From Curtobacterium sp. GC_Cur_3 (GTDB lineage: Bacteria; Actinomycetota; Actinomycetes; Actinomycetales; Microbacteriaceae): a DNA stretch of 64,000 nt. Below the pieces are notes generated by a model, which had not been told where the DNA came from, searched no databases, and saw nothing but the letters and a program-made list of their open reading frames with translations. Made by a program: the position numbers and the translations under genes. The stretch covers positions 1 to 64,000 of the forward strand of contig NZ_JALNUI010000003.1 in the NCBI RefSeq assembly GCF_026544205.1, given 5' to 3'. This document shows, in pieces, positions 1 to 64,000 of this stretch; within the stretch, counting starts at the first letter, position 1; every line of letters begins with the position of its first letter.

Positions 1-1609
1 TGGCGGCGACGGCGGTCGGCACGGCCGCCGTGGTCGGGACGTGCGCGAGCGTGAGCGGTCCGTGTGCGCGGTGCCGCCACGATGACCAGGCCCAGCCGAC
101 GACCAGGACGCCGCCGATGAACAGCAGCGCGCTGTACTGCAGCCACCAGGAGTTGCCGGTCAGGTCGTAGATCTCCGGGCGGGGCCAGATGAGGTTGACC
201 GCCATGCCGATCTGGAACGCGACGGCCAGGGCGTTCAGCGGGATGCCCCACCGACCGAGCGTGAAGAGCGGCTTCCCGTCCTCGTCGACCCCGGTGGGCA
301 GGCCGGTCCGGCGCATCCGGAGGCGCTCCAGGAGGAGCGGCCCGGTCACCCCGAGGTAGGCCAGGTAGAGCATCGCGATGCACAGGCTCGACAGGGCGGT
401 GAAGATCGCGGACTGCCCGATGTTGACCGCGAGGGCCAGGCCGGCGCCGACCCCGACGACGATCGAGGCCGCGATCGGGGTGCCGGTGCGCGGCGAGACC
501 TTCGCGAGCGTCCGGTGGAAGGGCAGCGCTCCCTCGCGGGCCATCGAGAAGACCATCCGGGCACCGGCGGTCTGCACGGCCAGGGTGCACGCGAACACGG
601 CGACCGCGACGGTGCAGAGCAGGAGCCGACCGGCCACCTCGCCGAGCGTCGACGTGATCACCCACGCGAGCCCCTGCGTCGCGAGCTTGCCGTTGGTCAG
701 GCTCGGGGCGGCGACGAGTGCGCCGATGATGAGCAGCCCACCGCCGAGCCCGGACACCGTCAGCGCACGGACGATCGTCTTCGGGGTCGTCCGGCGCGGG
801 TTGTGGGTCTCCTCGGCCAGTTCGCCCGCGGAGTCGAAACCGACCATCACGTACGCGGCCATCAGCGAGGACGCCAGGAACGCGAAGACGTACGGCTCGG
901 TGCTCGAGGACCCGACGCTGGTGAACACGACGCTCGCGCTGCGGTGGGGGAGCAGGAACAGCGCCCCGATGAGCACGACGACGCCGATGATCTCGATGAG
1001 CACGCCGAAGCTCGTCACGCGGGCCATCAGCCGGACGCTGGTGATGTTGACCACGGTCGTCACGGCGAGCATCACCAGGCCGAGCACCACGGCGTTCGCG
1101 GCACCCGTGGCGGACGCGAGCGAGGGGTCGGCACCCGCCCCGCCGACGATCTGGAAGCCGCTCCAGATCGCGGGCAGCACGGCCTGCACGGCGATGGCGG
1201 CGACCGCGACGGTGAGGGTCTGGCCGATGATCATCGTCCAGCCGGTGAACCAGCCGAACCGGGAACCGGCCAGGCGGCTCGACCACTGGAAGATCGCCCC
1301 GGAGATCGGCCAGCGGGCGGCCAGCTGCGCGAAGTTCAGCGCGACCAGCAGCTGGCCGCCGAAGACGAGCGGCCACGCCCAGAAGAACGCGGCACCGCCG
1401 AGTCCGAAGCCGAGTCCGAAGAGCTGGAACACGGTGGTCAGGATGGACACGAAGGAGAAGCCAGCGGCGAAGGAGGAGAACGAGCCGACCCCGCGGTGGA
1501 GTTCCTGCTCGTAGCCGAGTCGGGCGGTGCCCTGGGTGTCGGCAGCGGCGGCGGGACCGGTCGACGTGGTGGCGCGCGGTGCGTGGAGCGGAGCTTCTGG
1601 AGAGCGCAT
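1..1609 (-). CDS. APC-superfamily amino acid permease (3' end outside window)
   Basis: Integral membrane transporter for amino acids or related amines. The frame is open from an ATG at 1609 to the window edge (about 536 codons) and a GAAAGG ribosome site lies just upstream. I translated both ends. Residues about 35-110 (FSFVSILTTVFQLFGLG, then PISGAIFQWSSRLAGSRFGW) match the amino acid/choline transporter family of the APC superfamily. The other end shows further hydrophobic segments and a short polar tail, so only a few codons are probably missing. It is divergent from the PTE-like gene. The shared 222-bp gap holds a GlnR-like box oriented toward this gene and one of the six GntR-type operators, so it is probably the amino-acid or amine importer of the catabolic cluster. 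The substrate cannot be told from sequence. Confidence 0.85.
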   Translation of the reverse strand, partial: MRSPEAPLHAPRATTSTGPAAAADTQGTARLGYEQELHRGVGSFSSFAAGFSFVSILTTVFQLFGLGFGLGGAAFFWAWPLVFGGQLLVALNFAQLAARWPISGAIFQWSSRLAGSRFGWFTGWTMIIGQTLTVAVAAIAVQAVLPAIWSGFQIVGGAGADPSLASATGAANAVVLGLVMLAVTTVVNITSVRLMARVTSFGVLIEIIGVVVLIGALFLLPHRSASVVFTSVGSSSTEPYVFAFLASSLMAAYVMVGFDSAGELAEETHNPRRTTPKTIVRALTVSGLGGGLLIIGALVAAPSLTNGKLATQGLAWVITSTLGEVAGRLLLCTVAVAVFACTLAVQTAGARMVFSMAREGALPFHRTLAKVSPRTGTPIAASIVVGVGAGLALAVNIGQSAIFTALSSLCIAMLYLAYLGVTGPLLLERLRMRRTGLPTGVDEDGKPLFTLGRWGIPLNALAVAFQIGMAVNLIWPRPEIYDLTGNSWWLQYSALLFIGGVLVVGWAWSSWRHRAHGPLTLAHVPTTAAVPTAVAA

Positions 1610-1675
1610 GGCTTCAGACCTTTCGCGGAGTACCTGTCGGGTGACAGGTAGTGCGACCAAGTGTCGTGCTGGGCT

Positions 1676-1713
1676 GTGTCGTCGCCGTTGCCCGGCTGTT
1701 TCGGGCACGTGAC
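1676..1713 (-). promoter_or_regulatory. Putative GlnR box upstream of the APC permease
   Basis: Read on the minus strand the site is GTCAC-n6-GAAAC-n6-GCAAC-n6-GACAC. The known actinobacterial GlnR consensus is gTnAC-n6-GaAAC repeated twice with the same spacing. The first pair is a perfect match and the second pair has one mismatch in each half. It ends about 67 bp upstream of the permease start, a sensible place for an activator. Regulation by GlnR is inferred. Confidence 0.6.
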
Positions 1714-1777
1714 ACGGACGGCCCGCGTGTGAACTTCTCGCGTCGGCAAGGTCCCTCGGTACCGTGGTGGACAAGAG

Positions 1778-1804
1778 GGATCCAAACCGATGTAGATTGG
1801 ATCC
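1778..1804. promoter_or_regulatory. Operator pair 1 of the cluster (APC permease / PTE-like gene)
   Basis: Two GGATCC cores, at 1778-1783 and 1799-1804, are flanked by AA or TT to give partial copies of the palindrome TTGGATCCAA. Their centres are 21 bp apart, two helical turns. The pair lies 28 bp upstream of the PTE-like start. The same arrangement occurs at five other promoters of the cluster, so it is probably the binding site of the GntR/FCD regulator encoded at 13471-14166. Confidence 0.7.
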
Positions 1805-1831
1805 GTCAAGTCCGAACCCGGAAGGCACCCC

Positions 1832-2851
1832 GTGATCCAGACCGTCCTCGGCCCGATCGAGACCTCCGGCGTGGGGCCGGTGTCGATGCACGAGCACCTC
1901 CTCACGGATGCCAGCGCACTGCAGCGGCCCGGGGTCGAACGGCTCGAACCGAGCCTCGCCGTCACCGCCGACCTCGCGGCCGCCCTGCGGTGGAGCCAGC
2001 TCGCGCTCGCGGACAACCTGCGGCTCGACGACCTCGACCTGCTCGCTGACGAGCTCCGCATCGCGGTCGCGCAGGGCCTCCGGACCGTCGTGGACCTGAG
2101 CTCGCTCGGGTTCGGCCCGGACCACGCACGCCTGCCCGAACTCGCTCGCGCCGCCGGCATCGCCGTCGTGGCCGGGTACGGCGCCTACCTGCCGCGGCTG
2201 CTGTCCGAGGAGTACCTCGCGCTCGACGTCGACGCACGCGAGCGCCTGTTCGAGGGCGCCCTGACCGACGCCGTCCCCGGGACGACGTACCGCGCCGGTC
2301 TGCTCGGCCTGATGGGGACGACGGCCGCCTTCACCACGGCGGCGGGCCTTCAGGAACGGACCAGCCTCACCGCGGCGGCCCGGGCGGCGGCGACGACCGG
2401 AGCGGCGATCGTGGTCCGCCTGGCCGCCGACGCCCGCAACGGCCTCGCCGTCCTCGACCACGTCGTCGCCGAGGGTGTCGCGCCGGACCGTGTGGTGTTC
2501 TCCACCGTCGACGAGTTCCTCGACCTGCCCTACCTGCGCGACCTCGGCCAGGCCGGCGCCGTCCTCGAGCTGTGCTTCGGGAACGAGGCCTCGCACGTGG
2601 GCCGGATCCGGAACGCGAGCGACCCCCAGCGCGTCGACGCCTTCCTCGCGCTCGCCGACACCGACCCCGACATCCGGTGGGTGTTCGGACACGCCACCTG
2701 GACGAAGGGGCAGCTGCGTCGCCACGGCGGCCACGGCCTCGACCACCTCACGGCGCGTGTCGTGCCCGGGCTCCGGGAGCTCGGCGTGCCGGACGACGTC
2801 CTGACCCGCATCACGGTCGACGAGCCGGTCCGCCTGCTCGACCGTCCCTGA
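1832..2851 (+). CDS. Phosphotriesterase-family protein with degenerate metal site
   Basis: A 339-residue TIM-barrel protein of the phosphotriesterase/aryldialkylphosphatase family. Family features are the N-terminal HEHLL (H20, H22) and the C-terminal pattern GGHGLDHL..VPGLRELGVPDDVLTRITVDEP. The other expected metal ligands are not seen: the barrel histidine is R196 (IVVRLAAD), the GHxD histidine region reads STVD at 224-227, the bridging Lys/Glu strand reads YRAGLLGLMG, and the late Asp region reads VFGHATW. Family members are usually lactonases or esterases, so this one may be non-hydrolytic, use another mechanism, or have lost activity. It is the first gene after operator pair 1 and lies 27 bp ahead of the aldehyde dehydrogenase, so the two are probably co-transcribed. 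Confidence 0.75.
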   Translation: MIQTVLGPIETSGVGPVSMHEHLLTDASALQRPGVERLEPSLAVTADLAAALRWSQLALADNLRLDDLDLLADELRIAVAQGLRTVVDLSSLGFGPDHARLPELARAAGIAVVAGYGAYLPRLLSEEYLALDVDARERLFEGALTDAVPGTTYRAGLLGLMGTTAAFTTAAGLQERTSLTAAARAAATTGAAIVVRLAADARNGLAVLDHVVAEGVAPDRVVFSTVDEFLDLPYLRDLGQAGAVLELCFGNEASHVGRIRNASDPQRVDAFLALADTDPDIRWVFGHATWTKGQLRRHGGHGLDHLTARVVPGLRELGVPDDVLTRITVDEPVRLLDRP

Positions 2852-2878
2852 CCAGCACCCCGCACCGGAGGAACCGCC

Positions 2879-4333
2879 ATGAGAGACACCCTCGCCCCCC
2901 TCGCGCCGCTCGAGCCCTTCCTGGTCGACGGCACCTGGACCGCACCCGACGACGCCGAGCTCATCGACGTGGTGGACCCCGCGACCGAGGCGCTCCTCAC
3001 CCGGGTGCCGCAGGCCGGGCCCGACCAGGTCGACGCCGCGGTCGCGGCAGCACGGCGGGCACACGAGGACCGGCGGTGGAGCGGGATGAGCCCGCACGAC
3101 CGCAGCCGCGTCCTGCACCGCGTCGCCGACCTGATCGAGGAGCGGCTCGAGGAGCTCGCGGTGCTCGAGACGCGCGACAACGGCAAGCCGATCGAGCGCT
3201 CGCGCGCCGACACGGCGACGTCCGCACGGGTGTTCCGGTACTACGCCGGTGCCCCGTCGCGCCTGACCGGGACGGTGGTGCCGGTCGACGGCGGCCAGCA
3301 CCACGTCTACACGACCCTCGAACCCGTGGGCGTCGCGGCGCTGATCCTGCCGTGGAACTTCCCCATCATGACCGGGGCCTTCAAGCTCGCCCCGGCGCTC
3401 GCCGCCGGGTGCACCGTGGTCGTCAAGCCCGCCGAGCAGACGCCGCTGACGATGCTCCGCGTGGCCGCGATCTGCGAGGAGGCCGGAGTCCCCGCCGGTG
3501 TCGTCAACGTCCTGACCGGCGACGGTCGTGTCGGGGCGGCGCTGACCGCCCACCCGGGTGTGGACAAGGTGTCGTTCACGGGCAGCACCGAGGTCGGCCG
3601 CACGGTGATGCGCGCCGCGAGCGCGGACTTCAAGCGGCTGACGCTGGAGCTCGGCGGCAAGAGCCCGAACATCGTGTTCGAGGACGCCGACCTGGACGCG
3701 GTGGTGCTCACCGCGATGCGCGCGTCCTTCGGGCACTCCGGGCAGATGTGCACCGCCGGCAGCCGCCTGCTCGTCCAGCGGTCGGTCCTGGCCGACGTGA
3801 CCGAGCGGTTGGTCGCGGCGGTGCGGAAGGTGTCCCTCGGCGACGGTCTCGCCGGCGGTGTGACCGTCGGGCCGCTCGTGTCCGAGGAGCAGCGGCAGCA
3901 GGTCCTCGGGTACATCGAGCAGGGCAAGGCCGAGGGTGCCACCGTGGCGGTCGGGGGCGGGGTCCCCGACCGACCCGGCTACTACGTCGAGCCCACGCTG
4001 TTCACCGACGTCACGAACACGATGACGATCGCCCGCGAGGAGATCTTCGGCCCGGTGGTCGGCGTCATCCCGTTCGAGGACGAGGACGAGGCGATCGCGA
4101 TCGCGAACGACCAGACCTACGGCCTCGCCGCCGGCGTCTGGACCCGGGACCTGAGCCGCGCGCACCGGATGGGGCAGCGCCTGCACGCCGGCACGGTGTG
4201 GGTGAACACCTACAACCTGTTCGACCCCGCGCTGTCGTTCGGCGGGGTGGGGGAGTCCGGGCTCGGCCGCGACCTGGGCGAGGAGGCGCTGCGCGCCTTC
4301 TGCGAGCTCAAGAGCGTGGTCATCGCGCTCTGA
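2879..4333 (+). CDS. NAD(P)-dependent aldehyde dehydrogenase
   Basis: A full-length (484 residues) ALDH-superfamily enzyme that oxidises an aldehyde to its acid. Visible motifs are ILPWNFP with N160, the cofactor loop FTGSTEVGR, the general-base motif LELGGK with E257, the catalytic cysteine C291 in GQMCTAGSRL, and EEIFGPVVGV near the C-terminus. In this cluster the obvious aldehyde source is the copper amine oxidase at 10036-12063, so the pair would take an amine to a carboxylate. It follows the PTE-like gene with a GGAGG ribosome site. The 3' end overlaps the convergent MFS gene by 14 bp. The exact aldehyde is unknown. Confidence 0.92.
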   Translation: MRDTLAPLAPLEPFLVDGTWTAPDDAELIDVVDPATEALLTRVPQAGPDQVDAAVAAARRAHEDRRWSGMSPHDRSRVLHRVADLIEERLEELAVLETRDNGKPIERSRADTATSARVFRYYAGAPSRLTGTVVPVDGGQHHVYTTLEPVGVAALILPWNFPIMTGAFKLAPALAAGCTVVVKPAEQTPLTMLRVAAICEEAGVPAGVVNVLTGDGRVGAALTAHPGVDKVSFTGSTEVGRTVMRAASADFKRLTLELGGKSPNIVFEDADLDAVVLTAMRASFGHSGQMCTAGSRLLVQRSVLADVTERLVAAVRKVSLGDGLAGGVTVGPLVSEEQRQQVLGYIEQGKAEGATVAVGGGVPDRPGYYVEPTLFTDVTNTMTIAREEIFGPVVGVIPFEDEDEAIAIANDQTYGLAAGVWTRDLSRAHRMGQRLHAGTVWVNTYNLFDPALSFGGVGESGLGRDLGEEALRAFCELKSVVIAL

Positions 4334-5519
4334 GGTCGCGTGGGCGCGCGGGGTCGTGCCGGCCGAGTGCCGGCACGGCCGCCAGCTGGAGCGCCGCCAG
4401 CACGGCGAGTGCCCACCCGGAGCCGACCGTCGACACGAGCAGGCCGCCCACGAGGGACCCGACCGCGTAGCCCGCGCTGGTGACGGCGGAGAAGACCCCG
4501 ACCCCGGTGGCCCGGGTCCGGTCGTCGAGCCGCCGGGTGACGAGGACCGTGAGCGTGGGGAAGAGCGGTGAGTACCCGGCTCCGACCAGGACGGCTCCGG
4601 CCGCGGCCGTCGGGAAGTCGTGCGCCACCGCGAGCACCACGAGTCCGGCGGCGAGCACCACCAGCGCAGCACGAGCGGTGCGGACGGGTCCGAGCCGGTC
4701 GGGCAGCCCGCCGAGCAGCAGCCGGACGCCCACCACGCTCCCGGCGAAGACCGCGAACACGTCGGCGGCGCCGAGGACGCCCTGCGCGTCGACGCCCTGG
4801 TCGACGAGGTGCTGGATGAGGAACGCGATCATGAACCCCTCGGCCGCCCAGGCGACGAGTCCCGCAGTCCCCGGGCGCACCACGGCGCGCAGGACGCTCG
4901 CGACGCCGGCTCCCGCCCGCCGCACCTCGGTGGTGTGCACGGGCGCGCGACCGCCGCGGACGAGCAGCGCCACGGCGAGGCCGACGAGCTGGATCCCGAT
5001 GGTGACGACCCACACCGCCTGGTGGCCGACGGAGCGGAAGAGGGACTCGCCGAGCACCGGACCGAGTGCGAGTCCGATCCAGACGGCCAGCCCGAAGAGC
5101 CCGAGCGCCCGGCTCCGCTGCGCGACCGGGGCCTCGGCGACGACCCAGGCGGTGAGGGCGGTGGCGGTCGCGGCGTTGCCGGCCCCGAAGACGACGCGGC
5201 TGACCGCGAGGCTCGGGATGCTCAGGGCGACGAGGACGACGCCGAGGCCCGCGGCTGCGAGCAGGCCTGAGCACAGGAGGACCCGGCGCGGGCCGACCCG
5301 GTCGCTCAGCAGCCCGGCGAGCGGCATCGCCCCGATCGACACGAAGGCGGCGAGCGAGACCAGCAGCCCGCCGAGCGCCGGGTCGGCGCCGAGGTGCTCG
5401 GTCGCGAGTCGTGGGACGACGGGGGTGGTCGCACCGTTGACGACGTAGCCGGCCGTCGACGCCAGGACGAGCATCCAGAACGCCGCACCCCTGGTGCCGG
5501 TCTCGGCGAGCGGCCTCAC
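4320..5519 (-). CDS. MFS transporter
   Basis: A roughly 399-residue major facilitator superfamily transporter with a repeated hydrophobic pattern and the loop 2-3 signature GLLSDRVGPRRVLL. I chose the GTG at 5519 because it overlaps the RidA stop codon as GTGA, a typical coupled start. An upstream ATG at 5558 would add 13 residues and overlap RidA by 43 bp. It is the second gene of a minus-strand pair driven by operator pair 2, so it probably exports or imports a pathway intermediate. Direction and substrate cannot be told from sequence. Confidence 0.82.
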   Translation of the reverse strand: MRPLAETGTRGAAFWMLVLASTAGYVVNGATTPVVPRLATEHLGADPALGGLLVSLAAFVSIGAMPLAGLLSDRVGPRRVLLCSGLLAAAGLGVVLVALSIPSLAVSRVVFGAGNAATATALTAWVVAEAPVAQRSRALGLFGLAVWIGLALGPVLGESLFRSVGHQAVWVVTIGIQLVGLAVALLVRGGRAPVHTTEVRRAGAGVASVLRAVVRPGTAGLVAWAAEGFMIAFLIQHLVDQGVDAQGVLGAADVFAVFAGSVVGVRLLLGGLPDRLGPVRTARAALVVLAAGLVVLAVAHDFPTAAAGAVLVGAGYSPLFPTLTVLVTRRLDDRTRATGVGVFSAVTSAGYAVGSLVGGLLVSTVGSGWALAVLAALQLAAVPALGRHDPARPRDLRAR

Positions 5520-6022
5520 TCCGCCGACCGACGGGGGCGGCACTCCAGGCTGAGCCACAGCTCGAAGCAGGCGTTCCTGGACAGGGCCGTTGCTCCGACG
5601 GACGCGCGGCCCATCCGCCCGACGTCGGGCCCGAACACGTCGAAGAGCAGGTCGCTCGCGCCGTTCGACACCAGGTTGAGCTGGTCGAACCCCGGAGGGC
5701 AGAGCACGAAGCAGAGTCCTCGGGACAGGGCGACGACCTCGTCGAGCGAACCGAGTGCGTACCGGATTATCCCGAGGGCGTTCACCGCGGTGTACCTGGC
5801 GGCTTCCTGGGCCTGCTCGAGCGTGACGTCGACGCCGACGGCGCCCGGGTGCAGCATCGTCCCGTCCCGCGACTCCGGGGTCATGCCGCTGAGCTCGAGG
5901 AGGTCGCCCGTGCGGTGGAACGCCCGCAGCGAGCTGCCGTAGCGGCCCCCGTACGGCGGGTCCGCGTAGTCGGGGACCACGAGTCCGAGTTCGCGCGCGC
6001 GGGCCTCAGCGGAGTACGTCAT
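5516..6022 (-). CDS. RidA/YjgF-like protein (chorismate-mutase-like subgroup)
   Basis: A 168-residue RidA/YjgF/UK114 superfamily protein. The length and the pattern LLELSGMTPESRDG...GAVGVDVTLEQAQEAAR...VSNGASDLLFDVFG fit the PF14588 subgroup better than classical 130-residue RidA. The usual late Arg is present in GRASVGA. RidA proteins hydrolyse reactive enamine/imine intermediates released by PLP and amine-oxidising enzymes, which fits a cluster that contains an aminotransferase and two amine oxidases. The frame is open further upstream, but the ATG at 6022 gives the conserved N-terminus and leaves operator pair 2 outside the gene. Confidence 0.82.
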   Translation of the reverse strand: MTYSAEARARELGLVVPDYADPPYGGRYGSSLRAFHRTGDLLELSGMTPESRDGTMLHPGAVGVDVTLEQAQEAARYTAVNALGIIRYALGSLDEVVALSRGLCFVLCPPGFDQLNLVSNGASDLLFDVFGPDVGRMGRASVGATALSRNACFELWLSLECRPRRSAE

Positions 6023-6052
6023 GGCGACAGCGTATCCGGCGGTGGCGGTAAT

Positions 6053-6079
6053 GGATACAACCTGTTTATGATGGGATCC
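6053..6079. promoter_or_regulatory. Operator pair 2 (ridA-MFS / aminotransferase operon)
   Basis: Cores GGATAC (6053-6058) and GGATCC (6074-6079) are centred 21 bp apart within ATGGATACAA and ATGGGATCCAT. The pair sits in the 100-bp divergent gap and can serve both the minus-strand ridA-MFS pair and the plus-strand five-gene operon that starts at 6123. Assignment to the GntR regulator is inferred from the repeated pattern. Confidence 0.68.
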
Positions 6080-6122
6080 ATTCAGCGTCCCCGGGGGCGA
6101 TGCGCACGAGGGAGGACCCGCC

Positions 6123-7364
6123 ATGACGATCGGTCTGGAGGACGGCACGCGCGCTGTCGGGACGGCGACGGGCATCGACGTCGCCGCGGAACGCGCCCGC
6201 ACGGCGGGCACGGCAGGACGGCACTACTTCAACGCGGCGGGCGCCGGTCTGGTCAGCGACGGCGTCCTGGAGGCCGTGGTCGCGCACCTGCACCTCGAAC
6301 AGCGGGTGGGTGGGTACGAAGCCGCCACCCAGGCCACCGACGCCCTCGCCGACGTCTACACGTCGGCCGCCGCCCTCCTCGGAGCCGACGCCGACGAGAT
6401 CGCCTGCTTCGACAGCGCGACCAGCGGCCTCCGCGGGGTCTTCGACGCCCTGCGGCTCGGTCCGGGCGACACCGTCGTCGCACCGCGCTCGAGCTACGTC
6501 AGCCAGGCGCTCCGGCTCCTCGCGCTGCAGCGCCACGACGGCGTCCAGCTGGTCGTCGTGCCGAGTGACGCCTCGGGTGCGATGGACCTGGAGGAGCTCG
6601 ACCGCGCGCTCGCGTCAGCGACCGGCCGGGTCGTCGTCAGTGCCGTGCACGTCCCGACGTCGTCCGGGCTCGTCGAACCGATCGCGGCGGTGACGGCGTC
6701 CGCCCGACGGCACGGCGCCGTGACGGTCGTCGACGCCACCCAGTCGGTCGGACAGCTCGAGATCGACGCGCACGCGATCGGCTGCGACGCGCTGGTCACG
6801 ACCGGCCGCAAGTTCCTCCGGGGGCCACGGGGCACCGGGCTGGCGTACCTGCGACGGGGCACGCTCGACGGCATCGGATCGTGGGCACCCGATGTCCGCG
6901 GATCCGTCTGGACCGGCGAGGATGAGTGGACGATGGACGGCAGCGCGCGGCAGCTCGAGACCTGGGAGTGCTCCGTCGCGGGTCGGCTCGGACTCGGTGT
7001 GGCCCTCCGCGAGGCCCTCGAGCGCGGACCGGTCGCGACCGAGCGCCACCTCGTCGCACTCGGACAGCGACTCCGCGCGGACCTCGGGGACATCGACGGC
7101 GTCACGGTGACCGACCCGCCCGCATCGCCGTCCGCCATCGTGACGTTCACCGTCGACGGCGCGCCGGGGAAGACCGTGTCCGCCGGACTCCGACGACGCG
7201 GCGTCGACTCGATCGCCGTGCCGGCCAGCCACGCCCAGTGGGACCTCGGCGCCCGTGGGCTGCCGAGCGTCGTGCGGGTGTCCCCGCACGTGTACAACGA
7301 CGAGGAGGACGTCCGCGTCCTGCTCGCCGGCGTCGTCGCCGAGGTCGCCGAGGCACGCGCGTGA
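6123..7364 (+). CDS. Class V aminotransferase-fold PLP enzyme
   Basis: A 413-residue PLP-dependent enzyme of the aminotransferase class V / cysteine desulfurase / isopenicillin-N-epimerase-like group. The cofactor region reads VVDATQSVGQLEID (D204, Q207) followed by TTGRKFLRGPRGTG with K230 as the Schiff-base lysine. The N-terminus has the expected YFNAAGAG. It could be a transaminase, a C-N lyase or an epimerase, and sequence alone does not decide. It heads a tightly packed operon with the flavoenzyme, GGT homologue, copper amine oxidase and amidase. The start is the ATG after GAGGGAGGA. The stop overlaps the next start as GTGA. Confidence 0.85.
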   Translation: MTIGLEDGTRAVGTATGIDVAAERARTAGTAGRHYFNAAGAGLVSDGVLEAVVAHLHLEQRVGGYEAATQATDALADVYTSAAALLGADADEIACFDSATSGLRGVFDALRLGPGDTVVAPRSSYVSQALRLLALQRHDGVQLVVVPSDASGAMDLEELDRALASATGRVVVSAVHVPTSSGLVEPIAAVTASARRHGAVTVVDATQSVGQLEIDAHAIGCDALVTTGRKFLRGPRGTGLAYLRRGTLDGIGSWAPDVRGSVWTGEDEWTMDGSARQLETWECSVAGRLGLGVALREALERGPVATERHLVALGQRLRADLGDIDGVTVTDPPASPSAIVTFTVDGAPGKTVSAGLRRRGVDSIAVPASHAQWDLGARGLPSVVRVSPHVYNDEEDVRVLLAGVVAEVAEARA

Positions 7365-8455
7365 GCGTCCTGCACGACGTCGTCGTCCTCGGACTCGGGA
7401 TCCACGGCTCGGCGACGACCCTCGAACTCGCCGAGCGCGGGCTCGACGTCGTCGGGGTCGAACGGTTCGAGCCGGGGCACCGCCGCGGTTCCTCGCACGG
7501 CGCGACCCGGATGATCCGCCGCGCCTACCCGAACCCGGTGTGGAACGACCTCGTCGACCGCGCCTTCCGCGGCTGGGACCGCTGGGGAGCCGCCGCCGGC
7601 GCGCCGTTCCTGCACCCGACCGGCGGGCTGTACGCCCACCGGGGCGAGCCGACGATGCAGGGCGGGTCGAGCCTCCCGGCCGCACCCGACACCTGGCCGA
7701 CACTCGCACCGTCGCTGCGCCTCCCGGCGTCCTACGGGGCGGTCCACGACCCGGACGCCGGCGTCCTCGACGCAGCCGGGGCGCTCGCCTTCGCGCAGTC
7801 CTCCGCCGCGCGTGCTGGTGCCGAGCTCCGCTTCGGCGAGACCGTCGTCGACTGGTCGGTCGACGGCGGCGTCGTCAGCGTCCGGACCGACGCCGGGACG
7901 CTCCGTGCGCGGCGGCTCGTGCTCGCCGGTGGCGCGTGGGCTGCACGGCTCGTGCCCGGTGGCGCGTCGTTCTTCGAGGTGTGGCGGATCGTCACGCTGA
8001 CGGTCCGCCCAGGACAGGCGGTGGCGCAGCCGCCGGCGCTCGGGTGCTTCTCGGTGGACCTGCCGGACGGACTCGTGTTCGGCCTCCCGGAGGCCGGCGG
8101 GTCCGGCGCGAAGATCGGGATCGACGCCGGACCGGTGTGGGACCCCGAGGTGCCGGTCGCGCCGCCGACGACGGCGGAGACGGAGCACCTCGGCGAGCTG
8201 TTCCGGCGCTTCGTCCCCGGGCTCGACACCGACGGTGGCGACGCCGTCGCGTGCCTGTACACGATGACGCCCGACAAGCGCTTCGTCGTCGGCCCCCTGC
8301 CCGACCAACCCGAGGTCGTCGTCGCCGCGGCCTGTTCCGGGCACGGCTTCAAGTTCGGCCCGGCGATCGGGGAGGCCGTCGCCGACCTGGTCCAGGGCCA
8401 CGACCGACCCGACCTCGACTTCCTCAGCCCCACCAGGATGGTGACCACCGCATGA
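7361..8455 (+). CDS. FAD-dependent amine oxidase, sarcosine-oxidase/MTOX-like
   Basis: A 364-residue flavoprotein of the DAO/monomeric sarcosine oxidase family, which oxidises N-methyl or secondary amino acids to imines with release of H2O2. The N-terminal Rossmann motif is VVLGLGIHGSAT with the acidic ribose ligand in VGVERFEPGH. C298 in ACLYTMTPD is at the position of the covalent flavin-linking cysteine, and CSGHGFKFGPAIG (K331) is the conserved C-terminal flavin region. The GTG start at 7361 overlaps the aminotransferase stop by 4 bp. Together with the RidA-like protein it suggests that an imine intermediate is formed and cleared in this pathway. Confidence 0.88.
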   Translation: MSVLHDVVVLGLGIHGSATTLELAERGLDVVGVERFEPGHRRGSSHGATRMIRRAYPNPVWNDLVDRAFRGWDRWGAAAGAPFLHPTGGLYAHRGEPTMQGGSSLPAAPDTWPTLAPSLRLPASYGAVHDPDAGVLDAAGALAFAQSSAARAGAELRFGETVVDWSVDGGVVSVRTDAGTLRARRLVLAGGAWAARLVPGGASFFEVWRIVTLTVRPGQAVAQPPALGCFSVDLPDGLVFGLPEAGGSGAKIGIDAGPVWDPEVPVAPPTTAETEHLGELFRRFVPGLDTDGGDAVACLYTMTPDKRFVVGPLPDQPEVVVAAACSGHGFKFGPAIGEAVADLVQGHDRPDLDFLSPTRMVTTA

Positions 8456-9981
8456 CCGCCCCCGCCACCGCGTCCCCCCTCCGCGTCGCCGTCGCGGCAC
8501 CGCACCCGGCCGCGCTCGACGCGGCCACCGAGGCGGTCGCCGCCGGCGGTGACGCGGTGGACGCTGCCCTCGCCGCCGCGGCTGCCCTCACCGTCGTCTA
8601 CCCGCACCAGTGCAGCATCGGCGGTGACCTCGTCGCCCTGGTGCGGCGTCCGGACGGCTCCGTGTCCACGGTCGTCTCCGCGGGCGCCGCACCCGCCGGG
8701 ATCGACGTCGGTGCACTCGCGCAGCTCGACCGGATGCCGCGCCAGGGAGCCCAGACCGTCACGGTCCCCGGTGTCGTCGCCGGGTGGCAGGCCCTCGACC
8801 GGCTCGGCGGTCGGCTCGGGCTCGCGGCACCGCTCCGACGCGCCGCACGGCTCGCCGCGGACGGTGCCCCGGTCTCGGCCGGGCTCGCGCGGGCGATCAC
8901 CGCCAGGGCCGCCGAGCTGCGCGCCGACGCCGGGATGACCGGTGTCTTCGGCGACGGCGCCGGCGGGCTCCTCGGCGAGGGGGACGCGCTGGTGCAACCA
9001 GCCCTGGCCGCCACCCTGGCCGAGCTCGCCGAGGACCCGTCGGCGATGTACCGCGGCCGCATCGCCGCGTCGATCAGCGGTCGGCTCCGCGAACTCGGCG
9101 GCACCCACACCGAGGACGACTTCGCGGCGCACCGGGCCGAGTCGCCCGAGCCCGAGACGTCGACCACGGGCGGGGTGCGCTGGTGGGTCGCCCCGCCGCC
9201 CACGCAGGGCGTCGTCCTGCTCGGGATCCTGCCGGAGGCCCTCGACACCGACACCACCGGCCTCGTCGACGCCGTCCACCGCGCCGCGCTCGTGCGCCAG
9301 GCGGAACTCGGCGACCCCCGCGGCGGTGTGATCGACGTCGACGCGATGACGGACCCCCGAGGGCACCGGCGGGTGGGAGCGCTGCCCCGCGCCGGACGCG
9401 CGCTCGGGGACACCGTGGCGGTGACCGCCGCCGACTCCGACGGCACCGTCGTCTCGCTCATCCAGAGCGTCTACCAGCTGTTCGGTTCGGGCATCCTCGA
9501 CCCGGGCACCGGTGTCGTGCTGCACAACCGCGGCTCCGCCTCCAGCACCGACCCGGCGCACCCCGCGCACGTCGGCCCCGGGCTCCGACCGCCGCACACC
9601 CTGCTGCCGGTCATCGCCGAGTCCGACGACCTGGTGCTCGCCCTCGGGTGCCAGGGCGGCAGCGCGCAGCCGTGGATCCTCGCCCAGGTCGCACGAGACC
9701 TCCTGGCGCCGGACAGCGACCCCGCGGCGGTGCTCGGGCGTCCGCGCTTCGTCGTCGGCGCCCGCGACCTGGGCCACGAGGTCATGACGGTCGTCGCCGA
9801 ACCGGGCACCGACGACGCGGTGGAGGCCGCGGGTGTCCTCGGGCTGCCCGTCGTCCGCACCGACGGCGCCGTCGACGACGCCGGGCACGTGCAGACCGTG
9901 CGGCTGCACGCCGACGGCCGCCTGGACGCCGCGAGCGACCCCCGAGCCGACGGACGCGCCGTCGTCCTCAGCACGCCATGA
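8452..9981 (+). CDS. Gamma-glutamyltransferase-family Ntn hydrolase, atypical
   Basis: A 509-residue homologue of gamma-glutamyltransferase, which cleaves gamma-glutamyl amides after self-processing into two subunits. The N-terminal GGDAVDAALAAAAALTVVYPHQCSIGGD and the C-terminal FGSGILDPGTGVVLHN are family hallmarks. The self-cleavage threonine appears to be T321 in GDTVAVTAADSDG. The usual DGRExAP arginine that holds the gamma-glutamyl alpha-carboxylate is absent: the region reads SAGAAPAG. No signal peptide is visible, while many bacterial homologues are exported. It may hydrolyse a different amide. The ATG start overlaps the preceding stop as ATGA. Confidence 0.83.
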   Translation: MTAPATASPLRVAVAAPHPAALDAATEAVAAGGDAVDAALAAAAALTVVYPHQCSIGGDLVALVRRPDGSVSTVVSAGAAPAGIDVGALAQLDRMPRQGAQTVTVPGVVAGWQALDRLGGRLGLAAPLRRAARLAADGAPVSAGLARAITARAAELRADAGMTGVFGDGAGGLLGEGDALVQPALAATLAELAEDPSAMYRGRIAASISGRLRELGGTHTEDDFAAHRAESPEPETSTTGGVRWWVAPPPTQGVVLLGILPEALDTDTTGLVDAVHRAALVRQAELGDPRGGVIDVDAMTDPRGHRRVGALPRAGRALGDTVAVTAADSDGTVVSLIQSVYQLFGSGILDPGTGVVLHNRGSASSTDPAHPAHVGPGLRPPHTLLPVIAESDDLVLALGCQGGSAQPWILAQVARDLLAPDSDPAAVLGRPRFVVGARDLGHEVMTVVAEPGTDDAVEAAGVLGLPVVRTDGAVDDAGHVQTVRLHADGRLDAASDPRADGRAVVLSTP

Positions 9982-10035
9982 CCCGATCCGCCTGATCCCG
10001 GCCACCCCACCCGACCCGCTTCCCGGAGGAAGTCC

Positions 10036-12063
10036 ATGAGCAGCACCACCCACGTCCTCGACCCGCTGACCTCGGCGGAGATCGCCTCGTTCGTCGCCGC
10101 GGTGCGGTCGGCCGACCGGATCGGCGCGCGTCCGCGCTTCTGGGGCATCGCGCTCGACGAGGAGAAGGCCAGGGGGACCGCCGCCGGGGGAGCGCGACCG
10201 GTCCGGCTCGTCGTGATGGACCCGGACGCCCACGCCGCGTGGGAGGTGCGCGGGTGGACGGCCGGTCCGGACTCGCCGGCGATCGTCGAGCTGTGGACGG
10301 ACGTCGACCACCGACGGCCCGGGGTGTCGAGCGACGAGGCCCGCCTCATCGCGCAGGCGGCACGGAAGTCCCCCCTGCTCGTCGAGGCCCTGGCGAAGCG
10401 CGGCATCACCGACACCTCGCTCGTCTGGGTCGACCCCGAGTCGATCACGGGCTTCGTGCCGGAGGACCTCGCCGACCGACGGCTCAGCTGGGGCACCGTC
10501 TGGTACCGCGAGTTCCCCGAGGACAACGGCTACGCCCGACCCGTCGCCGGGCTGGTCCCGATCCTCGACCTCGACACGCTCGAGGTGATCCGCATCGAGG
10601 ACCACGGCGTGGTCCCGATGGCGAGCGAGACGGGTGTCTACACGTCGGGCACGTGGGGCCCAGACCGACAGGTCGCCCCGCTCGACGTCGTGCAGCAGGA
10701 CGGACCGGGCTTCGACGTCCGCGGGCACCAGGTGACCTGGCAGAACTGGACGTTCCGCGTCGGGTTCTCGCACCGTGAGGGCCTGGTGCTGCACGACCTC
10801 CGGTACCGCGACGGCGAGGTCGAGCGTCCGGTGCTGCACCGTGCCGCCGTGAACGAGATGTACGTGCCGTACCTCGACAGCGACCCGACCGCGTACCGGA
10901 AGAACTTCTTCGACTGGGGCGAGTACGGCGCCGGACCGCTCACCGCGAGCCTCGAGCTCGGGTGCGACTGCCTCGGCGAGATCCGGTACTTCGACGTGCA
11001 GTACCTCGACGGGCACGGGGAACCGCAGACCGTCGTGAACGGCATCTGCCTGCACGAGGAGGACGACTCGATCCTCTGGAAGCACGTCAACACCCGGACC
11101 GGCAGCTCCGAGGTCCGTCGCAGCCGCCGCCTCGTCATCTCCAGCTTCGCCACGGTCGCCAACTACGACTACGGCTTCTACTGGTCCCTGTACCAGGACG
11201 GCTCGGTGGAGCTCGAGGTGAAGCTCACCGGGCTGATGTCGGTGTCCGGGATCGCGGACGGTGCGACCCCGCGGTCCGGCCGCCTGGTGGCGCCGAACGT
11301 GCAGGCCCCCATCCACCAGCACTACTTCGCGGTGCGGCTCGACACCGCCGTCGACGGGCCGCGGAACCGGCTCGTCGAGGTGCACGCCGAGGTCGAGCCG
11401 GACGAGGCACTGAACCCGTACGGCAACGCCTGCATCGCCGTCGAGACCCCGATCCTGTCCGAGGCCGCCGGCGCCATGCGCACCGACCCGGCCCGCGCGC
11501 GGCACTGGCGCATCGAGAGCGAGTCCGCGCAGAACCGGTACGGCGAGCGCACCGCCTACCGCCTGGCGATCCGGGACACCGCGCAGCTGCACGTCCGGCC
11601 CGGGAGCGTCGTCGAGCGGAAGGCGCCCTTCGTCGGACAGCACCTCTGGGCCAGCGCCTTCGACCCCGAGCAGCGCTTCATCGCGGGGGAGTACCCGAAC
11701 CAGGGCGAGCTCGGCGACGACGGCGTGCACGTCTGGCAGCAGGCCGACCGGTCGCTGGACGACGAGCGGCTGGTGCTCTGGCCGGTGCTCGGCGTGCACC
11801 ACTTCCCCCGTCCGGAGCAGTGGCCGGTGATGCCCGTCGACCGGATCGGCTTCCGGCTCGAGCCCGACGGGTTCTTCGACCGCAACCCGTCGCTCGACGT
11901 CCCGCCGTCGGCGACCGACCACTGCGCACCGGGCGGCAGCCACGACCACGCGGGCCACGACCACGCTGGTCAGGGCCACGTCGGCCACGACCACGCGGTC
12001 GAAGCCGTGCACGACGGCCACGTCGCCGCCCAACAGCAGCACGACCACGAGGGCGGCCGCTGA
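10036..12063 (+). CDS. Copper-containing primary amine oxidase (TPQ type) with His-rich tail
   Basis: A 675-residue copper amine oxidase that converts a primary amine to aldehyde, ammonia and H2O2. The topaquinone precursor is Y377 in FATVANYDYG, the catalytic base is D293 in FFDWGEYG, and copper ligands are H427 and H429 (IHQHYF) plus a third His in GVHHFPRPEQWPVMP. No signal peptide is seen, so it is likely cytoplasmic. Residues 628-675 form an unusual extension with 12 histidines in 48 residues (HDHAGHDHAG and similar), perhaps for copper storage or delivery. It lies 54 bp after the GGT homologue with a GGAGGAAG ribosome site, and it probably feeds the aldehyde dehydrogenase at 2879-4333. 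Confidence 0.94.
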   Translation: MSSTTHVLDPLTSAEIASFVAAVRSADRIGARPRFWGIALDEEKARGTAAGGARPVRLVVMDPDAHAAWEVRGWTAGPDSPAIVELWTDVDHRRPGVSSDEARLIAQAARKSPLLVEALAKRGITDTSLVWVDPESITGFVPEDLADRRLSWGTVWYREFPEDNGYARPVAGLVPILDLDTLEVIRIEDHGVVPMASETGVYTSGTWGPDRQVAPLDVVQQDGPGFDVRGHQVTWQNWTFRVGFSHREGLVLHDLRYRDGEVERPVLHRAAVNEMYVPYLDSDPTAYRKNFFDWGEYGAGPLTASLELGCDCLGEIRYFDVQYLDGHGEPQTVVNGICLHEEDDSILWKHVNTRTGSSEVRRSRRLVISSFATVANYDYGFYWSLYQDGSVELEVKLTGLMSVSGIADGATPRSGRLVAPNVQAPIHQHYFAVRLDTAVDGPRNRLVEVHAEVEPDEALNPYGNACIAVETPILSEAAGAMRTDPARARHWRIESESAQNRYGERTAYRLAIRDTAQLHVRPGSVVERKAPFVGQHLWASAFDPEQRFIAGEYPNQGELGDDGVHVWQQADRSLDDERLVLWPVLGVHHFPRPEQWPVMPVDRIGFRLEPDGFFDRNPSLDVPPSATDHCAPGGSHDHAGHDHAGQGHVGHDHAVEAVHDGHVAAQQQHDHEGGR

Positions 12064-13481
12064 TGGAACACCTGGCCGACTGGTCCGCCGTCCGGCTCGC
12101 CGATGCCGTCGCCACCGGCGAGGTCTCCGCCGTCGAGGTGATGCGCGCCCACCTGGACCGCATCGAGGAGCGCAACCCGGTCCTCCGGGCCGTCGTGTCC
12201 CAGCAACCGGACTCGACGTCGCTCGCCGCGGCACGGGACGCGGACCGACTGACCGCCGCGGCGCGCAGCACCGGTGACGTGCTGCCGCCCCTGCACGGCC
12301 TGCCGACCGCGGTGAAGGACCTGATGGACGTCGCCGGCATGCCCACCACCAACGGGTCGGCGGCCTTCGCCGGCGCCCGTCCGGCCGAGCGCGACAGCGT
12401 GCTCGCCGGCCTGCTGCGCGAAGCCGGTGCGCTCGTCATCGGCAAGACGAACACCCCGGAGATGGGGCAGGGCGTCCTGACCTTCAACCCGGTGTTCGGC
12501 ACCACCGTCAACCCCTGGGACACGACCAGGCACGCCGGTGGCTCGAGCGGGGGTGCGGCCGCGGCACTCGCCGGTCGGATGCTCCCGATCGCCGACGGCT
12601 CGGACAGCGGCGGCAGCCTCCGGTACCCGGCGGCGTTCTGCAACGTCGTCGGGGTGCGGCCGAGCCCGGGTCGGGTGCCGAGCGGCCGCACCGGCAACGC
12701 CTGGACCCCGCACGGCGTCACGGGTCCGATGGCGCGGGACTCCGCCGACGCGGCGCTGTTCCTCGGCGCGCTGGCCGTGGAACGCTCCGTCTGGCCGATG
12801 TCCGGCATGGCGCAGCACCGCGCGCGGCCCGTGTCGGTCGACGGCCTGCGGGTCGCGTGGAGCGACGACGCGGGTGGTCTGCCGATCGACCCGGCGGTGC
12901 GTGCCGTGCACCGTGCCTTCGCCGAGCAGCTGTCCGGGCTCGGCGCGGTGGTCGAGCACGATGAGCCCGACTTCACCGGTGCGGACGAGGCGTGGGAGAC
13001 GATCGAGACGTTCGAGTTCTTCCTCGGCGGCCGTCACGCCGTCGACGCCGGGGCGACCGGGTTCCGCCCCGACTACGTCCGGAACGTCGAGCAGGGGCGT
13101 GCGACGACCGCGGCGCAGCTCGCCGACGCGTACGAGCGGCGGACCCGGATGTACCGGGACACGGCGGCGGTGCTCGAGCGGCACGACGTGCTCGTGCTGC
13201 CGGCGACGCCGGTCGTCGCACCGCCCGCCGAGGTCGAGTGGGTCGACGAGGTCGACGGACACCGGTTCGAGCGCTACTTCACCTGGCAGATGCTGGCGAA
13301 CCGGCTCACCCTGACCGCACACCCCGTCGTGGTGACCTCGGCCGGCTTCACGCCGGACGGACTGCCCGTGGGTGTCCAGGTCGTCGGACGCCACGGACGC
13401 GAGGCGCAGCTGCTCGCCGTCACGCGGGCGATCGAGGAGGCCACCGGGTGGATCGGGCGGGCGCCGCGGTTCAGCCGGTGA
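12063..13481 (+). CDS. Amidase-signature family hydrolase
   Basis: A 472-residue amidase that hydrolyses a carboxamide to acid and ammonia or amine. The Ser-cisSer-Lys triad is visible as K85 (TAVKDLMD), S161 (HAGGSSGG) and S185 (DGSDSGGSLRYPA). The 24-residue spacing between the two serines matches the family. It is the last gene of the five-gene operon; its ATG overlaps the amine oxidase stop by one base (TGATG). Its 3' end overlaps the convergent gntR gene by 11 bp. It probably releases an amine for the oxidases, but aliphatic, aryl and GatA-like substrates cannot be told apart here. Confidence 0.9.
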   Translation: MEHLADWSAVRLADAVATGEVSAVEVMRAHLDRIEERNPVLRAVVSQQPDSTSLAAARDADRLTAAARSTGDVLPPLHGLPTAVKDLMDVAGMPTTNGSAAFAGARPAERDSVLAGLLREAGALVIGKTNTPEMGQGVLTFNPVFGTTVNPWDTTRHAGGSSGGAAAALAGRMLPIADGSDSGGSLRYPAAFCNVVGVRPSPGRVPSGRTGNAWTPHGVTGPMARDSADAALFLGALAVERSVWPMSGMAQHRARPVSVDGLRVAWSDDAGGLPIDPAVRAVHRAFAEQLSGLGAVVEHDEPDFTGADEAWETIETFEFFLGGRHAVDAGATGFRPDYVRNVEQGRATTAAQLADAYERRTRMYRDTAAVLERHDVLVLPATPVVAPPAEVEWVDEVDGHRFERYFTWQMLANRLTLTAHPVVVTSAGFTPDGLPVGVQVVGRHGREAQLLAVTRAIEEATGWIGRAPRFSR

Positions 13482-14166
13482 ACACCGTCGAGGACCGGCG
13501 CTCGTACCAGTGCGCCAGGTGCTCTCCGGCGCGGAGGACGTGCTCCCGCATCAGGTCAGCGGCACGGATGCGGTCGCCGGCGACGAAGGCCTCGATGAGC
13601 TCCTCGTGCTCGCGGAAGTTCTCCTCGCGGTGTCGGGAGTTCTCCCGGAGCACCAGGCCCGAGACGTTGCGCGGGAACGCGTCGTTGATCTCGACGAGCA
13701 TCCGGGTCAGGCGCGTGTTCCCGGACGCCTCGTAGATGAGCCCGTGGAACTGGTCGTTGTCGCTGCCCTCCCGCTGCTTCGGCTGTTCGCCGGCCGCAGC
13801 CGCGAGGGACCGTTCGTACATCGCCTGGTTCACCGACCGGAGCTGGTCGACGGTGGCGTCGTCGAGTCGGTCGACGGCGCGGCGCGCGGCGAGGGACTCG
13901 AGTTCGGCCCGGACCTCGTAGGCCTCGCGGACCTCCCACGGCACGGGGACACGGACCACGGCGCCGCGGTTCGGCACGACCTCGATCAGGCCGCCCGTCT
14001 GCAGCTGGCGGAGGGCCTCGCGCACCGGGGTCCGGCTGATGCCGAACTGCGTGGCGAGGTCCGCCTGGCGCAGCGGGGCGCCGATCGGGATCTCGCCGGT
14101 CATGATCTTCGCGCGGATGCGGGCCGCCAGATCGTCGACGAGTGCGTTGCCGTCGGTGGTGGTCAC
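13471..14166 (-). CDS. GntR-family (FCD subfamily) transcriptional regulator
   Basis: A 231-residue regulator. Residues about 8-75 are a GntR winged helix (LAARIRAKIMTGEIPIG, then SRTPVREALRQLQTGGLI), and about 85-220 are an FCD effector domain with the metal-ligand pattern DNDQFHGLI, REHEELIEAF and LMREHVL. FCD regulators usually sense a small organic acid and repress nearby catabolic genes. I chose the GTG at 14166 (ribosome site GAGGGAGA) because upstream residues in the open frame are not protein-like. It is divergent from the gene at 14271, and its promoter carries operator pair 3. The repeated TTGGATCCAA pairs across the cluster are its likely targets. Confidence 0.92.
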   Translation of the reverse strand: MTTTDGNALVDDLAARIRAKIMTGEIPIGAPLRQADLATQFGISRTPVREALRQLQTGGLIEVVPNRGAVVRVPVPWEVREAYEVRAELESLAARRAVDRLDDATVDQLRSVNQAMYERSLAAAAGEQPKQREGSDNDQFHGLIYEASGNTRLTRMLVEINDAFPRNVSGLVLRENSRHREENFREHEELIEAFVAGDRIRAADLMREHVLRAGEHLAHWYERRSSTVFTG

Positions 14167-14229
14167 GCGGGGTCTCCCTCGGTCGGTCGTCGCAGCATCA
14201 CCGCTGCGGTTCCGATCTTCGCAGGAGTT

Positions 14230-14269
14230 GGATCCCATTGCCGTATCCGACTCGCACATGATTGGATCC
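14230..14269. promoter_or_regulatory. Operator pair 3 plus extra box (gntR / membrane protein gene)
   Basis: Three boxes are present: GGATCC at 14230-14235, GTATCC at 14243-14248 and GGATCC at 14264-14269. The last two are centred 21 bp apart, as at the other sites. The third box is the perfect palindrome ATTGGATCCAAT (14261-14272), which runs into the ATG at 14271. Bound protein would block both divergent promoters, so autoregulation of gntR is likely. Confidence 0.7.
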
Positions 14270-14270
14270 A

Positions 14271-14774
14271 ATGGTGGTCCTCCTGTTCCTCGTGATGGTC
14301 GCCAGCGCCGTCGGGGCGCTGGTGCTCGGTGTCGTCGGTCGCCGCGGGGTGGCGACGGCGCCACTGGTCGCCGAGGTCGTGATGCTCGTCGCCATGCTCG
14401 ACGGCCACCTGCCCGGTCTCGGGATCGTCCCCGCGCCGTTCTGGGCGCTCCTGCTGGGTTGCTGCGCGATGGGCACGGCGTTGGTCGAGCGGGTGCGCGG
14501 GTCCGGGCGGCGTCCGGGCGTCGACCACCTGCATGCCCTCGGGATGCTGCTCGCGGCGGTCTTCGTCGTGCTCGGGAGCGGAGACGCCCACCGCGGCGCC
14601 GGACACGAGCACGGCGTCGTGCTGCTGCTGCCCGTGGTGGTCGCCGTCGTCGTGCACGCCGCTGCGGTCGTGTGGAGCGTCTGCGGTGGTCGCGCGCCAC
14701 GGGTCGAGTCGGTGCGCCGCCTGGCGTCCCTCGCGAGCGTGCTCGCGATGGGTGCGATGGTCGCGATCCACTGA
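14271..14774 (+). CDS. Small polytopic membrane protein of unknown function
   Basis: A 167-residue protein with about five hydrophobic segments (MVVLLFLVMVASAVGALVLG at the start, WSVCGGRAP near the end) and an H-rich loop GDAHRGAGHEHG. I do not recognise the family. The DHLHALGMLL stretch is loosely like DUF5134 membrane proteins, but this is weak. The ATG at 14271 overlaps the operator palindrome and no ribosome site is visible, so it may be translated from a leaderless transcript; a TTG at 14262 and an ATG at 14292 are alternatives. It appears to be controlled by the GntR operator, so a transport or sensing role in the cluster is possible. Confidence 0.6.
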   Translation: MVVLLFLVMVASAVGALVLGVVGRRGVATAPLVAEVVMLVAMLDGHLPGLGIVPAPFWALLLGCCAMGTALVERVRGSGRRPGVDHLHALGMLLAAVFVVLGSGDAHRGAGHEHGVVLLLPVVVAVVVHAAAVVWSVCGGRAPRVESVRRLASLASVLAMGAMVAIH

Positions 14775-14834
14775 CGGGAGGCTCGGCTCGGCTCCCCGGG
14801 TCCCCGCACGCAACCGTGCCCCCACTTCCAGATT

Positions 14835-14861
14835 GGATCCAATTCTGGCAGTATCGGATCA
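14835..14861 (+). promoter_or_regulatory. Operator pair 4 (amidohydrolase / deaminase-like operon)
   Basis: A perfect ATTGGATCCAAT (core 14835-14840) is followed by TCGGATCACA (core 14856-14861), with centres 21 bp apart. The pair is about 50 bp upstream of the ATG at 14910. It matches the arrangement at the other five cluster promoters. Confidence 0.7.
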
Positions 14862-14909
14862 CATACGGCCGGTCCACCGACCGTCCGCCGCCGACGAGGA
14901 GACGCCACG

Positions 14910-15671
14910 ATGATCATCGACGCCTACAACACGACGCAGGACCGCCGCGGGCGCAGCGACTACCTCAGTGGGGTCCGACCCGGTGAGGAACCGCCGTCGT
15001 ACACCCCGTTCGACGCCACCCGGATCCTCGACCGGATGGACGCAGCAGGGGTCGACCGCGCGATGGTCTGTTCGCTCGCGCAGGGGATCGAGAACGACTT
15101 CCTGATGGACCTGGTGGCCGCGCACCCCGACCGGCTCTTCGGCTTCGGCCAGGTCATGCCCCAGTGGGAGAACGCCACGGACGAGATCCGCCGCTTCGCC
15201 GACGGCGGGCTGGTCGGCCTGAAGCTGCACCCCAGCCTGCACGGCTACCACGTCGCCGACCACGGTCTGCTCGACCCGCTCTTCGCCGTGTGCGCCGAGC
15301 TGGGACTGCCGGTCCTCATCAACGCGCTCGACGACGCGTTCTGCGCGCCGTTCGCCATCGAGGAGATCGCGAAGGGCTTCCCGACCGTCCCGACGATCAT
15401 CGCGCACATGGGCGCGGTGTGGAACGTGCCCGAGGCGATCATCGTCGCCGAACGGAACCCGCACGTCTACCTCGAGACGTCGGCGACCCTGATGTCCGAC
15501 GTGAAGCGCGCGTACGCCAGGCTCGGCGCCGAGAAGATCCTGCTCGGTTCCGAGTGGCCCGGCAGCGACTTCGACCTCGAACGCATGAAGATCGCCAAGG
15601 CCGTGCCCGACGAGGCCGACCGCGCGCTCATCGAGGGCAGCAACATGGCCAGGATCATGGGCTGGTCGTGA
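14910..15671 (+). CDS. Amidohydrolase_2-family protein lacking the HxH motif
   Basis: A 253-residue PF04909-like (ACMSD-type) TIM-barrel protein. The fold signature is clear from GLVGLKLHPSLHGY, IIAHMG (H166) and EKILLGSEWP. The N-terminal metal motif, normally DxHxH, reads IDAYNTT (Y6, T8). The middle histidine is N138, and the late aspartate is E215. Metal-dependent decarboxylase or hydrolase activity is therefore doubtful unless the site is remodelled. The start is the ATG after GAGGAGA. It is directly downstream of operator pair 4, and its stop overlaps the deaminase-like gene as GTGA. Confidence 0.78.
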   Translation: MIIDAYNTTQDRRGRSDYLSGVRPGEEPPSYTPFDATRILDRMDAAGVDRAMVCSLAQGIENDFLMDLVAAHPDRLFGFGQVMPQWENATDEIRRFADGGLVGLKLHPSLHGYHVADHGLLDPLFAVCAELGLPVLINALDDAFCAPFAIEEIAKGFPTVPTIIAHMGAVWNVPEAIIVAERNPHVYLETSATLMSDVKRAYARLGAEKILLGSEWPGSDFDLERMKIAKAVPDEADRALIEGSNMARIMGWS

Positions 15672-16126
15672 CCGCCTCCGATCGACCGGTGCTCGACGGC
15701 CCGCCGCCGGGCATGGGGTCAGGTGACCGAGAGCTGCTCGAGGTCGCCACCGCTGTGCTCGACCGCCGCTACCGCACCGGCGTGCACGAGGTCGCCGCCG
15801 CCCTCCGGCTCGCCGACGGCATGGTCGTCACCGGTCTGCACGTCGAGGCGTCCGCGGGGCGGGCGTCGGTGTGCGCCGAGTCGGCTGCACTGAGCGCCGC
15901 CGTCGTCGCCGGGTCGCCGGTCGTCGCCGTCGTCGGCGTGCTCCGTCGACCCGGCGGCACCCTGCACCTCGTCGAGCCGTGCGGTGTCTGCGCCGAACTC
16001 CTCGTCGACCACGCCCCGGACGCGCGGGTCTGGGTGGCGGTCGGTGACGGGTCCGGCGCGGTGCCGGTCGCCGACCTCCTGCCGTTCCGGCGGCGGCGGT
16101 CCGCGCGCCCGATGGGCGACAGCTGA
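15668..16126 (+). CDS. Cytidine-deaminase-like zinc protein
   Basis: A 152-residue member of the cytidine deaminase-like superfamily. The zinc site is complete: C69-A70-E71 (VCAESAALS, with E71 the proton shuttle) and PCGVC (C105, C108). Members deaminate cytidine, blasticidin S or related amino-heterocycles. Its length suits the small CDA/blasticidin-deaminase type, but the N-terminal half (LLEVATAVLDRRYRTGVHEVAAAL) is not that of an ordinary housekeeping cytidine deaminase, and the context suggests a role in cluster catabolism. The GTG start is coupled to the preceding gene. Confidence 0.8.
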   Translation: MTASDRPVLDGPPPGMGSGDRELLEVATAVLDRRYRTGVHEVAAALRLADGMVVTGLHVEASAGRASVCAESAALSAAVVAGSPVVAVVGVLRRPGGTLHLVEPCGVCAELLVDHAPDARVWVAVGDGSGAVPVADLLPFRRRRSARPMGDS

Positions 16127-16129
16127 GGT

Positions 16130-16145
16130 TTAACGCCCGCGAAAC
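16130..16145 (+). promoter_or_regulatory. Putative GlnR half-box upstream of the isochorismatase operon
   Basis: TTAAC-gcccgc-GAAAC matches one gTnAC-n6-GaAAC unit of the GlnR consensus except for the first base. It lies about 95 bp upstream of the start at 16241. The following 22 bases do not give a good second unit. No TTGGATCCAA box is present in this gap, so nitrogen status may be the main control here. Confidence 0.45.
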
Positions 16146-16240
16146 ACCGTCGACCCCTCCGTGGTGCGCGGCCGTCCCAGAATGACGGCGACGGCCCGCG
16201 TCCGGACCCGTGCACGAACCGTCGTGGAAGGAACCACCGC

Positions 16241-16846
16241 ATGCTCGCCGTCACCGGCAACCCCGTCCTGATCGTCGTCGACATCCAGGGTGGTGCGACC
16301 TCGACCCTGCCGACACCCGGCATCCCGGTGATGCCGGGTCGGGCCGAACGCGCCCCGCGGGTGCGCGAGCTCATCGAGCACTGCCGGACGTCCGGCGTGC
16401 CGGTCGTGTTCATCCAGGAGGTCCACAAGCCCGACCTCGTCGACATCGGCCGGGAGCTCGACGGTGCCGAGGGGCCGCACTGCATCGAGGGGGAGGACCA
16501 GACCGAGCTCGCGGCGTGGCTCGAGCCCAGGCCGTCGGAGTTCGTGATCCGGAAGCGCCGCTACTCGGCCTTCTTCGGCACGGAGCTCGAGATCGTGCTG
16601 AAGGCCTACCGCGCGGAGACCGTGCTCCTGGTCGGTGGGCTCACCGACGTCTGCATCCACTACACGGCGGCGGACGCGCACCAGCACGACTACGCGGTCC
16701 GGGTCCTCACCGACTGCGTCGCCGGGTCGAGCGAGCGCGCGCACGACGCGGCACTCGAGGCGATCGGGTACCTGCAGCGTGACGCGCTCGTGACCGCGGC
16801 CGACGTGCACGACTGGCTGGACGAGCGGGAGCCGGTCGGTGTCTGA
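16241..16846 (+). CDS. Isochorismatase-family hydrolase
   Basis: A 201-residue cysteine hydrolase of the isochorismatase superfamily, which includes nicotinamidase, N-carbamoylsarcosine amidase and ureidoacrylate amidase. The D-K-C triad is D14 (IVVDIQ), K105 (VIRKRRYSAF) and C138 (GLTDVCIHYTAADAHQHDY). In a cluster for nitrogen compounds, an amidase or carbamoyl-amidase role is more likely than true isochorismatase activity. The ATG follows a GGAAGGA ribosome site in a promoter gap of 114 bp. It overlaps the next gene by 8 bp, so the two are co-transcribed. Confidence 0.87.
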   Translation: MLAVTGNPVLIVVDIQGGATSTLPTPGIPVMPGRAERAPRVRELIEHCRTSGVPVVFIQEVHKPDLVDIGRELDGAEGPHCIEGEDQTELAAWLEPRPSEFVIRKRRYSAFFGTELEIVLKAYRAETVLLVGGLTDVCIHYTAADAHQHDYAVRVLTDCVAGSSERAHDAALEAIGYLQRDALVTAADVHDWLDEREPVGV

Positions 16847-18203
16847 GCCGGCTCCCGCCCTGGTGGTCGTCGGACGGATCCGGACCATGGACCCCGACCG
16901 GCCCCACGCTGAGGCGATGCTCGTCGTGGGCGACACCGTCGCGGTCGTCGGGTCGGTCGCCGAGGTCCGTGCCGTCGCTGCTCCTGGGACGCCCGAGGAC
17001 CACGTCGACGGGACCGTGCTGCCCGGCTTCATCGACGCCCACGCGCACGCGCAGCGCGCCGGGCTCAAGGCGCTGCAGCTGGTCGGCCCCGACGCCGACG
17101 CCCGGGCCTTCTCCGCCGCCATGCTCGCCGACGGGGACGCCGACCCCGACGCCCCGGACTGGCTCGGTGACGAACCGCCCGCGCTCGAGGACCGGGTCGC
17201 CGCGATCCGTCGTGTCCAGCCGCTCCTGCACGCGATGGGCTTCACCGGTGTGGTCGACCCGGCCGTGTCGCTGCCCGAACTCGAGGGCTGGCGCGAGGCC
17301 CACCGACGCGGAGCACTGACGCTCCGGGTGGTCGCCATGCCCTGGCCGGAGCTCGGCACCCCCGCTGTCCCCGACGTCGACGCGGCGCTCGCCGTCCTCG
17401 ACGGCATCAGCGGGTCGACCGGCGCCGGCGACGACTGGTTGCGCCTCGGGCCGGTGAAGGTCTACCACGACGGCGAGGGCATGAAGGGGGAGGCGCTGCT
17501 CGAGCGTCCGTGGTCGGGGGACGACCACGGTGTGCGACGCATCTCGGCGGGGGAGTTCGCGCGGTTGGCCGCCGGCTGTGTCGAGCGGGGGTGGGGCCTC
17601 GGCGTCCACGCCGTCGGCAGCCGTGCGGTCGCCGAGGTGCTCGACGGTCTCGAGGCGGCTGCCCCGGCCGAGGTCGTCGCGGCGCTGCGGTGCCAGCTCG
17701 TCCACGCCTACCTGGAGCCGAGTGCCGCGAGCATGGAGCGGGCTGCCCGCCTCGGGGTCGTCGCCTCGCTGCAGCCGTCGATCGCGTGGAAGAACGCCGC
17801 TGGCCTGCGCGCTCGACTCGGCGACCGTGTCACCGAGGTGAACCCGATGCGGTCGTGGCTGGACGCCGGCGTCGTCGTGGCCATGGGCTCGGACGCCCCG
17901 TACTTCCCGTTCGACCCGCGTGAGGTCGTCCCGGTCGCGGTGACCAGACGGATGCGGGACGTGGAGGAACCGGAGGGCCCGGCGCAGGGGATCTCGGTCC
18001 TCGAAGCCGTCGACGCCTACACCCGCGGTGCCGCACACGCGTCCTACGCGGACGGGCGCCGGGGCGTCCTCCGTCCAGGGGCGCTGGCGGACTGGGTGCT
18101 CCTCGACGTGGACCCGGACCGGTGCTCGGCGGAGGAATTCGCTCGAGCGCTGGTCCTCCGCACGGAGGTCGGCGGCTGCACGGTCTTCCGCGCGGAGATG
18201 TAA
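16839..18203 (+). CDS. Amidohydrolase_3 (YtcJ-like) family hydrolase
   Basis: A 454-residue metal-dependent amidohydrolase of the YtcJ/N-acyl-amino-acid deacylase-like group. Metal ligands are intact: HxH at H68 and H70 (FIDAHAHAQ), a likely carboxylated Lys in GPVKVYHDGEG, then His in LGVHAVGSRAV and LVHAYLEP, and Asp in AMGSDAP. It probably hydrolyses an exocyclic or N-acyl amide. The GTG start at 16839 overlaps the isochorismatase gene by 8 bp. Unlike the proteins at 1832 and 14910, it looks fully active. The GlnR-like box before the ABC operon begins at its stop codon. Confidence 0.86.
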   Translation: MSEPAPALVVVGRIRTMDPDRPHAEAMLVVGDTVAVVGSVAEVRAVAAPGTPEDHVDGTVLPGFIDAHAHAQRAGLKALQLVGPDADARAFSAAMLADGDADPDAPDWLGDEPPALEDRVAAIRRVQPLLHAMGFTGVVDPAVSLPELEGWREAHRRGALTLRVVAMPWPELGTPAVPDVDAALAVLDGISGSTGAGDDWLRLGPVKVYHDGEGMKGEALLERPWSGDDHGVRRISAGEFARLAAGCVERGWGLGVHAVGSRAVAEVLDGLEAAAPAEVVAALRCQLVHAYLEPSAASMERAARLGVVASLQPSIAWKNAAGLRARLGDRVTEVNPMRSWLDAGVVVAMGSDAPYFPFDPREVVPVAVTRRMRDVEEPEGPAQGISVLEAVDAYTRGAAHASYADGRRGVLRPGALADWVLLDVDPDRCSAEEFARALVLRTEVGGCTVFRAEM

Positions 18204-18215
18204 TCCACACGAAAC
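18200..18215 (+). promoter_or_regulatory. Putative GlnR half-box upstream of the ABC transporter operon
   Basis: GTAAT-ccacac-GAAAC matches gTnAC-n6-GaAAC with one mismatch. It overlaps the TAA stop of the preceding gene and is followed at once by operator pair 5. The binding protein's start is 100 bp downstream. This would put the transporter under both nitrogen and substrate control. Confidence 0.45.
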
Positions 18216-18221
18216 ACAGTT

Positions 18222-18248
18222 GGATGCGGATTGTCCTAGATTGTATCC
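18222..18248 (+). promoter_or_regulatory. Operator pair 5 (ABC transporter operon)
   Basis: Cores GGATGC (18222-18227, in TTGGATGC) and GTATCC (18243-18248, in TTGTATCCAA) are centred 21 bp apart. The pair lies 67 bp upstream of the substrate-binding protein start. Both boxes are less perfect than at 14835, which may mean weaker binding. Confidence 0.66.
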
Positions 18249-18314
18249 AAGTTAGACCCGACCCCTGGGACTGACCCCCTGGCATCATCCCGAATCCCAT
18301 TGGAGGACAGCACC

Positions 18315-19895
18315 ATGGTGAGGAAGCGCATCCTCGTCGGCGCCGCGCTGGCAGCCGCACTCGGCCTCTCGCTGAGCGCCTGCACCGCGTCCGGTTCCGC
18401 CACCGGTGGCGGCGACACGTCGACCACCGACACGATCAACGCAGAGCTCTGGTACGCCCCGGCGACGTTCGACCCGGCGAAGGCCACGGGCAGCTCGGAC
18501 GTCGAGGTCGCCCGCCTCGGCTTCGACACCCTGCTCCGGCAGGGCGAGGGCGAGAGCGGCCAGTACATCGGCGGCCTCGCGTCGAAGTGGGACGCCGAGT
18601 CCGCGTCGAAGTACGTCTTCACCATCCGGGACGGCGCCACCTGCTCCGACGGGACCGCCATCACGCCGACCGTGGTGGCGGACTCGTTCAAGTACCTCGT
18701 CGGGCTCGACGACTCCGGCGCGCAGACCTGGAAGAACCAGGCGTTCGGCTCGGGAGTCCCGACCTTCACGGCCGACGACTCCGCGAAGACGCTCACCGTC
18801 GACCTCAGTGCGCCGTACTCGCAGCTCCTCGGCGGGATGACCCGTCCCGGCACCGGGATCATCTGCCCGGCCGGGATCAAGGACCCGAAGGGCCTCGCGG
18901 CCGGCACGGTCAAGGGCGCATGGTCCGGCCCGTACACCCTGACGAAGTCCGCGGCCGGCAAGAGCGTCGCGTACTCGCTCCGCGATGACTACGACGCATG
19001 GCCCGCCTGGAAGACCGTCACGGGCAAGCCGGCGAAGACGATCAACATGACCGTGCAGGGCGACTCGAACACGAGCGCCAACCTGCTGCAGTCGGGTGGC
19101 GTCGACGTCGCTCGCTTCTACGACTCGAACGCCGAGCGCTTCACCGGCGGCGACTACTCGACCGTGAAGTTCGCCAGCTCCGCCTACAACCTCGTGTTCA
19201 ACGAGGCCGAGGGCTCGGGGTCCGTGTTCGCCGGGGACCAGGCGCTCCGTGCCGCGACCGCGGCCGCCGTCGACACGAAGGGGTTCAACAACGCCGGGCT
19301 CGACGGCCTCGGCGTCGCCCAGCACACGGTCAACGCGGCGAGCTACCGCTGCGCCGTCGACGACAGCGCGCTCGTCCAGGGACACGACGCCGCCGCGGCC
19401 GCGAAGGAGCTCAAGGGCAAGACGATCCGGCTCCTCATCGTGTCCAACTGGGACCCCGCCGCCGACTTCCTCGCGGAGTCGCTGCGGAACGCCGGTGCCA
19501 CGGTGAAGGTGACGGCACCGGACCCGGCGGACTGGACGACGCAGATGCGGACGAAGCCCGAGACCTGGGACCTCGCGCTCGCCGCCGAGGACGCACAGAC
19601 GGGCCTCATCAACACCTCGATCGCGCGGTACCTCGGCCCGACCTACGCCGACGGCGGCACGAACGTGACGTCGAGCGACAACCCCGAGGGGCTGGCCGCC
19701 TACCAGGCCGCGATGGCCACGTCGGACCCGGCGAAGCAGTGCACCGACTTCGAGACCGCGCAGAAGACGATCCTCGAGCGCGTCGACATGTCCCCGCTCA
19801 TCACCGACACCCACCGGTACGTCGCCCGCAAGGGATTCGAGACGCACGTCTTCTCCGGCTACTGGGACGTCTCGGCGATGCGGATCGTCAAGTAA
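18315..19895 (+). CDS. ABC transporter substrate-binding lipoprotein (SBP family 5)
   Basis: A 526-residue lipoprotein that captures the substrate outside the membrane for the Opp/Dpp-type importer encoded downstream. The signal peptide ends in the lipobox LSAC with C23. The mature part has the family-5 pattern (ELWYAPATFDPAKATGSSDVE, ASKWDAESASKYVFTIRDG). The start is the ATG at 18315 after GGAGGACAG; a GTG follows directly at 18318. Family 5 proteins bind peptides, but also opines, nickel chelates and other amines, so the ligand is open. The gene is first in the transporter operon behind operator pair 5. Confidence 0.92.
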   Translation: MVRKRILVGAALAAALGLSLSACTASGSATGGGDTSTTDTINAELWYAPATFDPAKATGSSDVEVARLGFDTLLRQGEGESGQYIGGLASKWDAESASKYVFTIRDGATCSDGTAITPTVVADSFKYLVGLDDSGAQTWKNQAFGSGVPTFTADDSAKTLTVDLSAPYSQLLGGMTRPGTGIICPAGIKDPKGLAAGTVKGAWSGPYTLTKSAAGKSVAYSLRDDYDAWPAWKTVTGKPAKTINMTVQGDSNTSANLLQSGGVDVARFYDSNAERFTGGDYSTVKFASSAYNLVFNEAEGSGSVFAGDQALRAATAAAVDTKGFNNAGLDGLGVAQHTVNAASYRCAVDDSALVQGHDAAAAAKELKGKTIRLLIVSNWDPAADFLAESLRNAGATVKVTAPDPADWTTQMRTKPETWDLALAAEDAQTGLINTSIARYLGPTYADGGTNVTSSDNPEGLAAYQAAMATSDPAKQCTDFETAQKTILERVDMSPLITDTHRYVARKGFETHVFSGYWDVSAMRIVK

Positions 19896-19896
19896 C

Positions 19897-19936
19897 CACC
19901 ACCGCACCACCGCACCACCGCACCACCGCACCACCG
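19897..19936 (+). repeat. Tandem repeat: five copies of CACCACCG
   Basis: Five perfect 8-bp copies fill half of the 82-bp gap between the binding-protein gene and the first permease gene. Eight-base units slip easily during replication. The repeat is in a spacer, so changes in copy number would alter distance and RNA structure, not a reading frame. Confidence 0.9.
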
Positions 19937-19977
19937 CACAGCAGCGCCCGGACCCGAGCACGGCAGGAGCATCCACG

Positions 19978-21015
19978 ATGAGCACCACCACCATCGACCA
20001 TCCCCCCGTGCCCGGTCCGGGCCCTGCACCGGCACCACGGGCCGCCACGCTCGGCGGTGCCTGGCGGCGCTTCCTGCTCCGACGCGTCATCGGCCTCGTC
20101 GTGAACCTGGCCGTCCTGGTCCTCGTGACCTTCCTGATCGTGCAGCTCATCCCCGGGGACCCGGCCACGGCCATCGCCGGCGACACCGCGACGCTCGCCC
20201 AGGTCGAGCTCGTCCGCCACCAGCTCGGACTCGACCAGCCGCTCCCGGTGCAGCTGTGGGACTACGTCGCCGGCGTCGTGCGGGGGGACTTCGGGGACTC
20301 CTACAAGTACCGCGCCCCCGCGATGGACATCGTGATGACCGCCGTGCCGTACACGCTGACGATCACCATCGCGGCGGTGCTGCTGCTGCTCGTCCTCGGA
20401 CTCGCCCTCGGCATGACCGTCGGCGTCCTGACCCGGGGCGACCGTCACCGCTGGCTCGACGTGACCTTCACCGCCGTCACCGGACTCGTCTCCTCGATCC
20501 CCACCTACGTGCTCGCCACCGGGTTCGTCGTCGTGTTCGCGGTGCTCCTCCGGGTGCTGCCGCCCGCCTACTCACCCGCGTACTCGTTCGGGTCCGCGGC
20601 GGTCCTGCCCATCGCTGCCCTCACCGTCGGTGGGACCTGCTCGGTCGCCCGCATCGTCCGGCGGGAGACGGCGGTGATCCTCGAGCAGGACTACATGCGC
20701 ACCGCCCGCGGCTGGCGGTTGCCGACGCTCTCGATCTACGCCAAGCACATGCTGCCGAACCTGCTCACGACGGCGTTGACGCTCTCCGGCATCATCATGA
20801 CCGCGCTGCTCGGGTCCGCCCTGATCACCGAGGCGGTCTTCGCCTGGCCGGGACTCGGCGGGGTCATCGTGCAGGCGATCGCCGTCGACAAGGACTACCC
20901 GGTGATCCGGGCCGCGGTCTTCGTCATCGGTCTCATCTCCCTCGTGATCACCCTCGTCATCGACGTCATCCTGGGTCTCATCGACCCGCGCACCCTCGGA
21001 GAGAAACGTGGCTGA
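19978..21015 (+). CDS. ABC transporter permease (DppB/OppB type)
   Basis: A 345-residue membrane permease. After a Pro/Ala-rich cytoplasmic start, the OppB N-terminal domain reads FLLRRVIGLVVNLAVLVLV, then LIPGDPA. The EAA-type coupling loop is YMRTARGWRLPTLSIYAKHMLPN, and the end is DPRTLGEKRG. About six membrane segments are visible. It pairs with the second permease, whose start overlaps its stop by 8 bp, to form the translocation channel for the binding protein at 18315. The ATG follows a GGCAGGAG ribosome site. Confidence 0.92.
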   Translation: MSTTTIDHPPVPGPGPAPAPRAATLGGAWRRFLLRRVIGLVVNLAVLVLVTFLIVQLIPGDPATAIAGDTATLAQVELVRHQLGLDQPLPVQLWDYVAGVVRGDFGDSYKYRAPAMDIVMTAVPYTLTITIAAVLLLLVLGLALGMTVGVLTRGDRHRWLDVTFTAVTGLVSSIPTYVLATGFVVVFAVLLRVLPPAYSPAYSFGSAAVLPIAALTVGGTCSVARIVRRETAVILEQDYMRTARGWRLPTLSIYAKHMLPNLLTTALTLSGIIMTALLGSALITEAVFAWPGLGGVIVQAIAVDKDYPVIRAAVFVIGLISLVITLVIDVILGLIDPRTLGEKRG

Positions 21016-22069
21016 CACCATCACCGCGGTCCGCACCGCCACCGCTGACGGCCCCTCCCGGCCTCGCTCCTTCGCCTGGAACGCCGGACTCGTCGTCGGG
21101 CTCGTGATGTTCGGGCTCATCCTCGTCGTCGCGGTCGTCGCCCCGTTCGTGCTCAGCGGGCAGGCCACGGGAATCGGTGGCACCGCCGGCCTCGGCTCGA
21201 CGTCGGCGCACCCGCTCGGCACCGACACCCTCGGCCGCGACATGCTCGCCAGGACCCTGGTCGCCACCCGCGCCACCGTGCTGATGGCGCTCGCCGCGAC
21301 GGCCATCTCCGCCGTGCTGGGCATCGCGCTCGGCATCGGCGTCTGGCTCGCGCCGCGACGGGTCCGCGAGCTCGGTCTGCGCGCGATCGAGTTCGCCGTC
21401 AGCTACCCGACGATGCTGGTCGCCATCATCGTCGCCGCGATCCTCGGGCAGGGGATGGTGCAGGTCGTCGTGGCCATCGCCGTCGCGAACATCGCCGGGT
21501 TCGCCCGGCTCACGGCCAACCTCGCCGCGAAGATCTCGACCAGCGAGTACGTCACCACGGCGCGGCTCATGGGTGTGCCCGCGCACCGCGTGGCCGTGCG
21601 GCACGTGTTGCCGAACATGGCAGAACCGACGTTGATCCTGATCGCCGGTGCGTTCTCCGGCGCCCTCGTCGAGATCTCCGGTCTGTCGTTCATCGGCCTC
21701 GGCGCGCAGACCCCCGCGTTCGACTGGGGGACGCTGCTCAACGACGGCCTCGACCGGATCGTCGTCAACCCCGTCGTCATCGTCGGGCCCGCCGTGGCGC
21801 TGACCTTCGCCTCGCTCGCCGCCCTGCTCGTCGGGGACGGGCTGGCCGCCGCCGCCAACCCGCGGTCGAACTCGACGCGAGCCCGCATGACCCGCGCGCG
21901 TCCGGCGCCCCGACGCTGGACGTGGAGGAGGACGCGGTGCTCGTGGCCGACGGCATCTCCGTGCGCCACGCTGCCACCGGCCGGGCACTCGTCTCCGACG
22001 TCTCGTTCACGGTCCGCCGGGGCGAGGTGCTCGGCATCGTCGGCGAGTCCGGCTCGGGCAAGTCGCTGA
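21008..22069 (+). CDS. ABC transporter permease (DppC/OppC type), probably frameshifted into the ATPase
   Basis: Residues 1 to about 290 are a normal DppC permease: TSAHPLGTDTLGRDMLAR, the EAA-type loop EYVTTARLMGVPAHRVAVRHVLPN and FIGLGAQTPAFDWGTLL. Normal homologues end shortly after GDGLxxAxxPR. Here the frame runs on for about 60 Ser/Arg-rich residues that look like the ATPase gene read out of frame, to a stop at 22069, giving a 148-bp overlap. One extra C in the CCC run at 21859-21861 would switch the frame to a plausible linker (ANPAVELDASPHDPRAS) and join the permease directly to the ATPase at 21922. I think the true product is either a DppC-DppD fusion or a permease with a scrambled tail. 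Confidence 0.75.
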   Translation: MADTITAVRTATADGPSRPRSFAWNAGLVVGLVMFGLILVVAVVAPFVLSGQATGIGGTAGLGSTSAHPLGTDTLGRDMLARTLVATRATVLMALAATAISAVLGIALGIGVWLAPRRVRELGLRAIEFAVSYPTMLVAIIVAAILGQGMVQVVVAIAVANIAGFARLTANLAAKISTSEYVTTARLMGVPAHRVAVRHVLPNMAEPTLILIAGAFSGALVEISGLSFIGLGAQTPAFDWGTLLNDGLDRIVVNPVVIVGPAVALTFASLAALLVGDGLAAAANPRSNSTRARMTRARPAPRRWTWRRTRCSWPTASPCATLPPAGHSSPTSRSRSAGARCSASSASPARASR

Positions 22070-22737
22070 CGGCCTCGGTCGTCGGGAAGCTGCTCGGGGA
22101 GGGCCTCGAGGCGTCGGCCAGGAAGCTCGAGCTCGGCGGGGTCGACCTGCTCGGTCGGGTGCCGGACCGGGTGCTCGCGTCCCGCATCGGCCTGGTCTAC
22201 CAGGACCCGGGGACAGCGCTGAACCCGGCGATGGTGCTCGGGAGCCAGCTCACCGACGTGCTGCGGATGCGCCTGCGCCACAGCCGCCGTGACGCGATGC
22301 AGCTGCTCGCCCGCGGCTTCCGCGCCGTGATGCTGACGGACCCCGAGGGGCGGCTGCGCCAGTACCCGCACCAGCTCTCCGGCGGCATGAAGCAGCGCGC
22401 GATGATCGCCTCCGCGATGAGCGCCAAGCCCGACCTGCTCATCGCGGACGAACCGACGACCGCGCTCGACGTGACCGTCCAGCGCGAGGTGCTCACGGTG
22501 CTCAAGCGCATGAACGAGGACTCCGGCACCGCCGTGCTCTTCATCTCGCACGACCTGGGTGTGGTCCGAGCGCTGTGCGACCGCGTGCTCGTGATGCGCG
22601 ACGGCGCGATCGTCGAGCGCATCGACGACGTCGCCGGCCTGTCCCCGGACACCGTCGAGCACCCGTACACGAAGCAGCTCCTCGCGGCCACCCCCGTGGT
22701 GACCGTCCCGGCACGGACCCCGGAGGCACGCGCATGA
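21922..22737 (+). CDS. ABC transporter ATP-binding protein (DppD type), possibly fused to the permease
   Basis: An ATPase of about 271 residues that powers the importer. Walker A is GESGSGKS, the signature is LSGGMKQR, and Walker B is LLIADEPTTALD, followed by the switch His in FISHDLG. The first usable start is the GTG at 21922. It has no ribosome site, and the frame stays open upstream into the permease coding region, which supports a permease-ATPase fusion broken by one frameshift. Its stop overlaps the next ATPase start as ATGA. Confidence 0.88.
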   Translation: MEEDAVLVADGISVRHAATGRALVSDVSFTVRRGEVLGIVGESGSGKSLTASVVGKLLGEGLEASARKLELGGVDLLGRVPDRVLASRIGLVYQDPGTALNPAMVLGSQLTDVLRMRLRHSRRDAMQLLARGFRAVMLTDPEGRLRQYPHQLSGGMKQRAMIASAMSAKPDLLIADEPTTALDVTVQREVLTVLKRMNEDSGTAVLFISHDLGVVRALCDRVLVMRDGAIVERIDDVAGLSPDTVEHPYTKQLLAATPVVTVPARTPEARA

Positions 22738-23543
22738 CCGACACCATGACCGAGACCACGACCGGCACGGCGACCGACGCCATGATCGACGTGCGTGGCC
22801 TCGACGTCACCTTCGGACAGACCACGGTCCTGCACGGCGTCGACCTCCGCCTCGGGCGGGGTCGCACCGTGGGTGTCGTGGGGGAGTCCGGCTCCGGCAA
22901 GTCGACGCTCGCCAAGGTGCTCGTCGGCACGGTCAAGCCGGCGTCGGGCACCGCGGTGGTCGACGGCGTGGACCTCACCGATGCGGACCGCCGGACGTTG
23001 CGCACGTACCGACGTCGCATCCAGATGATCCCGCAGGACCCGTACTCGTCGCTGTCACCGCGGCGCACCGTCGCGCAGACCCTGGCCGAGGCGATCGACC
23101 CGGTCCGGCCCAGGGTCGCGGCCCACCAGGACCGGATCGGCGCCTGGCTCGAACGGGTCGGTCTCCAGCCCGACATGATGCACCGGTACCCCCACGAGTT
23201 CTCCGGTGGGCAGCGGCAGCGCATCGCGATCGCCAGGGGCCTGGTCGTCGACCCGCACCTCGTCATCGCGGACGAGATCACGTCGGCGCTCGACGTCTCG
23301 GTGCAGGCGCAGGTCCTCGACCTGCTCGCGGACGTCAAGGAGTCGCTCGGACTCACGATGATGTTCATCTCGCACAACCTCGCGGTCGTGCAGCGCGTCA
23401 GCGACGAGGTCGTCGTGCTGTACCAGGGCGAGGTCGTCGAGTCCGGCCCGGTCGAGCAGATCTACGCCGACCCGCAGCACTGGTACACCCGACGGTTGCT
23501 CGACGCCGACCCCGGTTCCGCCGGGTTCAGCCTGGCCGGCTGA
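22734..23543 (+). CDS. ABC transporter ATP-binding protein (DppF type)
   Basis: A 269-residue second ATPase of the Opp/Dpp importer. Walker A is GESGSGKS, the Q-loop is MIPQDPYSSLSPR, the signature is FSGGQRQR, and the Walker B region reads LVIADEITSALD, with Ile in place of the usual Pro after the catalytic Glu, then FISHNLAV. The PYSSLSPR and C-terminal QHWYTRRLL segments are typical of DppF/OppF. The ATG at 22734 is coupled to the DppD stop. Confidence 0.92.
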   Translation: MTDTMTETTTGTATDAMIDVRGLDVTFGQTTVLHGVDLRLGRGRTVGVVGESGSGKSTLAKVLVGTVKPASGTAVVDGVDLTDADRRTLRTYRRRIQMIPQDPYSSLSPRRTVAQTLAEAIDPVRPRVAAHQDRIGAWLERVGLQPDMMHRYPHEFSGGQRQRIAIARGLVVDPHLVIADEITSALDVSVQAQVLDLLADVKESLGLTMMFISHNLAVVQRVSDEVVVLYQGEVVESGPVEQIYADPQHWYTRRLLDADPGSAGFSLAG

Positions 23544-23554
23544 CGGGCACGCCG

Positions 23555-24832
23555 ATGGTGGCACGGCTCCCGCTCACCCCGCACGCCGAGGGTGTGCTCC
23601 GGCTGGTCGGCGCGACGCTGGTGGACGGCACCGGCGCGCCGCCGCTCCCGGACGCCGAGGTCGAGCTCCGGGACGGGGTCGTCGCGTACGTCGGACCGCG
23701 TCGTCCCGAGGGGACCCCGGCACCCACCGCCGACCTGTCCGGCACGTTCCTCCTGCCCGGGTTCGTCGACGCGCACGTGCACCTGAGCATGGTGCCGGCA
23801 CCCCCGGAGGAACAGCGTGGCCGGTTCCCCGAGGAGCACGTGCTCGAGGTCGCCGAGGTCCTCCGCACCACCCTCCACGCCGGCGTGACGACGGCCAGGG
23901 ACCTCGACGGGCTGACGCCCGGGTACCGGCAGGCGATCGCGCGCGGCACCGTGAGCGGACCACGGCTGCACCTCGCCGTCGCGATGCTGTCCCCGACCGG
24001 CGGACACGCCGACCCGGTGCGACCGAACGGCTCCCTGCCCGCCTGGGCCGTCCGTCCCGGGATGCCCGAGAGCGGCGTCGTGGACACGGACGAGGACGTC
24101 GTCCGCACGGTGCGACGCCTGCTGCGGACCGGCGCCGACGTCGTCAAGGTCTCCACGTCCGGGGGCGTCGGGTCGCCGACGGACGACCCGGACGACGTCG
24201 GCGTCACCGAGGACCAGGTCCGCCTGATCGGTCGGCTCGTGGCCGAGCGTGGTGGACGACCGATCACCGCACACGCCCTGACCGACGCGGCCGTCCGGGC
24301 GGCCGTCCTGGGCGGTGCCGCGAGCATCGAGCACGGCTACGACCTGCGCGACGACACCATCGCGCTCATGGTCGACCGCGGTACCGTCCTGGTCCCGACG
24401 CTCAGCACGCTGCTCCGCACGCTCGACCCGAGCACCACCACGCCCGAGCGGCTCCGCGAGCGCACGGCGCTCCAGGATCGGGGCGTCGACAGTGTCCGTC
24501 GCGCGGTCGCAGCGGGTGTCGCGGTCGCGCTCGGCACCGACGCCGGCGTGCACCCGCACGGGCGGAACCTCGCGGAGCTCGGCCGGCTCGTCCAGGCCGG
24601 CCTCACCCCGCTGGCCGCCGTCTCGGCCGGCACCCTGGGTGGTGCCCGCCTGCTCGGACTGGAGGACCGGCTCGGCTCCGTCGAGCAGGGCAAGCTGGGC
24701 GACCTGGTCGTCGCGAGCCGTGATCCGCTCGTCGACGTCGGCTCGCTGGCCGACGCGCGGACCGTGCGCGCGGTCCTGCAGGCGGGTCGCGTGGTGAAGG
24801 ACCTGGACGGCCTGGTGACCACGGCCTCCTGA
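23555..24832 (+). CDS. Metal-dependent amidohydrolase, imidazolonepropionase/Xaa-Pro-dipeptidase-like
   Basis: A 425-residue PF01979 amidohydrolase. All metal ligands are visible: H74 and H76 (FVDAHVHL), a carboxylated-Lys candidate in GADVVKVSTSGG, His in ITAHALT and SIEHGYD, and Asp in LGTDAGVHPHG. The pattern is that of the prolidase/carboxypeptidase-like amidohydrolases that cleave N-acyl or dipeptide bonds. It follows the ABC genes after 11 bp, so the imported compound may be a peptide-like amide cleaved by this enzyme. The ATG at 23555 was chosen; a GTG at 23558 is equally possible. Confidence 0.88.
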   Translation: MVARLPLTPHAEGVLRLVGATLVDGTGAPPLPDAEVELRDGVVAYVGPRRPEGTPAPTADLSGTFLLPGFVDAHVHLSMVPAPPEEQRGRFPEEHVLEVAEVLRTTLHAGVTTARDLDGLTPGYRQAIARGTVSGPRLHLAVAMLSPTGGHADPVRPNGSLPAWAVRPGMPESGVVDTDEDVVRTVRRLLRTGADVVKVSTSGGVGSPTDDPDDVGVTEDQVRLIGRLVAERGGRPITAHALTDAAVRAAVLGGAASIEHGYDLRDDTIALMVDRGTVLVPTLSTLLRTLDPSTTTPERLRERTALQDRGVDSVRRAVAAGVAVALGTDAGVHPHGRNLAELGRLVQAGLTPLAAVSAGTLGGARLLGLEDRLGSVEQGKLGDLVVASRDPLVDVGSLADARTVRAVLQAGRVVKDLDGLVTTAS

Positions 24833-24850
24833 CCGGGGCCACCAGGGGTG

Positions 24851-25564
24851 TCAGCCCGCCGTCACCGCGGCGACCGCGCGCTCGATCAGCGCGACGACGC
24901 GGGACGGTGCCGCGTGCGGGATCGCGTGGCTGGTGTCGACCTCGTCCGCCGTGGCGCCCATCCGCGCGACGAACGCCCGCTGGATCTCGGGGAGGAGGTG
25001 CCGGTCGCTCGTCGCGACCAGGTACCAGCTCGGCCGCGTCCGCCACGCCGGGTCGGTGATCGTCTGCTGGAACGCCGCGTCGGCGGTGTCCCGCCCCGCA
25101 GCCTCGGATGCCGCACGGACCTCGGCTGGGACGTCCCAGGCGAGTGCGCGCCAGGCCTCGTCGTCCGCGTCGTCCCGCGAGATCCACTCGCCGTCCGGGC
25201 CGCGGGTCATGTACTCGGCGACGAGGGCGGGCTCGTACGCGCTCACGATGCCCGACACGGACTCGCCGGCGTCGGGTGCGAAGGCCGCGACGTACACGAG
25301 TCCGACGACGCGCTCGTGCAGGCCGGCGTCGGTGATGACGGCTCCGCCGTAGGAGTGACCGACGAGCAGGACGGGTCCCACGATGCCCTCGACGACCTCG
25401 CGCACGGCGGCGGCGTCGGCGCGGAGCGACCGCATGTCGTTGTCGACCGCGGTGACGGGGTGCCCGTGCTCGCGCAGGACGGGCGCGACGAGGGACCACG
25501 TGACGGAGGAGCCGCCGGCGCCGTGGACCAGGACGACGTGCACCGGAGCGTCCGAGCCGGTCAT
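24851..25564 (-). CDS. Alpha/beta-fold hydrolase
   Basis: A 237-residue alpha/beta hydrolase of the small esterase/hydroxynitrile-lyase-like type (PF12697). The oxyanion loop is VLVHGAGGSS, the nucleophile is S71 in VGHSYGG, and the catalytic His is probably in the TSHAIPHAAPS segment near the C-terminus. No signal peptide. Its ATG overlaps the stop of the cyclase-family gene (ATGA), so the two form a minus-strand pair behind operator pair 6. It probably hydrolyses an ester, lactone or C-C bond in the pathway. Confidence 0.85.
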   Translation of the reverse strand: MTGSDAPVHVVLVHGAGGSSVTWSLVAPVLREHGHPVTAVDNDMRSLRADAAAVREVVEGIVGPVLLVGHSYGGAVITDAGLHERVVGLVYVAAFAPDAGESVSGIVSAYEPALVAEYMTRGPDGEWISRDDADDEAWRALAWDVPAEVRAASEAAGRDTADAAFQQTITDPAWRTRPSWYLVATSDRHLLPEIQRAFVARMGATADEVDTSHAIPHAAPSRVVALIERAVAAVTAG

Positions 25565-26199
25565 GCGTCGAGCGGGAGGAGCACGGTCGGGGCGGGGGCG
25601 GCCTCGCGGCCGGCGAAGGGCACGGGGCGGCACACCATGAGGTGGTCCCCCGGGGTGACCCCGGCCAGGTCGGCGTTCTCGAGGATGACGACGCCAGCGG
25701 TGCAGAGCGCGACGTGGGTCGGCCAGGTCTCGGTGTGTGCCGGCGCCTCCATCGTCATGTAGTCGATCCCGGCGAAGCGCACGCCGTGGTCGACGAGCCA
25801 CGCGGCGCCGCTCGGGCCGAGTCCCACCCAGGTGTCCGAGCGGACGTTCCTGGTCAGGGCGTCGGTCGAGTTGCGGGTGCGGAACAGCACGCGCTCGGCG
25901 CCGTCGGCACCCGCGGCGACCAAGTCGTCGGCCGTGATCTCCTCGACGACGTGCCGGAGGTCGAGGACGCGGACCCGACCGACGACGCTTGCCAGGGGGA
26001 TCTCGTCGACCGTCGCACCACCGGGGACGAAGTGCGCCGGGGCGTCGACGTGGGTGCCCGTGTGGGCGCCGATCAGCCACCGGGACACGTCGGACGGGAA
26101 GCCGTCGGCGATCTCCTCGACCATCTCGAAGGTGGGCCGCCTGCCCCAGTGCAGCATCTCCGTGTGGATCGGGATGGTGAGGTCGATCGCGTCGGTCAT
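25561..26199 (-). CDS. Cyclase/kynurenine-formamidase-like metal hydrolase (PF04199)
   Basis: A 212-residue member of the cyclase family, which includes bacterial kynurenine formamidase and isatin hydrolase. The metal motif is HTGTHVDAPAHF with H46, H50, D52 and H56. Other family patterns are LFRTRNS and FAGIDYMTMEAP. These enzymes open N-formyl or cyclic amide bonds. The ATG at 26199 follows a GGAGGG ribosome site. The frame is open far upstream, but the chosen start leaves operator pair 6 free. Confidence 0.87.
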   Translation of the reverse strand: MTDAIDLTIPIHTEMLHWGRRPTFEMVEEIADGFPSDVSRWLIGAHTGTHVDAPAHFVPGGATVDEIPLASVVGRVRVLDLRHVVEEITADDLVAAGADGAERVLFRTRNSTDALTRNVRSDTWVGLGPSGAAWLVDHGVRFAGIDYMTMEAPAHTETWPTHVALCTAGVVILENADLAGVTPGDHLMVCRPVPFAGREAAPAPTVLLPLDA

Positions 26200-26216
26200 G
26201 GACCCTCCGGCAGAGT

Positions 26217-26243
26217 GGATTCGATGTGAGCTAGATTGTATCC
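26217..26243. promoter_or_regulatory. Operator pair 6 (cyclase/hydrolase pair and MBL gene)
   Basis: Cores GGATTC (26217-26222) and GTATCC (26238-26243, in ATTGTATCCAT) are centred 21 bp apart in the 66-bp divergent gap. It is the last of the six sites and marks the right edge of the regulon. Confidence 0.64.
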
Positions 26244-26265
26244 ATCCCGAGGAGAGGTGCAAGCG

Positions 26266-27069
26266 ATGACGGAGACCTCCGAGCGTCCGGACCTGACCGG
26301 GCCGCCCACGGCGCTCGTGCCGCTCGTCCTCGGGTGGGAGCCGATCCCGGAGTCCCTGTCGCTGCGCGGCGGCGACCCGGCGCACTTCCTGCTCGAACCC
26401 GTGACGGGCGCGGCGGTCGTGTTCGCGGACGGGTGGGTGCTCCTCGACGGTGGGTTCCACCTCGACCGCGTGCGCGACCCCGTCGCCCGTGCAGCCCACT
26501 ACGACCACCAGAGCTACACCGCCGTCGTGCCCCCGGGGGACGCGCTCGCCGAGGGCATCGCGGCCGCCGGGCTCCGCTGGTCGGACCTGGCGCTGTGTGC
26601 GATCTCGCACGTCCACCTCGACCACACCGGGGGACTGCGTCTGGCACCGCCCGGCACACCCGTGGCGCTGCAGCGCCGGGAGTGGGACTGGCTCGGGAGC
26701 GGGGTCGGCCGCCGCGAGACGGTCGTGCCGGCCGACGTCCTCGACGCCGACGTGCGCGTGCTGCTGCTGGACGGCGACACCGAGCTGGCGCCGGGCCTGA
26801 CCGCGCTCGACACCCGCGGGCACACCCCGGGGCACCAGTCCTTCCGCGTGGACCTGCCCGACCGCTCCGTCGTGTTGGCGTGCGACGCCGCTGACCTGCG
26901 GCGGAACGTCACCGAGCGTCGCCCGTGCGGCTGGGTCGCCCGGCCCGAGGACGCCGTGGTTGCGGAGCGGGCGATCGACCGGCTCGCCGACCTCGACCTC
27001 GAGCCCGGCGTCGAGGTCTGGCCGGGACACGACCCGGCCTGGGGTCCGTGGGTCCGTCCGCGCACCTGA
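26266..27069 (+). CDS. Metallo-beta-lactamase-fold hydrolase, N-acyl-homoserine-lactonase-like
   Basis: A 267-residue MBL-fold enzyme. The dinuclear site is SHVHLDHTGG (H115, H117, D119, H120), followed by RGHTPGHQSF, ACDAAD and WPGHD. The order and spacing resemble the AiiA-type lactonase group, which opens lactone rings. In this cluster it may hydrolyse a lactone or lactam intermediate and need not act in quorum quenching. The ATG at 26266 follows GGAGAGG. It is the last gene that I assign to the catabolic cluster. Confidence 0.85.
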   Translation: MTETSERPDLTGPPTALVPLVLGWEPIPESLSLRGGDPAHFLLEPVTGAAVVFADGWVLLDGGFHLDRVRDPVARAAHYDHQSYTAVVPPGDALAEGIAAAGLRWSDLALCAISHVHLDHTGGLRLAPPGTPVALQRREWDWLGSGVGRRETVVPADVLDADVRVLLLDGDTELAPGLTALDTRGHTPGHQSFRVDLPDRSVVLACDAADLRRNVTERRPCGWVARPEDAVVAERAIDRLADLDLEPGVEVWPGHDPAWGPWVRPRT

Positions 27070-27076
27070 CCGCGAC

Positions 27077-27105
27077 TTGACCTGCCTGTCCTACATACGT
27101 AGAGT
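27077..27105 (+). promoter_or_regulatory. Promoter of the padR operon with overlapping dyad
   Basis: TTGACC (27077-27082) and TAGAGT (27100-27105) are separated by 17 bp. The dyad CTACatacGTAG (27091-27102) overlaps the -10 box, as expected for an autorepressed promoter. The start codon is only 8 bp after the -10 box, so the transcript is probably leaderless. Confidence 0.5.
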
Positions 27106-27112
27106 CAGCGGC

Positions 27113-27463
27113 GTGGAACCCCTGAACCGCATCACCGCCCCGACGGTCGACGTCCTCACGGCCCTGCTCGACAACGACGGCCCCGTGTGGGGCCTGCTCG
27201 TCGTCAAGCAGACGGAACGCCCGACCGGCACCGTCTACCCGATCCTGGAACGACTCGAGGAACGCGGGTGGGTCGAGTCCTCGTGGGACGACGACCCCGA
27301 CCACCGCGGCCCCCGACGCCGTCTCTACGCCTTCACCCCGGACGGCCGCGCCGCAGCGCAGGACCTCCGCCGGTCGTGGGTCCGCACCGAGCGGCCGTCC
27401 CGTGCCGCCGGGGCCACCGGCACCGCCCGTGCCACCCGCATCGGCACGGTGGTGACGCCGTGA
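27113..27463 (+). CDS. PadR-family transcriptional regulator
   Basis: A 116-residue winged-helix protein of the PadR type: TVDVLTALLDNDGPVWGLLVVKQ, then GTVYPILERLEERGWVES and GPRRRLYAFTPDGRAA. PadR proteins repress membrane-protein and efflux genes. The GTG at 27113 is preceded by a promoter and no ribosome site. Its stop overlaps the next GTG by 4 bp, and the operon continues with two membrane proteins of unknown function. This padR-plus-membrane-protein arrangement is common in actinobacteria. Confidence 0.85.
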   Translation: MEPLNRITAPTVDVLTALLDNDGPVWGLLVVKQTERPTGTVYPILERLEERGWVESSWDDDPDHRGPRRRLYAFTPDGRAAAQDLRRSWVRTERPSRAAGATGTARATRIGTVVTP

Positions 27464-28182
27464 GCCTCCACGAGCACGTCATCGCGCTCGCCGTGGCCTG
27501 GTCACCGGCCGACCAGCGCACCACCCGCCGCGAGCAGTGGGCCGCTGACGTGCGGGACGCCCACGAGCTCGGCCTCCGCCCCGGGCAGGTCGCCCGTGGT
27601 GCCCTGCGCACCACCATCGTGCGCCGCACCGCGCGCCGCCCGGGTGACGGACCGGTCGCACCGGTCCTCGTCGTGGCCGCGGCCGTCGTCTCCGTCCTGG
27701 TCGCCGTCGCGTTCGACATGCGCCTCGGCGGGCACTTCGGGTCCGGCGAGTGGGGCTGGTACGGGTTCATGACGGTCGACGCCCTGCTCGGCTCCGTCCT
27801 GCCGGCGCTCGCCGTCGCGGCGGTGCTGGTCGTCCGTGGCACCCGTCGACCGGCCGTCACGACCCCGGTCACAGCGCTCTTGGTGCTCACAGCGGTCGTC
27901 GTCGGCACGGCACCGGTGTGGCTCGGTCCGACGCTCGTCCCCGGGGACTGGATCCTGCCGACCGCCGGCCTCGCCGGTTTCCTGCTCTGCACCGCCGGTC
28001 CCGGTGTCCGCTGGGCAGCGCTCGCCCTGCCGACGCTGCTGTCAGTGGTGACGCACCAGTTCGCCGGCCGGATCACCGTCACGTGGCTGCCGTTCGTGGA
28101 CCACCTCCCCGCGCTGCTGGCGCTCGTCGTCGGCACCCTCCTCGTCCTCAGCTCGCCTCGTCAGGAAGCCGCCGTCGCATGA
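27460..28182 (+). CDS. Multi-pass membrane protein of unknown function
   Basis: A 240-residue protein. A soluble N-terminus (HVIALAVAWSPADQRTTRREQWAADVRDA) is followed by about five hydrophobic segments from residue 70 on. The N-terminal part looks like those of membrane proteins that follow padR in actinobacterial operons, but I cannot name the family. The GTG start overlaps the padR stop, and its own stop overlaps the next gene as ATGA, so all three are translated together. Confidence 0.72.
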   Translation: MSLHEHVIALAVAWSPADQRTTRREQWAADVRDAHELGLRPGQVARGALRTTIVRRTARRPGDGPVAPVLVVAAAVVSVLVAVAFDMRLGGHFGSGEWGWYGFMTVDALLGSVLPALAVAAVLVVRGTRRPAVTTPVTALLVLTAVVVGTAPVWLGPTLVPGDWILPTAGLAGFLLCTAGPGVRWAALALPTLLSVVTHQFAGRITVTWLPFVDHLPALLALVVGTLLVLSSPRQEAAVA

Positions 28183-28757
28183 AGAACCGCACCGTGTACA
28201 TCACCGCGATCGGCACGGGCGCGATCGTCCTGACCGCCGCCGTCTGCGTGGTCGGGGGCTTCCTCGGCGGCGCGGTCGACGCCACCGAGATGCCTGCCCG
28301 GCCGTCGTCGTTCGCGCTCCCCACGGGTCCGGCGCTGCTCACCGCGTCCGCCGGGCCGATCGACGTCGAGCTGACGGTCGACGGCCCGCGGGTCCTCACG
28401 CAGGTCCACGACGACGGCGAGCTGCAGACCGTCGGAGGTGATCGTCGGCACGCCGGGCTCCGCGCGGACCGGGTGCTCACGTCGGGAGGGGTGTCGGGCG
28501 GCGAGGCCGAGGACACGCACCACGCCTACGGGGTGCTCGTCGGGCAGGCCGGGACCGACGTCACGGCGGTGTCCGTCGTCGCGGACGGGCACCGGACCGC
28601 AGCTGTGCTCCGGGACGGCCAGTGGGCGGCGGTCTGGACCGTCCGCCGGGTCGACGAGCTGCCGACGGAGGCGACCATCCGGTACGCGACCCGGGACGGA
28701 GCGGAGCACCGCGTCTCGACGGCTGCCGTCGACGACGTGCGGCCGTCTGCCGGGTAG
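28179..28757 (+). CDS. Membrane-anchored hypothetical protein
   Basis: A 192-residue protein with a single N-terminal membrane segment (VYITAIGTGAIVLTAAVCVV) and an extracytoplasmic remainder rich in beta-strand-like sequence. No family recognised. It is the third gene of the padR operon and overlaps the preceding stop by 4 bp. Confidence 0.68.
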   Translation: MKNRTVYITAIGTGAIVLTAAVCVVGGFLGGAVDATEMPARPSSFALPTGPALLTASAGPIDVELTVDGPRVLTQVHDDGELQTVGGDRRHAGLRADRVLTSGGVSGGEAEDTHHAYGVLVGQAGTDVTAVSVVADGHRTAAVLRDGQWAAVWTVRRVDELPTEATIRYATRDGAEHRVSTAAVDDVRPSAG

Positions 28758-28791
28758 CGCCAGACGCGAGGCTGGCAGTCGGGCCGCGGCC

Positions 28792-29268
28792 TCAGCCGAC
28801 GGGCAGACCGATGCGGTCACGTTCCAACGAGGAGCGCAGGGCTGCCAGTGCTGCGCGTGCCACGTCGAACTCGCCCGACGGCACCGCTGCGCGGACGAGG
28901 TCGTCGAGGGAGTCCGCGAACGTGGCCTCCGCTTCCTCGACGAGTCGCAGGCCGGACGGCGTGAGACTCACGAGCGACGAACGCCCGTCTGCCGGGTTCG
29001 GGTGGCGACGGACCCAGCCGTTGCGCTCGAGCCGGTCGATCCCCTTGCTGATCGCACCGACCCCGGCTGCGAAGTAGTTCGCCGTGTCCGCGACGCGGGA
29101 GCCCGGGTTCCTGCGGAAGTACCGGAGGAACTCGAACTGGGTGGTGACGACGCCGTGTCGGTCGCGGAGGCGTTCGTTCACCGCGTTGTAGAGGCGGGTC
29201 TCGACCCGCACCAGGTCGTCGAAGAACTGGCTCAGGTCGCTGTCGCTGGGTGCCCCGTTGGTTGCCAC
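28792..29268 (-). CDS. MarR-family transcriptional regulator
   Basis: A 158-residue winged-helix regulator: TQFEFLRYFRRNPGSRVADTANYF, then GAISKGIDRLERNGWVRRHPNPADGRSSLVSLTPSG, the typical MarR recognition helix and wing. I chose the GTG at 29268 because a perfect palindrome (29271-29292) lies just upstream; an ATG at 29301 would place that operator inside the gene. It is divergent from an esterase gene and probably represses both itself and the esterase. Confidence 0.85.
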   Translation of the reverse strand: MATNGAPSDSDLSQFFDDLVRVETRLYNAVNERLRDRHGVVTTQFEFLRYFRRNPGSRVADTANYFAAGVGAISKGIDRLERNGWVRRHPNPADGRSSLVSLTPSGLRLVEEAEATFADSLDDLVRAAVPSGEFDVARAALAALRSSLERDRIGLPVG

Positions 29269-29270
29269 GG

Positions 29271-29292
29271 CATGTAGTCTACCCACTACATG
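29271..29292. promoter_or_regulatory. Perfect palindrome, probable MarR operator
   Basis: CATGTAGT-ctaccc-ACTACATG is an 8-bp perfect inverted repeat with a 6-bp spacer. It lies between the divergent marR and esterase genes, directly upstream of the marR start and 39 bp before the esterase start. Confidence 0.72.
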
Positions 29293-29330
29293 CCGCGGCA
29301 TCGAGTTGCGACGATCGCCAGGGAGACCAC

Positions 29331-30233
29331 ATGAGCAAGGAACAGCGTCGAGCGCTCGACGCACAGCTGGGTCACGCACCGCAGCCCGACGGGCCGGTCC
29401 CGGTCGAGCAGATGCGAGCCGGGTTCGCGCACTTCATGGGCACCTTCGCCGTGCCCGACGGTGTGACACGGTCCACGGCACGACTCGGAGGACGTCCGGC
29501 GGTCGAGGTCGACCCGGATGCCGACCCCCGACCCGGCACCATCCTGTACTTCCACGGTGGGTCCTTTTCCCTCGGTTCACCGGAGACCGCGATGGCGTTG
29601 ACGGCACACCTCGTCGAACGCACCGGGGTCCGAGCCGTCTCGCTGGACTACCGGCTGGCGCCAGAGCACCCGTTCCCCGCGGCGATCGAGGACTGCGTCG
29701 CCGCGTACCGGGAGCTGCTCGACGGCGGTCTCCCTGCCGACCAGGTCGTGTTCGCCGGGGACTCGGCAGGGGGCGGGCTCACGGTCACGACCACGCTCGC
29801 TGCTCGGGACGCCGGCCTGCCGATGCCCGCCGCGATCGTCGCGTTCTCCGCGGGCCTCGACCACACCCGCTCCGGAGCGTCGATCCACACCAAGGACGGC
29901 ATCGACCCGTTGTTCTCGCCGTCGGGACTGCGCCGCACCGGCGACTTCTACCTCGCAGGACAGGACCCGGAGCAGCCGCTGCTGGCCCCTGCCGTGCTGG
30001 CCGACCTGACCGGGTTCCCTCCGATGCTGCTGCAGGTCGGGACGAACGAACTCCTGCTCGACGACTCCGTGCGGTTGGCCGACCGTGCACGCGAGGCCGG
30101 CGTGGACGTCGTCCTCGACGTCGTCGCCGACGTGCCGCACGTGTTCCCCGCGTTCGTCGGGCTGCTCGACGAGGCCGACGAGGCGATCGAGCGGGCTGCG
30201 TTGTTCATCACGCAACGCCTCAGGAGACGGTGA
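29331..30233 (+). CDS. Alpha/beta hydrolase, hormone-sensitive-lipase family esterase
   Basis: A 300-residue esterase of family IV (PF07859). The oxyanion motif is YFHGGSF (75-77 are HGG), the nucleophile is S145 in GDSAGGG, and the Asp and His are in ELLLDD and VPHVFP. Y-R-L-A-P-E-H-P is the conserved family stretch. Cytoplasmic, acting on short-chain esters or lactones. The ATG follows GGGAGA. Probably controlled by the divergent MarR protein. Confidence 0.9.
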   Translation: MSKEQRRALDAQLGHAPQPDGPVPVEQMRAGFAHFMGTFAVPDGVTRSTARLGGRPAVEVDPDADPRPGTILYFHGGSFSLGSPETAMALTAHLVERTGVRAVSLDYRLAPEHPFPAAIEDCVAAYRELLDGGLPADQVVFAGDSAGGGLTVTTTLAARDAGLPMPAAIVAFSAGLDHTRSGASIHTKDGIDPLFSPSGLRRTGDFYLAGQDPEQPLLAPAVLADLTGFPPMLLQVGTNELLLDDSVRLADRAREAGVDVVLDVVADVPHVFPAFVGLLDEADEAIERAALFITQRLRRR

Positions 30234-30242
30234 GCACGGAGC

Positions 30243-30284
30243 GGACGGGAGGCGCGGTGCGGGCGGGCACCGAGCCTCCCGTCC
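30243..30284. terminator. GGGAGGCTCG-family hairpin after the esterase
   Basis: Arms 30243-30260 and 30267-30284 pair over 18 bp with one mismatch. It belongs to the recurrent GACGGGAGGC / GCCTCCCGTC element seen at several gene ends in this window. Confidence 0.65.
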
Positions 30285-30312
30285 GTCACGTGGTCGCGTC
30301 CCGGAACGGCGG

Positions 30313-30342
30313 AAGGCCCCGCGACCGAGGTCGCGGGGCCTT
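30313..30342. terminator. Bidirectional intrinsic terminator
   Basis: AAGGCCCCGCGACC and GGTCGCGGGGCCTT form a perfect 14-bp stem with a 2-base loop, flanked by AA and TT. It separates the convergent esterase and phosphoesterase genes. Confidence 0.85.
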
Positions 30343-30359
30343 CTTGTCAGCGAGTCAGC

Positions 30360-32492
30360 TCACTTGACCGTCGTGGTGAGGGTCGGGCTGGTGCTGCCGG
30401 CGATGATCGTGTTCCCGCTGAAGACGGCGCGCAGGTCGTGCGAGCCCTTCTTCAGCGTGAACCGGGTCGCGGCCACGTTGCGGCTGACCTGCACGGTCTT
30501 GATGTGCTTGGTGCCGTCGTAGATCCGCACCTCACCGTTCACCACGATGCCGCGCGAGGTGACCCGCACGTCCGCCCGGGTGCCGGAGTAGGTGAGCGCC
30601 GTCGCCGACGCGGCCTTGTCGACCGTGACGGTGGCCGGACGGGTCGTCGCCGAGTTCCCGCCCGAGTAGGTCGAGTCGCTCGTGAACGACGCCGTGATGC
30701 TGTGCGTGCCGACCTTGAGCGTCTTCGGCAGCGCGAACGTCGCCGTGCTCTTGGCCACCGGAGCGGTGCCGAGCGCCTTGCCGGCCTCCGAGAAGGTGAC
30801 GGTGCCGCTCTTGTCGCCGACGCCGCCGCCGATCGTCGCGGTGACGGTGACCGGCTTGGTCGTGCCGTACGCCTGCTTCGGGGCGGAGAGCGCGAGCGTG
30901 GTGGTGGTCGCCGGCAGGGTCGCCTTGAGCGTGAACTGGTCCACGTTCGAGCCGATGGGTGCCGGGTCAGCCGAGGCGGTCGGCTTCAGCGTGACGCCGC
31001 AGTCGTCGACCTTGCCGTGCTGGACGGCCGAGTTGAGCGTGGTGCAGTCGCTGGCGCGGACCGTGGTGACGGCGAGGTTGTCGTCCGTGACGCCGACCTT
31101 GACGTAGGTGCGGACGTGCTCCTGGTTCTCGACCGAGTTGGCGAAGTGGCGCTTGCCGGTCGGGTCGAGCGGGTCCGCTCCGTAGCCGCCCTGGGTGGAG
31201 TCCGGGGTGGTCAGGTCGTAGTACTTCGAGCCCGACGCCGAGTTCGCGGTCAGGTAGATGACGCCACCGGGGCCGGCGAAGACCTCGTCAGCGCCCGGCT
31301 GCTCGGCCGGGTTGGCCTTCTTGCCGTTCTTGATCGCGTAGCTGCGCGAGTACGAGTGGTCGTGGCCCTGCAGGACGATGTCGACGCCCATGTCGGAGAA
31401 CGCACGCGTGAAGTCGAACCGGCGCTGCTGGTTGTCCTTGTCGTTCGCGTGGTCGGCCGGCGAGTAGATCGAGTGGTGGTAGACCAGCGCGGTCCACTTG
31501 GCGTCGTCACCGTGGCGGGTGATCACGTCGCGGACGTAGTTCACGTGCGCTGCGTCCGAGCCGCCCGCGTAGGCGTTCGAGTTGATGTCGATGAACAGGA
31601 CGCCCTTGTACATGTACCAGTAGTCGCCGCCCGAGTTCGTGGTGGTGTTGCCGGCCGGGTAGAAGTCCGGCACCTTGAGCGAGTTCGGCAGCTGGTTGTG
31701 CTGCTCGTACGACTTGCCGCCGACGTCGTGGTTGCCGATGGTGGAGGCCCACGGGTAGCGCTTCAGCACGTCGCTGCTGTCGGCGAACGCGCCCCACTGG
31801 TACTCGTTGTTGGCGTTCTCGACCTGGTCGCCGCCGGAGACGAGGAGCTCGGCGTTCTTCTCCTTGGTCGTGGCGTACTTCAGGGTGTCGGCCCAGCCGG
31901 CACCGTCGTCGTCGACGAAGCCCGACGACCCGATCTGCGGGTCACCGAAGAACAGGAAGTCGAAGTCGCCGCTGAAGCTCTTCGTGGAGAACGTGTACGG
32001 GGTGGACCAGGCGGAACCGTCCGCGGCACCGACGTGGTACGTGTACGTCGTGTCCGGCTCGAGGCCGTCGATGACCGCGTGCGCGTTGACGTAGCCGGCC
32101 TCGTTGGCGATGCCCGGGATCGTCTTCGTGCTGCTGTCGACGGTGCTGCTGTCGGCCGCCGTGTTCGCGGTCGCCGAGGCAGGGATGGTCGTCTTCGCGT
32201 CGGTGAAGACGCCGCCGGTCATCGAGTCGGTCTTCTGGATCTCGACCGACTGGGCGACGTTGGTCGGGAAGTACCAGGACGCGATGCGCTGGCTCTCGGT
32301 CGCGCCGACGCCGAGCAGGATGTGGATCGGGGTGCCGGTGGAGATGTTCGTGGTCGGCGTGATCGCGGCTGCGGTGGCCGAGCTGGTGCCCATGAAGGAG
32401 GCACCCGCGAGGAGCGCGGCCCCGAGGACTGCGCCGCCGACGCGGAGGGTGGTGGATCTGCGCCGGGTGCTGGCGCCAGACAGGAGACTCAT
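30360..32492 (-). CDS. Secreted metallophosphoesterase (purple acid phosphatase-like) with Ig-like domains
   Basis: A 710-residue exported protein. After an RRR-containing signal peptide (about residues 1-42), an Fn3-like purple-acid-phosphatase N-terminal domain (SQRIASWYFPTN, GLEPDTTYTYHVG) is followed by the metallophosphatase domain: FFGDPQIG, SGGDQVE, IGNHDVG, VYHHSIYS and LQGHDHSYSRS, which supply the dimetal ligands. The last 160 residues contain bacterial Ig-like repeats (TVTATIGGGVGDKSGTVTF, GTHSITASFTSD). It probably releases phosphate from external esters. Unlike many such proteins, the end shows no sorting signal. Confidence 0.9.
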   Translation of the reverse strand: MSLLSGASTRRRSTTLRVGGAVLGAALLAGASFMGTSSATAAAITPTTNISTGTPIHILLGVGATESQRIASWYFPTNVAQSVEIQKTDSMTGGVFTDAKTTIPASATANTAADSSTVDSSTKTIPGIANEAGYVNAHAVIDGLEPDTTYTYHVGAADGSAWSTPYTFSTKSFSGDFDFLFFGDPQIGSSGFVDDDGAGWADTLKYATTKEKNAELLVSGGDQVENANNEYQWGAFADSSDVLKRYPWASTIGNHDVGGKSYEQHNQLPNSLKVPDFYPAGNTTTNSGGDYWYMYKGVLFIDINSNAYAGGSDAAHVNYVRDVITRHGDDAKWTALVYHHSIYSPADHANDKDNQQRRFDFTRAFSDMGVDIVLQGHDHSYSRSYAIKNGKKANPAEQPGADEVFAGPGGVIYLTANSASGSKYYDLTTPDSTQGGYGADPLDPTGKRHFANSVENQEHVRTYVKVGVTDDNLAVTTVRASDCTTLNSAVQHGKVDDCGVTLKPTASADPAPIGSNVDQFTLKATLPATTTTLALSAPKQAYGTTKPVTVTATIGGGVGDKSGTVTFSEAGKALGTAPVAKSTATFALPKTLKVGTHSITASFTSDSTYSGGNSATTRPATVTVDKAASATALTYSGTRADVRVTSRGIVVNGEVRIYDGTKHIKTVQVSRNVAATRFTLKKGSHDLRAVFSGNTIIAGSTSPTLTTTVK

Positions 32493-32610
32493 GGAGGGTC
32501 CGTTCTCGTGGACAGGGGTGTGACGTGCACGGAAGACTCTGCATTCGCCTGGCAACGCCTTGGTGAACGCTGTGTGTCCATCCGTTCCGGGTTGGAAGGT
32601 GTTCAGCAGG

Positions 32611-33900
32611 TCAGCCCGCTGCGAGGCGCTCCACGAACCAGATCATCCCCATCACGAACACCCCGGCGGTCACGATCCCGGTGACCCAGAGCGACGCCCG
32701 GTGGGCCTTCCGGCGCAGCAGCGACAGCGGCGGGAACACGATGACGATGATCGCGAGCTGCACGGCCTCGATGCCGACGTTGAAGATGAGCAACGACACG
32801 AGCAGCTGCCAGGAGAACGCCTCGTGGATGCCGAGTGCCCCGGCGAACCCGAGCCCGTGGATGAGCCCGAACGCGAACACGACCGCCAGCCGCGTCCACC
32901 CGGCGCGGTCCAGGGCGAACCGGCCACCGTCGGGCACGATCAGCTCGTCCGCGTGGGACCGCCGCCGGAACAGCCGCCAGAGGTACCAGCCGGCGACGGC
33001 CGCGATCGACAGGGCGATGAGCGGCTCCACCACGATCGACGGCGGGCTGACGACCCCGAGCGCCGCCAGGATGAACGTGATCGAGTGGGCGATCGTGAAC
33101 GCCGACGCGGTGAACACGACCTCGCGCAGGCGGCGTGACCCCGCGATGAGCGCGACGAGGAACAGGATGTGGTCGATCCCGGTCAGCAGGTGCTCGGCGC
33201 CGAGCTGGAAGAACTCCCAGAACCGGGCGCCGGCGGACTGCTCGGTCGAGAACGAGGGCCGGTCGGCGTCGAGCGTCGCGGAGCCCTCCTGTGAGTCCAC
33301 GGCGTAGGTGACGATCGTCTTGGTGTCCTTGACGAACGTCTCGGAGTCCGGGAACAGCTTCGAGGTGACGACGTGCCCGGCGACCGTGTGCGCGGCGGAC
33401 GTGGGGCAGCGGAAGTCGGCGACGACCTCGGCGTACGGCACCTCGTCCTGCATGTCGACGTGCATCGGCTGCTGCAGGGTGCCCCGGCACTCGCGGCCCC
33501 CGGAGGTCACGGAGAACCGGTCGAGGACGTAGTCGGCCATGGTGTCCCGGTGCTGCTCGGCGACCCGGGTCATGGCGGGGAAGTCACCGTCGTCCCACGC
33601 TGCCTGGCCCTGCCGGTAGAACGCGTCCGCGTGCTCACTCGTGCCGACGGAGACGAGCATCAGGTCGTACTCCAGCCCCAGCCGTGCCTGCACGACCCCG
33701 GAGCCCTTCGAGGTCACGTGGGCGTACACGACCGAGCTGAAGCCGTGCGCGGACGCGGGTGCGGCACCGCCGACCAGCGCGACCAGGACGGTGCTGAGCA
33801 GGACGAGCGCGGCGAGCACCGTGGCGGCCACGCGGCCCAGGACTGCGGTGGTGTGGGGGGAGCGGCGAGGGGACGCCGTACGGGGGGTTCCGGGGATCAC
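32611..33900 (-). CDS. HupE/UreJ-like multi-pass membrane protein with extracytoplasmic domain
   Basis: A membrane protein of about 429 residues. A signal-like segment (VAATVLAALVLLSTVLVALVGG, ending ASAHG) is followed by an extracytoplasmic domain to about residue 225 and then six or seven hydrophobic segments with His-containing motifs GAEHLLTGIDHILFLVAL, FTIAHSITF and GLIHGLGFAGAL. These match the HupE/UreJ_2 family, some members of which move nickel or cobalt; function is otherwise unsettled. No good ATG exists. I used the GTG at 33900 behind a GGAG, with 33918 as an alternative. Confidence 0.78.
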   Translation of the reverse strand: MIPGTPRTASPRRSPHTTAVLGRVAATVLAALVLLSTVLVALVGGAAPASAHGFSSVVYAHVTSKGSGVVQARLGLEYDLMLVSVGTSEHADAFYRQGQAAWDDGDFPAMTRVAEQHRDTMADYVLDRFSVTSGGRECRGTLQQPMHVDMQDEVPYAEVVADFRCPTSAAHTVAGHVVTSKLFPDSETFVKDTKTIVTYAVDSQEGSATLDADRPSFSTEQSAGARFWEFFQLGAEHLLTGIDHILFLVALIAGSRRLREVVFTASAFTIAHSITFILAALGVVSPPSIVVEPLIALSIAAVAGWYLWRLFRRRSHADELIVPDGGRFALDRAGWTRLAVVFAFGLIHGLGFAGALGIHEAFSWQLLVSLLIFNVGIEAVQLAIIVIVFPPLSLLRRKAHRASLWVTGIVTAGVFVMGMIWFVERLAAG

Positions 33901-34055
33901 CGGCCAGACGATCTCCACCCCTGGCGACCGGCAGGGAAACAGCAGGTGACCAGCAGCTGGACAGCGTTCGGACAGGTGCCCATGACGGACGATGCGGCGC
34001 CCGGGCCGTGGTTCCATGGTCGCGATCCGCCCGCCGAACGCCCTTGGAGCCCTCC

Positions 34056-34772
34056 GTGACCAGCCTCGTCTCCCGCACGACGTCCCTGCTGGCGGCCGTC
34101 GCGGTGCTCGGTGCCGGGGCCCTGCTCCTCGCCGGGTGCTCGTCCGCGTCCGAGGGCACGGAGCCCCACGCGACCGCCACCGCGGGCACGCTCGACGCCG
34201 GGTTCTGGGACGCGAGCCACCCGCCGGCGCCCGAGTCCACCGTCAGCCCGTCGCCCGGTTCGTGGAACGGCGTGCACCCGCCCGCGGGGTACCGCGTCGT
34301 CCTCCTGTCCGCGGGGGACGTCGACGCCGACGGCGACGGCGAGACCGCCTCGTCCGTCCCGACGCAGGCGCTGATCGGAGCCGTCGACGCCTGGGCCGAC
34401 ACCGAGGGCGTCACCCTCACCCGGGTCCAGCCCCGGGGGAGCCAGAACGTGCTCGACGCCGTCGCCACCGCGGTCGGGAAGCACCCGGACCTGGTCATCA
34501 GCGTCGGGAACGACATGGTCGACCCGATCGCCGCGATGTCCCCGAGTGCGCTGCACCAGCAGTTCCTGGTGCTCGGGGCCGAGATCGCCGAGCCCACGTC
34601 GAACGTCACCGCTGCCGACTGGACCGGCGCCGGCTACCGCGGTGAGGGACTCGGCACCGCGAGCCACCACGACCCCGCGACCTTCACCGAGGAGCGCGCC
34701 GGACGGGCACTCCGCGCGGGAGTCGCCGCCGTGCTGCACGGCTTCAACGGCACCGTCGTCTGGGTCGCGTGA
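34056..34772 (+). CDS. Lipoprotein with BMP-like substrate-binding fold
   Basis: A 238-residue lipoprotein: the signal peptide ends in LLAGC (about residue 28) and is followed by a low-complexity linker. The rest (LDAVATAVGKHPDLVISVGNDMVDPIAAM, QQFLVLGAEI) recalls BMP-family sugar- or nucleoside-binding proteins but is shorter than the usual 330-360 residues and stands alone without an ABC transporter. The GTG at 34056 follows GGAG. Function unknown; the fold assignment is tentative. Confidence 0.65.
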   Translation: MTSLVSRTTSLLAAVAVLGAGALLLAGCSSASEGTEPHATATAGTLDAGFWDASHPPAPESTVSPSPGSWNGVHPPAGYRVVLLSAGDVDADGDGETASSVPTQALIGAVDAWADTEGVTLTRVQPRGSQNVLDAVATAVGKHPDLVISVGNDMVDPIAAMSPSALHQQFLVLGAEIAEPTSNVTAADWTGAGYRGEGLGTASHHDPATFTEERAGRALRAGVAAVLHGFNGTVVWVA

Positions 34773-34943
34773 GCCCCCACCACCGTTCCGTGGACAGCGA
34801 CCACCGTTCTGCGGACACTCGCGGACGGGCTGCGGTGCACCGGACGTATCCTGACGACGGAAGCAACGACGATTCCGGCCGAGCCTCGCACGGTCCGAAC
34901 CGACGTGTCCGGGCGCGAGACGCAACCTCCTGACCCGAGCGAC

Positions 34944-35294
34944 ATGACAGAACACATCATCGAGTACGTCGCCCGTGACCGAACGGGCATCACCGCCGTC
35001 ATCACCACGACCGGCGTCATCGACGTGGACACCGTGATCCACAACATCAGTTCAGGGCACTCCGGCTACGTCGTCCGCGCGGGCGAGTGGCGCCGTGCCC
35101 CCGTCCGCAGCCTCTCCGTGCTGGGCGGTGCCTACCTCTTCGCGAACTGGGACGGCTCCAAGCGCAACAACCTGCACGACGTCGCGTTCCAGGCGCCGAC
35201 CCGTCCGGCTCGTGCCCAGGGGTCCGGCGGGTTCGTCGCCGCGCTGACGACGGCGCTCGCGATCGTGTTCGGCCGGGACCGCCGCAGCGCCTGA
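34944..35294 (+). CDS. Small DUF3892-like protein
   Basis: A 116-residue protein that starts MTEHIIEYVARDRTGITAVI and contains VRSLSVLGGAYLFANWDGSKRNNL, similar in style to the DUF3892 family. The C-terminus is hydrophobic (GGFVAALTTALAIVFG) and may touch the membrane. A GTG at 34905 could add 13 residues. No function is known, and neighbours give no hint. Confidence 0.55.
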   Translation: MTEHIIEYVARDRTGITAVITTTGVIDVDTVIHNISSGHSGYVVRAGEWRRAPVRSLSVLGGAYLFANWDGSKRNNLHDVAFQAPTRPARAQGSGGFVAALTTALAIVFGRDRRSA

Positions 35295-35323
35295 CCGCCC
35301 CGGTCCGGTCGCCCGCGGCAGCC

Positions 35324-35416
35324 CGTCTCGGCTCCGCTCGGCAGACCGGTTCCCGATCCGCGCCGTGACGGATCTGGTCGGCTCGCCCCGCGTTCCCCCG
35401 ACCGGATCCGTCATCG
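35324..35416. repeat. Direct repeat D, copy 1, with long hairpin
   Basis: About 93 bp, nearly identical to 35439-35532. It contains a 15-bp inverted repeat: GACGGATCTGGTCGG (35367-35381) against CCGACCGGATCCGTC (35398-35412), with one G-T pair. May terminate transcription or be a mobile REP-like unit. Confidence 0.75.
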
Positions 35417-35438
35417 CGCCGTCCCGGTTGCCCCGCCT

Positions 35439-35532
35439 CGTCTCGGCTCCGCTCGGCAGACCGGTTCCCGATCCGCGCGCTGACGGATCTGGTCGGCTCG
35501 CCCCGCGTTCCCCCCGACCGGATCCGTCATCG
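35439..35532. repeat. Direct repeat D, copy 2
   Basis: Second copy, 115 bp downstream of the first, with the same hairpin. Differences are limited to a swapped dinucleotide (CG versus GC) and one extra C. Confidence 0.75.
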
Positions 35533-35593
35533 CCCCGAGCGGACGCCCGCCGCCTGTCGCGCGTGCTCCTGAGCGCCCCGCCCCCCGTACCGG

Positions 35594-35683
35594 GCGCGGT
35601 CCCGCGGCCGGTGCGAGGTTGACCACCCGGTGCGCCGGATCAACCTCGCACCGAGTGGCCAACCTCGCACCATGACGCGCGAC
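35594..35683. repeat. Palindromic repeat B, copy 1
   Basis: GGTGCGAGGTTGA (35610-35622) pairs perfectly with TCAACCTCGCACC (35640-35652); a third partial arm, CCAACCTCGCACC, follows. The unit recurs 238 bp downstream. Confidence 0.75.
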
Positions 35684-35704
35684 TGCGTCCCCGTTCGCAG
35701 CGCC

Positions 35705-35746
35705 GGACGGGAGGCTCGGGCCGGCCCCGCCACGAGCCTCCCGTCC
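35705..35746. repeat. GGGAGGCTCG-family hairpin
   Basis: GGACGGGAGGCTCG (35705-35718) pairs with CGAGCCTCCCGTCC (35733-35746). Same family as the elements at 30243, 38149, 47955, 49211 and 62529. Confidence 0.7.
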
Positions 35747-35831
35747 TCGTGCGCCGAGCGGTCACAACGCCCCGCTCGCGTCCGCCGAGCGGTCACTGGC
35801 TGTCGCGTGCGCCTCGCGCGCCTCGCACCGT

Positions 35832-35921
35832 GCGCGGTCCCGCGGCTGGTGCGAGGTTGACCACCCCGTGCGCCGGATCAACCTCGCACCGAGTGGCCAA
35901 CTTCGCACCGGGACGCGCGAC
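35832..35921. repeat. Palindromic repeat B, copy 2
   Basis: Same structure as copy 1: arms at 35848-35860 and 35878-35890, perfect 13-bp stem. A few single-base differences from copy 1. Confidence 0.75.
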
Positions 35922-35995
35922 CGCGCCAGCGCGACGCGCGACGCGCGACCGCGACCGCGCCAGCGCGCCAGCGCGACGCGCGCCCGCGCCTGCGC

Positions 35996-37471
35996 CTACC
36001 GCGTGACGCCGTCGAGGTCGTCGACCCCGGCGGCAAGCGCCGCGGCGCGGCGCGCGCGCATCGACGGCGCCGCGACGGCCGCGAGGACCGCCAGCACGGC
36101 CACCCCGGTGCACGCCCAGAAGCCGATCGTGAAGGCGTCGTCGGTGGGGAGCCCCTGCGCGGTGCTGTGCGAGGTGATCAGCGCGGCGATGACGGCGGTG
36201 CCGACGCTCGAGCCGATCGTCCGGACGACGGTGTTGGCGCTGATGGCCTCGCCGGTCTGGTTCGCGGGGACGCTCTCGATGATGGCGTTCGAGCACGCGG
36301 CCAGGGCCAGGCCGATGCCGATGCCGGTGAAGACGCCGGAGACGACGACCTGCCAGAGCTCACCGTGCGCGATCGCGGGCAGCAGGAACGCGATGACGAT
36401 CGAGATCCCGCCGAGCAGCATCGGCGGCTTCGGCCCGATGCGACGCACCAGGATGCCGGCGATCGGTCCGGCGATGACCATCATGACGACGGTCGGCAGC
36501 AGGAACAGCCCGGCCTGGGTGACGTCCTTGCCGAAGCCGTAGCCCAGCGCGCTCGGCAGCTGCAGCAGGGTCGGGACGAGCACGAACGTGCCGAACATCG
36601 CGAAGCCGAACACCAGGGCGACGAGGTGTGCGGTCCACACACCGCGCACGGCGAAGAGCCGGACGTCGATGAGCGGCTCGGCGACGCGGAGCTCGACGAG
36701 CACGAACGCGACGAGTGCCACGGCACCGAGGGCCAGCAGCCCGACGGTCTTGGCGTCGCCCCAGCCCCAGGTCTCGCCCTCGCTGACGGCGAGCAGGATC
36801 GACACCAGGGACACCGCGAGCACGCCCGTGCCGAGCATGTCCAGGCGGCCGGGCTTGCGGACCGGGGACTCCGGCATGCCGAACACGGCGCCGAGCAGCG
36901 CGATCACGACGAGCACGGCGGGCAGCCAGAACAGCCAGTGCCACGACAGGTGCTCGACGATCGGGCCCGCGGCGACGATGCCGACGCCGGCGCCGATGCC
37001 GAAGATCGCGGAGAGCAGGCCGATGGTGACGCTGACCTTCTCCTTCGGGAGCTCGTCGCGGACGATGCCGATCGAGAGCGGCATCACGGCTCCGGCTGCA
37101 CCCTGCAGGGCACGGCCGACGATGAGGGTGCCGAGGTTCGGTGCGAGTGCGGCGAGCACGGCCCCGACGAGCAGGATCGTCAGCACCACGATGAGCACCT
37201 TGCGCTTGCCGATCATGTCCCCGAGACGACCGAGGATCGGCGTGAGCACCGACGCCGACAGCAGGTACGCCGTGAGCACCCAGCTCGTGGCGCTCGTGGA
37301 GGCGCCGAGGTCCTTGCCGATCGTCGACAGCGCCGGAGCGACGAGGGACTGCAGGACCGCGAACGACAGGCCGCCGAGCGACAGGTAGACGATGATCGCC
37401 GTGCTGTTCGGACGACGGCCGTCCGTGGTCGGGTGCGAGCCGGTTCGGGGGCTCGCCATGGTCTCGGTCAT
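35996..37471 (-). CDS. MFS drug transporter, EmrB/QacA (DHA2) type
   Basis: A 491-residue transporter with about 14 membrane segments. Motif A is LGRLGDMIGKRKVLI, and the segment GRALQGAAGAVMPLSIGIVRDEL is the DHA2 pattern. It probably exports drugs or toxic metabolites by proton exchange. The ATG at 37471 follows a GGAG and leaves the shared operator region free. It is divergent from a TetR-family gene, the usual arrangement for a repressor and the efflux pump it controls. Confidence 0.9.
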   Translation of the reverse strand: MTETMASPRTGSHPTTDGRRPNSTAIIVYLSLGGLSFAVLQSLVAPALSTIGKDLGASTSATSWVLTAYLLSASVLTPILGRLGDMIGKRKVLIVVLTILLVGAVLAALAPNLGTLIVGRALQGAAGAVMPLSIGIVRDELPKEKVSVTIGLLSAIFGIGAGVGIVAAGPIVEHLSWHWLFWLPAVLVVIALLGAVFGMPESPVRKPGRLDMLGTGVLAVSLVSILLAVSEGETWGWGDAKTVGLLALGAVALVAFVLVELRVAEPLIDVRLFAVRGVWTAHLVALVFGFAMFGTFVLVPTLLQLPSALGYGFGKDVTQAGLFLLPTVVMMVIAGPIAGILVRRIGPKPPMLLGGISIVIAFLLPAIAHGELWQVVVSGVFTGIGIGLALAACSNAIIESVPANQTGEAISANTVVRTIGSSVGTAVIAALITSHSTAQGLPTDDAFTIGFWACTGVAVLAVLAAVAAPSMRARRAAALAAGVDDLDGVTR

Positions 37472-37489
37472 CGTGCTCCGTCTGGTCGA

Positions 37490-37552
37490 TGTAAACAGTT
37501 GCTGACTCGATGAGGGTACGCGGATCCACGCCGATGTCAACAACTGCTTACA
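37490..37552. promoter_or_regulatory. Inverted repeat operator between MFS and TetR genes
   Basis: TGTAAACAGTTGCTGAC (37490-37506) and GTCAACAACTGCTTACA (37536-37552) are inverted copies matching at 15 of 17 positions. On the minus strand TTGACA (37533-37538) lies inside the right copy and TACCCT follows at about promoter spacing, so a repressor bound here would block the MFS promoter. Confidence 0.7.
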
Positions 37553-37580
37553 TCCTCGCTCCGACCGCTACGCTTCGACC

Positions 37581-38150
37581 ATGAGCAAGGACGCCACGGC
37601 CACCCGGCTGCTCCTCGTGCAGGCCGCCCGGCGCCGGTTCGCGTTCGACGGCTACCGCGCCACGACCGTGCGCGACATCGCCGCGGACGCCGGGGTCAAC
37701 GTCGCGCTGATCAACCGCTACTTCATGTCGAAGGAGGGGCTGTTCCGCGCCTGCCTCGACCGTGCCGTGCGGGACCTCGACCCGGGGGAGGACGCCACCG
37801 GGCACCTGGACCGAGCCCTCCGCGGGCTCATCGGACACGTGCTCCGCTCGCCCACCAACGAGGACTCGATGCAGCTCATGCTGCTCCTGCGGACCTCGGG
37901 CGACGAGGGCGTCGACACGATCCGCCGCGAGACCCTCCGTCGCTACGCCGAGCGCCTGGCCGGAGCGGTCGGGGACCAGGTCACCGAGGACCTGCTCATC
38001 CGCGCCGAGATCGCGCTCTCGGTCGTGCTCGGCATGACGATGCTGCGGGCCGCGACGCGGGTCGAGCCGCTCGCCTCCGCCTCGGAGGACGCCGTCGCCG
38101 GACCGCTGGACGACGCGCTGCGCGCGCTCCTGACCGGACCCACTGCCTGA
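37581..38150 (+). CDS. TetR-family transcriptional regulator
   Basis: A 189-residue repressor. The TetR helix-turn-helix reads FAFDGYRATTVRDIAADAGVNVALINRYFMSKEGLF (about residues 16-52). The C-terminal ligand domain resembles the TetR_C type that follows LIGHVLRSPTNEDSMQLMLLLRTS. It lies 109 bp from the divergent MFS gene, with two inverted operator copies between, and probably represses both. Confidence 0.9.
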   Translation: MSKDATATRLLLVQAARRRFAFDGYRATTVRDIAADAGVNVALINRYFMSKEGLFRACLDRAVRDLDPGEDATGHLDRALRGLIGHVLRSPTNEDSMQLMLLLRTSGDEGVDTIRRETLRRYAERLAGAVGDQVTEDLLIRAEIALSVVLGMTMLRAATRVEPLASASEDAVAGPLDDALRALLTGPTA

Positions 38151-38188
38151 CGGGAGGCCCGTGGCGGGGCCCACACGAGCCTCCCGTC
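38149..38188. terminator. GGGAGGCTCG-family hairpin after tetR
   Basis: GACGGGAGGCCCGTG and CACGAGCCTCCCGTC pair over 15 bp with one mismatch. The left arm overlaps the tetR stop codon. Confidence 0.7.
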
Positions 38189-38285
38189 CGGTGGTCAGCA
38201 CCGCACTCGCTGTCGGTCCGGCCCACCGGGACCGAGTACCGTCCAGCATGGACCGTCCGACGCCGACCGCCAGGGAGCACGCATC

Positions 38286-38999
38286 GTGGCAACCACCCGC
38301 GAGCACCGCCTCGTCGACACGTTCGTCGCCCTGACGGACACCCTCGTCGACGACTACGACGTCGTCGACCTGCTGCAGACCCTCGTCGACCGCGCCGTCG
38401 AGATCTTCGACGCCTCGGCCGCGGGGATCCTGCTGTTGAACCAGGACCGCGAACTCGAGGTGCTCGCCTCGACCAGCGAACGGTCGAGCTTCGTCGGCCT
38501 GCTCCAGCTCAACGCCGGCGACGGCCCCTGCATCGAGTGCTTCACGACCGGCGAACCCGTGTCTGCCGAGGACCCGGTCGAGATGCGCCGCCGCTGGCCG
38601 GTGTTCGCCGCAGCGTCTGCCGAGGCCGGCTTCTCCTCCGTGCACGCGATCCCGATGCGGCTGCGTGACACCGTGCTCGGGTCCCTCAACCTGTTCCGCG
38701 AGGACGAGGGAGCGCTCAGCCCCGACGACGCCCTCGCCGCCCAGGCCCTCACCGACGTCGCGACGATCAGCATCCTGCAGCAGCGGACACTCGAGCACGC
38801 GAGCATCGCCCAGGCGCAGCTGCAGCGCGCCCTCGACAGCCGCGTCGTCATCGAGCAGGCCAAGGGCTTCGTCGCCCACACCCACCACGTCGACATGCAG
38901 ACGGCGTTCGCGATGCTCCGGCAGTACGCGCGGGCCAACCGCGAACCGCTCGTCGACGTCGCCCGCGCGGTCACGGAACGCCGCTTGACGCTGTCCTGA
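38286..38999 (+). CDS. GAF and ANTAR domain protein
   Basis: A 237-residue regulator. Residues about 15-160 form a GAF sensor domain (DVVDLLQTLVDRAVEIFDASAAGILLL, VHAIPMRLRDTVLGSLNLF), and about 175-232 an ANTAR RNA-binding domain (LQRALDSRVVIEQAKGFVA, then MLRQYARANREPLVDVARAV). ANTAR proteins bind RNA hairpins to prevent termination. The GTG at 38286 follows AGGGAG. No ANTAR target hairpin pair was recognised nearby. Confidence 0.9.
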   Translation: MATTREHRLVDTFVALTDTLVDDYDVVDLLQTLVDRAVEIFDASAAGILLLNQDRELEVLASTSERSSFVGLLQLNAGDGPCIECFTTGEPVSAEDPVEMRRRWPVFAAASAEAGFSSVHAIPMRLRDTVLGSLNLFREDEGALSPDDALAAQALTDVATISILQQRTLEHASIAQAQLQRALDSRVVIEQAKGFVAHTHHVDMQTAFAMLRQYARANREPLVDVARAVTERRLTLS

Positions 39000-39080
39000 C
39001 GGACGGGGCTCCCGCTCCACTACGATCTGGAGCAGTGGCCCCGGACCCCGGCTGCGGTACCGCCCGACCGGAGGACCCTC

Positions 39081-40148
39081 ATGAGCGAGATCATCACGAC
39101 CGGACCACGTCCCGGCACCAGCGGCACGTCCAGCTACACGGCGTTGCTCGCCAGGATCAAGGACGAGGGCCTGCTCGGTCGCCGCACCGGCTGGTACTGG
39201 GGACTCATCGTCGTCCTCGTCGCCCTGCTCGCGCTCGCCGGAGCCGCGTTCGCCGTGCTCGGCGACTCGTGGTGGCAGCTCGTCATCGCCGGCGTGCTCG
39301 GTCTGCTGTTCACCCAGTTCGCCTTCCTGGCCCACGAGGCCGCGCACCGCCAGGTGTTCGCCTCGCACACCTGGAACGACCGCGCCGCCCGCTACGGCGG
39401 CACGCTCCTGACCGGGATCAGCTACGCCTGGTGGACCGGCAAGCACACCCGGCACCACGCCAACCCGAACACGGTCGGCAAGGACCCGGACATCTCCTTC
39501 GACGCGATCTCCTTCCGCCCCGAGGACGCCGCCAGCCGCACCGGCTTCCTGCGCGTGCTCGTCCGGGTGCAGGGCTGGGCGTTCTTCCCGATGTTGCTCA
39601 TCGAGGGCGTCAACCTGCACTGGCAGTCGATCCGCACCTACACGAGCCGCGGTCCGGTCAAGGGCCGATGGTCCGAGGCCTCGGTGTTCGCGGTCCGCTT
39701 CGCGCTCTACCTCGGCGTCGTCTTCTGGTTCCTGCCGCTCGGCATGGCGTTCGCGTTCCTCGGCGTGCAGCTCGCCGTGTTCGGCTTCTGCATGGGCATC
39801 GCCTTCGCGCCGAACCACAAGGGCATGCCGATCATCGAGCCCGGTCGCCGCGTGGACTTCTTCTCGCGCCAGGTGCTGACCTCCCGCGACATCACCGGCG
39901 GGCGCTGGGTCGAGTACTTCATGGGCGGCCTCAACCACCAGGTCGAGCACCACCTGTTCCCGAACATGGCCCGACCGAACCTGCGGGCCGCGCGGGTCAT
40001 CGTGCGCGACTACTGCGGGACGCAGGGCGTGCCGTTCACCGAGACGACGCTCGTGCAGTCGTACGCGATCGTCGTGCGCTACCTCAACGAGGTCGGGCTG
40101 GCGGCGGCGGACCCGTTCGCGTGCCCGATGGTCGAGCGGCTGCGCTGA
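39081..40148 (+). CDS. Membrane fatty acid desaturase
   Basis: A 355-residue acyl desaturase with the three histidine boxes that bind the di-iron centre: HEAAH (85-89), HTRHH (122-126) and HQVEHH near residue 292. Hydrophobic segments lie between the boxes. It would insert a double bond into membrane lipid acyl chains using oxygen. The ATG at 39081 follows CGGAGGA. No dedicated ferredoxin or reductase lies next to it. Confidence 0.9.
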   Translation: MSEIITTGPRPGTSGTSSYTALLARIKDEGLLGRRTGWYWGLIVVLVALLALAGAAFAVLGDSWWQLVIAGVLGLLFTQFAFLAHEAAHRQVFASHTWNDRAARYGGTLLTGISYAWWTGKHTRHHANPNTVGKDPDISFDAISFRPEDAASRTGFLRVLVRVQGWAFFPMLLIEGVNLHWQSIRTYTSRGPVKGRWSEASVFAVRFALYLGVVFWFLPLGMAFAFLGVQLAVFGFCMGIAFAPNHKGMPIIEPGRRVDFFSRQVLTSRDITGGRWVEYFMGGLNHQVEHHLFPNMARPNLRAARVIVRDYCGTQGVPFTETTLVQSYAIVVRYLNEVGLAAADPFACPMVERLR

Positions 40149-40162
40149 GCGCTCGCATCGTC

Positions 40163-40204
40163 GACGGGCGGGAAGCGCCCCCCAATGGCCGCTTCCCGCC
40201 CGTC
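40163..40204. terminator. Bidirectional terminator hairpin
   Basis: GACGGGCGGGAAGCG (40163-40177) and CGCTTCCCGCCCGTC (40190-40204) are perfectly complementary over 15 bp. It separates the convergent desaturase and membrane-protein genes. Confidence 0.8.
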
Positions 40205-40209
40205 GCCCG

Positions 40210-40977
40210 CTATCCCCAGATCTGCTGCTCGACGGCGCCGAGCAGGTTGGTCGTGGGGAAGTTCGTCTGGCCGATCTCGAACCACGTCGTGCCGCGGAGG
40301 TACCACGTGGCCGTGGTGTCGACCGGGTACGGGTCCGCTGGCCGCGTCTGCGTGCAGACACGCGCTGCACCGCGGTCGGTGCACGCGTAGCCCTGTCCGA
40401 CGAGGGTGGCCTCGTAGGCGCTGACCTGCTCCGCCGTCCCCGTGCCGACGTCGATCGACAGGCCGGACACGTCGGCCCGGGGATCGCGCCACACGCACGA
40501 CAGGCTCGTCGTGAGCGGAGCAGGGCCGGCGCGCAGGTGTGCCGTGCCGGAGGGGTCCTGGAGCGGGGTCCCTCCGAAGAGCCGTGCCGCCTCCGACGGG
40601 GCGACGAGCCCCGTGCAGTCCGACGGGATCGTGGCCACGACCGGAGTCGGCGTCGCGGTGGGTGTCCGTGTCGGGGTGGGGTCGGGTGTGTCCTCGACCG
40701 GTGCCGCGGCGGGGGTGCTCGGCGCTGCCGGTTCCGTCGGGCTGGGCGTGGAGGCCGGTGCTGGTGCGGCGGCGAACGGCTGCGGGATCATCCCGAGGGC
40801 GACACCACCACCGGTCGCACCGAGGCCGAGGAGCGCGATCACGCCGATGACGATCCCGGCACGACGGCCACGTCGGCGGGGCGCCGGGCGGCGTTCCTCC
40901 GCGCGGTCGAGCACGCTCTGCTTCATCGTGACGAGCATGCGCTGCAGGTCGTCTCCGGTGGGGGGCTCAGTGTTCAT
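40210..40977 (-). CDS. Single-pass membrane protein of a sigma-factor module (copy A)
   Basis: A 255-residue protein: a cytoplasmic N-terminus of about 40 residues, one membrane segment (IVIGVIALLGLGATGGGVAL), a Pro/Ala/Thr linker to about residue 115, and an extracytoplasmic domain with several cysteines (DCTGLVAPSEAARLFGG, YACTDRGAARVC). It starts inside the end of the sigma-factor gene, so it is the natural candidate for its anti-sigma partner, although no zinc-finger anti-sigma motif is seen. Residues 1-102 are almost identical to those of the protein at 43388-44227, while the rest is unrelated. Confidence 0.75.
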   Translation of the reverse strand: MNTEPPTGDDLQRMLVTMKQSVLDRAEERRPAPRRRGRRAGIVIGVIALLGLGATGGGVALGMIPQPFAAAPAPASTPSPTEPAAPSTPAAAPVEDTPDPTPTRTPTATPTPVVATIPSDCTGLVAPSEAARLFGGTPLQDPSGTAHLRAGPAPLTTSLSCVWRDPRADVSGLSIDVGTGTAEQVSAYEATLVGQGYACTDRGAARVCTQTRPADPYPVDTTATWYLRGTTWFEIGQTNFPTTNLLGAVEQQIWG

Positions 40978-41473
40978 CGTGCATCACCGCCTTCTCCTGT
41001 CGGGGTCGGGACGTCCGTTTGGTGACCGGCTGTGCGCGCAGGCCGAGCAGCCGGGCGGCTTCGGCGTAGGAGTGCCCGTCGACCAGGCACAGTTCCACGA
41101 GCCGCTGGTCGATCGGTGCCAGGGCCGCGATCTCGTCGCGCACCCAGCGCAGGCCGTCGGCGTCCGACGGTGACGACGGCTGGCCCTCGTGTTCGGCGGA
41201 CCGGGGTGCCTGGCTCCTGGCATGGTCTCGGCACACGGCCAGCAGCCACGGCAGCAGTGCGCTGGTGACCAGGCCGGTCGTGGGGGCTTGCTGCCACAGG
41301 GTGAGGAACGTGTCCTGCACCAGGGCTTCGACGTGGTCTGGGCTGTCGGCCTGTGCCCATGCGGAGCGGGTCAGGGTCGGCGCGAAGCGGTCGAACGCGT
41401 CGGCCAGTGCCGCGCGGTCCCCGCTCGCGAGCCGACGCATCAGTGCTGCGTCGGTGCTGGTGTCGTCATCCAC
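40967..41473 (-). CDS. ECF-like RNA polymerase sigma factor (copy A)
   Basis: A 168-residue sigma-70-family protein. Region 2 is DAFDRFAPTLTRSAWAQA, then LVQDTFLTLWQQA, and region 4 is LAPIDQRLVELCLVDGHSYAEAARLLGL. It is about 11 residues shorter than copy B, and the end of region 4 (AQPVTKRTSRPRQEKA) lacks the clean recognition helix seen in copy B, so promoter binding may be weakened. The GTG at 41473 follows GAGGGGG. It overlaps the membrane-protein gene by 11 bp. The upstream sequence is conserved with copy B. Confidence 0.85.
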   Translation of the reverse strand: MDDDTSTDAALMRRLASGDRAALADAFDRFAPTLTRSAWAQADSPDHVEALVQDTFLTLWQQAPTTGLVTSALLPWLLAVCRDHARSQAPRSAEHEGQPSSPSDADGLRWVRDEIAALAPIDQRLVELCLVDGHSYAEAARLLGLRAQPVTKRTSRPRQEKAVMHDEH

Positions 41474-41492
41474 GGTTGCCCCCTCTCACTAC

Positions 41493-41521
41493 AGAAGTGT
41501 CGAGAGCGATGCGATCCTGAC
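41493..41521 (-). promoter_or_regulatory. Putative autoregulatory ECF promoter, copy A
   Basis: On the minus strand GTCAGGATCG, 9 bp, then CGACACTTCT. The identical blocks with identical spacing occur upstream of copy B although the bases between differ, which suggests a promoter read by one of the two sigma factors. Confidence 0.5.
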
Positions 41522-41549
41522 ACCACCTGTCAGATTCGTGCGCGGAGGG

Positions 41550-42032
41550 TCAGACGCGTCCGCGGTTGCGGCGGCGGATCTCCTTCGGAGCCCGGCCGGC
41601 CTGGAACGACCGCGCGGGGTCGACGACGAAGCCCTGCCGCAGTGCCTCGCGGCCGATGAGCATCCGGAAGCCCATCTGGTCGCGGTTGCTCAGCGTGACC
41701 TCGGCCTCCACCGTGCGGCCGGCGAGCTCGATCGCGGTCAGGACGACGATGCGCTCCTGTGCGTGACCGGACGAGCTCCGGACGACGCGGCGGTCGTGGA
41801 CGTCGCACTCGACGGTCGCCTGGTCCGCGTCGGAGTCCTGCCACGGGTGCACCGAGAACCGCACGCGGTCGCCCGGCAGCTCCTCGAGGTCGAACGCGTG
41901 CAGCGCCGATGTCCGTGCGCCCGTGTCGAGCTTCACCTTGATCCACGGGATGTCGAGGTCCGGCAGGGCGGCCCACTCGCGCCAGCCCGACACGATCGGC
42001 GTGCGCCGCGTGGGCTTCGGGTCGTCGGCCAT
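41550..42032 (-). CDS. RimK-associated putative ATP-dependent zinc protease (PF05618)
   Basis: A 160-residue retropepsin-like protein of the DUF785/RimK-partner zinc-protease family: IKVKLDTGARTSALHAFDLE with the active-site DTGA, then HAQERIVV, and GFRMLIGREAL. It is divergent from the RimK-like ligase gene, a pairing repeated in many bacteria. The family is thought to act with RimK-type ligases on peptide tails, but this is not settled. ATG at 42032. Confidence 0.85.
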   Translation of the reverse strand: MADDPKPTRRTPIVSGWREWAALPDLDIPWIKVKLDTGARTSALHAFDLEELPGDRVRFSVHPWQDSDADQATVECDVHDRRVVRSSSGHAQERIVVLTAIELAGRTVEAEVTLSNRDQMGFRMLIGREALRQGFVVDPARSFQAGRAPKEIRRRNRGRV

Positions 42033-42070
42033 GCGCCCATCCTGTCAGGGCGGCACCCGCTGTGCGGCTC

Positions 42071-42118
42071 TCGTGGCCGACGGCACGCCCGCCGCCTCGA
42101 TCGTGGCCGACGGCACGC
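42071..42118. repeat. Direct repeat pair in the rimK divergent promoter
   Basis: TCGTGGCCGACGGCACGC occurs at 42071-42088 and 42101-42118, spaced 30 bp. It may be a regulatory site for the divergent protease and ligase genes. Confidence 0.5.
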
Positions 42119-42186
42119 GCGCGAGGCGGTTCGTCTGCCAGCATGGAGCGTCGCCGTCGCCACCCCCGAACCCGCGGAGCCTCCCG

Positions 42187-43377
42187 ATGAAACTCGCCAT
42201 CCTCTCGCGCGCCCCGCAGGCGTACTCGACGCAGCGACTCCGCGCGGCGGCACTGGACCGCGGCCACGAGGTCAAGGTGCTGAACACCCTGCGCTTCGCG
42301 ATCGACCTGACCGGGGACGCGCCCGACCTGCAGTACCGCGGCAAGCTGCTGTCCGACTACGACGCCGTCCTGCCGCGCATCGGCAACTCGATCACGTACT
42401 ACGGCACGGCGGTGGTCCGACAGTTCGAGCAGATGGACGTCTACACGCCGAACACCGCCAACGGCATCACGAACTCGCGGGACAAGCTCCGGGCGAACCA
42501 GATCCTGTCGCGGCACGACATCGGCATGCCCGCGACGACGTTCGTCGCCGGTCGGGCCGACGTCCGCGGGGCGATCGAGCGGGTCGGGGGAGCACCCGTC
42601 GTCATCAAGCTCCTCGAGGGCACCCAGGGCATCGGCGTGATCCTGGCGCCCGAGGCGAAGGTCGCCGAGTCGATCGTCGAGACGCTGCACTCGACGAAGC
42701 AGAACGTGCTGATCCAGCGCTTCATCGCGGAGAGCCGCGGGAAGGACATCCGCGCACTCGTCGTCGGCGACCGGGTCGTGGCCGCCATGCGCCGGAGCGC
42801 GAGCGGCGACGAGTTCCGCTCGAACGTGCACCGCGGCGGCACCGTGGAGCAGGTCACCCTGACGCCGGAGTACGAAGAGGCAGCGGTCCGCTCCGCGCAG
42901 ATCATGGGGCTCCGCGTCGCCGGCGTGGACATGCTCGAGGGCAACGACGGCCCCCTGGTGATGGAGGTCAACTCGTCACCGGGGCTGGAGGGCATCGAGC
43001 GCGCCACCGGCCTCGACATCGCCGGGGCCGTCATCGACTTCATCGCGAACCAGGTCGCGTTCCCGGAGATCGACGTCCGTCAGCGCCTGTCGGTCTCGAC
43101 CGGCTACGGCGTCGCAGAGCTCCTCGTGCACACGAACGCGGACCTGGTCGGCAAGACGATCCACGAGTCGGGCCTCGGTGACCGCGACATCACCGTGCTC
43201 ACGCTCCACCGTGGCTCGACGGTTATCCCGAACCCCCGTGGCACGGTCACCCTCGAACCGGGCGACCGGCTGCTCTGCTTCGGCAAGCTCGAGGAGATGC
43301 GCTCGATGATCCCCGAGCGCCGCAAGCGCCGCGCGAAGCTCCGCAAGCTCCCGAAGGAGCACCTGCCGGAGAGCTGA
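42187..43377 (+). CDS. RimK-like ATP-grasp ligase with C-terminal RCK_C domain
   Basis: A 396-residue protein. Residues 1 to about 300 are a RimK/ATP-grasp ligase (LAILSRAPQAYSTQRLRAA, VVIKLLEGTQGIGVIL, DIRALVVGDRVVAAMRR, GPLVMEVNSSPGLEGIE), which adds glutamate or another amino acid to a protein or small-molecule carboxylate. Residues about 310-380 (GVAELLVHTNADLVGKTIHE, then LEPGDRLLCFGK) match the TrkA_C/RCK_C ligand-binding domain. Classical RimK is about 300 residues and lacks this part, so activity may be allosteric. ATG at 42187. Confidence 0.85.
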   Translation: MKLAILSRAPQAYSTQRLRAAALDRGHEVKVLNTLRFAIDLTGDAPDLQYRGKLLSDYDAVLPRIGNSITYYGTAVVRQFEQMDVYTPNTANGITNSRDKLRANQILSRHDIGMPATTFVAGRADVRGAIERVGGAPVVIKLLEGTQGIGVILAPEAKVAESIVETLHSTKQNVLIQRFIAESRGKDIRALVVGDRVVAAMRRSASGDEFRSNVHRGGTVEQVTLTPEYEEAAVRSAQIMGLRVAGVDMLEGNDGPLVMEVNSSPGLEGIERATGLDIAGAVIDFIANQVAFPEIDVRQRLSVSTGYGVAELLVHTNADLVGKTIHESGLGDRDITVLTLHRGSTVIPNPRGTVTLEPGDRLLCFGKLEEMRSMIPERRKRRAKLRKLPKEHLPES

Positions 43378-43387
43378 CCCGAGGGTC

Positions 43388-44227
43388 TCAGTCGCACGAC
43401 ACCTGCGCGTTCGCCCCGATCTCGACGGACTCCACGTGCACTCCGTCGGCACTCAGCTTCAACCACGCCGGACCGGATCCGGTGTCGATCTGCCACGACG
43501 TCCCCGCGTTCTGCGCCTGGGGGGTCTCGTAGTAGTTGCTACGGGCTGTGTCCTCGGTGGCGCCAGGGTAGGCGGCACGCAGTTCGTCGAGCGTCGATCC
43601 GACGCCGATCCCCTTGCTGGTGGTCGGACCGATCCGCTCCAGGGCCGGGTCCGCGCGCGGGACGCTCAGGTCCACGCCGATGACCTTGCCGCCCTGCGAC
43701 CAGACGAGCAGGCCCGGGGCGCCGTCTCGTGCCCAGCCACTCCCGAACTCGTCGGAGCAGACGTCAGCATCAGCGTCACGGCGCCAGGCCGTCTCGAGGT
43801 CGTCCGTCTCGCCTGCCGTCGGCCCGCCGATCGCCACCGGACCCATCTCGGTGCCGGAGATGGTCCACGTCGACGGGTCGTCGAGCGTGAAGGCGCCCTT
43901 CGTCGGGGTCGCCGAGGCCGATGGCGTCGGGTCGGGTGTCTCCTCGACGGGTGCGGCCGCGGGGGTGCTGGGTGCTGCCGGCTCGGTGGGGCTGGGGGAG
44001 GTGGCGGGTGCGGGTGCTGCGGTGAAGGGCTGCGGGATCATGCCGAGGGCAACGCCGCCGCTGGTGGCGCCGAGGCCGAGGAGTGCGATGACGCCGATGA
44101 CGATCCCGGTGCGCCGGCCACGGCGCCGGGGTGCCGGCGTTCGGTCCTCGGCGCGGTCGAGCACGGACTGTTTCATCGTGACGAGCATGCGGTGCAGGTC
44201 GTCTCCGGTGGGGGGCTCAGTGTTCAT
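43388..44227 (-). CDS. Single-pass membrane protein of a sigma-factor module (copy B)
   Basis: A 279-residue paralogue of the protein at 40210-40977. The first 102 residues (cytoplasmic part, membrane segment, Pro/Ala linker) differ by only about a dozen residues. The extracytoplasmic part (LDDPSTWTISGTEMGPVAIGG, TLDELRAAYPGATEDTARSNYY) is unrelated to copy A. It overlaps the sigma-factor gene by 11 bp and is probably its membrane partner. The distal part recalls bacterial lipoproteins of unknown function. Confidence 0.75.
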   Translation of the reverse strand: MNTEPPTGDDLHRMLVTMKQSVLDRAEDRTPAPRRRGRRTGIVIGVIALLGLGATSGGVALGMIPQPFTAAPAPATSPSPTEPAAPSTPAAAPVEETPDPTPSASATPTKGAFTLDDPSTWTISGTEMGPVAIGGPTAGETDDLETAWRRDADADVCSDEFGSGWARDGAPGLLVWSQGGKVIGVDLSVPRADPALERIGPTTSKGIGVGSTLDELRAAYPGATEDTARSNYYETPQAQNAGTSWQIDTGSGPAWLKLSADGVHVESVEIGANAQVSCD

Positions 44228-44756
44228 CGTGCATCACCGCCTTCTTCAGTCGGGCTCGGGATCGGGAGACGCGTTGGGTGACGGCGCCGATGCTGAGGCC
44301 GAGGATCTGTGCGGCTTCGGCGTAGGAGTGGCCTTCGAGGAGGCAGAGTTCGCAGATGCGTCGGTCGATGGGTGCCAGGGCTGCGATCTCGTCGCGGACC
44401 CAGCGGAGGCGTTCGCGGGCCTCGTCGGCGTCTGCACGGGCTGGCAGCTCGGACGGCAGTTCGTCGCCGGTGTTCTTGGCGAGGCGTCGGGTCTGGTTGC
44501 GGGCGTGGTTGCGGCAGACGACGAGGAGCCAGGGCAGGAGTGCGCTGGTGGCGAGGTCGATGGTGGCGGCTTTCTGCCAGAGCGTGAGGAAGGTGTCCTG
44601 CACGAGTTCTTCGACGTCTTGTCGGCGTTCTGCCTGTGCCCATGCGTAGCGGGTCAGGGTGGGTGCGAAGCGGTCGAACGCGTCGGCGAGTGCTGTGCGG
44701 TCCCCGTCCGCGAGTCGACGCGTCAGTGTTGCGTCGGCTTGGGTGTCGTCATCCAC
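44217..44756 (-). CDS. ECF-like RNA polymerase sigma factor (copy B)
   Basis: A 179-residue sigma-70-family protein. Region 2 reads DAFDRFAPTLTRYAWAQAERRQDVEELVQDTFLTLWQ, and region 4 LAPIDRRICELCLLEGHSYAEAAQILGLSIGAVTQRVSRSRARLKKA has an intact helix-turn-helix. It looks fully functional. Close paralogue of copy A, in the same order with its own membrane protein. GTG start behind GAGGGGG. Confidence 0.88.
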   Translation of the reverse strand: MDDDTQADATLTRRLADGDRTALADAFDRFAPTLTRYAWAQAERRQDVEELVQDTFLTLWQKAATIDLATSALLPWLLVVCRNHARNQTRRLAKNTGDELPSELPARADADEARERLRWVRDEIAALAPIDRRICELCLLEGHSYAEAAQILGLSIGAVTQRVSRSRARLKKAVMHDEH

Positions 44757-44775
44757 GGTTGCCCCCTCTCACTCA

Positions 44776-44804
44776 AGAAGTGTCGGACACGGCCCGATCC
44801 TGAC
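44776..44804 (-). promoter_or_regulatory. Putative autoregulatory ECF promoter, copy B
   Basis: GTCAGGATCG, 9 bp, CGACACTTCT on the minus strand, as at copy A, about 20-50 bp upstream of the sigma gene. Confidence 0.5.
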
Positions 44805-44879
44805 GAGCCGTCACACCCCTCGGCGTGTCGCACGGGTGCGCCAGTGCAGGAGCACGGTGCCCCAGTGCAGGATCAAGGG

Positions 44880-45872
44880 GTGAACCAACTCCCCGAGGTC
44901 CTCCGGTCACCCCTGCACGTCGCACCGATGGCGGGCGGGCCGTCGACGCCGGCGCTCGTGATCGCCGCGGCCCGGTCCGGCCAGTTCGCCTCCCTGGCCG
45001 GCGGGTACCGCACCGTTGAGGAGCTCGCGGCCGAGATCGCCGAGGTCCGCACGCGCACCGACCGCTTCGGCGTCAACGTGTTCGCGCCGAACCCGGTCCC
45101 GATCAGCGACGCCGACTACGACCGGTACCGCGCGTCCCTCGGCGCCCCCGATTTGCCCGACAAGCGCGAGGACGACGACGCCTGGGCGGACAAGCTCGCG
45201 CTGCTCCTCGACGACCCGGTGCCCGTCGTCTCCTTCACGTTCGGGCTGCCGTCGGCCCAGACCGTCGCGGACCTCCGCAGGCGGGGCACGGTGACGGTCC
45301 AGTCGGTCACCAACCCGGTCGACGCCGCTGCCGCAGCCGAGCGGGGGATCGACGTGCTGGTCGTGCAGGGCGAGGCAGCCGGCGGACACTCCGCGGTCCT
45401 CGACCCCGAGCAGTCGCCCGTGTGGGAACCCCTGCCCGACCTGGTGCGCGCCGTCCTGGCACGGGTCGACCTGCCCGTGGTCGCCGCCGGTGGCATCGGC
45501 GGCGCTGACGACGTCGAGGCCGTCCGCCTCGCTGGTGCGTCCGCCGCGATGGTCGGCACGCTCGTCCTCCGCACCGACGAGGCGGGCACCGGAGCCACCC
45601 ACCGCGAGGCCCTCGTCGACCCCGTCTTCGACCGCACCGCGCTCACCCGCGCCTTCACCGGACGACCGGCACGCGCACTCGTCAACCGCTTCGTCCGCGA
45701 GCACGAGGACGCACCGCTCGGCTACCCGGCGCTGCACCACCTGACCCGGCCCATCCGCACGGCCGCCGCCGCCGAGGGCGACGCGCACGCGCTGCACCTG
45801 TGGGCCGGCCGGTCCTGGCGGGCCGCGTCGGACGGTCCGTTGGCGGACACCCTGGAGGCCCTGCTCACGTGA
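44880..45872 (+). CDS. Nitronate monooxygenase-family protein
   Basis: A 330-residue FMN TIM-barrel enzyme (PF03060) that oxidises nitronates such as propionate 3-nitronate, or is a related 2-nitropropane dioxygenase. Seen: [20 protein letters not shown] at the start, VSFTFGLPS, the active-site His in [11 protein letters not shown], and [14 protein letters not shown] for phosphate binding. GTG at 44880; in-frame GTGs at 44865 and further upstream are possible. A short repeat of CCAGTGCAGGA precedes the start. Confidence 0.87.
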
Positions 45873-46059
45873 CCCGCGCCGGTCACCTGCTCCGAGCCTC
45901 CCGTCCGTCGCCCCGTCCCTGTGGACCGGCGAGCCGTTGTCCACAGGGCAGCCGGGCTGTGCGCGCGCCCGTGCCCGGCGCACTACGCTCGGATGCGGCC
46001 CGCGTCGCAGCGTTGCGGTGGTCCGCGGACCACTCAGTTCTGGCGTTCAGGAGGACCCC

Positions 46060-47778
46060 GTGACCGAATCCACACCCGTGGACCCCACGACGACCGAAGG
46101 CTGGAAGACGCTCGCCGGCATCGCCGACGGCTTCTCCCCGGACCTGCGAGGGTGGTTCGACACCGACCCCGGCCGTGCCGAGTCGTACACCTTCCAGGCC
46201 GGTGACCTCACCGTCGACCTGTCGAAGGGCCTCGTGACGAAGGAGATCCTCGACGCGCTCCTGCAGCTCGCCGAGGACACCGGCGTCGCCGAGCGCTACC
46301 AGGCGATGATCTCCGGCGAGCACATCAACGTGACCGAGGACCGCGCCGTCCTGCACACCGCGCTGCGCCGTCCCGCGACGGGTGAGCTCGTCCCCGCGAA
46401 GCCGTTCGTCGTCGACGGCCAGGACGTCGACGCCGACGTCCACGCCACGCTCGACAAGGTCTACGCGTTCGCCGAGCAGGTCCGCTCGGGCGCGTGGAAG
46501 GGCGTCACCGGCAAGCGCATCGAGACCGTCGTGAACATCGGCATCGGTGGCTCGGACCTCGGCCCGGTCATGGTGTACGAAGCCCTCAAGCCCTACGTGC
46601 AGGCCGGCATCGAAGCCCGTTTCGTGTCGAACATCGACCCGACCGACATCTACGAGAAGACGGCGGACCTCGACCCCGAGACCACGCTGTTCATCGTCGC
46701 GTCGAAGACCTTCGGCACCCTCGAGACCCTGACGAACGCCCGCCTGGCACGCCAGTGGCTGTGGGAGCGGCTCGAGCTGACGGACGCGTCGGACGACGAC
46801 AAGACCGCCGCGGTGGCCAAGCACTTCGTCGCCGTCTCCACCGCGCTCGACAAGGTCGCCGCGTTCGGCATCGACCCCGAGAACGCGTTCGGCTTCTGGG
46901 ACTGGGTGGGCGGCCGCTACTCCGTCGACTCGGCCATCGGCACCTCGGTGATCGTCGCCATCGGCAAGGAGAACTGGCAGGACTTCCTCGCCGGGTTCCA
47001 CACCATCGACGAGCACATGCGCACCACCCCGCTCGCGTCGAACGTCCCCGTCCTCATGGGCCTGCTCAACGTCTGGTACTCGAACTTCCTCGGCGCCCAG
47101 AGCCACGCGGTCCTGCCGTACACGCAGTACCTGCACCGCTTCGCCGCGTACCTGCAGCAGCTCACGATGGAGTCGAACGGCAAGCGCGTCCGCTGGGACG
47201 GCACCCCCGTCACGACGGACACCGGAGAGGTCTTCTGGGGCGAGCCCGGCACGAACGGCCAGCACGCGTTCTACCAGCTCATCCACCAGGGCACGCGCCT
47301 GATCCCGGCCGACTTCATCGCCGTCGCCAACCCGGCCCGTCCGCTCAAGGACGAGACCGGCGACGGCAAGGCGGTCGAGCCCGGCCAGGACGTCCACAAC
47401 CTGTTCCTCGCGAACTTCTTCGCGCAGACCAAGGCGCTGGCGTTCGGCAAGACGGCCGACGAGGTCCGTGCCGAGGGCACCACCGACGAGTCGATCATCG
47501 CCGCCCGCACCTTCACCGGGAACAAGCCGTCGACGTCGATCCTGGCGCCGGCCCTCACCCCGAGCGTCGTCGGTCAGCTCATCGCCCTGTACGAGCACAT
47601 CGTCTTCACCGAGGGCACCATCTGGGGCATCGACTCCTTCGACCAGTGGGGTGTGGAGCTCGGCAAGCAGCTGGCGCTCCAGATCGCCCCCGCGGTCGAC
47701 GGCGACCAGTCGGTCCTCGAGACCCAGGACTCCTCGACCAAGGCGCTCATCGCCAAGTACCTGGAGCTCCGCAAGTAG
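46060..47778 (+). CDS. pgi: Glucose-6-phosphate isomerase
   Basis: A 572-residue enzyme that interconverts glucose-6-phosphate and fructose-6-phosphate in central carbon metabolism. Full-length match to the large PGI type: [18 protein letters not shown], the SIS-domain [13 protein letters not shown], the signature [37 protein letters not shown] and QWGVELGK. The GTG at 46060 follows CAGGAGGA with ideal spacing. It stands as a single gene with its own terminator. Confidence 0.96.
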
Positions 47779-47793
47779 CACCCGGTGCACCCG

Positions 47794-47823
47794 ACACCCC
47801 GTCGCCCTCGGGCGGCGGGGTGT
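47794..47823 (+). terminator. Terminator hairpin after pgi
   Basis: ACACCCCGTCGCCC (47794-47807) pairs with GGGCGGCGGGGTGT (47810-47823) with one G-T pair, 16 bp after the stop codon. Confidence 0.8.
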
Positions 47824-47871
47824 CGTCGTGTCCAGGGGTGCGCGGCGGCCGCGGGCGCGTGCGGTCGGGGC

Positions 47872-47929
47872 TGAGATCGCACTCCGTGTCGGGTCCCGGC
47901 GCGCGGAGGCGACACGAACTGCGATCTCA
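47872..47929. repeat. Palindrome C, copy 1
   Basis: Left arm starts TGAGATCGCA (47872-47891), right arm ends TGCGATCTCA (47910-47929); 20-bp arms with two mismatches and an 18-bp loop. Confidence 0.75.
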
Positions 47930-47954
47930 CGGGGTCCCGTGGCCGGCTCCGGCC

Positions 47955-47997
47955 GGACGGGAGGCTCGGGGCGGGTCCGGCACCGAGCCTCCCGTCC
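47955..47997. repeat. GGGAGGCTCG-family hairpin
   Basis: GGACGGGAGGCTCGG (47955-47969) pairs perfectly with CCGAGCCTCCCGTCC (47983-47997). Confidence 0.72.
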
Positions 47998-48076
47998 GCG
48001 AGTGGTCACGACACACCGCCTGCGGTGCGTCGAGTGGTCGCGCCCCGTCGTGCGCGCGGCGCCCGACCGAACGCGC

Positions 48077-48134
48077 TGAGATCGCACTTCGTGTCGCGTC
48101 CCGAGGCGCGGAGGCGACACGAAGTGCGATCTCA
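48077..48134. repeat. Palindrome C, copy 2
   Basis: Arms 48077-48096 and 48115-48134 are perfectly complementary over 20 bp, with TGAGATCGCACTTCGTGTCG as the left arm. It ends 33 bp from the LysM stop codon and could terminate that gene. Confidence 0.78.
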
Positions 48135-48167
48135 CCGGGTGCGGGTCCGGGACGGGAGCGCCCGAGG

Positions 48168-49100
48168 TCAGCGGCGGAGCGGGTCGAGGTTCATCGTCGT
48201 GCCTTCGTACAGGTACTGCTGGTCGCCGAACACCGTCAGCGACGGGTTCAGCCAGACGAGGTCCTCCACGGACAGCCCGAACCGCGCGGCCACGTCACCG
48301 ACGAGGTCGTCCGGAGCGACGACGTAGGACGCCGGTGCCCCGCTGGCGGTCGTCGACGGCACCGTGCCCGTGGCGTTGGCCGCGGCGCCGTGGTCCGACG
48401 GGTGGACGTTGGTCGTCCTGGCCGGGACCGACCAGGACAGCGGCGTCACGGCGAGCACCTTGCCCGGCCCGATCTCGATCGGCACCGCGGCGTCGGAGGT
48501 CGCGGACGAGTACGTCACCAGCGCGCCGAGGAACGACGGGTCGTGTCCCGCCTGCGCCATCGGCACGGAGACGGTCGGACCGGGGGTGGTCGTCCCCCCG
48601 CCGAGCAGGTGGTCGCCGTCACCGGTGTGGCTCATGCCGTCGCCGACCGCCGGTGTGACGCGGAGGAAGGACGCCGACACCGGGACAGGCAGCGTCGAGG
48701 TGAAGCCCGAGTACTGCACGGCGAACCGGTCGTCCTGGTCGGCCACCACCCGGAAGTGGAAGTGCACGCTGCCCTTCGGCGACGCGACGTCCCCCTCGCT
48801 GACGACGGTGCCGGGCGGGATCGACGACATGGTCGGTGCTGGGCGCGGTGCCTCGGTCGGGGCAGCCGTCGGTGGTCGAGGCGATGCGGACTCCCGGAGC
48901 AGGTCGGCTTCGGTCTGTCCGGCCGCGTCGGTGTCGGCGGTCGCACTCGGTGTCGGTGAGGGTGTCGGCGTTGCGCTGGATGACCGCGACGGAGCCGGCA
49001 GCGCGTCCTGACCGCCCCGCAGCAGCGAGCACCCACCCACGATCGTGGTGAGTGCGAGTGCCGCCGCGACGGCCGCGATCCTGGTGGTCCTGGTGTGCAC
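48168..49100 (-). CDS. LysM-domain lipoprotein
   Basis: A 310-residue lipoprotein. The signal peptide ends in IVGGC (C24), followed by a Ser/Thr/Pro-rich linker to about residue 90, a central domain of unknown type (KGSVHFHFRVVADQDDRFAVQYSG), and a C-terminal LysM-like segment (SYVVAPDDLVGDVAARFGLSVEDLVWLNP) that could bind peptidoglycan. GTG at 49100 after a G-rich ribosome site. Probably a surface protein; function unknown. Confidence 0.75.
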   Translation of the reverse strand: MHTRTTRIAAVAAALALTTIVGGCSLLRGGQDALPAPSRSSSATPTPSPTPSATADTDAAGQTEADLLRESASPRPPTAAPTEAPRPAPTMSSIPPGTVVSEGDVASPKGSVHFHFRVVADQDDRFAVQYSGFTSTLPVPVSASFLRVTPAVGDGMSHTGDGDHLLGGGTTTPGPTVSVPMAQAGHDPSFLGALVTYSSATSDAAVPIEIGPGKVLAVTPLSWSVPARTTNVHPSDHGAAANATGTVPSTTASGAPASYVVAPDDLVGDVAARFGLSVEDLVWLNPSLTVFGDQQYLYEGTTMNLDPLRR

Positions 49101-49210
49101 GTTCCCCCCTCGTCCGGGATCGTAGCGGACCTCGAGGTGGCGCCGGCGGGCGATCCGGACACTGCATCGGAGGACACATCGGGTCGTTCCGGAACGCCGG
49201 AACGCGGGAA

Positions 49211-49267
49211 GGACGGGAGGCCCGGCTCGCGACCCGACGTGGGGAACGCGAGCCGGGCCTCCCGGTC
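49211..49267. terminator. GGGAGGCTCG-family hairpin after the surface-protein gene
   Basis: GACGGGAGGCCCGGCTCGCG pairs with CGCGAGCCGGGCCTCCCGGTC over 20 bp with one bulge. It is directly downstream of the minus-strand adhesin gene. Confidence 0.75.
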
Positions 49268-49278
49268 GGGTGTTCGCC

Positions 49279-52200
49279 TCAGCGCTCGCTGACGCGGTCG
49301 CCTCGACGGCGGCCGAGCAGCCGCAGGACGAAGCCGAGCCCGAGCGCAGCGAGTGCGGCGGACAGCCACCCACCGAGCTCAGCGCCCGTGAACGCGAGCT
49401 CACGGGTCTCGCTGCCGATCCGGGGTGCGTCCGTCGCGGGGGAGTCGTCCGTGGCGGCCCCGTGAAGCGGGCCGGTTGACGGGGTAGAACCCGGGAGCGT
49501 CTGCGAGCCAACACCCGTCCCGCCCGAGTGGTCTCCGTCCTCGGCGGCGCTCTCGGGGACCAGGGTCACGAGCATGCTGCTGCCATCCGAGGTGTTGCCC
49601 GTCTCGTCGACGGCGACCACGGTGAGCAGGTGTGCCCCGGGGTCGAGCGGGAGCGTCGTGCGGAACGCGAACTCACCGTCCTGGTCGGCCACGCCGCGGC
49701 CGATCTCACGCCCGTCCTCGTCGCTGACGATGACGGTCGAGCCCGGCTCGGCGGTGCCTCGGACGATGCCCGTGCCGTCGACGATGTCGTCGAAGTGCTC
49801 CAGCTTCGGGGCTGCGGGGGCAGTGGTGTCGACGTCGACGGTGGTGTCCGTCGGGCCGGAGGTGTTCCCTGCCGTGTCCTGGGCGATGATCCCGAGGTCG
49901 TGGGATCCGTCCCCGAGAGGCTCGTCGAGTTCGATCGACCAGTCGCCATTGTCATCGGCGGTGTCGCGGCCGAGCTCCTTTCCCGTGTCGTCGCGGATGA
50001 TGACGGTCGCGCCGGGTTCGGCGGTCCCGGTGATGGGGCCCTTGCCGTCCGAGAGGTCGGACGGGCTCGTGACCTTCGGCGCGTCCGGCGCCTTGGTGTC
50101 GACGTCGACGGTGGTGTTGGTCGGGTCGGAGGCGTTGCCGGCGTCGTCCTGCGCGACGACCTCCAGGTCGTGGGATCCGTCCTTCAGCGGCTCGTCGAAC
50201 TCGACGGACCAGTCGCCGTTCTCGTTCGCGGTGTCGCGGCCGATCTCGTTGCCGTCCTCGTCGCGGATGATCACGGTCGCGCCGGGCTCAGCGGTACCCG
50301 TGATCGGGCCCTTGGCGTCCGAGAGGTCGGACGGGCTCGTCACGATGGGCGCGTCGGGCGCCTTGGTGTCGATGTCGACGGTGGTGTCCGTCGGGCCGGA
50401 GGTGTTGCCGGCGTCGTCCTGCGCGATGATCTCCAGGTCGTGGGACCCGTCCCTCAGCGGCTCGTCGAGCTCGACGGACCAGTCGCCGTTCTCGTTCGCG
50501 GTGTCGCGGCCGATCTCGTTGCCGTCCTCGTCGCGAATGATCACGGTCGCGCCGGGCTCAGCGGTACCCGTGATCGGGCCCTTGCCGTCCGAGAGGTCGG
50601 CGGGGCTGGTGACCTTCGGCGCGTCCGGCGCCTTGGTGTCGACGTCGACGGTGGTGTTGGTCGGGTCGGAGGTGTTCCCGGCGTCGTCCTGCGCGATGAC
50701 CTCGAGGTCGTGTTTTCCGTCTTCGAGGGGTTCGTCGAGTTCGACGGACCAGTCGCCGTTTTCGTCGGCTTCGCCCTGCCCGATGACGTTGCCGTCCTCG
50801 TCGCGGATGATGATGGTCGCGCCCGGTTCGGCGGTCCCGGTGATGGGGCCCTTGCCGTCCGCGAGGTCGGACGGGCTCGTCACGATGGGCGCGTCAGGAG
50901 CCTTGGTGTCGATGTCGACGGTGGTGTTGGTCGGGTCAGAGACGTTGCCGGCGTCGTCCTGCGCGACGATGTCGAGGTCGTGGGACCCGTCCTCCAGCGG
51001 CTCGTCGAACTCGACAGACCAGCCGCCGTTCTCGTTCGCGGTGTCGCGGCCGAGCTCCTTTCCCATGTCGTCGCGGATGACGACGGTCGCGCCGGGTTCG
51101 GCGGTTCCGGTGATGGGGCCCTTCCCGTCGGTGAGGTCGGACGGGCTCGTCACGATGGGCGCATCGGGTGCCTTCGTGTCGACGTCGACGGTGGTGTTGG
51201 TCGGGTCAGAGACGTTGCCGGCGTCGTCCTGCGCGACGATGTCGAGGTCGTGGGACCCGTCCTTCAGCGGCTCGTCCAGTTCGATCGACCAGTCGCCGTT
51301 CTCGTTCGCGGTGTCGCGGCCGAGCTCCTTTCCCGTGTCGTCGCGGATGATGACGGTCGCGCCGGGCTCGGCGGTACCCGTGATCGGGCCCTTGCCGTCC
51401 GAGAGGTCGGACGGGCTCGTCACGATGGGCGCGGTGGGTGCCTTGGTGTCGACGTCGACGGTGGTGTTCGTCGGGTCGGAGATGTTCCCGGCCTTGTCCG
51501 AAGCGACGATCTCGAGGTCGTGCTCGCCGTCCTTGAGAGGCTCGTCGAGTTCGATCGACCAGTTGCCGTCCGCGTCGGCTTCGTCGTGTCCGATGACGTT
51601 GCCGTTCTCGTCGCGGATGATGATGGTCGCGCCGGGTTCGGCGGTCCCGGTGATGGGGCCCTTGCCGTCCGAGAGGTCGGCGGGGCTGGTGACCTTCGGC
51701 GCGTCGGGTGCCTTGGTGTCGACGTCGACGGTGGTGTTGGTCGGGTCGGAGGTGTTCCCGGCGTCGTCCTGCGCGATGACCTCGAGGTCGTGTTTTCCGT
51801 CTTCGAGGGGCTCGTCGAGCGTGACGGACCAGTCACCGTTCTCGTTCGCGGTGTCGCGGCCGATCTCGTTGCCGTCTTCGTCCCGGATGATGACGGTCGC
51901 GCCCGGTTCGGCGGTGCCGGTGATCGGGCCCTTCCCGTCAGCCAGGTCAGCGGGGCTGGTGACCTTCGGCGCGTCGGGTGCCTTGGTGTCGACGTCGACG
52001 GTGCTGTCCGTCGGGTCCGACACGTTGCCGGCGTCGTCCTGCGCGATGATCTCGAGGTCGTGGGATCCGTCCTTCAGCGGCTCGTCGAGCTCGACGGACC
52101 AGTCGCCGTTCTCGTTCGCGGTGTCGCGGCCGATCTCGTTGCCGTTCTCGTCCCGGATGATGATGGTCGCGCCGGGCTCAGCGGTACCCGTGATCGGGCC

Positions 52201-55200
52201 CTTGGCGTCCGAGAGGTCGGACGGGCTCGTCACGATGGGCGCGTCGGGTGCCTTGGTGTCGATGTCGACGGTGGTGTTGGTCGGGTCGGAGACGTTGCCG
52301 GCGTCGTCCTGCGCGATGATCTCGAGGTCGTGGGATCCGTCCTTCAGCGGCTCGTCGAGCTCGACGGACCAGTCGCCGTTCTCGTTCGCGGTGTCGCGGC
52401 CGATCTCGTTGCCGTTCTCGTCCCGGATGATGATGGTCGCGCCGGGCTCGGCGGTTCCGGTGATCGGACCCTTTCCGTCCGAGAGGTCCGCCGGACTCGT
52501 CACGACGGGCGCGGTTGGTGCCTTGGTGTCGACGTCGACGGTGGTGTCCGTCGGGCCGGAGGTGTTGCCGGCCTTGTCGGAGGCGACGACTTCAAGGTCG
52601 TGGGACCCGTCCTTCAGCGGCTCGTCGAGTTCGACGGTCCAGTTGCCGTTTTCGTCGGCTTCGTCCTGCCCGATGACGTTGCCGTCCTCGTCCCGGATCA
52701 TGACGGTCGCGCCGGGTTCGGCGGTCCCGGTGATGGGGCCCTTGCCGTCCGAGAGGTCGGCGGGGCTGGTGACCTTCGGCGCGTCGGGTGCCTTCGTGTC
52801 GACGTCGACGGTGGTGTCCGTCGGGTCGGAGATGTTCCCGGCCTTGTCCGAAGCGACGATCTCGAGGTCGTGCTCGCCGTCCTTGAGAGGCTCGTCGAGT
52901 TCGACGGTCCAGTTGCCGTTTTCGTCGGCTTCGTCCTGGCCGATGACGTCCCCGTTCTCATCGCGGATCACCACGACGGAGCCGGGCTCGGCGGTTCCGG
53001 TGATCGGACCCTTTCCGTCCGAGAGGTCCGCCGGGCTCGTCACGACGGGCGCGTCGGGTGCCTTGGTGTCGACGTCGACGGTGCTGTCCGTCGGGTCCGA
53101 CACGTTGCCCGCGGCATCCCGTGCGACGACCTCCAAGTCGTGGGACCCGTCCTTGAGGGGCTCGTCGAGCGTGACGGACCAGTCGCCGTTCTCGTTCGCG
53201 GTGTCGCGGCCGATCTCGTTGCCGTCTTCGTCGCGGATGATGACGGTCGCACCCGGCTCAGCGGTCCCGGTGATCGGACCCTTCCCGTCGGCCAGGTCGG
53301 ACGGGCTCGTCACGACGGGCGCATCGGGTGCCTTGGTGTCGACTTCGACCGTGGTGTCTGTTGCGTCCGAGGTGTTGCCTGCCTTGTCGGAGGCGACGAC
53401 CTCGAGGTCGTGGGACCCGTCCTCCAGGGGCTCGTTCAGTTCGATCGACCAGTCGCCGTTCTCGTCGGCTTCGTCCTGTCCGATGACGTCCCCGTTCTCG
53501 TCGCGGATCACTACGACGGCGCCGGGCTCAGCGGTTCCGGTGATCGGACCGGCGCCGTCGGCCAGGTCGGAGGGGCTCGTCACCACGGGCGCGTCGGGAG
53601 CGTCGTCGTCGACGTCGACCGTGATCGGCGTCGGGTCCGACACGTTGCCCGCTGCGTCCCGTGCGACGAGCTCGAGGCCGTGCGCACCATCGACGAGCGG
53701 CTCGTCGAGCACGATCTCGAACAGCCCGTCGGGTCCAGCCTCGCCACTGCCGATCTCGTCGCCGTCCTCGTTCCGGACGATCACGGTCGCGCCGGGCTCG
53801 GCCGAGCCGGTGAAGGGACCGGTGCCGTCGGTCAGGGACTCGGGCGTGGTGCTGATGGGGGCGTCGGGGGCGGTGACGTCCGGTGCGATGACGGTGACCG
53901 GCGACGGTCCTGACTCGTTGCCGGCCTCGTCCCGCGCGAGGACGACGAGGTCGTGGGCGCCTTCGTCGAGTGGTGCGTCGAGACGGACCGCGAACGCGCC
54001 GTCACTGTCGGCGTGGTCCTGCCCGAGCGGGTTGCCGTCCTGGTCCCGGATGACCACGAGGGCGCCGGGTTCGGCGGTGCCGACGACCGGCCCGGTCGGC
54101 GACGCGAGCTCCTGACGGTCGACGAAGGGTGCGTCGGGCGCGGTCGTGTCGAGGACGGTCGCCGCCGCGGCGGTGGCGGGGGAGACGTTGCCGGCGGCAT
54201 CCACGGCGACGACGTCGAACTCGGTCGTCCCGACGGGGAGCGGCTCGTCGAGCTCGACGGAGAAGGACCCGTCGGCCTGTGCCGTGGCCCTGCCGAGTTC
54301 GTTGCCGTCACGGTCGCGGACGATCACCGTGGAGTGCGGTTCGGCGGTCCCGGTGACGGGACCGGTGGGATCGGTGAGGGTGCCGGGGTCGTCGACGACC
54401 GGGGCGTCGGGGGCGGTCGCGTCGACGTCCAGGGTCGCGACGGTCGGCGTCGCCGTCATGCCGTTGCGGTGCTGGAGGGCGGTCACGGTCACCGGTCCTT
54501 CAGGGAGGGCCTCGGTGACCGGGTGCCTCCATGTGCCGTCGTCCCCGACCGGCACAGTGACGAGCGGCTGGTCACCCACGGTCAGGTCGACGGTCCCGCC
54601 GGGAACGCCGCGTCCACGGATGACCGGTCTCGGGCCGACTTTCGTGGCCGGCTCGTCGATGACCGCGGGGGTGAGGGCGACCGTGATGACGAGCGTCGTC
54701 GACGTCTGCGGGCTGGTGTTCTCGAAGCCCGAGCCAGCGCTGGGCGTGAACGACCCGACGAGCGTGATCTGGTCGCCGGGCATCGCGTCGGCGTCGACCT
54801 TGAAGGGCACGCGGATGTGGGCGAAGTTCGCTCCTCCCAGGTTGAGCGCGTGCGGGTTCGCGTCGGTGCAGGTGTTCGTCTTGCGGTCCGGGCTGGAGGT
54901 GCAGCCGACGACGTCGGCCGTCCCGACGAGGGAGACCGCCCACGGGACCTTCGCTGGGAAGGTGGCGGGGCCGGTGAGCGTCCACGTGAAGTCGAGCTTC
55001 CGGCTCGGCACGGCGATGCTTCCGCGGTTCTTGACGTTCAGCGACGAGTTGTCGTCGACCTGTTGTCCCGGCAGGGCGGTCGCGGTGCCCCCGCCTTCCG
55101 CGACCAGGTTGACGGCCGTGGCGCTCGGCGTGGGCGAAGCAGTGGGTGAAGCAGTGGGTGAAGCAGTGGGTGAAGCAGTGGTCGAAGCGGCGGGTGCAGG

Positions 55201-55527
55201 AGCAGGCGCAGGAGAGGACGCAGCAGCCGGTGCCGCGGCACGATCGGGCACGGTGGGCGCTGTGGTCTCCTCGGGCTCGGGCAGCTGCTCAGCCCCCGGT
55301 GTCGCAGGTTCCGGTTCCGGTGCCGACTCCTCGACGGGTCGAGGGAGCGGCGCCACCTGCTCGTCCGATGCCTCCGACGAGTCGTCCGACGACCCTGGCG
55401 GCGAGCCGTCGTCCATCGAGCTGGCCTGGGCCGCAGCCTCGGTCGCAGCGGCCATGTCGGGCACGGCCAGCGGCGCGAAGGCGAGCAGGAGCGCGGCGGC
55501 GGTGGTGGTCGTGTTGAGCGGGGGCAT
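49279..55527 (-). CDS. Giant cell-wall-anchored Ig-like repeat protein
   Basis: About 2082 residues. Order: signal-like segment (NTTTTAAALLLAFAPLAVPD), an acidic and then Ala/Ser/Pro/Thr-rich region to about 145, a beta-rich domain to about 370, eighteen Ig-like repeats (Big_6 type, consensus KAPDAPxVTSPxDLxDGKGP), a short linker, and the sorting signal ELAFTGAELGG, a hydrophobic helix and RRRGDR. LAFTG is an LAxTG variant used by actinobacterial sortases. Fourteen repeats (4-17) are near-identical 90-residue units. It is probably a stalk-like adhesin. The ATG at 55527 follows GGAG, but the signal peptide then lacks a basic start, so a start slightly upstream is possible. Confidence 0.87.
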   Translation of the reverse strand: MPPLNTTTTAAALLLAFAPLAVPDMAAATEAAAQASSMDDGSPPGSSDDSSEASDEQVAPLPRPVEESAPEPEPATPGAEQLPEPEETTAPTVPDRAAAPAAASSPAPAPAPAASTTASPTASPTASPTASPTPSATAVNLVAEGGGTATALPGQQVDDNSSLNVKNRGSIAVPSRKLDFTWTLTGPATFPAKVPWAVSLVGTADVVGCTSSPDRKTNTCTDANPHALNLGGANFAHIRVPFKVDADAMPGDQITLVGSFTPSAGSGFENTSPQTSTTLVITVALTPAVIDEPATKVGPRPVIRGRGVPGGTVDLTVGDQPLVTVPVGDDGTWRHPVTEALPEGPVTVTALQHRNGMTATPTVATLDVDATAPDAPVVDDPGTLTDPTGPVTGTAEPHSTVIVRDRDGNELGRATAQADGSFSVELDEPLPVGTTEFDVVAVDAAGNVSPATAAAATVLDTTAPDAPFVDRQELASPTGPVVGTAEPGALVVIRDQDGNPLGQDHADSDGAFAVRLDAPLDEGAHDLVVLARDEAGNESGPSPVTVIAPDVTAPDAPISTTPESLTDGTGPFTGSAEPGATVIVRNEDGDEIGSGEAGPDGLFEIVLDEPLVDGAHGLELVARDAAGNVSDPTPITVDVDDDAPDAPVVTSPSDLADGAGPITGTAEPGAVVVIRDENGDVIGQDEADENGDWSIELNEPLEDGSHDLEVVASDKAGNTSDATDTTVEVDTKAPDAPVVTSPSDLADGKGPITGTAEPGATVIIRDEDGNEIGRDTANENGDWSVTLDEPLKDGSHDLEVVARDAAGNVSDPTDSTVDVDTKAPDAPVVTSPADLSDGKGPITGTAEPGSVVVIRDENGDVIGQDEADENGNWTVELDEPLKDGEHDLEIVASDKAGNISDPTDTTVDVDTKAPDAPKVTSPADLSDGKGPITGTAEPGATVMIRDEDGNVIGQDEADENGNWTVELDEPLKDGSHDLEVVASDKAGNTSGPTDTTVDVDTKAPTAPVVTSPADLSDGKGPITGTAEPGATIIIRDENGNEIGRDTANENGDWSVELDEPLKDGSHDLEIIAQDDAGNVSDPTNTTVDIDTKAPDAPIVTSPSDLSDAKGPITGTAEPGATIIIRDENGNEIGRDTANENGDWSVELDEPLKDGSHDLEIIAQDDAGNVSDPTDSTVDVDTKAPDAPKVTSPADLADGKGPITGTAEPGATVIIRDEDGNEIGRDTANENGDWSVTLDEPLEDGKHDLEVIAQDDAGNTSDPTNTTVDVDTKAPDAPKVTSPADLSDGKGPITGTAEPGATIIIRDENGNVIGHDEADADGNWSIELDEPLKDGEHDLEIVASDKAGNISDPTNTTVDVDTKAPTAPIVTSPSDLSDGKGPITGTAEPGATVIIRDDTGKELGRDTANENGDWSIELDEPLKDGSHDLDIVAQDDAGNVSDPTNTTVDVDTKAPDAPIVTSPSDLTDGKGPITGTAEPGATVVIRDDMGKELGRDTANENGGWSVEFDEPLEDGSHDLDIVAQDDAGNVSDPTNTTVDIDTKAPDAPIVTSPSDLADGKGPITGTAEPGATIIIRDEDGNVIGQGEADENGDWSVELDEPLEDGKHDLEVIAQDDAGNTSDPTNTTVDVDTKAPDAPKVTSPADLSDGKGPITGTAEPGATVIIRDEDGNEIGRDTANENGDWSVELDEPLRDGSHDLEIIAQDDAGNTSGPTDTTVDIDTKAPDAPIVTSPSDLSDAKGPITGTAEPGATVIIRDEDGNEIGRDTANENGDWSVEFDEPLKDGSHDLEVVAQDDAGNASDPTNTTVDVDTKAPDAPKVTSPSDLSDGKGPITGTAEPGATVIIRDDTGKELGRDTADDNGDWSIELDEPLGDGSHDLGIIAQDTAGNTSGPTDTTVDVDTTAPAAPKLEHFDDIVDGTGIVRGTAEPGSTVIVSDEDGREIGRGVADQDGEFAFRTTLPLDPGAHLLTVVAVDETGNTSDGSSMLVTLVPESAAEDGDHSGGTGVGSQTLPGSTPSTGPLHGAATDDSPATDAPRIGSETRELAFTGAELGGWLSAALAALGLGFVLRLLGRRRGDRVSER
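49828..53607 (-). repeat. Array of fourteen 270-bp repeats inside the surface-protein gene
   Basis: Units of exactly 270 bp, with boundaries at 49828, 50098, 50368 and so on to 53607, encode repeats 17 back to 4. Blocks of dozens of identical bases recur, so recombination between units and assembly collapse are both likely. Four more diverged units flank the array (49558-49827 and 53608 to about 54420). Confidence 0.9.
55141..55188 (-). repeat. Tandem 12-bp repeat coding for SPTA units
   Basis: AGTGGGTGAAGC occurs three times in a row with a fourth near-copy. On the minus strand it encodes SPTA repeats in the low-complexity stalk of the surface protein. Slippage would change stalk length in frame. 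Confidence 0.8.
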
Positions 55528-55669
55528 TCGATCTCCGATCCTCGGGTGACGAGTACCAGGATACGAAATATCAATAACATCCGCAATGTATGACCGCGAC
55601 GAGCGGATCGCTCCACGCATCCAGATCGCACATCCAGCCCGGATGCGGAAGTATGTATCGGTGACGATC

Positions 55670-56743
55670 ATGACGGAACGGCCGGTCGACGAGTCGACGA
55701 CCACTGAAACCGAGCGGCCCGGCAACGCGACGGCGAGGCACGACAACGTCGCGCTGCTCTCGGTGGCGACCACGGTGGCCGAGCGTGTGACGACCTCGGC
55801 GGACATCGAGGAGAAGCTCCGCGGGGTGCTCCGGCGCCTGCGTCTGCCGATGGGTCTCCTCGAGCGCGTGGCCGGTGTCAAGGAGCGTCGCAACTGGGGT
55901 GAGGGGCAGTCCTTCCAGGACGCCGCCATCGACGCCGGACGCCGTGCCATGGCCGAGGCGGGCATCAAGCCCGAGGACGTCGGCCTGCTCATCAACACGT
56001 CGGTGACCCGTCCCCATCTCGAGCCGTCCGTCGCCGTGCGCCTGCACCACGGGCTCGGGCTGCCGTCGTCGGCGATCAACTTCGACATCGCGAACGCCTG
56101 CCTCGGGTTCGTCAACGCGATGAGCGTCGCCGCGGGCATGATCGACTCCGGTCAGATCAAGTACGCGCTGGTGGTCGACGGTGAGGACGCCGACCAGGTC
56201 CAGCTCAACACGATCGAGCGCCTGAACCAGGGCGGTCGGAACCGCAAGGACTTCATGAGCGAGTTCGCCAGCCTGACGCTCGGCTCCGGCGCTGCCGCCG
56301 CCGTGCTCGGCCCGGCGGACATGCACCCGGGCGGGCACCGGATCGTCGGCGGGGTCACCCGTGCGGCGACCCAGTGGTACGACCTGTGCGTCGGCAGCGT
56401 CGACGGCATGTTCACGGACGCCAAGATGCTGCTCAAGGGCGGCATGGAGCTCGTCGTCGCCGCCTGGAACGAGGCCCGGGCCCACTTCGACTGGGCCGAC
56501 ATGGACCGCTACGTCCTGCACCAGGTCTCCGACGTCCACACCAACGCCTTCGTCGAGGCCATCGGGGTCCCGCGCGCCAAGGTCCCCACCACGTACGAGC
56601 GCTTCGGCAACGTCGGCCCGGCGTCCATCCCGATCACCCTGGCGGACGAGGTCGCGAGCGGACGCATCCGCCCCGGCGACCGCGTCTTCCTCGGCGGGGT
56701 CGGCTCCGGCATCAACACGGCGATGATGGAACTCCGCTGGTGA
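55670..56743 (+). CDS. oleA: OleA: acyl-CoA head-to-head condensing thiolase
   Basis: A 357-residue thiolase-fold enzyme that joins two fatty acyl-CoAs to a beta-keto acid, the first step of bacterial long-chain olefin synthesis. The nucleophile is C144 in IANACLGFVNA, with H284 (YVLHQVSDVH) and N314 (RFGNVG) completing the triad. E118 in TRPHLEPS matches the Glu from the partner subunit that marks OleA versus FabH. The ATG at 55670 was chosen; an in-frame GTG at 55661 and further upstream starts are possible. It is divergent from the surface-protein gene and translationally coupled to oleBC. Confidence 0.93.
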   Translation: MTERPVDESTTTETERPGNATARHDNVALLSVATTVAERVTTSADIEEKLRGVLRRLRLPMGLLERVAGVKERRNWGEGQSFQDAAIDAGRRAMAEAGIKPEDVGLLINTSVTRPHLEPSVAVRLHHGLGLPSSAINFDIANACLGFVNAMSVAAGMIDSGQIKYALVVDGEDADQVQLNTIERLNQGGRNRKDFMSEFASLTLGSGAAAAVLGPADMHPGGHRIVGGVTRAATQWYDLCVGSVDGMFTDAKMLLKGGMELVVAAWNEARAHFDWADMDRYVLHQVSDVHTNAFVEAIGVPRAKVPTTYERFGNVGPASIPITLADEVASGRIRPGDRVFLGGVGSGINTAMMELRW

Positions 56744-59445
56744 CTTCGGGGCTGCCCCGCGTCGCCGCGAGCACTGCTCCGGCGACGCAGCCGCCCTCGC
56801 TCCCCGGCCTCGACCCCGCATGGTCGCGCCTGGTCACGGTGCCCGCTGACCGCTCGGGAGGCTCGGATCACGCCGAGCGCACCTGGCACGTCCTCGACAC
56901 GGCCGGGTCCCTGGCCGCGCTGGGCGTGGAACCGGTCGGCACGCTGCTGTGCGTGCACGGCAACCCGACGTGGTCGTACCTGTGGCGGTCGGTGCTCCGC
57001 ACCTCGCTCGACGTCGCATCCTCGGGCGGTCCAGCCTGGCGCGTGGTCGCCGTCGACCAGCTCGACATGGGCTTCTCGGAGCGCACCGGGGTCCTGCGGG
57101 GGCTGCCGCAGCGCGTCGCGGACCTCGGCGCGCTGACGGACGAGCTCGGGCTGACCGGACCCGTGGTCACCCTCGGCCACGACTGGGGCGGGGTCGTCTC
57201 CCTCGGCTGGGCCGTGGACCACCCGGACCTCGTGGTCGGTGTGACCACGTGCAACACCGCCGTGCACCAGCCCGACGACTCGCCGGTGCCGGCACCCCTG
57301 CGCCTGGCGCTCCGCCCGCAGGTGCTCGGGCGCGGCACGGTGCTCACGCCGGCCTTCCTCGAGACGACGCTGGCGATCGCGCACCCGAAGCTCGACCGGG
57401 CCGTGGCCGACGGGTTCCGTGCCCCGTACCGCGGCGCAGCCCGTCGCGGCGGCATCGGCGGCTTCGTCGCGGACATCCCCCTCGACGCCGCACACCCGAG
57501 CGCCCGCGAGCTCGACCGGATCGCGTCCGGCGTGGCCGCGCTCGACGCCCCCGCGCTGCTGCTCTGGGGGCCGCGCGACCCGGTGTTCCTGGAGCGCTAC
57601 CTCGACGACCTGGCCGACCGGCTCCCGCACGCCGACGTGCACCGCTTCGAGGGCGCCGGGCACCTGCTGCCCGAGGACGCCGACGTCGCCGGCACCGTGT
57701 TCGACTGGCTGGGCGACCGTCTACCGGGGGGCCACGTGTCCGCCGGAGCCGAGCCGAGCCTCCCGGCCGAGCCTTCTCGACCCCTCTGGGCGGCGCTGGA
57801 CGCCCTCCGCGACTCGGACGAGGCGGCCCTCGTCGAGATGGCGGCACCGGGCGGCACCAGGACGATCAGCTGGCGGCTGCTGTCGCGACGCGTCGACGAG
57901 GTCGCCGCCGGTCTGCTCGATGTCGGCGTCCGACCGGGTGACCGCGTCTCGCTGCTCGTGACGCCCGGAGCCGACCTGACCGCCGCTCTGTACGCCTCCA
58001 TCAGGATCGGCGCGACCGTGGTCGTGGCGGACGCCGGACTCGGGCTGCGGGGCCTCACGCGCGCCGTCAAGGGCGCACGGCCGGACTGGGTCATCGGCGC
58101 GCTGCCCGGACTGGCCGCGGCCCGGGCGCTCGGCTGGCCCGGTCGACGGATCGCGACGCTCGCGCTGCCGACTCCCGCACGCGCGGCGCTCCGGGTCGAG
58201 CACAAGCTCGCCGGGGTCGCGCGCCGTGGTGCCCGTCGTCTCGCCGCTGGCACCGCGCTGCCGGACGCCCCGCCGTCCGACACCCCGGCCGCCGTGCTCT
58301 TCACGTCCGGCTCGACCGGTCCCGCGAAGGGCGTCGTCTACACGCACGCGCAGCTCGGAGCCGTGCGCGACGTGCTCTCGGCGCAGTACGGCATCGGTGT
58401 CGGCACGGGGCTCGTCGCCGGCTTCGCCCCGTTCGCGCTCCTCGGACCCGCGCTCGGAGCCCGCTCGGTCGCACCGGACATGGACGTCACGGCACCGCGG
58501 ACGCTCACCGCGTCGGCCGTTGCTGCGTCCGTGTCGGCTGCGGACGCGACCGTGGTGTTCCTGTCGCCTGCGGCGCTCGCGAACGTGGTCGCCACCGCCG
58601 ATGCGTTGGACGCAGCCGAGCGTGCGGCGCTCGGCCGCGTGCGGTTGTTCCTGTCGGCGGGCGCTCCCGTCTCGGCGGCGCTGCTGACCGCGGCGACCGA
58701 GCTGATGCCGAACGCCAGCGCGCACACCCCCTACGGCATGACCGAGGGGCTGCTCATGACCGACGTCGACCTGCCCGCCATCCGCGCTGCCGCATCGGTC
58801 GGCGACGTTGACGGTGACGGCGCCGGCGCCGGTGGGGTCTGCGTCGGCCGACCGGCAGCGTCCGTGCAGGTGCGCATCGCGCCGCTGTCCGCGTCCGGGT
58901 CGCCGACCGGTGCCCTCACCGACGAGCCCGACGTCACGGGGGAGATCGTGGTCGCCGCGCCGCACGTGCGCCAGGCGTACGACCGGCTGTGGCGGACGAA
59001 CCGTGCGTCGCGGCTCGGGCTGTCCGACCCGCGCGGCCACCGGACCGGTGACGTCGGCCACCTCGACGCCTTCGGGCAGCTCTGGGTCGAGGGCCGGCTC
59101 CAGCACGTCGTGACGACGCCCGCCGGAGTGCTGACTCCCGTCGGGCCGGAGCAGCGCATCGAACGGGTGCAGGGCGTGGGACGGGTCGGCGTCGCCGGCA
59201 TCGGGCCCTCCGGCACGCAGCAGGTCGTCGCGGTCGTCGAGACCGTGCCGGCAGCGCGGAAGCCGGGCCTGGCGCCGTCGGACCTCGCTGCGGCCGTGCG
59301 CGCAGCAGCGGGGGTACCCGTCGCCGCGGTGCTCGTGGTGCCGGTGCTGCCGACGGACATCCGGCACAACTCGAAGGTCGACCGCACGCGTCTGGCGCGC
59401 TGGGCGACGTCGGTGCTCAGCGGCGGGCGGATGGTCCGGCCGTGA
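56740..59445 (+). CDS. oleBC: OleBC fusion: beta-lactone decarboxylase plus beta-lactone synthetase
   Basis: A 901-residue fusion of two enzymes. Residues about 25-330 are an alpha/beta hydrolase of the haloalkane-dehalogenase type (OleB) with oxyanion loop VHGNPTWSYLW, nucleophile D148 in LGHDWGG, and His in GAGHLLPED. Residues about 350-900 are an AMP-forming ligase (OleC) with FTSGSTGPAKGV, AHTPYGMTEG and GHRTGDVGH. OleC turns the beta-hydroxy acid into a beta-lactone, which OleB decarboxylates to a cis-olefin. Such fusions are known in actinobacteria. The GTG start overlaps the oleA stop as GTGA. Confidence 0.94.
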   Translation: MTSGLPRVAASTAPATQPPSLPGLDPAWSRLVTVPADRSGGSDHAERTWHVLDTAGSLAALGVEPVGTLLCVHGNPTWSYLWRSVLRTSLDVASSGGPAWRVVAVDQLDMGFSERTGVLRGLPQRVADLGALTDELGLTGPVVTLGHDWGGVVSLGWAVDHPDLVVGVTTCNTAVHQPDDSPVPAPLRLALRPQVLGRGTVLTPAFLETTLAIAHPKLDRAVADGFRAPYRGAARRGGIGGFVADIPLDAAHPSARELDRIASGVAALDAPALLLWGPRDPVFLERYLDDLADRLPHADVHRFEGAGHLLPEDADVAGTVFDWLGDRLPGGHVSAGAEPSLPAEPSRPLWAALDALRDSDEAALVEMAAPGGTRTISWRLLSRRVDEVAAGLLDVGVRPGDRVSLLVTPGADLTAALYASIRIGATVVVADAGLGLRGLTRAVKGARPDWVIGALPGLAAARALGWPGRRIATLALPTPARAALRVEHKLAGVARRGARRLAAGTALPDAPPSDTPAAVLFTSGSTGPAKGVVYTHAQLGAVRDVLSAQYGIGVGTGLVAGFAPFALLGPALGARSVAPDMDVTAPRTLTASAVAASVSAADATVVFLSPAALANVVATADALDAAERAALGRVRLFLSAGAPVSAALLTAATELMPNASAHTPYGMTEGLLMTDVDLPAIRAAASVGDVDGDGAGAGGVCVGRPAASVQVRIAPLSASGSPTGALTDEPDVTGEIVVAAPHVRQAYDRLWRTNRASRLGLSDPRGHRTGDVGHLDAFGQLWVEGRLQHVVTTPAGVLTPVGPEQRIERVQGVGRVGVAGIGPSGTQQVVAVVETVPAARKPGLAPSDLAAAVRAAAGVPVAAVLVVPVLPTDIRHNSKVDRTRLARWATSVLSGGRMVRP

Positions 59446-60404
59446 AGGTCCTCGTCACGGGTTCCAGCGGGTTCCTCGGTCGCGCCGTGGCAGGGGCCGT
59501 GCGGGACGCCGGCCACGAGGTCCGGACGTTCCAGCGGCGCCCGTCGGGTGTCGCCGGGGTCTCGGACGTGCTCGGGACGATGACCGACGCCGCCGCGGTC
59601 GCACGTGCGGTGGACGGCGTGGAAGCGGTCGTGCACCTCGCCGCCAAGGTCTCGCTCGCCGGCGACCCCGCCGACTTCGAGCGGGTGAACGTCGAGGGCA
59701 CGCGGACGCTCCTCGCAGCAGCGCGGGCCGCCGGGGTGTCCCGGTTCGTGTTCGTGTCGTCGCCGTCGGTCGCGCACACCGGGTCGTCGATCTCCGGCGA
59801 CGGTGCCGCACCGGCGTCGCCCGCCCACGCCCGCGGGGACTACGCCCGCACGAAGGCCGCCGCGGAACTGCTCGCCCTCGCCGCTGACGCCCCCGGGTTC
59901 GCCGTCGTGGCCGTCCGGCCGCACCTGGTGTGGGGGCCGGGGGACACGCAGCTCGTCGGGCGGATCGTCGACCGTGCGGCGCGAGGGCGACTCCCGCTGC
60001 TCGACAGCGGTGCGGCGCTCATCGACTCCTGCTACGTGGACAACGCCGCGTCAGCGATGGTCGCCGCGCTCGACCGCGCCGACGCCGACGAGGTGCACGG
60101 CACCGCGTACGTCGTGACGAACGGGGAGCCCCGACCGGTGGCCGACCTGCTCGACGGCATCTGCCGGGCGTCCGGCGTCCCGACCCCGCGGTGGCACGTC
60201 CCCGCCGGTGTCGCCCGCGCGGCCGGGTCCCTCGTCGAGGCCGTTTGGCGCGTCCGCCCGGGTGAGGACGAGCCGCCGATGACGCGGTTCCTCGCCGAGC
60301 AGCTGTCGACGTCGCACTGGTTCGACCAGCGGCGCACCCGGCAGGGCCTCCTGTGGGAACCCGCCGTGTCGATCGACGAGGGACTGCGGCGGCTCGCGGG
60401 CTGA
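59442..60404 (+). CDS. oleD: OleD: NADPH-dependent beta-keto acid reductase
   Basis: A 320-residue extended short-chain dehydrogenase that reduces the OleA product to a beta-hydroxy acid. The cofactor motif is VTGSSGFLG near the N-terminus; VHLAAKVS, the Ser in VFVSSPSV and the YxxxK in DYARTKAAAE are the expected active-site parts. It resembles 3-beta-hydroxysteroid dehydrogenase-type reductases. The GTG overlaps the oleBC stop by 4 bp, completing the oleA-BC-D operon. Confidence 0.93.
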   Translation: MKVLVTGSSGFLGRAVAGAVRDAGHEVRTFQRRPSGVAGVSDVLGTMTDAAAVARAVDGVEAVVHLAAKVSLAGDPADFERVNVEGTRTLLAAARAAGVSRFVFVSSPSVAHTGSSISGDGAAPASPAHARGDYARTKAAAELLALAADAPGFAVVAVRPHLVWGPGDTQLVGRIVDRAARGRLPLLDSGAALIDSCYVDNAASAMVAALDRADADEVHGTAYVVTNGEPRPVADLLDGICRASGVPTPRWHVPAGVARAAGSLVEAVWRVRPGEDEPPMTRFLAEQLSTSHWFDQRRTRQGLLWEPAVSIDEGLRRLAG

Positions 60405-60489
60405 CGTCACGCGCCGCGCCGCGCCGTGCTGTGCGCGCTGTGGCTGCCGCCCTGTGCCACGCGGTCGCTGCGTCCGTAGTGTCGAGGAC

Positions 60490-61389
60490 ATGACAACCAC
60501 CGTGCTCGTCGCCGGCGCCACCGGAGACCTCGGGGGCCGCATCGTCGGCTCACTCCTCGACCACGACACCCGGGTCCGCGTGCTCACGCGCCCCGGCAGC
60601 TCCTCCGCCACCGAGCAGTACGGCGGCGACGACCGCGTCGAGGTCGTCACCGCGGCCTACACCGACCACGCGGCGCTCGTGGCGGCGCTCACGGACGTCG
60701 AGGTCGTCGTCTCCGCGGTCAGCGGCACGCGCTCGGTGATCGTCGACGCCCAGACGGCGCTGCTCGCCGCCGCGGTCGAGGCCGGCGTCGCCCGGTTCAT
60801 CCCGTCCGACTACTCCGCCGACTACCGGTCCATCACCCCGGGGACGAACCGGAACTTCGAGCTGCGCCGCGAGTTCGCCGCCACGCTCGACGCCGCACCG
60901 ATCCGCGCCACGTCGATCCTCAACGGGGCGTTCGCCGACATGCTCACCGGGCAGGCGCCCATGATCCTGTTCGACCGACGCCGCGTGCTGTTCTGGTCCT
61001 CGGCCGACCAGGTCCTCGACTTCACCACGAAGGACGACGTCGCGCGCGTGACCGCCGCGGCAGCCCTGGACCCGAACGCACCGCGGGTCGTCGAGGTCGC
61101 GGGGGACCAGGTCACCGCCCGCACCGTCGCCGACACCATGTCGCGTCTGACCGGCACGCCCTTCCGCCTGCAGTGGGCGGGCACGGCGACGACGCTCTCC
61201 GGCATGGCGAAGGTCGGGCGGCGCCTGTCGAAGGACCCGGACGAGCCCTTCCCGGCGTGGCAGGGGATGCAGTACTTCGTGAGCATGTTCAGCGGCGAGG
61301 CCGAGCTCCACCACGTGGACAACGACCGCTACGGGCACCACACGTGGACGAAGGTCGAGGACGTCCTGGGAACGCACCTGGCGGCCTGA
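60490..61389 (+). CDS. NmrA/isoflavone-reductase-like NAD(P)-binding protein
   Basis: A 299-residue atypical short-chain dehydrogenase of the NmrA/PCBER group: VLVAGATGDLGGRIV at the N-terminus, then RFIPSDYSADY and NGAFADMLTG. Members reduce phenylpropanoids or quinones, or act as redox sensors. The ATG at 60490 follows GAGGA. It lies 86 bp after oleD without a clear terminator, so it could be co-expressed, but it is not a known ole gene. Confidence 0.83.
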   Translation: MTTTVLVAGATGDLGGRIVGSLLDHDTRVRVLTRPGSSSATEQYGGDDRVEVVTAAYTDHAALVAALTDVEVVVSAVSGTRSVIVDAQTALLAAAVEAGVARFIPSDYSADYRSITPGTNRNFELRREFAATLDAAPIRATSILNGAFADMLTGQAPMILFDRRRVLFWSSADQVLDFTTKDDVARVTAAAALDPNAPRVVEVAGDQVTARTVADTMSRLTGTPFRLQWAGTATTLSGMAKVGRRLSKDPDEPFPAWQGMQYFVSMFSGEAELHHVDNDRYGHHTWTKVEDVLGTHLAA

Positions 61390-61430
61390 CCGCAGCCGTA
61401 GCCGCAGGCGCAGGCGCAGGCACAGCCGCG

Positions 61431-61595
61431 TCAGGGCGTCGGGCGGACGAAGAAGTCGCTGTACCGGGGCTCGGGGGCGTGCGGAGCGGCGGTGCGTTCG
61501 AGGACGAGCGCGTCGACCTCCCACGGGGGCGTCAGGCCGTGACGCCGCCACGCAGCGGGGTCGCGCCGAGCGTCGGACAGCGTGCGCGCGCTCAC
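61431..61595 (-). CDS. Very small protein of unknown function (54 residues)
   Basis: Starts at a GTG that overlaps the stop of the preceding small gene as GTGA. Contains DARRDPAAWRRHGLTPPWEVDALVLERTA and ends in YSDFFVRPTP. No family recognised. The coupling to the upstream small gene and the palindromic site ahead of both argue that it is real. Confidence 0.45.
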   Translation of the reverse strand: MSARTLSDARRDPAAWRRHGLTPPWEVDALVLERTAAPHAPEPRYSDFFVRPTP

Positions 61596-61762
61596 AGGGG
61601 CACTCCGGCGCCGGTCCTCGGGGTGGCGGCTGGGCGGGGACGTCGGGCTCCGTCGCCGACCAGGGCGCGGACCACCTCGGCCGTGACGTCGGTCGGGTTG
61701 GTGGGCACGAGGTGCAGGGCTCCGGGATCGATGCGGCGGAGCGACGTCGCGGTGCGGGTCAC
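61592..61762 (-). CDS. Very small protein of unknown function (56 residues)
   Basis: A GTG at 61762 follows AGAGGA at good spacing. The product contains DPGALHLVPTNPTDVTAEVVRALVGDG and a basic tail. No family recognised. It is first in a two-gene unit downstream of the inverted repeat at 61827-61865. Confidence 0.45.
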   Translation of the reverse strand: MTRTATSLRRIDPGALHLVPTNPTDVTAEVVRALVGDGARRPRPAATPRTGAGVPL

Positions 61763-61826
61763 GAGGTTCCTCTCGGGGTCGGCGGGCGATGGACGCGGGT
61801 GTCGCACCGCGCTTCTGCCGTAGTTC

Positions 61827-61865
61827 TATGTCACATCGACCGTCATTGCAATTCCATGTGACATA
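61827..61865. promoter_or_regulatory. Inverted repeat upstream of the small-gene pair
   Basis: TATGTCACAT (61827-61836) and ATGTGACATA (61856-61865) are perfect 10-bp inverted copies 19 bp apart, in a locally AT-rich island. Likely a regulator binding site. Confidence 0.6.
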
Positions 61866-62019
61866 CAAACGCGCCCGCGGTGCTCCGCATCCCGTTGGCG
61901 TGCCTGGATCTCGCTCCGAGACACCGGTGTCTTGCGGAGGTGGCAGGAGCCGAGTGACAGGACGCCCGGGACGAAGGAGCCGGGACGCGGGCGTCGGGCG
62001 TCGGCGGTACGGTCGTCGC

Positions 62020-62490
62020 ATGGACAGGTCCGAGGTCATCGCTGCCGCCGCAGCCGCACACGCCGCCCGCATCGCCGCTGCCGGCGGTGACGACTCCGCC
62101 GCTCGGGACCGGGCCGAGTCGGCAGCGTCGGCGCCGCAGGACCACAGCCGCGTGGACGAGGCCGACCGGGCCGCTGACCGCACCGAGGGAGTCCTCTCGG
62201 ACTGGCGCCGGATGGGCACCCGCCGCGGGGTGTCCCCGGACGCCCAGGTCCGGGCAGCGTGGTCCGTCGGCGGCGTCCCCGACCCGGGCCCCGGCCGAGC
62301 GCTGGCGAACGTGCTGCTCTCGACGGCGGGTCACGCGGGTCGCGTCGCCGATGCCGCTCGCCGCAACGAACGCCTGAGCGGCGCCGCCCGCACGGCAGCG
62401 CGCCGCACGGTCCGGCGGTACACGGACCACGGCGCCGAGATGTCGACCCTCGGGGACGTCCTCCGCGACCAGCGGCCCGACGCCGAGTAG
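62020..62490 (+). CDS. Hypothetical charged protein
   Basis: A 156-residue soluble protein rich in Ala, Arg and Asp (AAHAARIAAAGGDDSAARDRAES at the start, SDWRRMGTRRGVSPDAQVRAAW in the middle). No motif or family recognised. It has a clear ATG but no strong ribosome site. It is followed by a GGGAGGCTCG-family hairpin. Confidence 0.55.
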   Translation: MDRSEVIAAAAAAHAARIAAAGGDDSAARDRAESAASAPQDHSRVDEADRAADRTEGVLSDWRRMGTRRGVSPDAQVRAAWSVGGVPDPGPGRALANVLLSTAGHAGRVADAARRNERLSGAARTAARRTVRRYTDHGAEMSTLGDVLRDQRPDAE

Positions 62491-62528
62491 GGCACCGAGC
62501 AGCAGGCACCGGACCGCACCCCGGGAAC

Positions 62529-62568
62529 GACGGGAGGCTCGGTGCCCGCTGGCCCCGAGCCTCCCGTC
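62529..62568. terminator. GGGAGGCTCG-family hairpin
   Basis: GACGGGAGGCTCGG (62529-62542) pairs perfectly with CCGAGCCTCCCGTC (62555-62568). It separates the convergent hypothetical and oxidoreductase genes. Confidence 0.78.
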
Positions 62569-62582
62569 CGGAGTCCCAGACG

Positions 62583-63572
62583 CTACGGGCGCAGGAGCAC
62601 CTTGCCGACGCGACCGGCGGTGTCCGAGGCGCGGACCGCGTCGCGGACGTCCTCGAACACGAAGGTCTCGGCGACGGGGAGCGTCAGCGACCCGTCCAGC
62701 ACGCGCTGGATGAGCTCACCGAAGAGCTGCTGCTTCGTGTCGGCGGGCATGGTGCGCGACACGACGCTGCCCCAGAAGCCCTTGACGGTGACCTGCTTGA
62801 AGATCACGGCACCGGAGGGGATCTCCATCATCGGCGACGCCATGGCGCCGAAGACGACGAGCGTGCCGTTCTCGGCGAGGGTCGAGACGATGTCGGCTGC
62901 GGCCTTCCCGCCGACGGACTCGACGCCCGCGACGATCGGTGCGCCACCGGTGAGGGCCGTGACCTGGTCCTGCCAGTCCTCGGCGTCCGTGGCGACGATG
63001 CGCTCGATGCCCTGTTCGCGGAGCTCGTCGACACCGGCAGCGCGACGCACCAGCCCGATGACGTTGACGCCCCGCGCTGCGGCGAGCTGCGCGACCATGC
63101 GGCCGACGGCGCCGTTCGCGGCGTTCTGGATGAGCCAGTCGCCCTCGTGCAGGTCGAGCGAGTGCAGCAGGCTGATGGCGCTGAACGGCATCGAGACGAG
63201 CTGGGCGGCGGACTCGTCGTCCATGGCCTCGGGCACGGGGATGAGCCCGGCCGCGTCCGCGACGTAGTACTCGGCCCACACGCCGAAGGTCCCACCGGCG
63301 ACGCGCTGGCCGACGGTGAGGTTCGTGACGCCCTCGCCGAGGGCCTCGACGACGCCGAGCGCCTCGGTGCCGGACTGGGCGGGCAGCTCGGGCTTGAAGC
63401 CGTAGGTGCCCCGCACGGTCCACAGGTCGTGGTTGTGGATGGGGGAGAGGACCGTGCGGACCAGGACCTGGCCGGCGGCGGGCTGGGGGACCGGGCGCTC
63501 GGCGACGGTCAGGACGTCGGCGGGCTCGGCGAAGGTCTCGTGGACGACTGCGCGCATGGTGGAGTCGGTCAT
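62583..63572 (-). CDS. Zinc-binding-type (MDR) quinone/enoyl oxidoreductase
   Basis: A 329-residue medium-chain dehydrogenase/reductase similar to NADPH:quinone reductase and enoyl reductases. The catalytic-domain start PQPAAGQVLVRTVLSPIHNHDLW is followed by QSGTEALGVV and the Rossmann part IQNAANGAVGRMVAQLA. The usual structural-zinc cysteines are absent, as in quinone reductases. It starts 3 bp after the ohr stop codon, so it is in one operon with ohr and may detoxify reactive carbonyls or quinones formed under oxidative stress. Confidence 0.87.
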   Translation of the reverse strand: MTDSTMRAVVHETFAEPADVLTVAERPVPQPAAGQVLVRTVLSPIHNHDLWTVRGTYGFKPELPAQSGTEALGVVEALGEGVTNLTVGQRVAGGTFGVWAEYYVADAAGLIPVPEAMDDESAAQLVSMPFSAISLLHSLDLHEGDWLIQNAANGAVGRMVAQLAAARGVNVIGLVRRAAGVDELREQGIERIVATDAEDWQDQVTALTGGAPIVAGVESVGGKAAADIVSTLAENGTLVVFGAMASPMMEIPSGAVIFKQVTVKGFWGSVVSRTMPADTKQQLFGELIQRVLDGSLTLPVAETFVFEDVRDAVRASDTAGRVGKVLLRP

Positions 63573-63575
63573 GGG

Positions 63576-63998
63576 TCAGTCCTCCGAGACGGTAATGGTG
63601 ACGTCGATGTTGCCGCGCGTCGCGTTCGAGTACGGGCACACCTGGTGGGCGGCGTCCGCGAGGGCCTGGGCCTGGTCGTGGTCCATGCCCGGGATGACGA
63701 CCTCGAGCATGACGGCGAGCTGGAAGCCGCCCTGGCCGTTCGGGCCGATCTGCACGCGACCGCCGACGGACGAGTCGGTCACCTTGACCTTCTGCGAGCG
63801 GGCGACGCCCTGCAGTGCGGAGTGGAAGCACGCGGCGTAGCCGGCGGCGAAGAGCTGCTCGGGGTTGGCGCCGTTGCCGGAGCCGCCCATGTCCTTCGGG
63901 ATCGCCATGTCGAGGTCGACGCGGCCGTCGCTGGTGGCGACGTGGCCGTTCCGGCCCTCTCCGGTGGAGATGGCTTCTGCGGTGTAGAGGACGTCCAT
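63576..63998 (-). CDS. ohr: OsmC/Ohr-family organic hydroperoxide resistance protein
   Basis: A 140-residue thiol peroxidase. The two redox cysteines are C57 (GYAACFHSAL) and C121 (HQVCPYSNATRGN), in the arrangement of Ohr, which reduces organic peroxides with dihydrolipoyl-protein electrons. The start codon lies 2 bp from the window edge, so its promoter and any OhrR gene are outside the window. Confidence 0.9.
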   Translation of the reverse strand: MDVLYTAEAISTGEGRNGHVATSDGRVDLDMAIPKDMGGSGNGANPEQLFAAGYAACFHSALQGVARSQKVKVTDSSVGGRVQIGPNGQGGFQLAVMLEVVIPGMDHDQAQALADAAHQVCPYSNATRGNIDVTITVSED

Positions 63999-64000
63999 GG

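Follow-up and report, generated by a model that had tools for sequence, protein, structure and literature searches.

Sigma factor and membrane protein modules with a near-constant anchor and a replaceable outer domain in Curtobacterium

How do two neighboring membrane proteins come to be almost the same over their first hundred residues, and wholly unrelated beyond? The question is raised by two gene pairs, each made of a sigma factor gene and a membrane protein gene, in the window, a 64,000-nucleotide stretch of the genome of Curtobacterium sp. GC_Cur_3. The features of the two pairs, termed here modules 1 and 2, are as follows.

44217..44756, minus strand: module 2 intact ECF sigma factor P0004, 179 aa (GTG start; Pfam matches to sigma regions 2 and 4)
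43388..44227, minus strand: module 2 one-pass membrane protein P0003, 279 aa, outer type Y (ORF, Y family, structure model)
44030..44227, minus strand: module 2 anchor, residues 1-66, with a cytoplasmic helix (~8-27), an Arg-rich stretch and the membrane helix (conserved in 85 modules; model)
43391..43894, minus strand: module 2 outer domain Y, residues 112-279 (Y family profile, model, fold neighbors)
44781..44804, minus strand: module 2 putative promoter element GTCAGGATCGGGCCGTGTCCGACA (upstream-element search)
40967..41473, minus strand: module 1 degenerate sigma P0002, 168 aa, with shortened recognition helix and linker (GTG start; Pfam, alignment)
40210..40977, minus strand: module 1 one-pass membrane protein P0001, 255 aa, outer type X (ORF, X family, structure model)
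40780..40977, minus strand: module 1 anchor, residues 1-66 (conserved in 85 modules)
40213..40644, minus strand: module 1 outer domain X, residues 112-255 (X family profile, model, fold neighbors)
41498..41521, minus strand: module 1 putative promoter element GTCAGGATCGCATCGCTCTCGACA (upstream-element search)

As the initial annotation had stated, residues 1-102 of P0001 and P0003 are nearly identical (93 of 102), and outside them the proteins are wholly different. At the DNA level, the modules share a single block of 883 alignment columns (79.5% identity), which begins 48 nt upstream of the sigma start and ends around codon 101-102 of the membrane protein. The paralogy of the sigma partners (71% identity between P0002 and P0004), their common order and the 11-nt overlap of sigma and membrane genes in both pairs were likewise borne out by the coordinates. 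Profile-profile alignment of the X-type with the Y-type family covers columns 1-106 and 1-110, respectively, and nothing else. The genome contains a third copy of the module, on contig C66 (G000:C66:92890-93738). The degenerate sigma of module 1 and the promoter element common to both modules had been absent from the initial annotation. Between positions 40000 and 45000, no vegetative promoters (0; shuffles 0.1) and no terminators (0; shuffles 0.8) were found, and defence-system models gave no match to P0001-P0003; a match of a TniQ model to P0004 (E 0.004) in the same search was taken as chance.

These pairs belong to a family. The initial annotation had proposed a search for further copies of the conserved N-terminus, and such a search revealed 87 anchor places in Curtobacterium, of which 85 modules, from 53 of 66 genomes, were analyzed (G038:C1:385480 and G055:C1:394835 were left out); the anchor is also present in Frigoribacterium, Frondihabitans, and Agromyces. 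A related sigma gene, assigned to each anchor by homology, lies directly upstream of the anchor gene in all 85, and in 79 the 11-nt overlap is identical. When outer types were assigned by profile searches started from the two window outer domains, the 85 Curtobacterium modules comprised 50 with X, 29 with Y, four with an X-Y tandem, and two truncated. Single-linkage clustering of outer domains was dropped, as it placed 83 of the 85 in one cluster because of the four proteins that carry both X and Y. Among the matches listed by searches of the open-licence PMC literature there was no description of this module family, nor any paper on Curtobacterium and ECF sigma factors.

As to the exchange of outer domains, the sequence comparisons show it at orthologous loci where one species has X and another has Y. 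In three such pairs the flanks are 93-98% identical, and in a fourth they are 88-90% identical; the breakpoints fall in the linker and close to the stop codon, and only the outer block differs. Same-locus pairs with different outer types number 19 of 308 (counts that ignore kinship), and one of these pairs module 2 of the window (Y) with an X allele in genome G033. On a quick tree of sigma plus anchor (83 rows) the outer type changes 14 times, and on a careful tree (73 rows, omitting 10 of the 13 degenerate-sigma rows) 13 times, with strongly supported branches of the latter forcing at least nine changes for X and at least ten for Y; a single origin of X or Y appears in 0% of 200 bootstrap trees. 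The X/Y label is still clustered on both trees, and thus exchange is recurrent but not free. Variation is also pronounced within a type. Where two modules share both locus and type and their sigmas are at least 95% identical (29 pairs), outer identity has a median of 51% (range 38-100). Of 84 pairs whose sigma dS is below 0.4, 80 have a higher dS in the outer part than in the sigma (kinship ignored in both counts), a pattern of block replacement. The constant part with an exchanged outer domain, as originally proposed, is thus well supported by the 85 copies, the 13-14 type changes and the orthologous loci differing only in the outer block.

An alternative without any exchange would have an ancestral X-Y protein duplicated and X or Y lost in each copy, the degenerate sigmas being decaying pseudogenes. 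The four X-Y proteins, at whose locus one species has Y alone (L104), would fit this scenario, as would module remnants in two genomes (L182, L183). However, the repeated X/Y changes between near-identical sigma and anchor genes call for replacement and not just loss, as do the same-type domains that differ, with raised dS, between modules at one locus, and we consider this alternative decidedly improbable.

Upstream of the modules an element GTCAGGATC-N11/12-GACA is found, in strict form in 57 and in loose form in 77 of the 85 (shuffles: mean 0.22, maximum 2). It is likely an autoregulated module promoter, even if its resemblance to an inverted repeat (TGTC...GACA) means that it could be a regulator's site. 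Across the 66 genomes the element occurs at 134 sites (two for a reversed-pattern control), 59 before modules and 75 elsewhere. Of the latter, 42 (in 40 stretches) were examined, chosen by eye and with recurrent coding-like sites mostly left out, and in this biased sample 22 precede genes of three secreted families and two precede module remnants, while the GTCATGATC variants precede secreted families in none of five cases. In relatives, lipoprotein and wall-protein genes also have the element in front of them, but not in the genome of the window; three free Y lipoproteins of other species have no element. In this genome, the strict element is found only at the three modules and once on contig C25, without a fitting gene, and relatives of the wall proteins on contig C56 have no element in the forward direction, so this genome shows no regulon apart from the modules themselves.

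What, then, might the modules do? The reading we favor as a whole, with somewhat better than even confidence, is that of membrane anti-sigma sensors with exchangeable outer domains, partnered with an ECF sigma factor. The comparisons show the family, the coupling, the constant anchor, the replacement of the cassette, the common upstream element and the degenerate yet constrained sigmas, and we infer the anti-sigma action, the sensing, the regulon and the cross-wiring. Gene 1 encodes the ECF sigma factor and gene 2 the translationally coupled one-pass membrane protein, whose cytoplasmic N-terminus of about 38 residues most likely binds and holds the sigma, which would make the protein an anti-sigma factor of unusual shortness. 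A stimulus at the cell surface is most likely sensed by the outer domain, X or Y, upon which the sigma would be released to transcribe its own module from the upstream element and, in some species, also surface lipoprotein and wall-protein genes via the same element. The outer domain is a hypervariable cassette, exchanged through homologous recombination that leaves the sigma, the anchor and the flanks in place.

In the anchor, about 38 residues precede the membrane stretch (consensus EPPxGDDLxRMLVxMKxxVL), and structure models of single chains predict one cytoplasmic helix at residues 9-28 in P0001 and 8-27 in P0003, with pLDDT of about 52-68 (low also in the membrane stretch of P0003). Anti-sigma models of Pfam and NCBIfam matched neither P0001 nor P0003 at E up to 0.1. 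These proteins thus fall outside class I (ASDI/ZAS), which calls for an anti-sigma domain of at least about 50 residues and a profile match, and outside RsgI, as they have no Pfam match to the RsgI N-terminal domain and they are paired not with SigI but with an ECF sigma that has region 4. The very short cytoplasmic part without a recognized anti-sigma domain would suit a membrane protein that, far from inhibiting the sigma, recruits or activates it, but a sigma gene followed by a translationally coupled one-pass membrane protein is the usual layout of anti-sigma operons, and we regard activation as very improbable. Another possibility is that the membrane protein is a variable surface protein rather than a sensor, with the sigma as its self-transcribing switch and with variation driven by phages, competitors or the host. 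Hypervariability and block replacement of the outer part agree with this, and so does the fact that, in relatives, the element also precedes genes for wall proteins and for free lipoproteins with a Y domain. A mere anchor, however, needs no conserved cytoplasmic core, and residues 1-26 follow the consensus at 97.2% beside an intact sigma (72 modules) and at 98.4% even beside a degenerate one (13), so this explanation appears unlikely.

The likeness of the window anchors is not a matter of recent copying. Between modules 1 and 2, dS is similar for the anchor (0.445) and the sigma (0.505), with an anchor dN of 0.058; the anchors are alike because the protein is constrained, and gene conversion was rejected for this pair. 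Between module 1 and the copy on contig C66, anchor dS is 0.058 versus a sigma dS of 0.270, and local gene conversion between these anchors is therefore possible.

The sigma partners are of two kinds. P0004 is an ECF sigma factor by its matches to PF04542 (Sigma70_r2, 40.5 bits, cut-off 24) and PF08281 (Sigma70_r4_2, 46.1 bits, cut-off 25.7). P0002 remains below the cut-off for PF04542 (19.4 bits) and above that for PF08281 (29.3 bits), its linker and region 4.2 being shortened and its recognition helix altered. Thirteen of the 85 sigmas, that of module 1 included, have lost DNA-contact parts. Their dN/dS is raised (0.30-0.64 in eight pairs versus 0-0.19 in ten intact pairs), which the decaying-pseudogene scenario would predict, but their frames are open and the ratio stays below 1. 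All 13 occur in genomes with another, intact module, and none in the 27 single-module genomes (hypergeometric P 0.004, uncorrected for kinship). Under the favored reading, duplicates such as module 1 would have kept anchor, outer domain and promoter, with their own sigma stripped of DNA-contact parts; as that sigma is degenerate, these duplicates are probably extra sensors, or sigma decoys, acting on an intact sigma elsewhere. A more elaborate version, to which we assign a low probability, holds the outer domains to be a recognition polymorphism, with hypervariable X/Y alleles on a constant signalling stem, under balancing selection across species, with degenerate sigmas as decoys competing for anchors and duplicates tuning one shared intact sigma.

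Outer domain X has four invariant cysteines in the aligned family. Its model matches the folds of TM1622 (Z 9.3), the PknH sensor (4esq; Z 9.2, 136 residues, rmsd 3.3) and TiME (Z 9.0), and the Y model matches those of YfeY (2qzb, Z 10.0) and YjgB/DUF4309 (4ygt, Z 9.6). These likenesses, to the PknH extracellular sensor and mycobacterial envelope proteins for X and to YfeY/YjgB for Y, are at fold level, with identities of 10-14%, and a fold shows no function. X also resembles immunity and envelope proteins, again at fold level only. Foldseek gave no match to either model at E 0.001 or better, and a PDB sequence search with the X-family profile gave none at E up to 1.

Anti-sigma sensors that are modular and differ in their outer domains are already known. 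Pairs of ECF sigma factors with class I or class II anti-sigmas (RseA and RskA; CnrY) likewise have a one-pass membrane protein after the sigma, and P0004 matches the CnrH, SigK, and SigL chains by sequence. In class II (CnrY-like) anti-sigmas, the cytoplasmic part is short and wraps the sigma with two helices. For class I domains, an excerpt of PMC7406223 gives a mean length of 101 +/- 33 residues, in contrast to the ~38 residues here, which match no anti-sigma model of Pfam. The closest analogue is the SigI/RsgI system of Clostridium thermocellum. As an excerpt of PMC12203970 describes, it similarly has multiple pairs, in which the inner domain and membrane helix of RsgI are joined to outer sensor domains that diverge from pair to pair, and RsgI9 lacks a sigma of its own. 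However, in SigI a special C-terminal domain replaces sigma region 4 (PMC6056542, in excerpt), which the module sigmas possess, and the modules show neither the inner domain of RsgI nor its periplasmic autocleavage domain or carbohydrate-binding modules; the SigI/RsgI excerpts contain no account of species that differ at one locus by a replaced outer block. One further parallel is PhyR of the PhyR/NepR/EcfG mimicry, a sigma-like protein with degenerate promoter-contact parts (PMC8103513, in excerpt), a trait that P0002 shares; PhyR, however, has an additional receiver domain, of which Pfam finds none in P0002, and titrates a soluble anti-sigma, whereas P0002 is a free small protein beside a membrane partner.

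In the modules, replacement of the outer part is caught in the act, at orthologous loci whose flanks are 93-98% identical and whose sole difference is the outer domain. Such allelic loci amount to natural swap experiments on the part that an outer domain plays in setting the signal when the inner wiring is constant, and they raise the questions of why a sensor would be hypervariable and what role is played by sigma copies without DNA contacts. With the inner half near-constant and the outer half replaced as a block, a species could alter what it presents outside without rewiring the inside.

Each of the two modules in the window pairs the gene of an ECF sigma factor with that of a one-pass membrane protein, with two further genes between the modules:

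44217-44756, minus strand, sigma factor of module 2
43388-44227, minus strand, membrane protein of module 2
about 42187-43377, plus strand, RimK
41550-42032, minus strand, open reading frame of a RimB-like retropepsin
40967-41473, minus strand, sigma factor of module 1
40210-40977, minus strand, membrane protein of module 1

RimK, in the plus-strand stretch 41998-43377, has a C-terminal TrkA-C domain (PF02080, E 2.4e-10). The sigma and membrane protein genes overlap by 11 nt in both modules. DNA similarity between the modules forms a single block of 883 columns (79.5%), which begins 48 nt upstream of the sigma starts and ends near codon 101-102 of the membrane protein genes. The membrane proteins are identical at 93 of the 102 N-terminal residues, which include the anchor (the cytoplasmic part and membrane helix, residues 1-66), and then continue into outer domains of two families, X in module 1 and Y in module 2.

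The initial annotation had suggested a search for further copies of this N-terminus in the genome and its relatives, and such copies are present. A third module resides on contig C66 of the same genome (G000), the module 2 membrane protein has matches in 57 of the 66 genomes of the genus, and the anchor motif MNTEPPxGDDLQRMLVSMKQxVLxRA is found in 85 proteins from 53 genomes, as analyzed in stretches around most of the matching places. All 85 have a related sigma gene directly upstream, with an overlap of 11 nt in 79, an overlap of 4 nt in three and a gap of 25 nt in three. Compared with module 1 (40780-40977), the C66 copy (L087) has an anchor dS of 0.058 and a sigma dS of 0.270, the low anchor value hinting at local conversion inside the genome. 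The same genome encodes a more distant pair of this kind (L012, G000:C20:11835-15026; sigma ORF 950-1504), with an anchor-like match at E 5.7e-4 and 43% identity. One cluster in another genome (L088, G053:C10:122500-137500) holds three modules in about 5 kb, in the order Y, X, Y, of which the second and third are immediate neighbours, and is a possible source of new combinations through recombination between repeats.

Profile searches seeded with the two window outer domains classify the 85 proteins into 50 of type X, 29 of type Y, four with X and Y in tandem, X first, and two truncated; between the X-type and Y-type families, only the first 106 alignment columns correspond. In a quick tree of sigma plus anchor (83 rows) the outer type changes 14 times, and in a careful tree (73 rows, with 10 rows of degenerate sigmas left out) 13 times, well supported branches forcing at least nine changes for X and at least 10 for Y; a single origin of X or of Y appears in none of the bootstraps of the careful tree. 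On the trees, the X and Y labels cluster more strongly than they do when shuffled; exchange is therefore recurrent, yet not free.

Among 17 pairs compared at the DNA level, four are allelic, with X in one member and Y in the other. Between L063 (X) and L092_7943 (Y), identity is 96.3% over the stretch that starts 1.5 kb upstream and reaches the linker, and 95.3% from the last 10 nt of the gene (stop codon included) onwards. Upstream and downstream identities are 94.0% and 92.8% for L051/L093, 94.3% and 98.4% for L105/L098, and 87.6% and 89.9% (the latter over 89 nt) for L100_7183/L099_7031, X and Y being unrelated between the two breakpoints in all four. No adjacent partner gene co-varies with the outer domain at the compared allelic loci, since the downstream flanks keep 93-98% identity when the domain changes. 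Among all modules, 308 pairs (not independent of each other) have both flanks in common, and the outer type differs in 19, including 15 of X versus Y; one of the 19 is module 2 (Y) versus L051 (X), with flanks at 94% and sigma at 0.94. Same-type outer domains are replaced as well: in 29 same-locus, same-type pairs with sigmas at least 95% identical, the median outer identity is 51% (38-100), and of 84 same-locus, same-type pairs with sigma dS under 0.4, 80 have a higher dS in the outer domain than in sigma (these pairs, too, not independent), which points to recombination with divergent alleles, beyond mere fast protein change. Domain loss occurs too, as one species (L104) has Y alone at an X-Y locus.

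AlphaFold models, from 30 sequences for X and 16 for Y, are confident in the outer domains, with values, by blocks of ten, of about 84-97 and 66-97, respectively. X resembles TM1622 (Z 9.3), the PknH extracellular domain (Z 9.2) and TiME (Z 9.0), and Y resembles YfeY (Z 10.0), YjgB (Z 9.6) and, weakly, BLIP (Z 4.0); the best scores are only moderately over the usual background of 7-8, and the fold gives no function.

In a family-wide sample, the anchor profile matches 50 of 299 genomes at E 0.001; many of these matches are weak and confined to the membrane stretch, and about two dozen genomes have matches below 1e-10. Among 69 loci compared, the anchor occurs outside Curtobacterium in Frigoribacterium, Frondihabitans and Agromyces, where the outer part has no convincing X or Y match at 17 of 20 loci, mostly proteins of about 420 residues; one Frondihabitans genome encodes one X and one Y protein. 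The ~420-residue proteins (Frigoribacterium, Agromyces and one Frondihabitans; L218, L219, L220, L234, L238, L243, L260-L264, L266-L271), whose first outer part aligns weakly with the X profile (probability 50%), may represent a third type of outer architecture or two divergent X domains.

Not all sigmas are intact. Scored over 94 strongly conserved columns, 13 of the 85 sigmas, including those of module 1 and C66, miss 17-43 columns, and the next misses 12. In these degenerate sigmas the basic stretch that follows region 2 is shortened and the region 4 recognition helix is altered, but the frame is open, and both the start and the overlap at the C-terminus are preserved. They are under relaxed constraint with dN/dS below 1 (0.30-0.64 in eight chosen pairs, versus 0-0.19 in 10 intact pairs). 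The genomes of all 13 have at least one intact module, and none of 27 single-module genomes has a degenerate sigma (P 0.004, kinship ignored). In G010, an intact sigma adjoins a truncated membrane protein gene. Anchor core positions are at consensus in 98.4% of cells beside degenerate sigmas versus 97.2% beside others, and this constancy suggests that the anchor binds sigma and that membrane proteins of degenerate modules may bind intact sigmas in trans. Mimicry of sigma by PhyR (PMC8103513) provides a lead for the degenerate sigmas.

The membrane proteins, by their one-pass topology, their operon order and the Arg-rich stretch that precedes their membrane helix, are consistent with anti-sigma factors bearing an outer sensor, as known from established sigma/anti-sigma pairs. 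Anti-sigma profile models do not match them; the length of the cytoplasmic part speaks against class I, and they may belong to class II. The nearest known system is SigI/RsgI of C. thermocellum, which has several pairs whose outer sensor domains diverge and an RsgI that lacks a sigma of its own (PMC12203970; PMC6056542). The Curtobacterium modules likewise comprise multiple pairs with divergent outer domains, but they are not members of that system, as their sigma is of the ECF type and the RsgI domain was not found. No earlier description of this sigma/anchor family was found in the open-licence literature.

A putative promoter element, GTCAGGATC-N11/12-GACA, precedes 57 of the 85 sigma genes in strict form and 77 in loose form (shuffled control: mean 0.22, maximum 2), at a median of 23 nt (17-43) from the start. 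In the other genera the strict element is near sigma at six of 20 loci and is absent from all four Agromyces loci. In the window (41498-41521 and 44781-44804) it also reads as an imperfect inverted repeat, TGTC ... GACA, with its halves spaced by two helical turns, and may be the site of a dimeric regulator. In L182 (G056:C23:63000-66500) and L183 (G050:C220:11800-15200) it precedes apparent module remnants, in genomes without a match to the module 2 membrane protein; L182 keeps a recognizable X-domain fragment.

The strict pattern has four sites in G000, the three modules and one on C25 with no fitting gene. A slightly wider pattern has 134 sites across the genus, 59 before modules (reversed control, 2). 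Among 42 further sites viewed, 22 are no more than 70 nt away from the start of a gene from three secreted families, none with a Pfam match at E 0.1: 11 wall proteins, whose LAxTG-like C-terminal end we take to be a sortase signal, seven lipoproteins of about 150 residues and four lipoproteins with a Y-like domain. A protein search recovers 13 good matches to the ~150-residue family, eight with the strict element (by construction, these eight are on the motif list), three with a looser one seen by eye and two with none. A different element, TGTC-N11-GATCATGAC, is on the other strand about 150 nt upstream of wall-protein genes arranged in tandem (L170, G000:C56:107000-113000; L189, G053:C1:978000-984000). 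Three other free Y lipoproteins lack the putative promoter element, and wall-protein relatives in G000 lack it in the forward direction, which counts against a simple regulon. In the mechanism that we propose, a signal would release sigma, which would drive its own module by autoregulation and may control a variable surface regulon.
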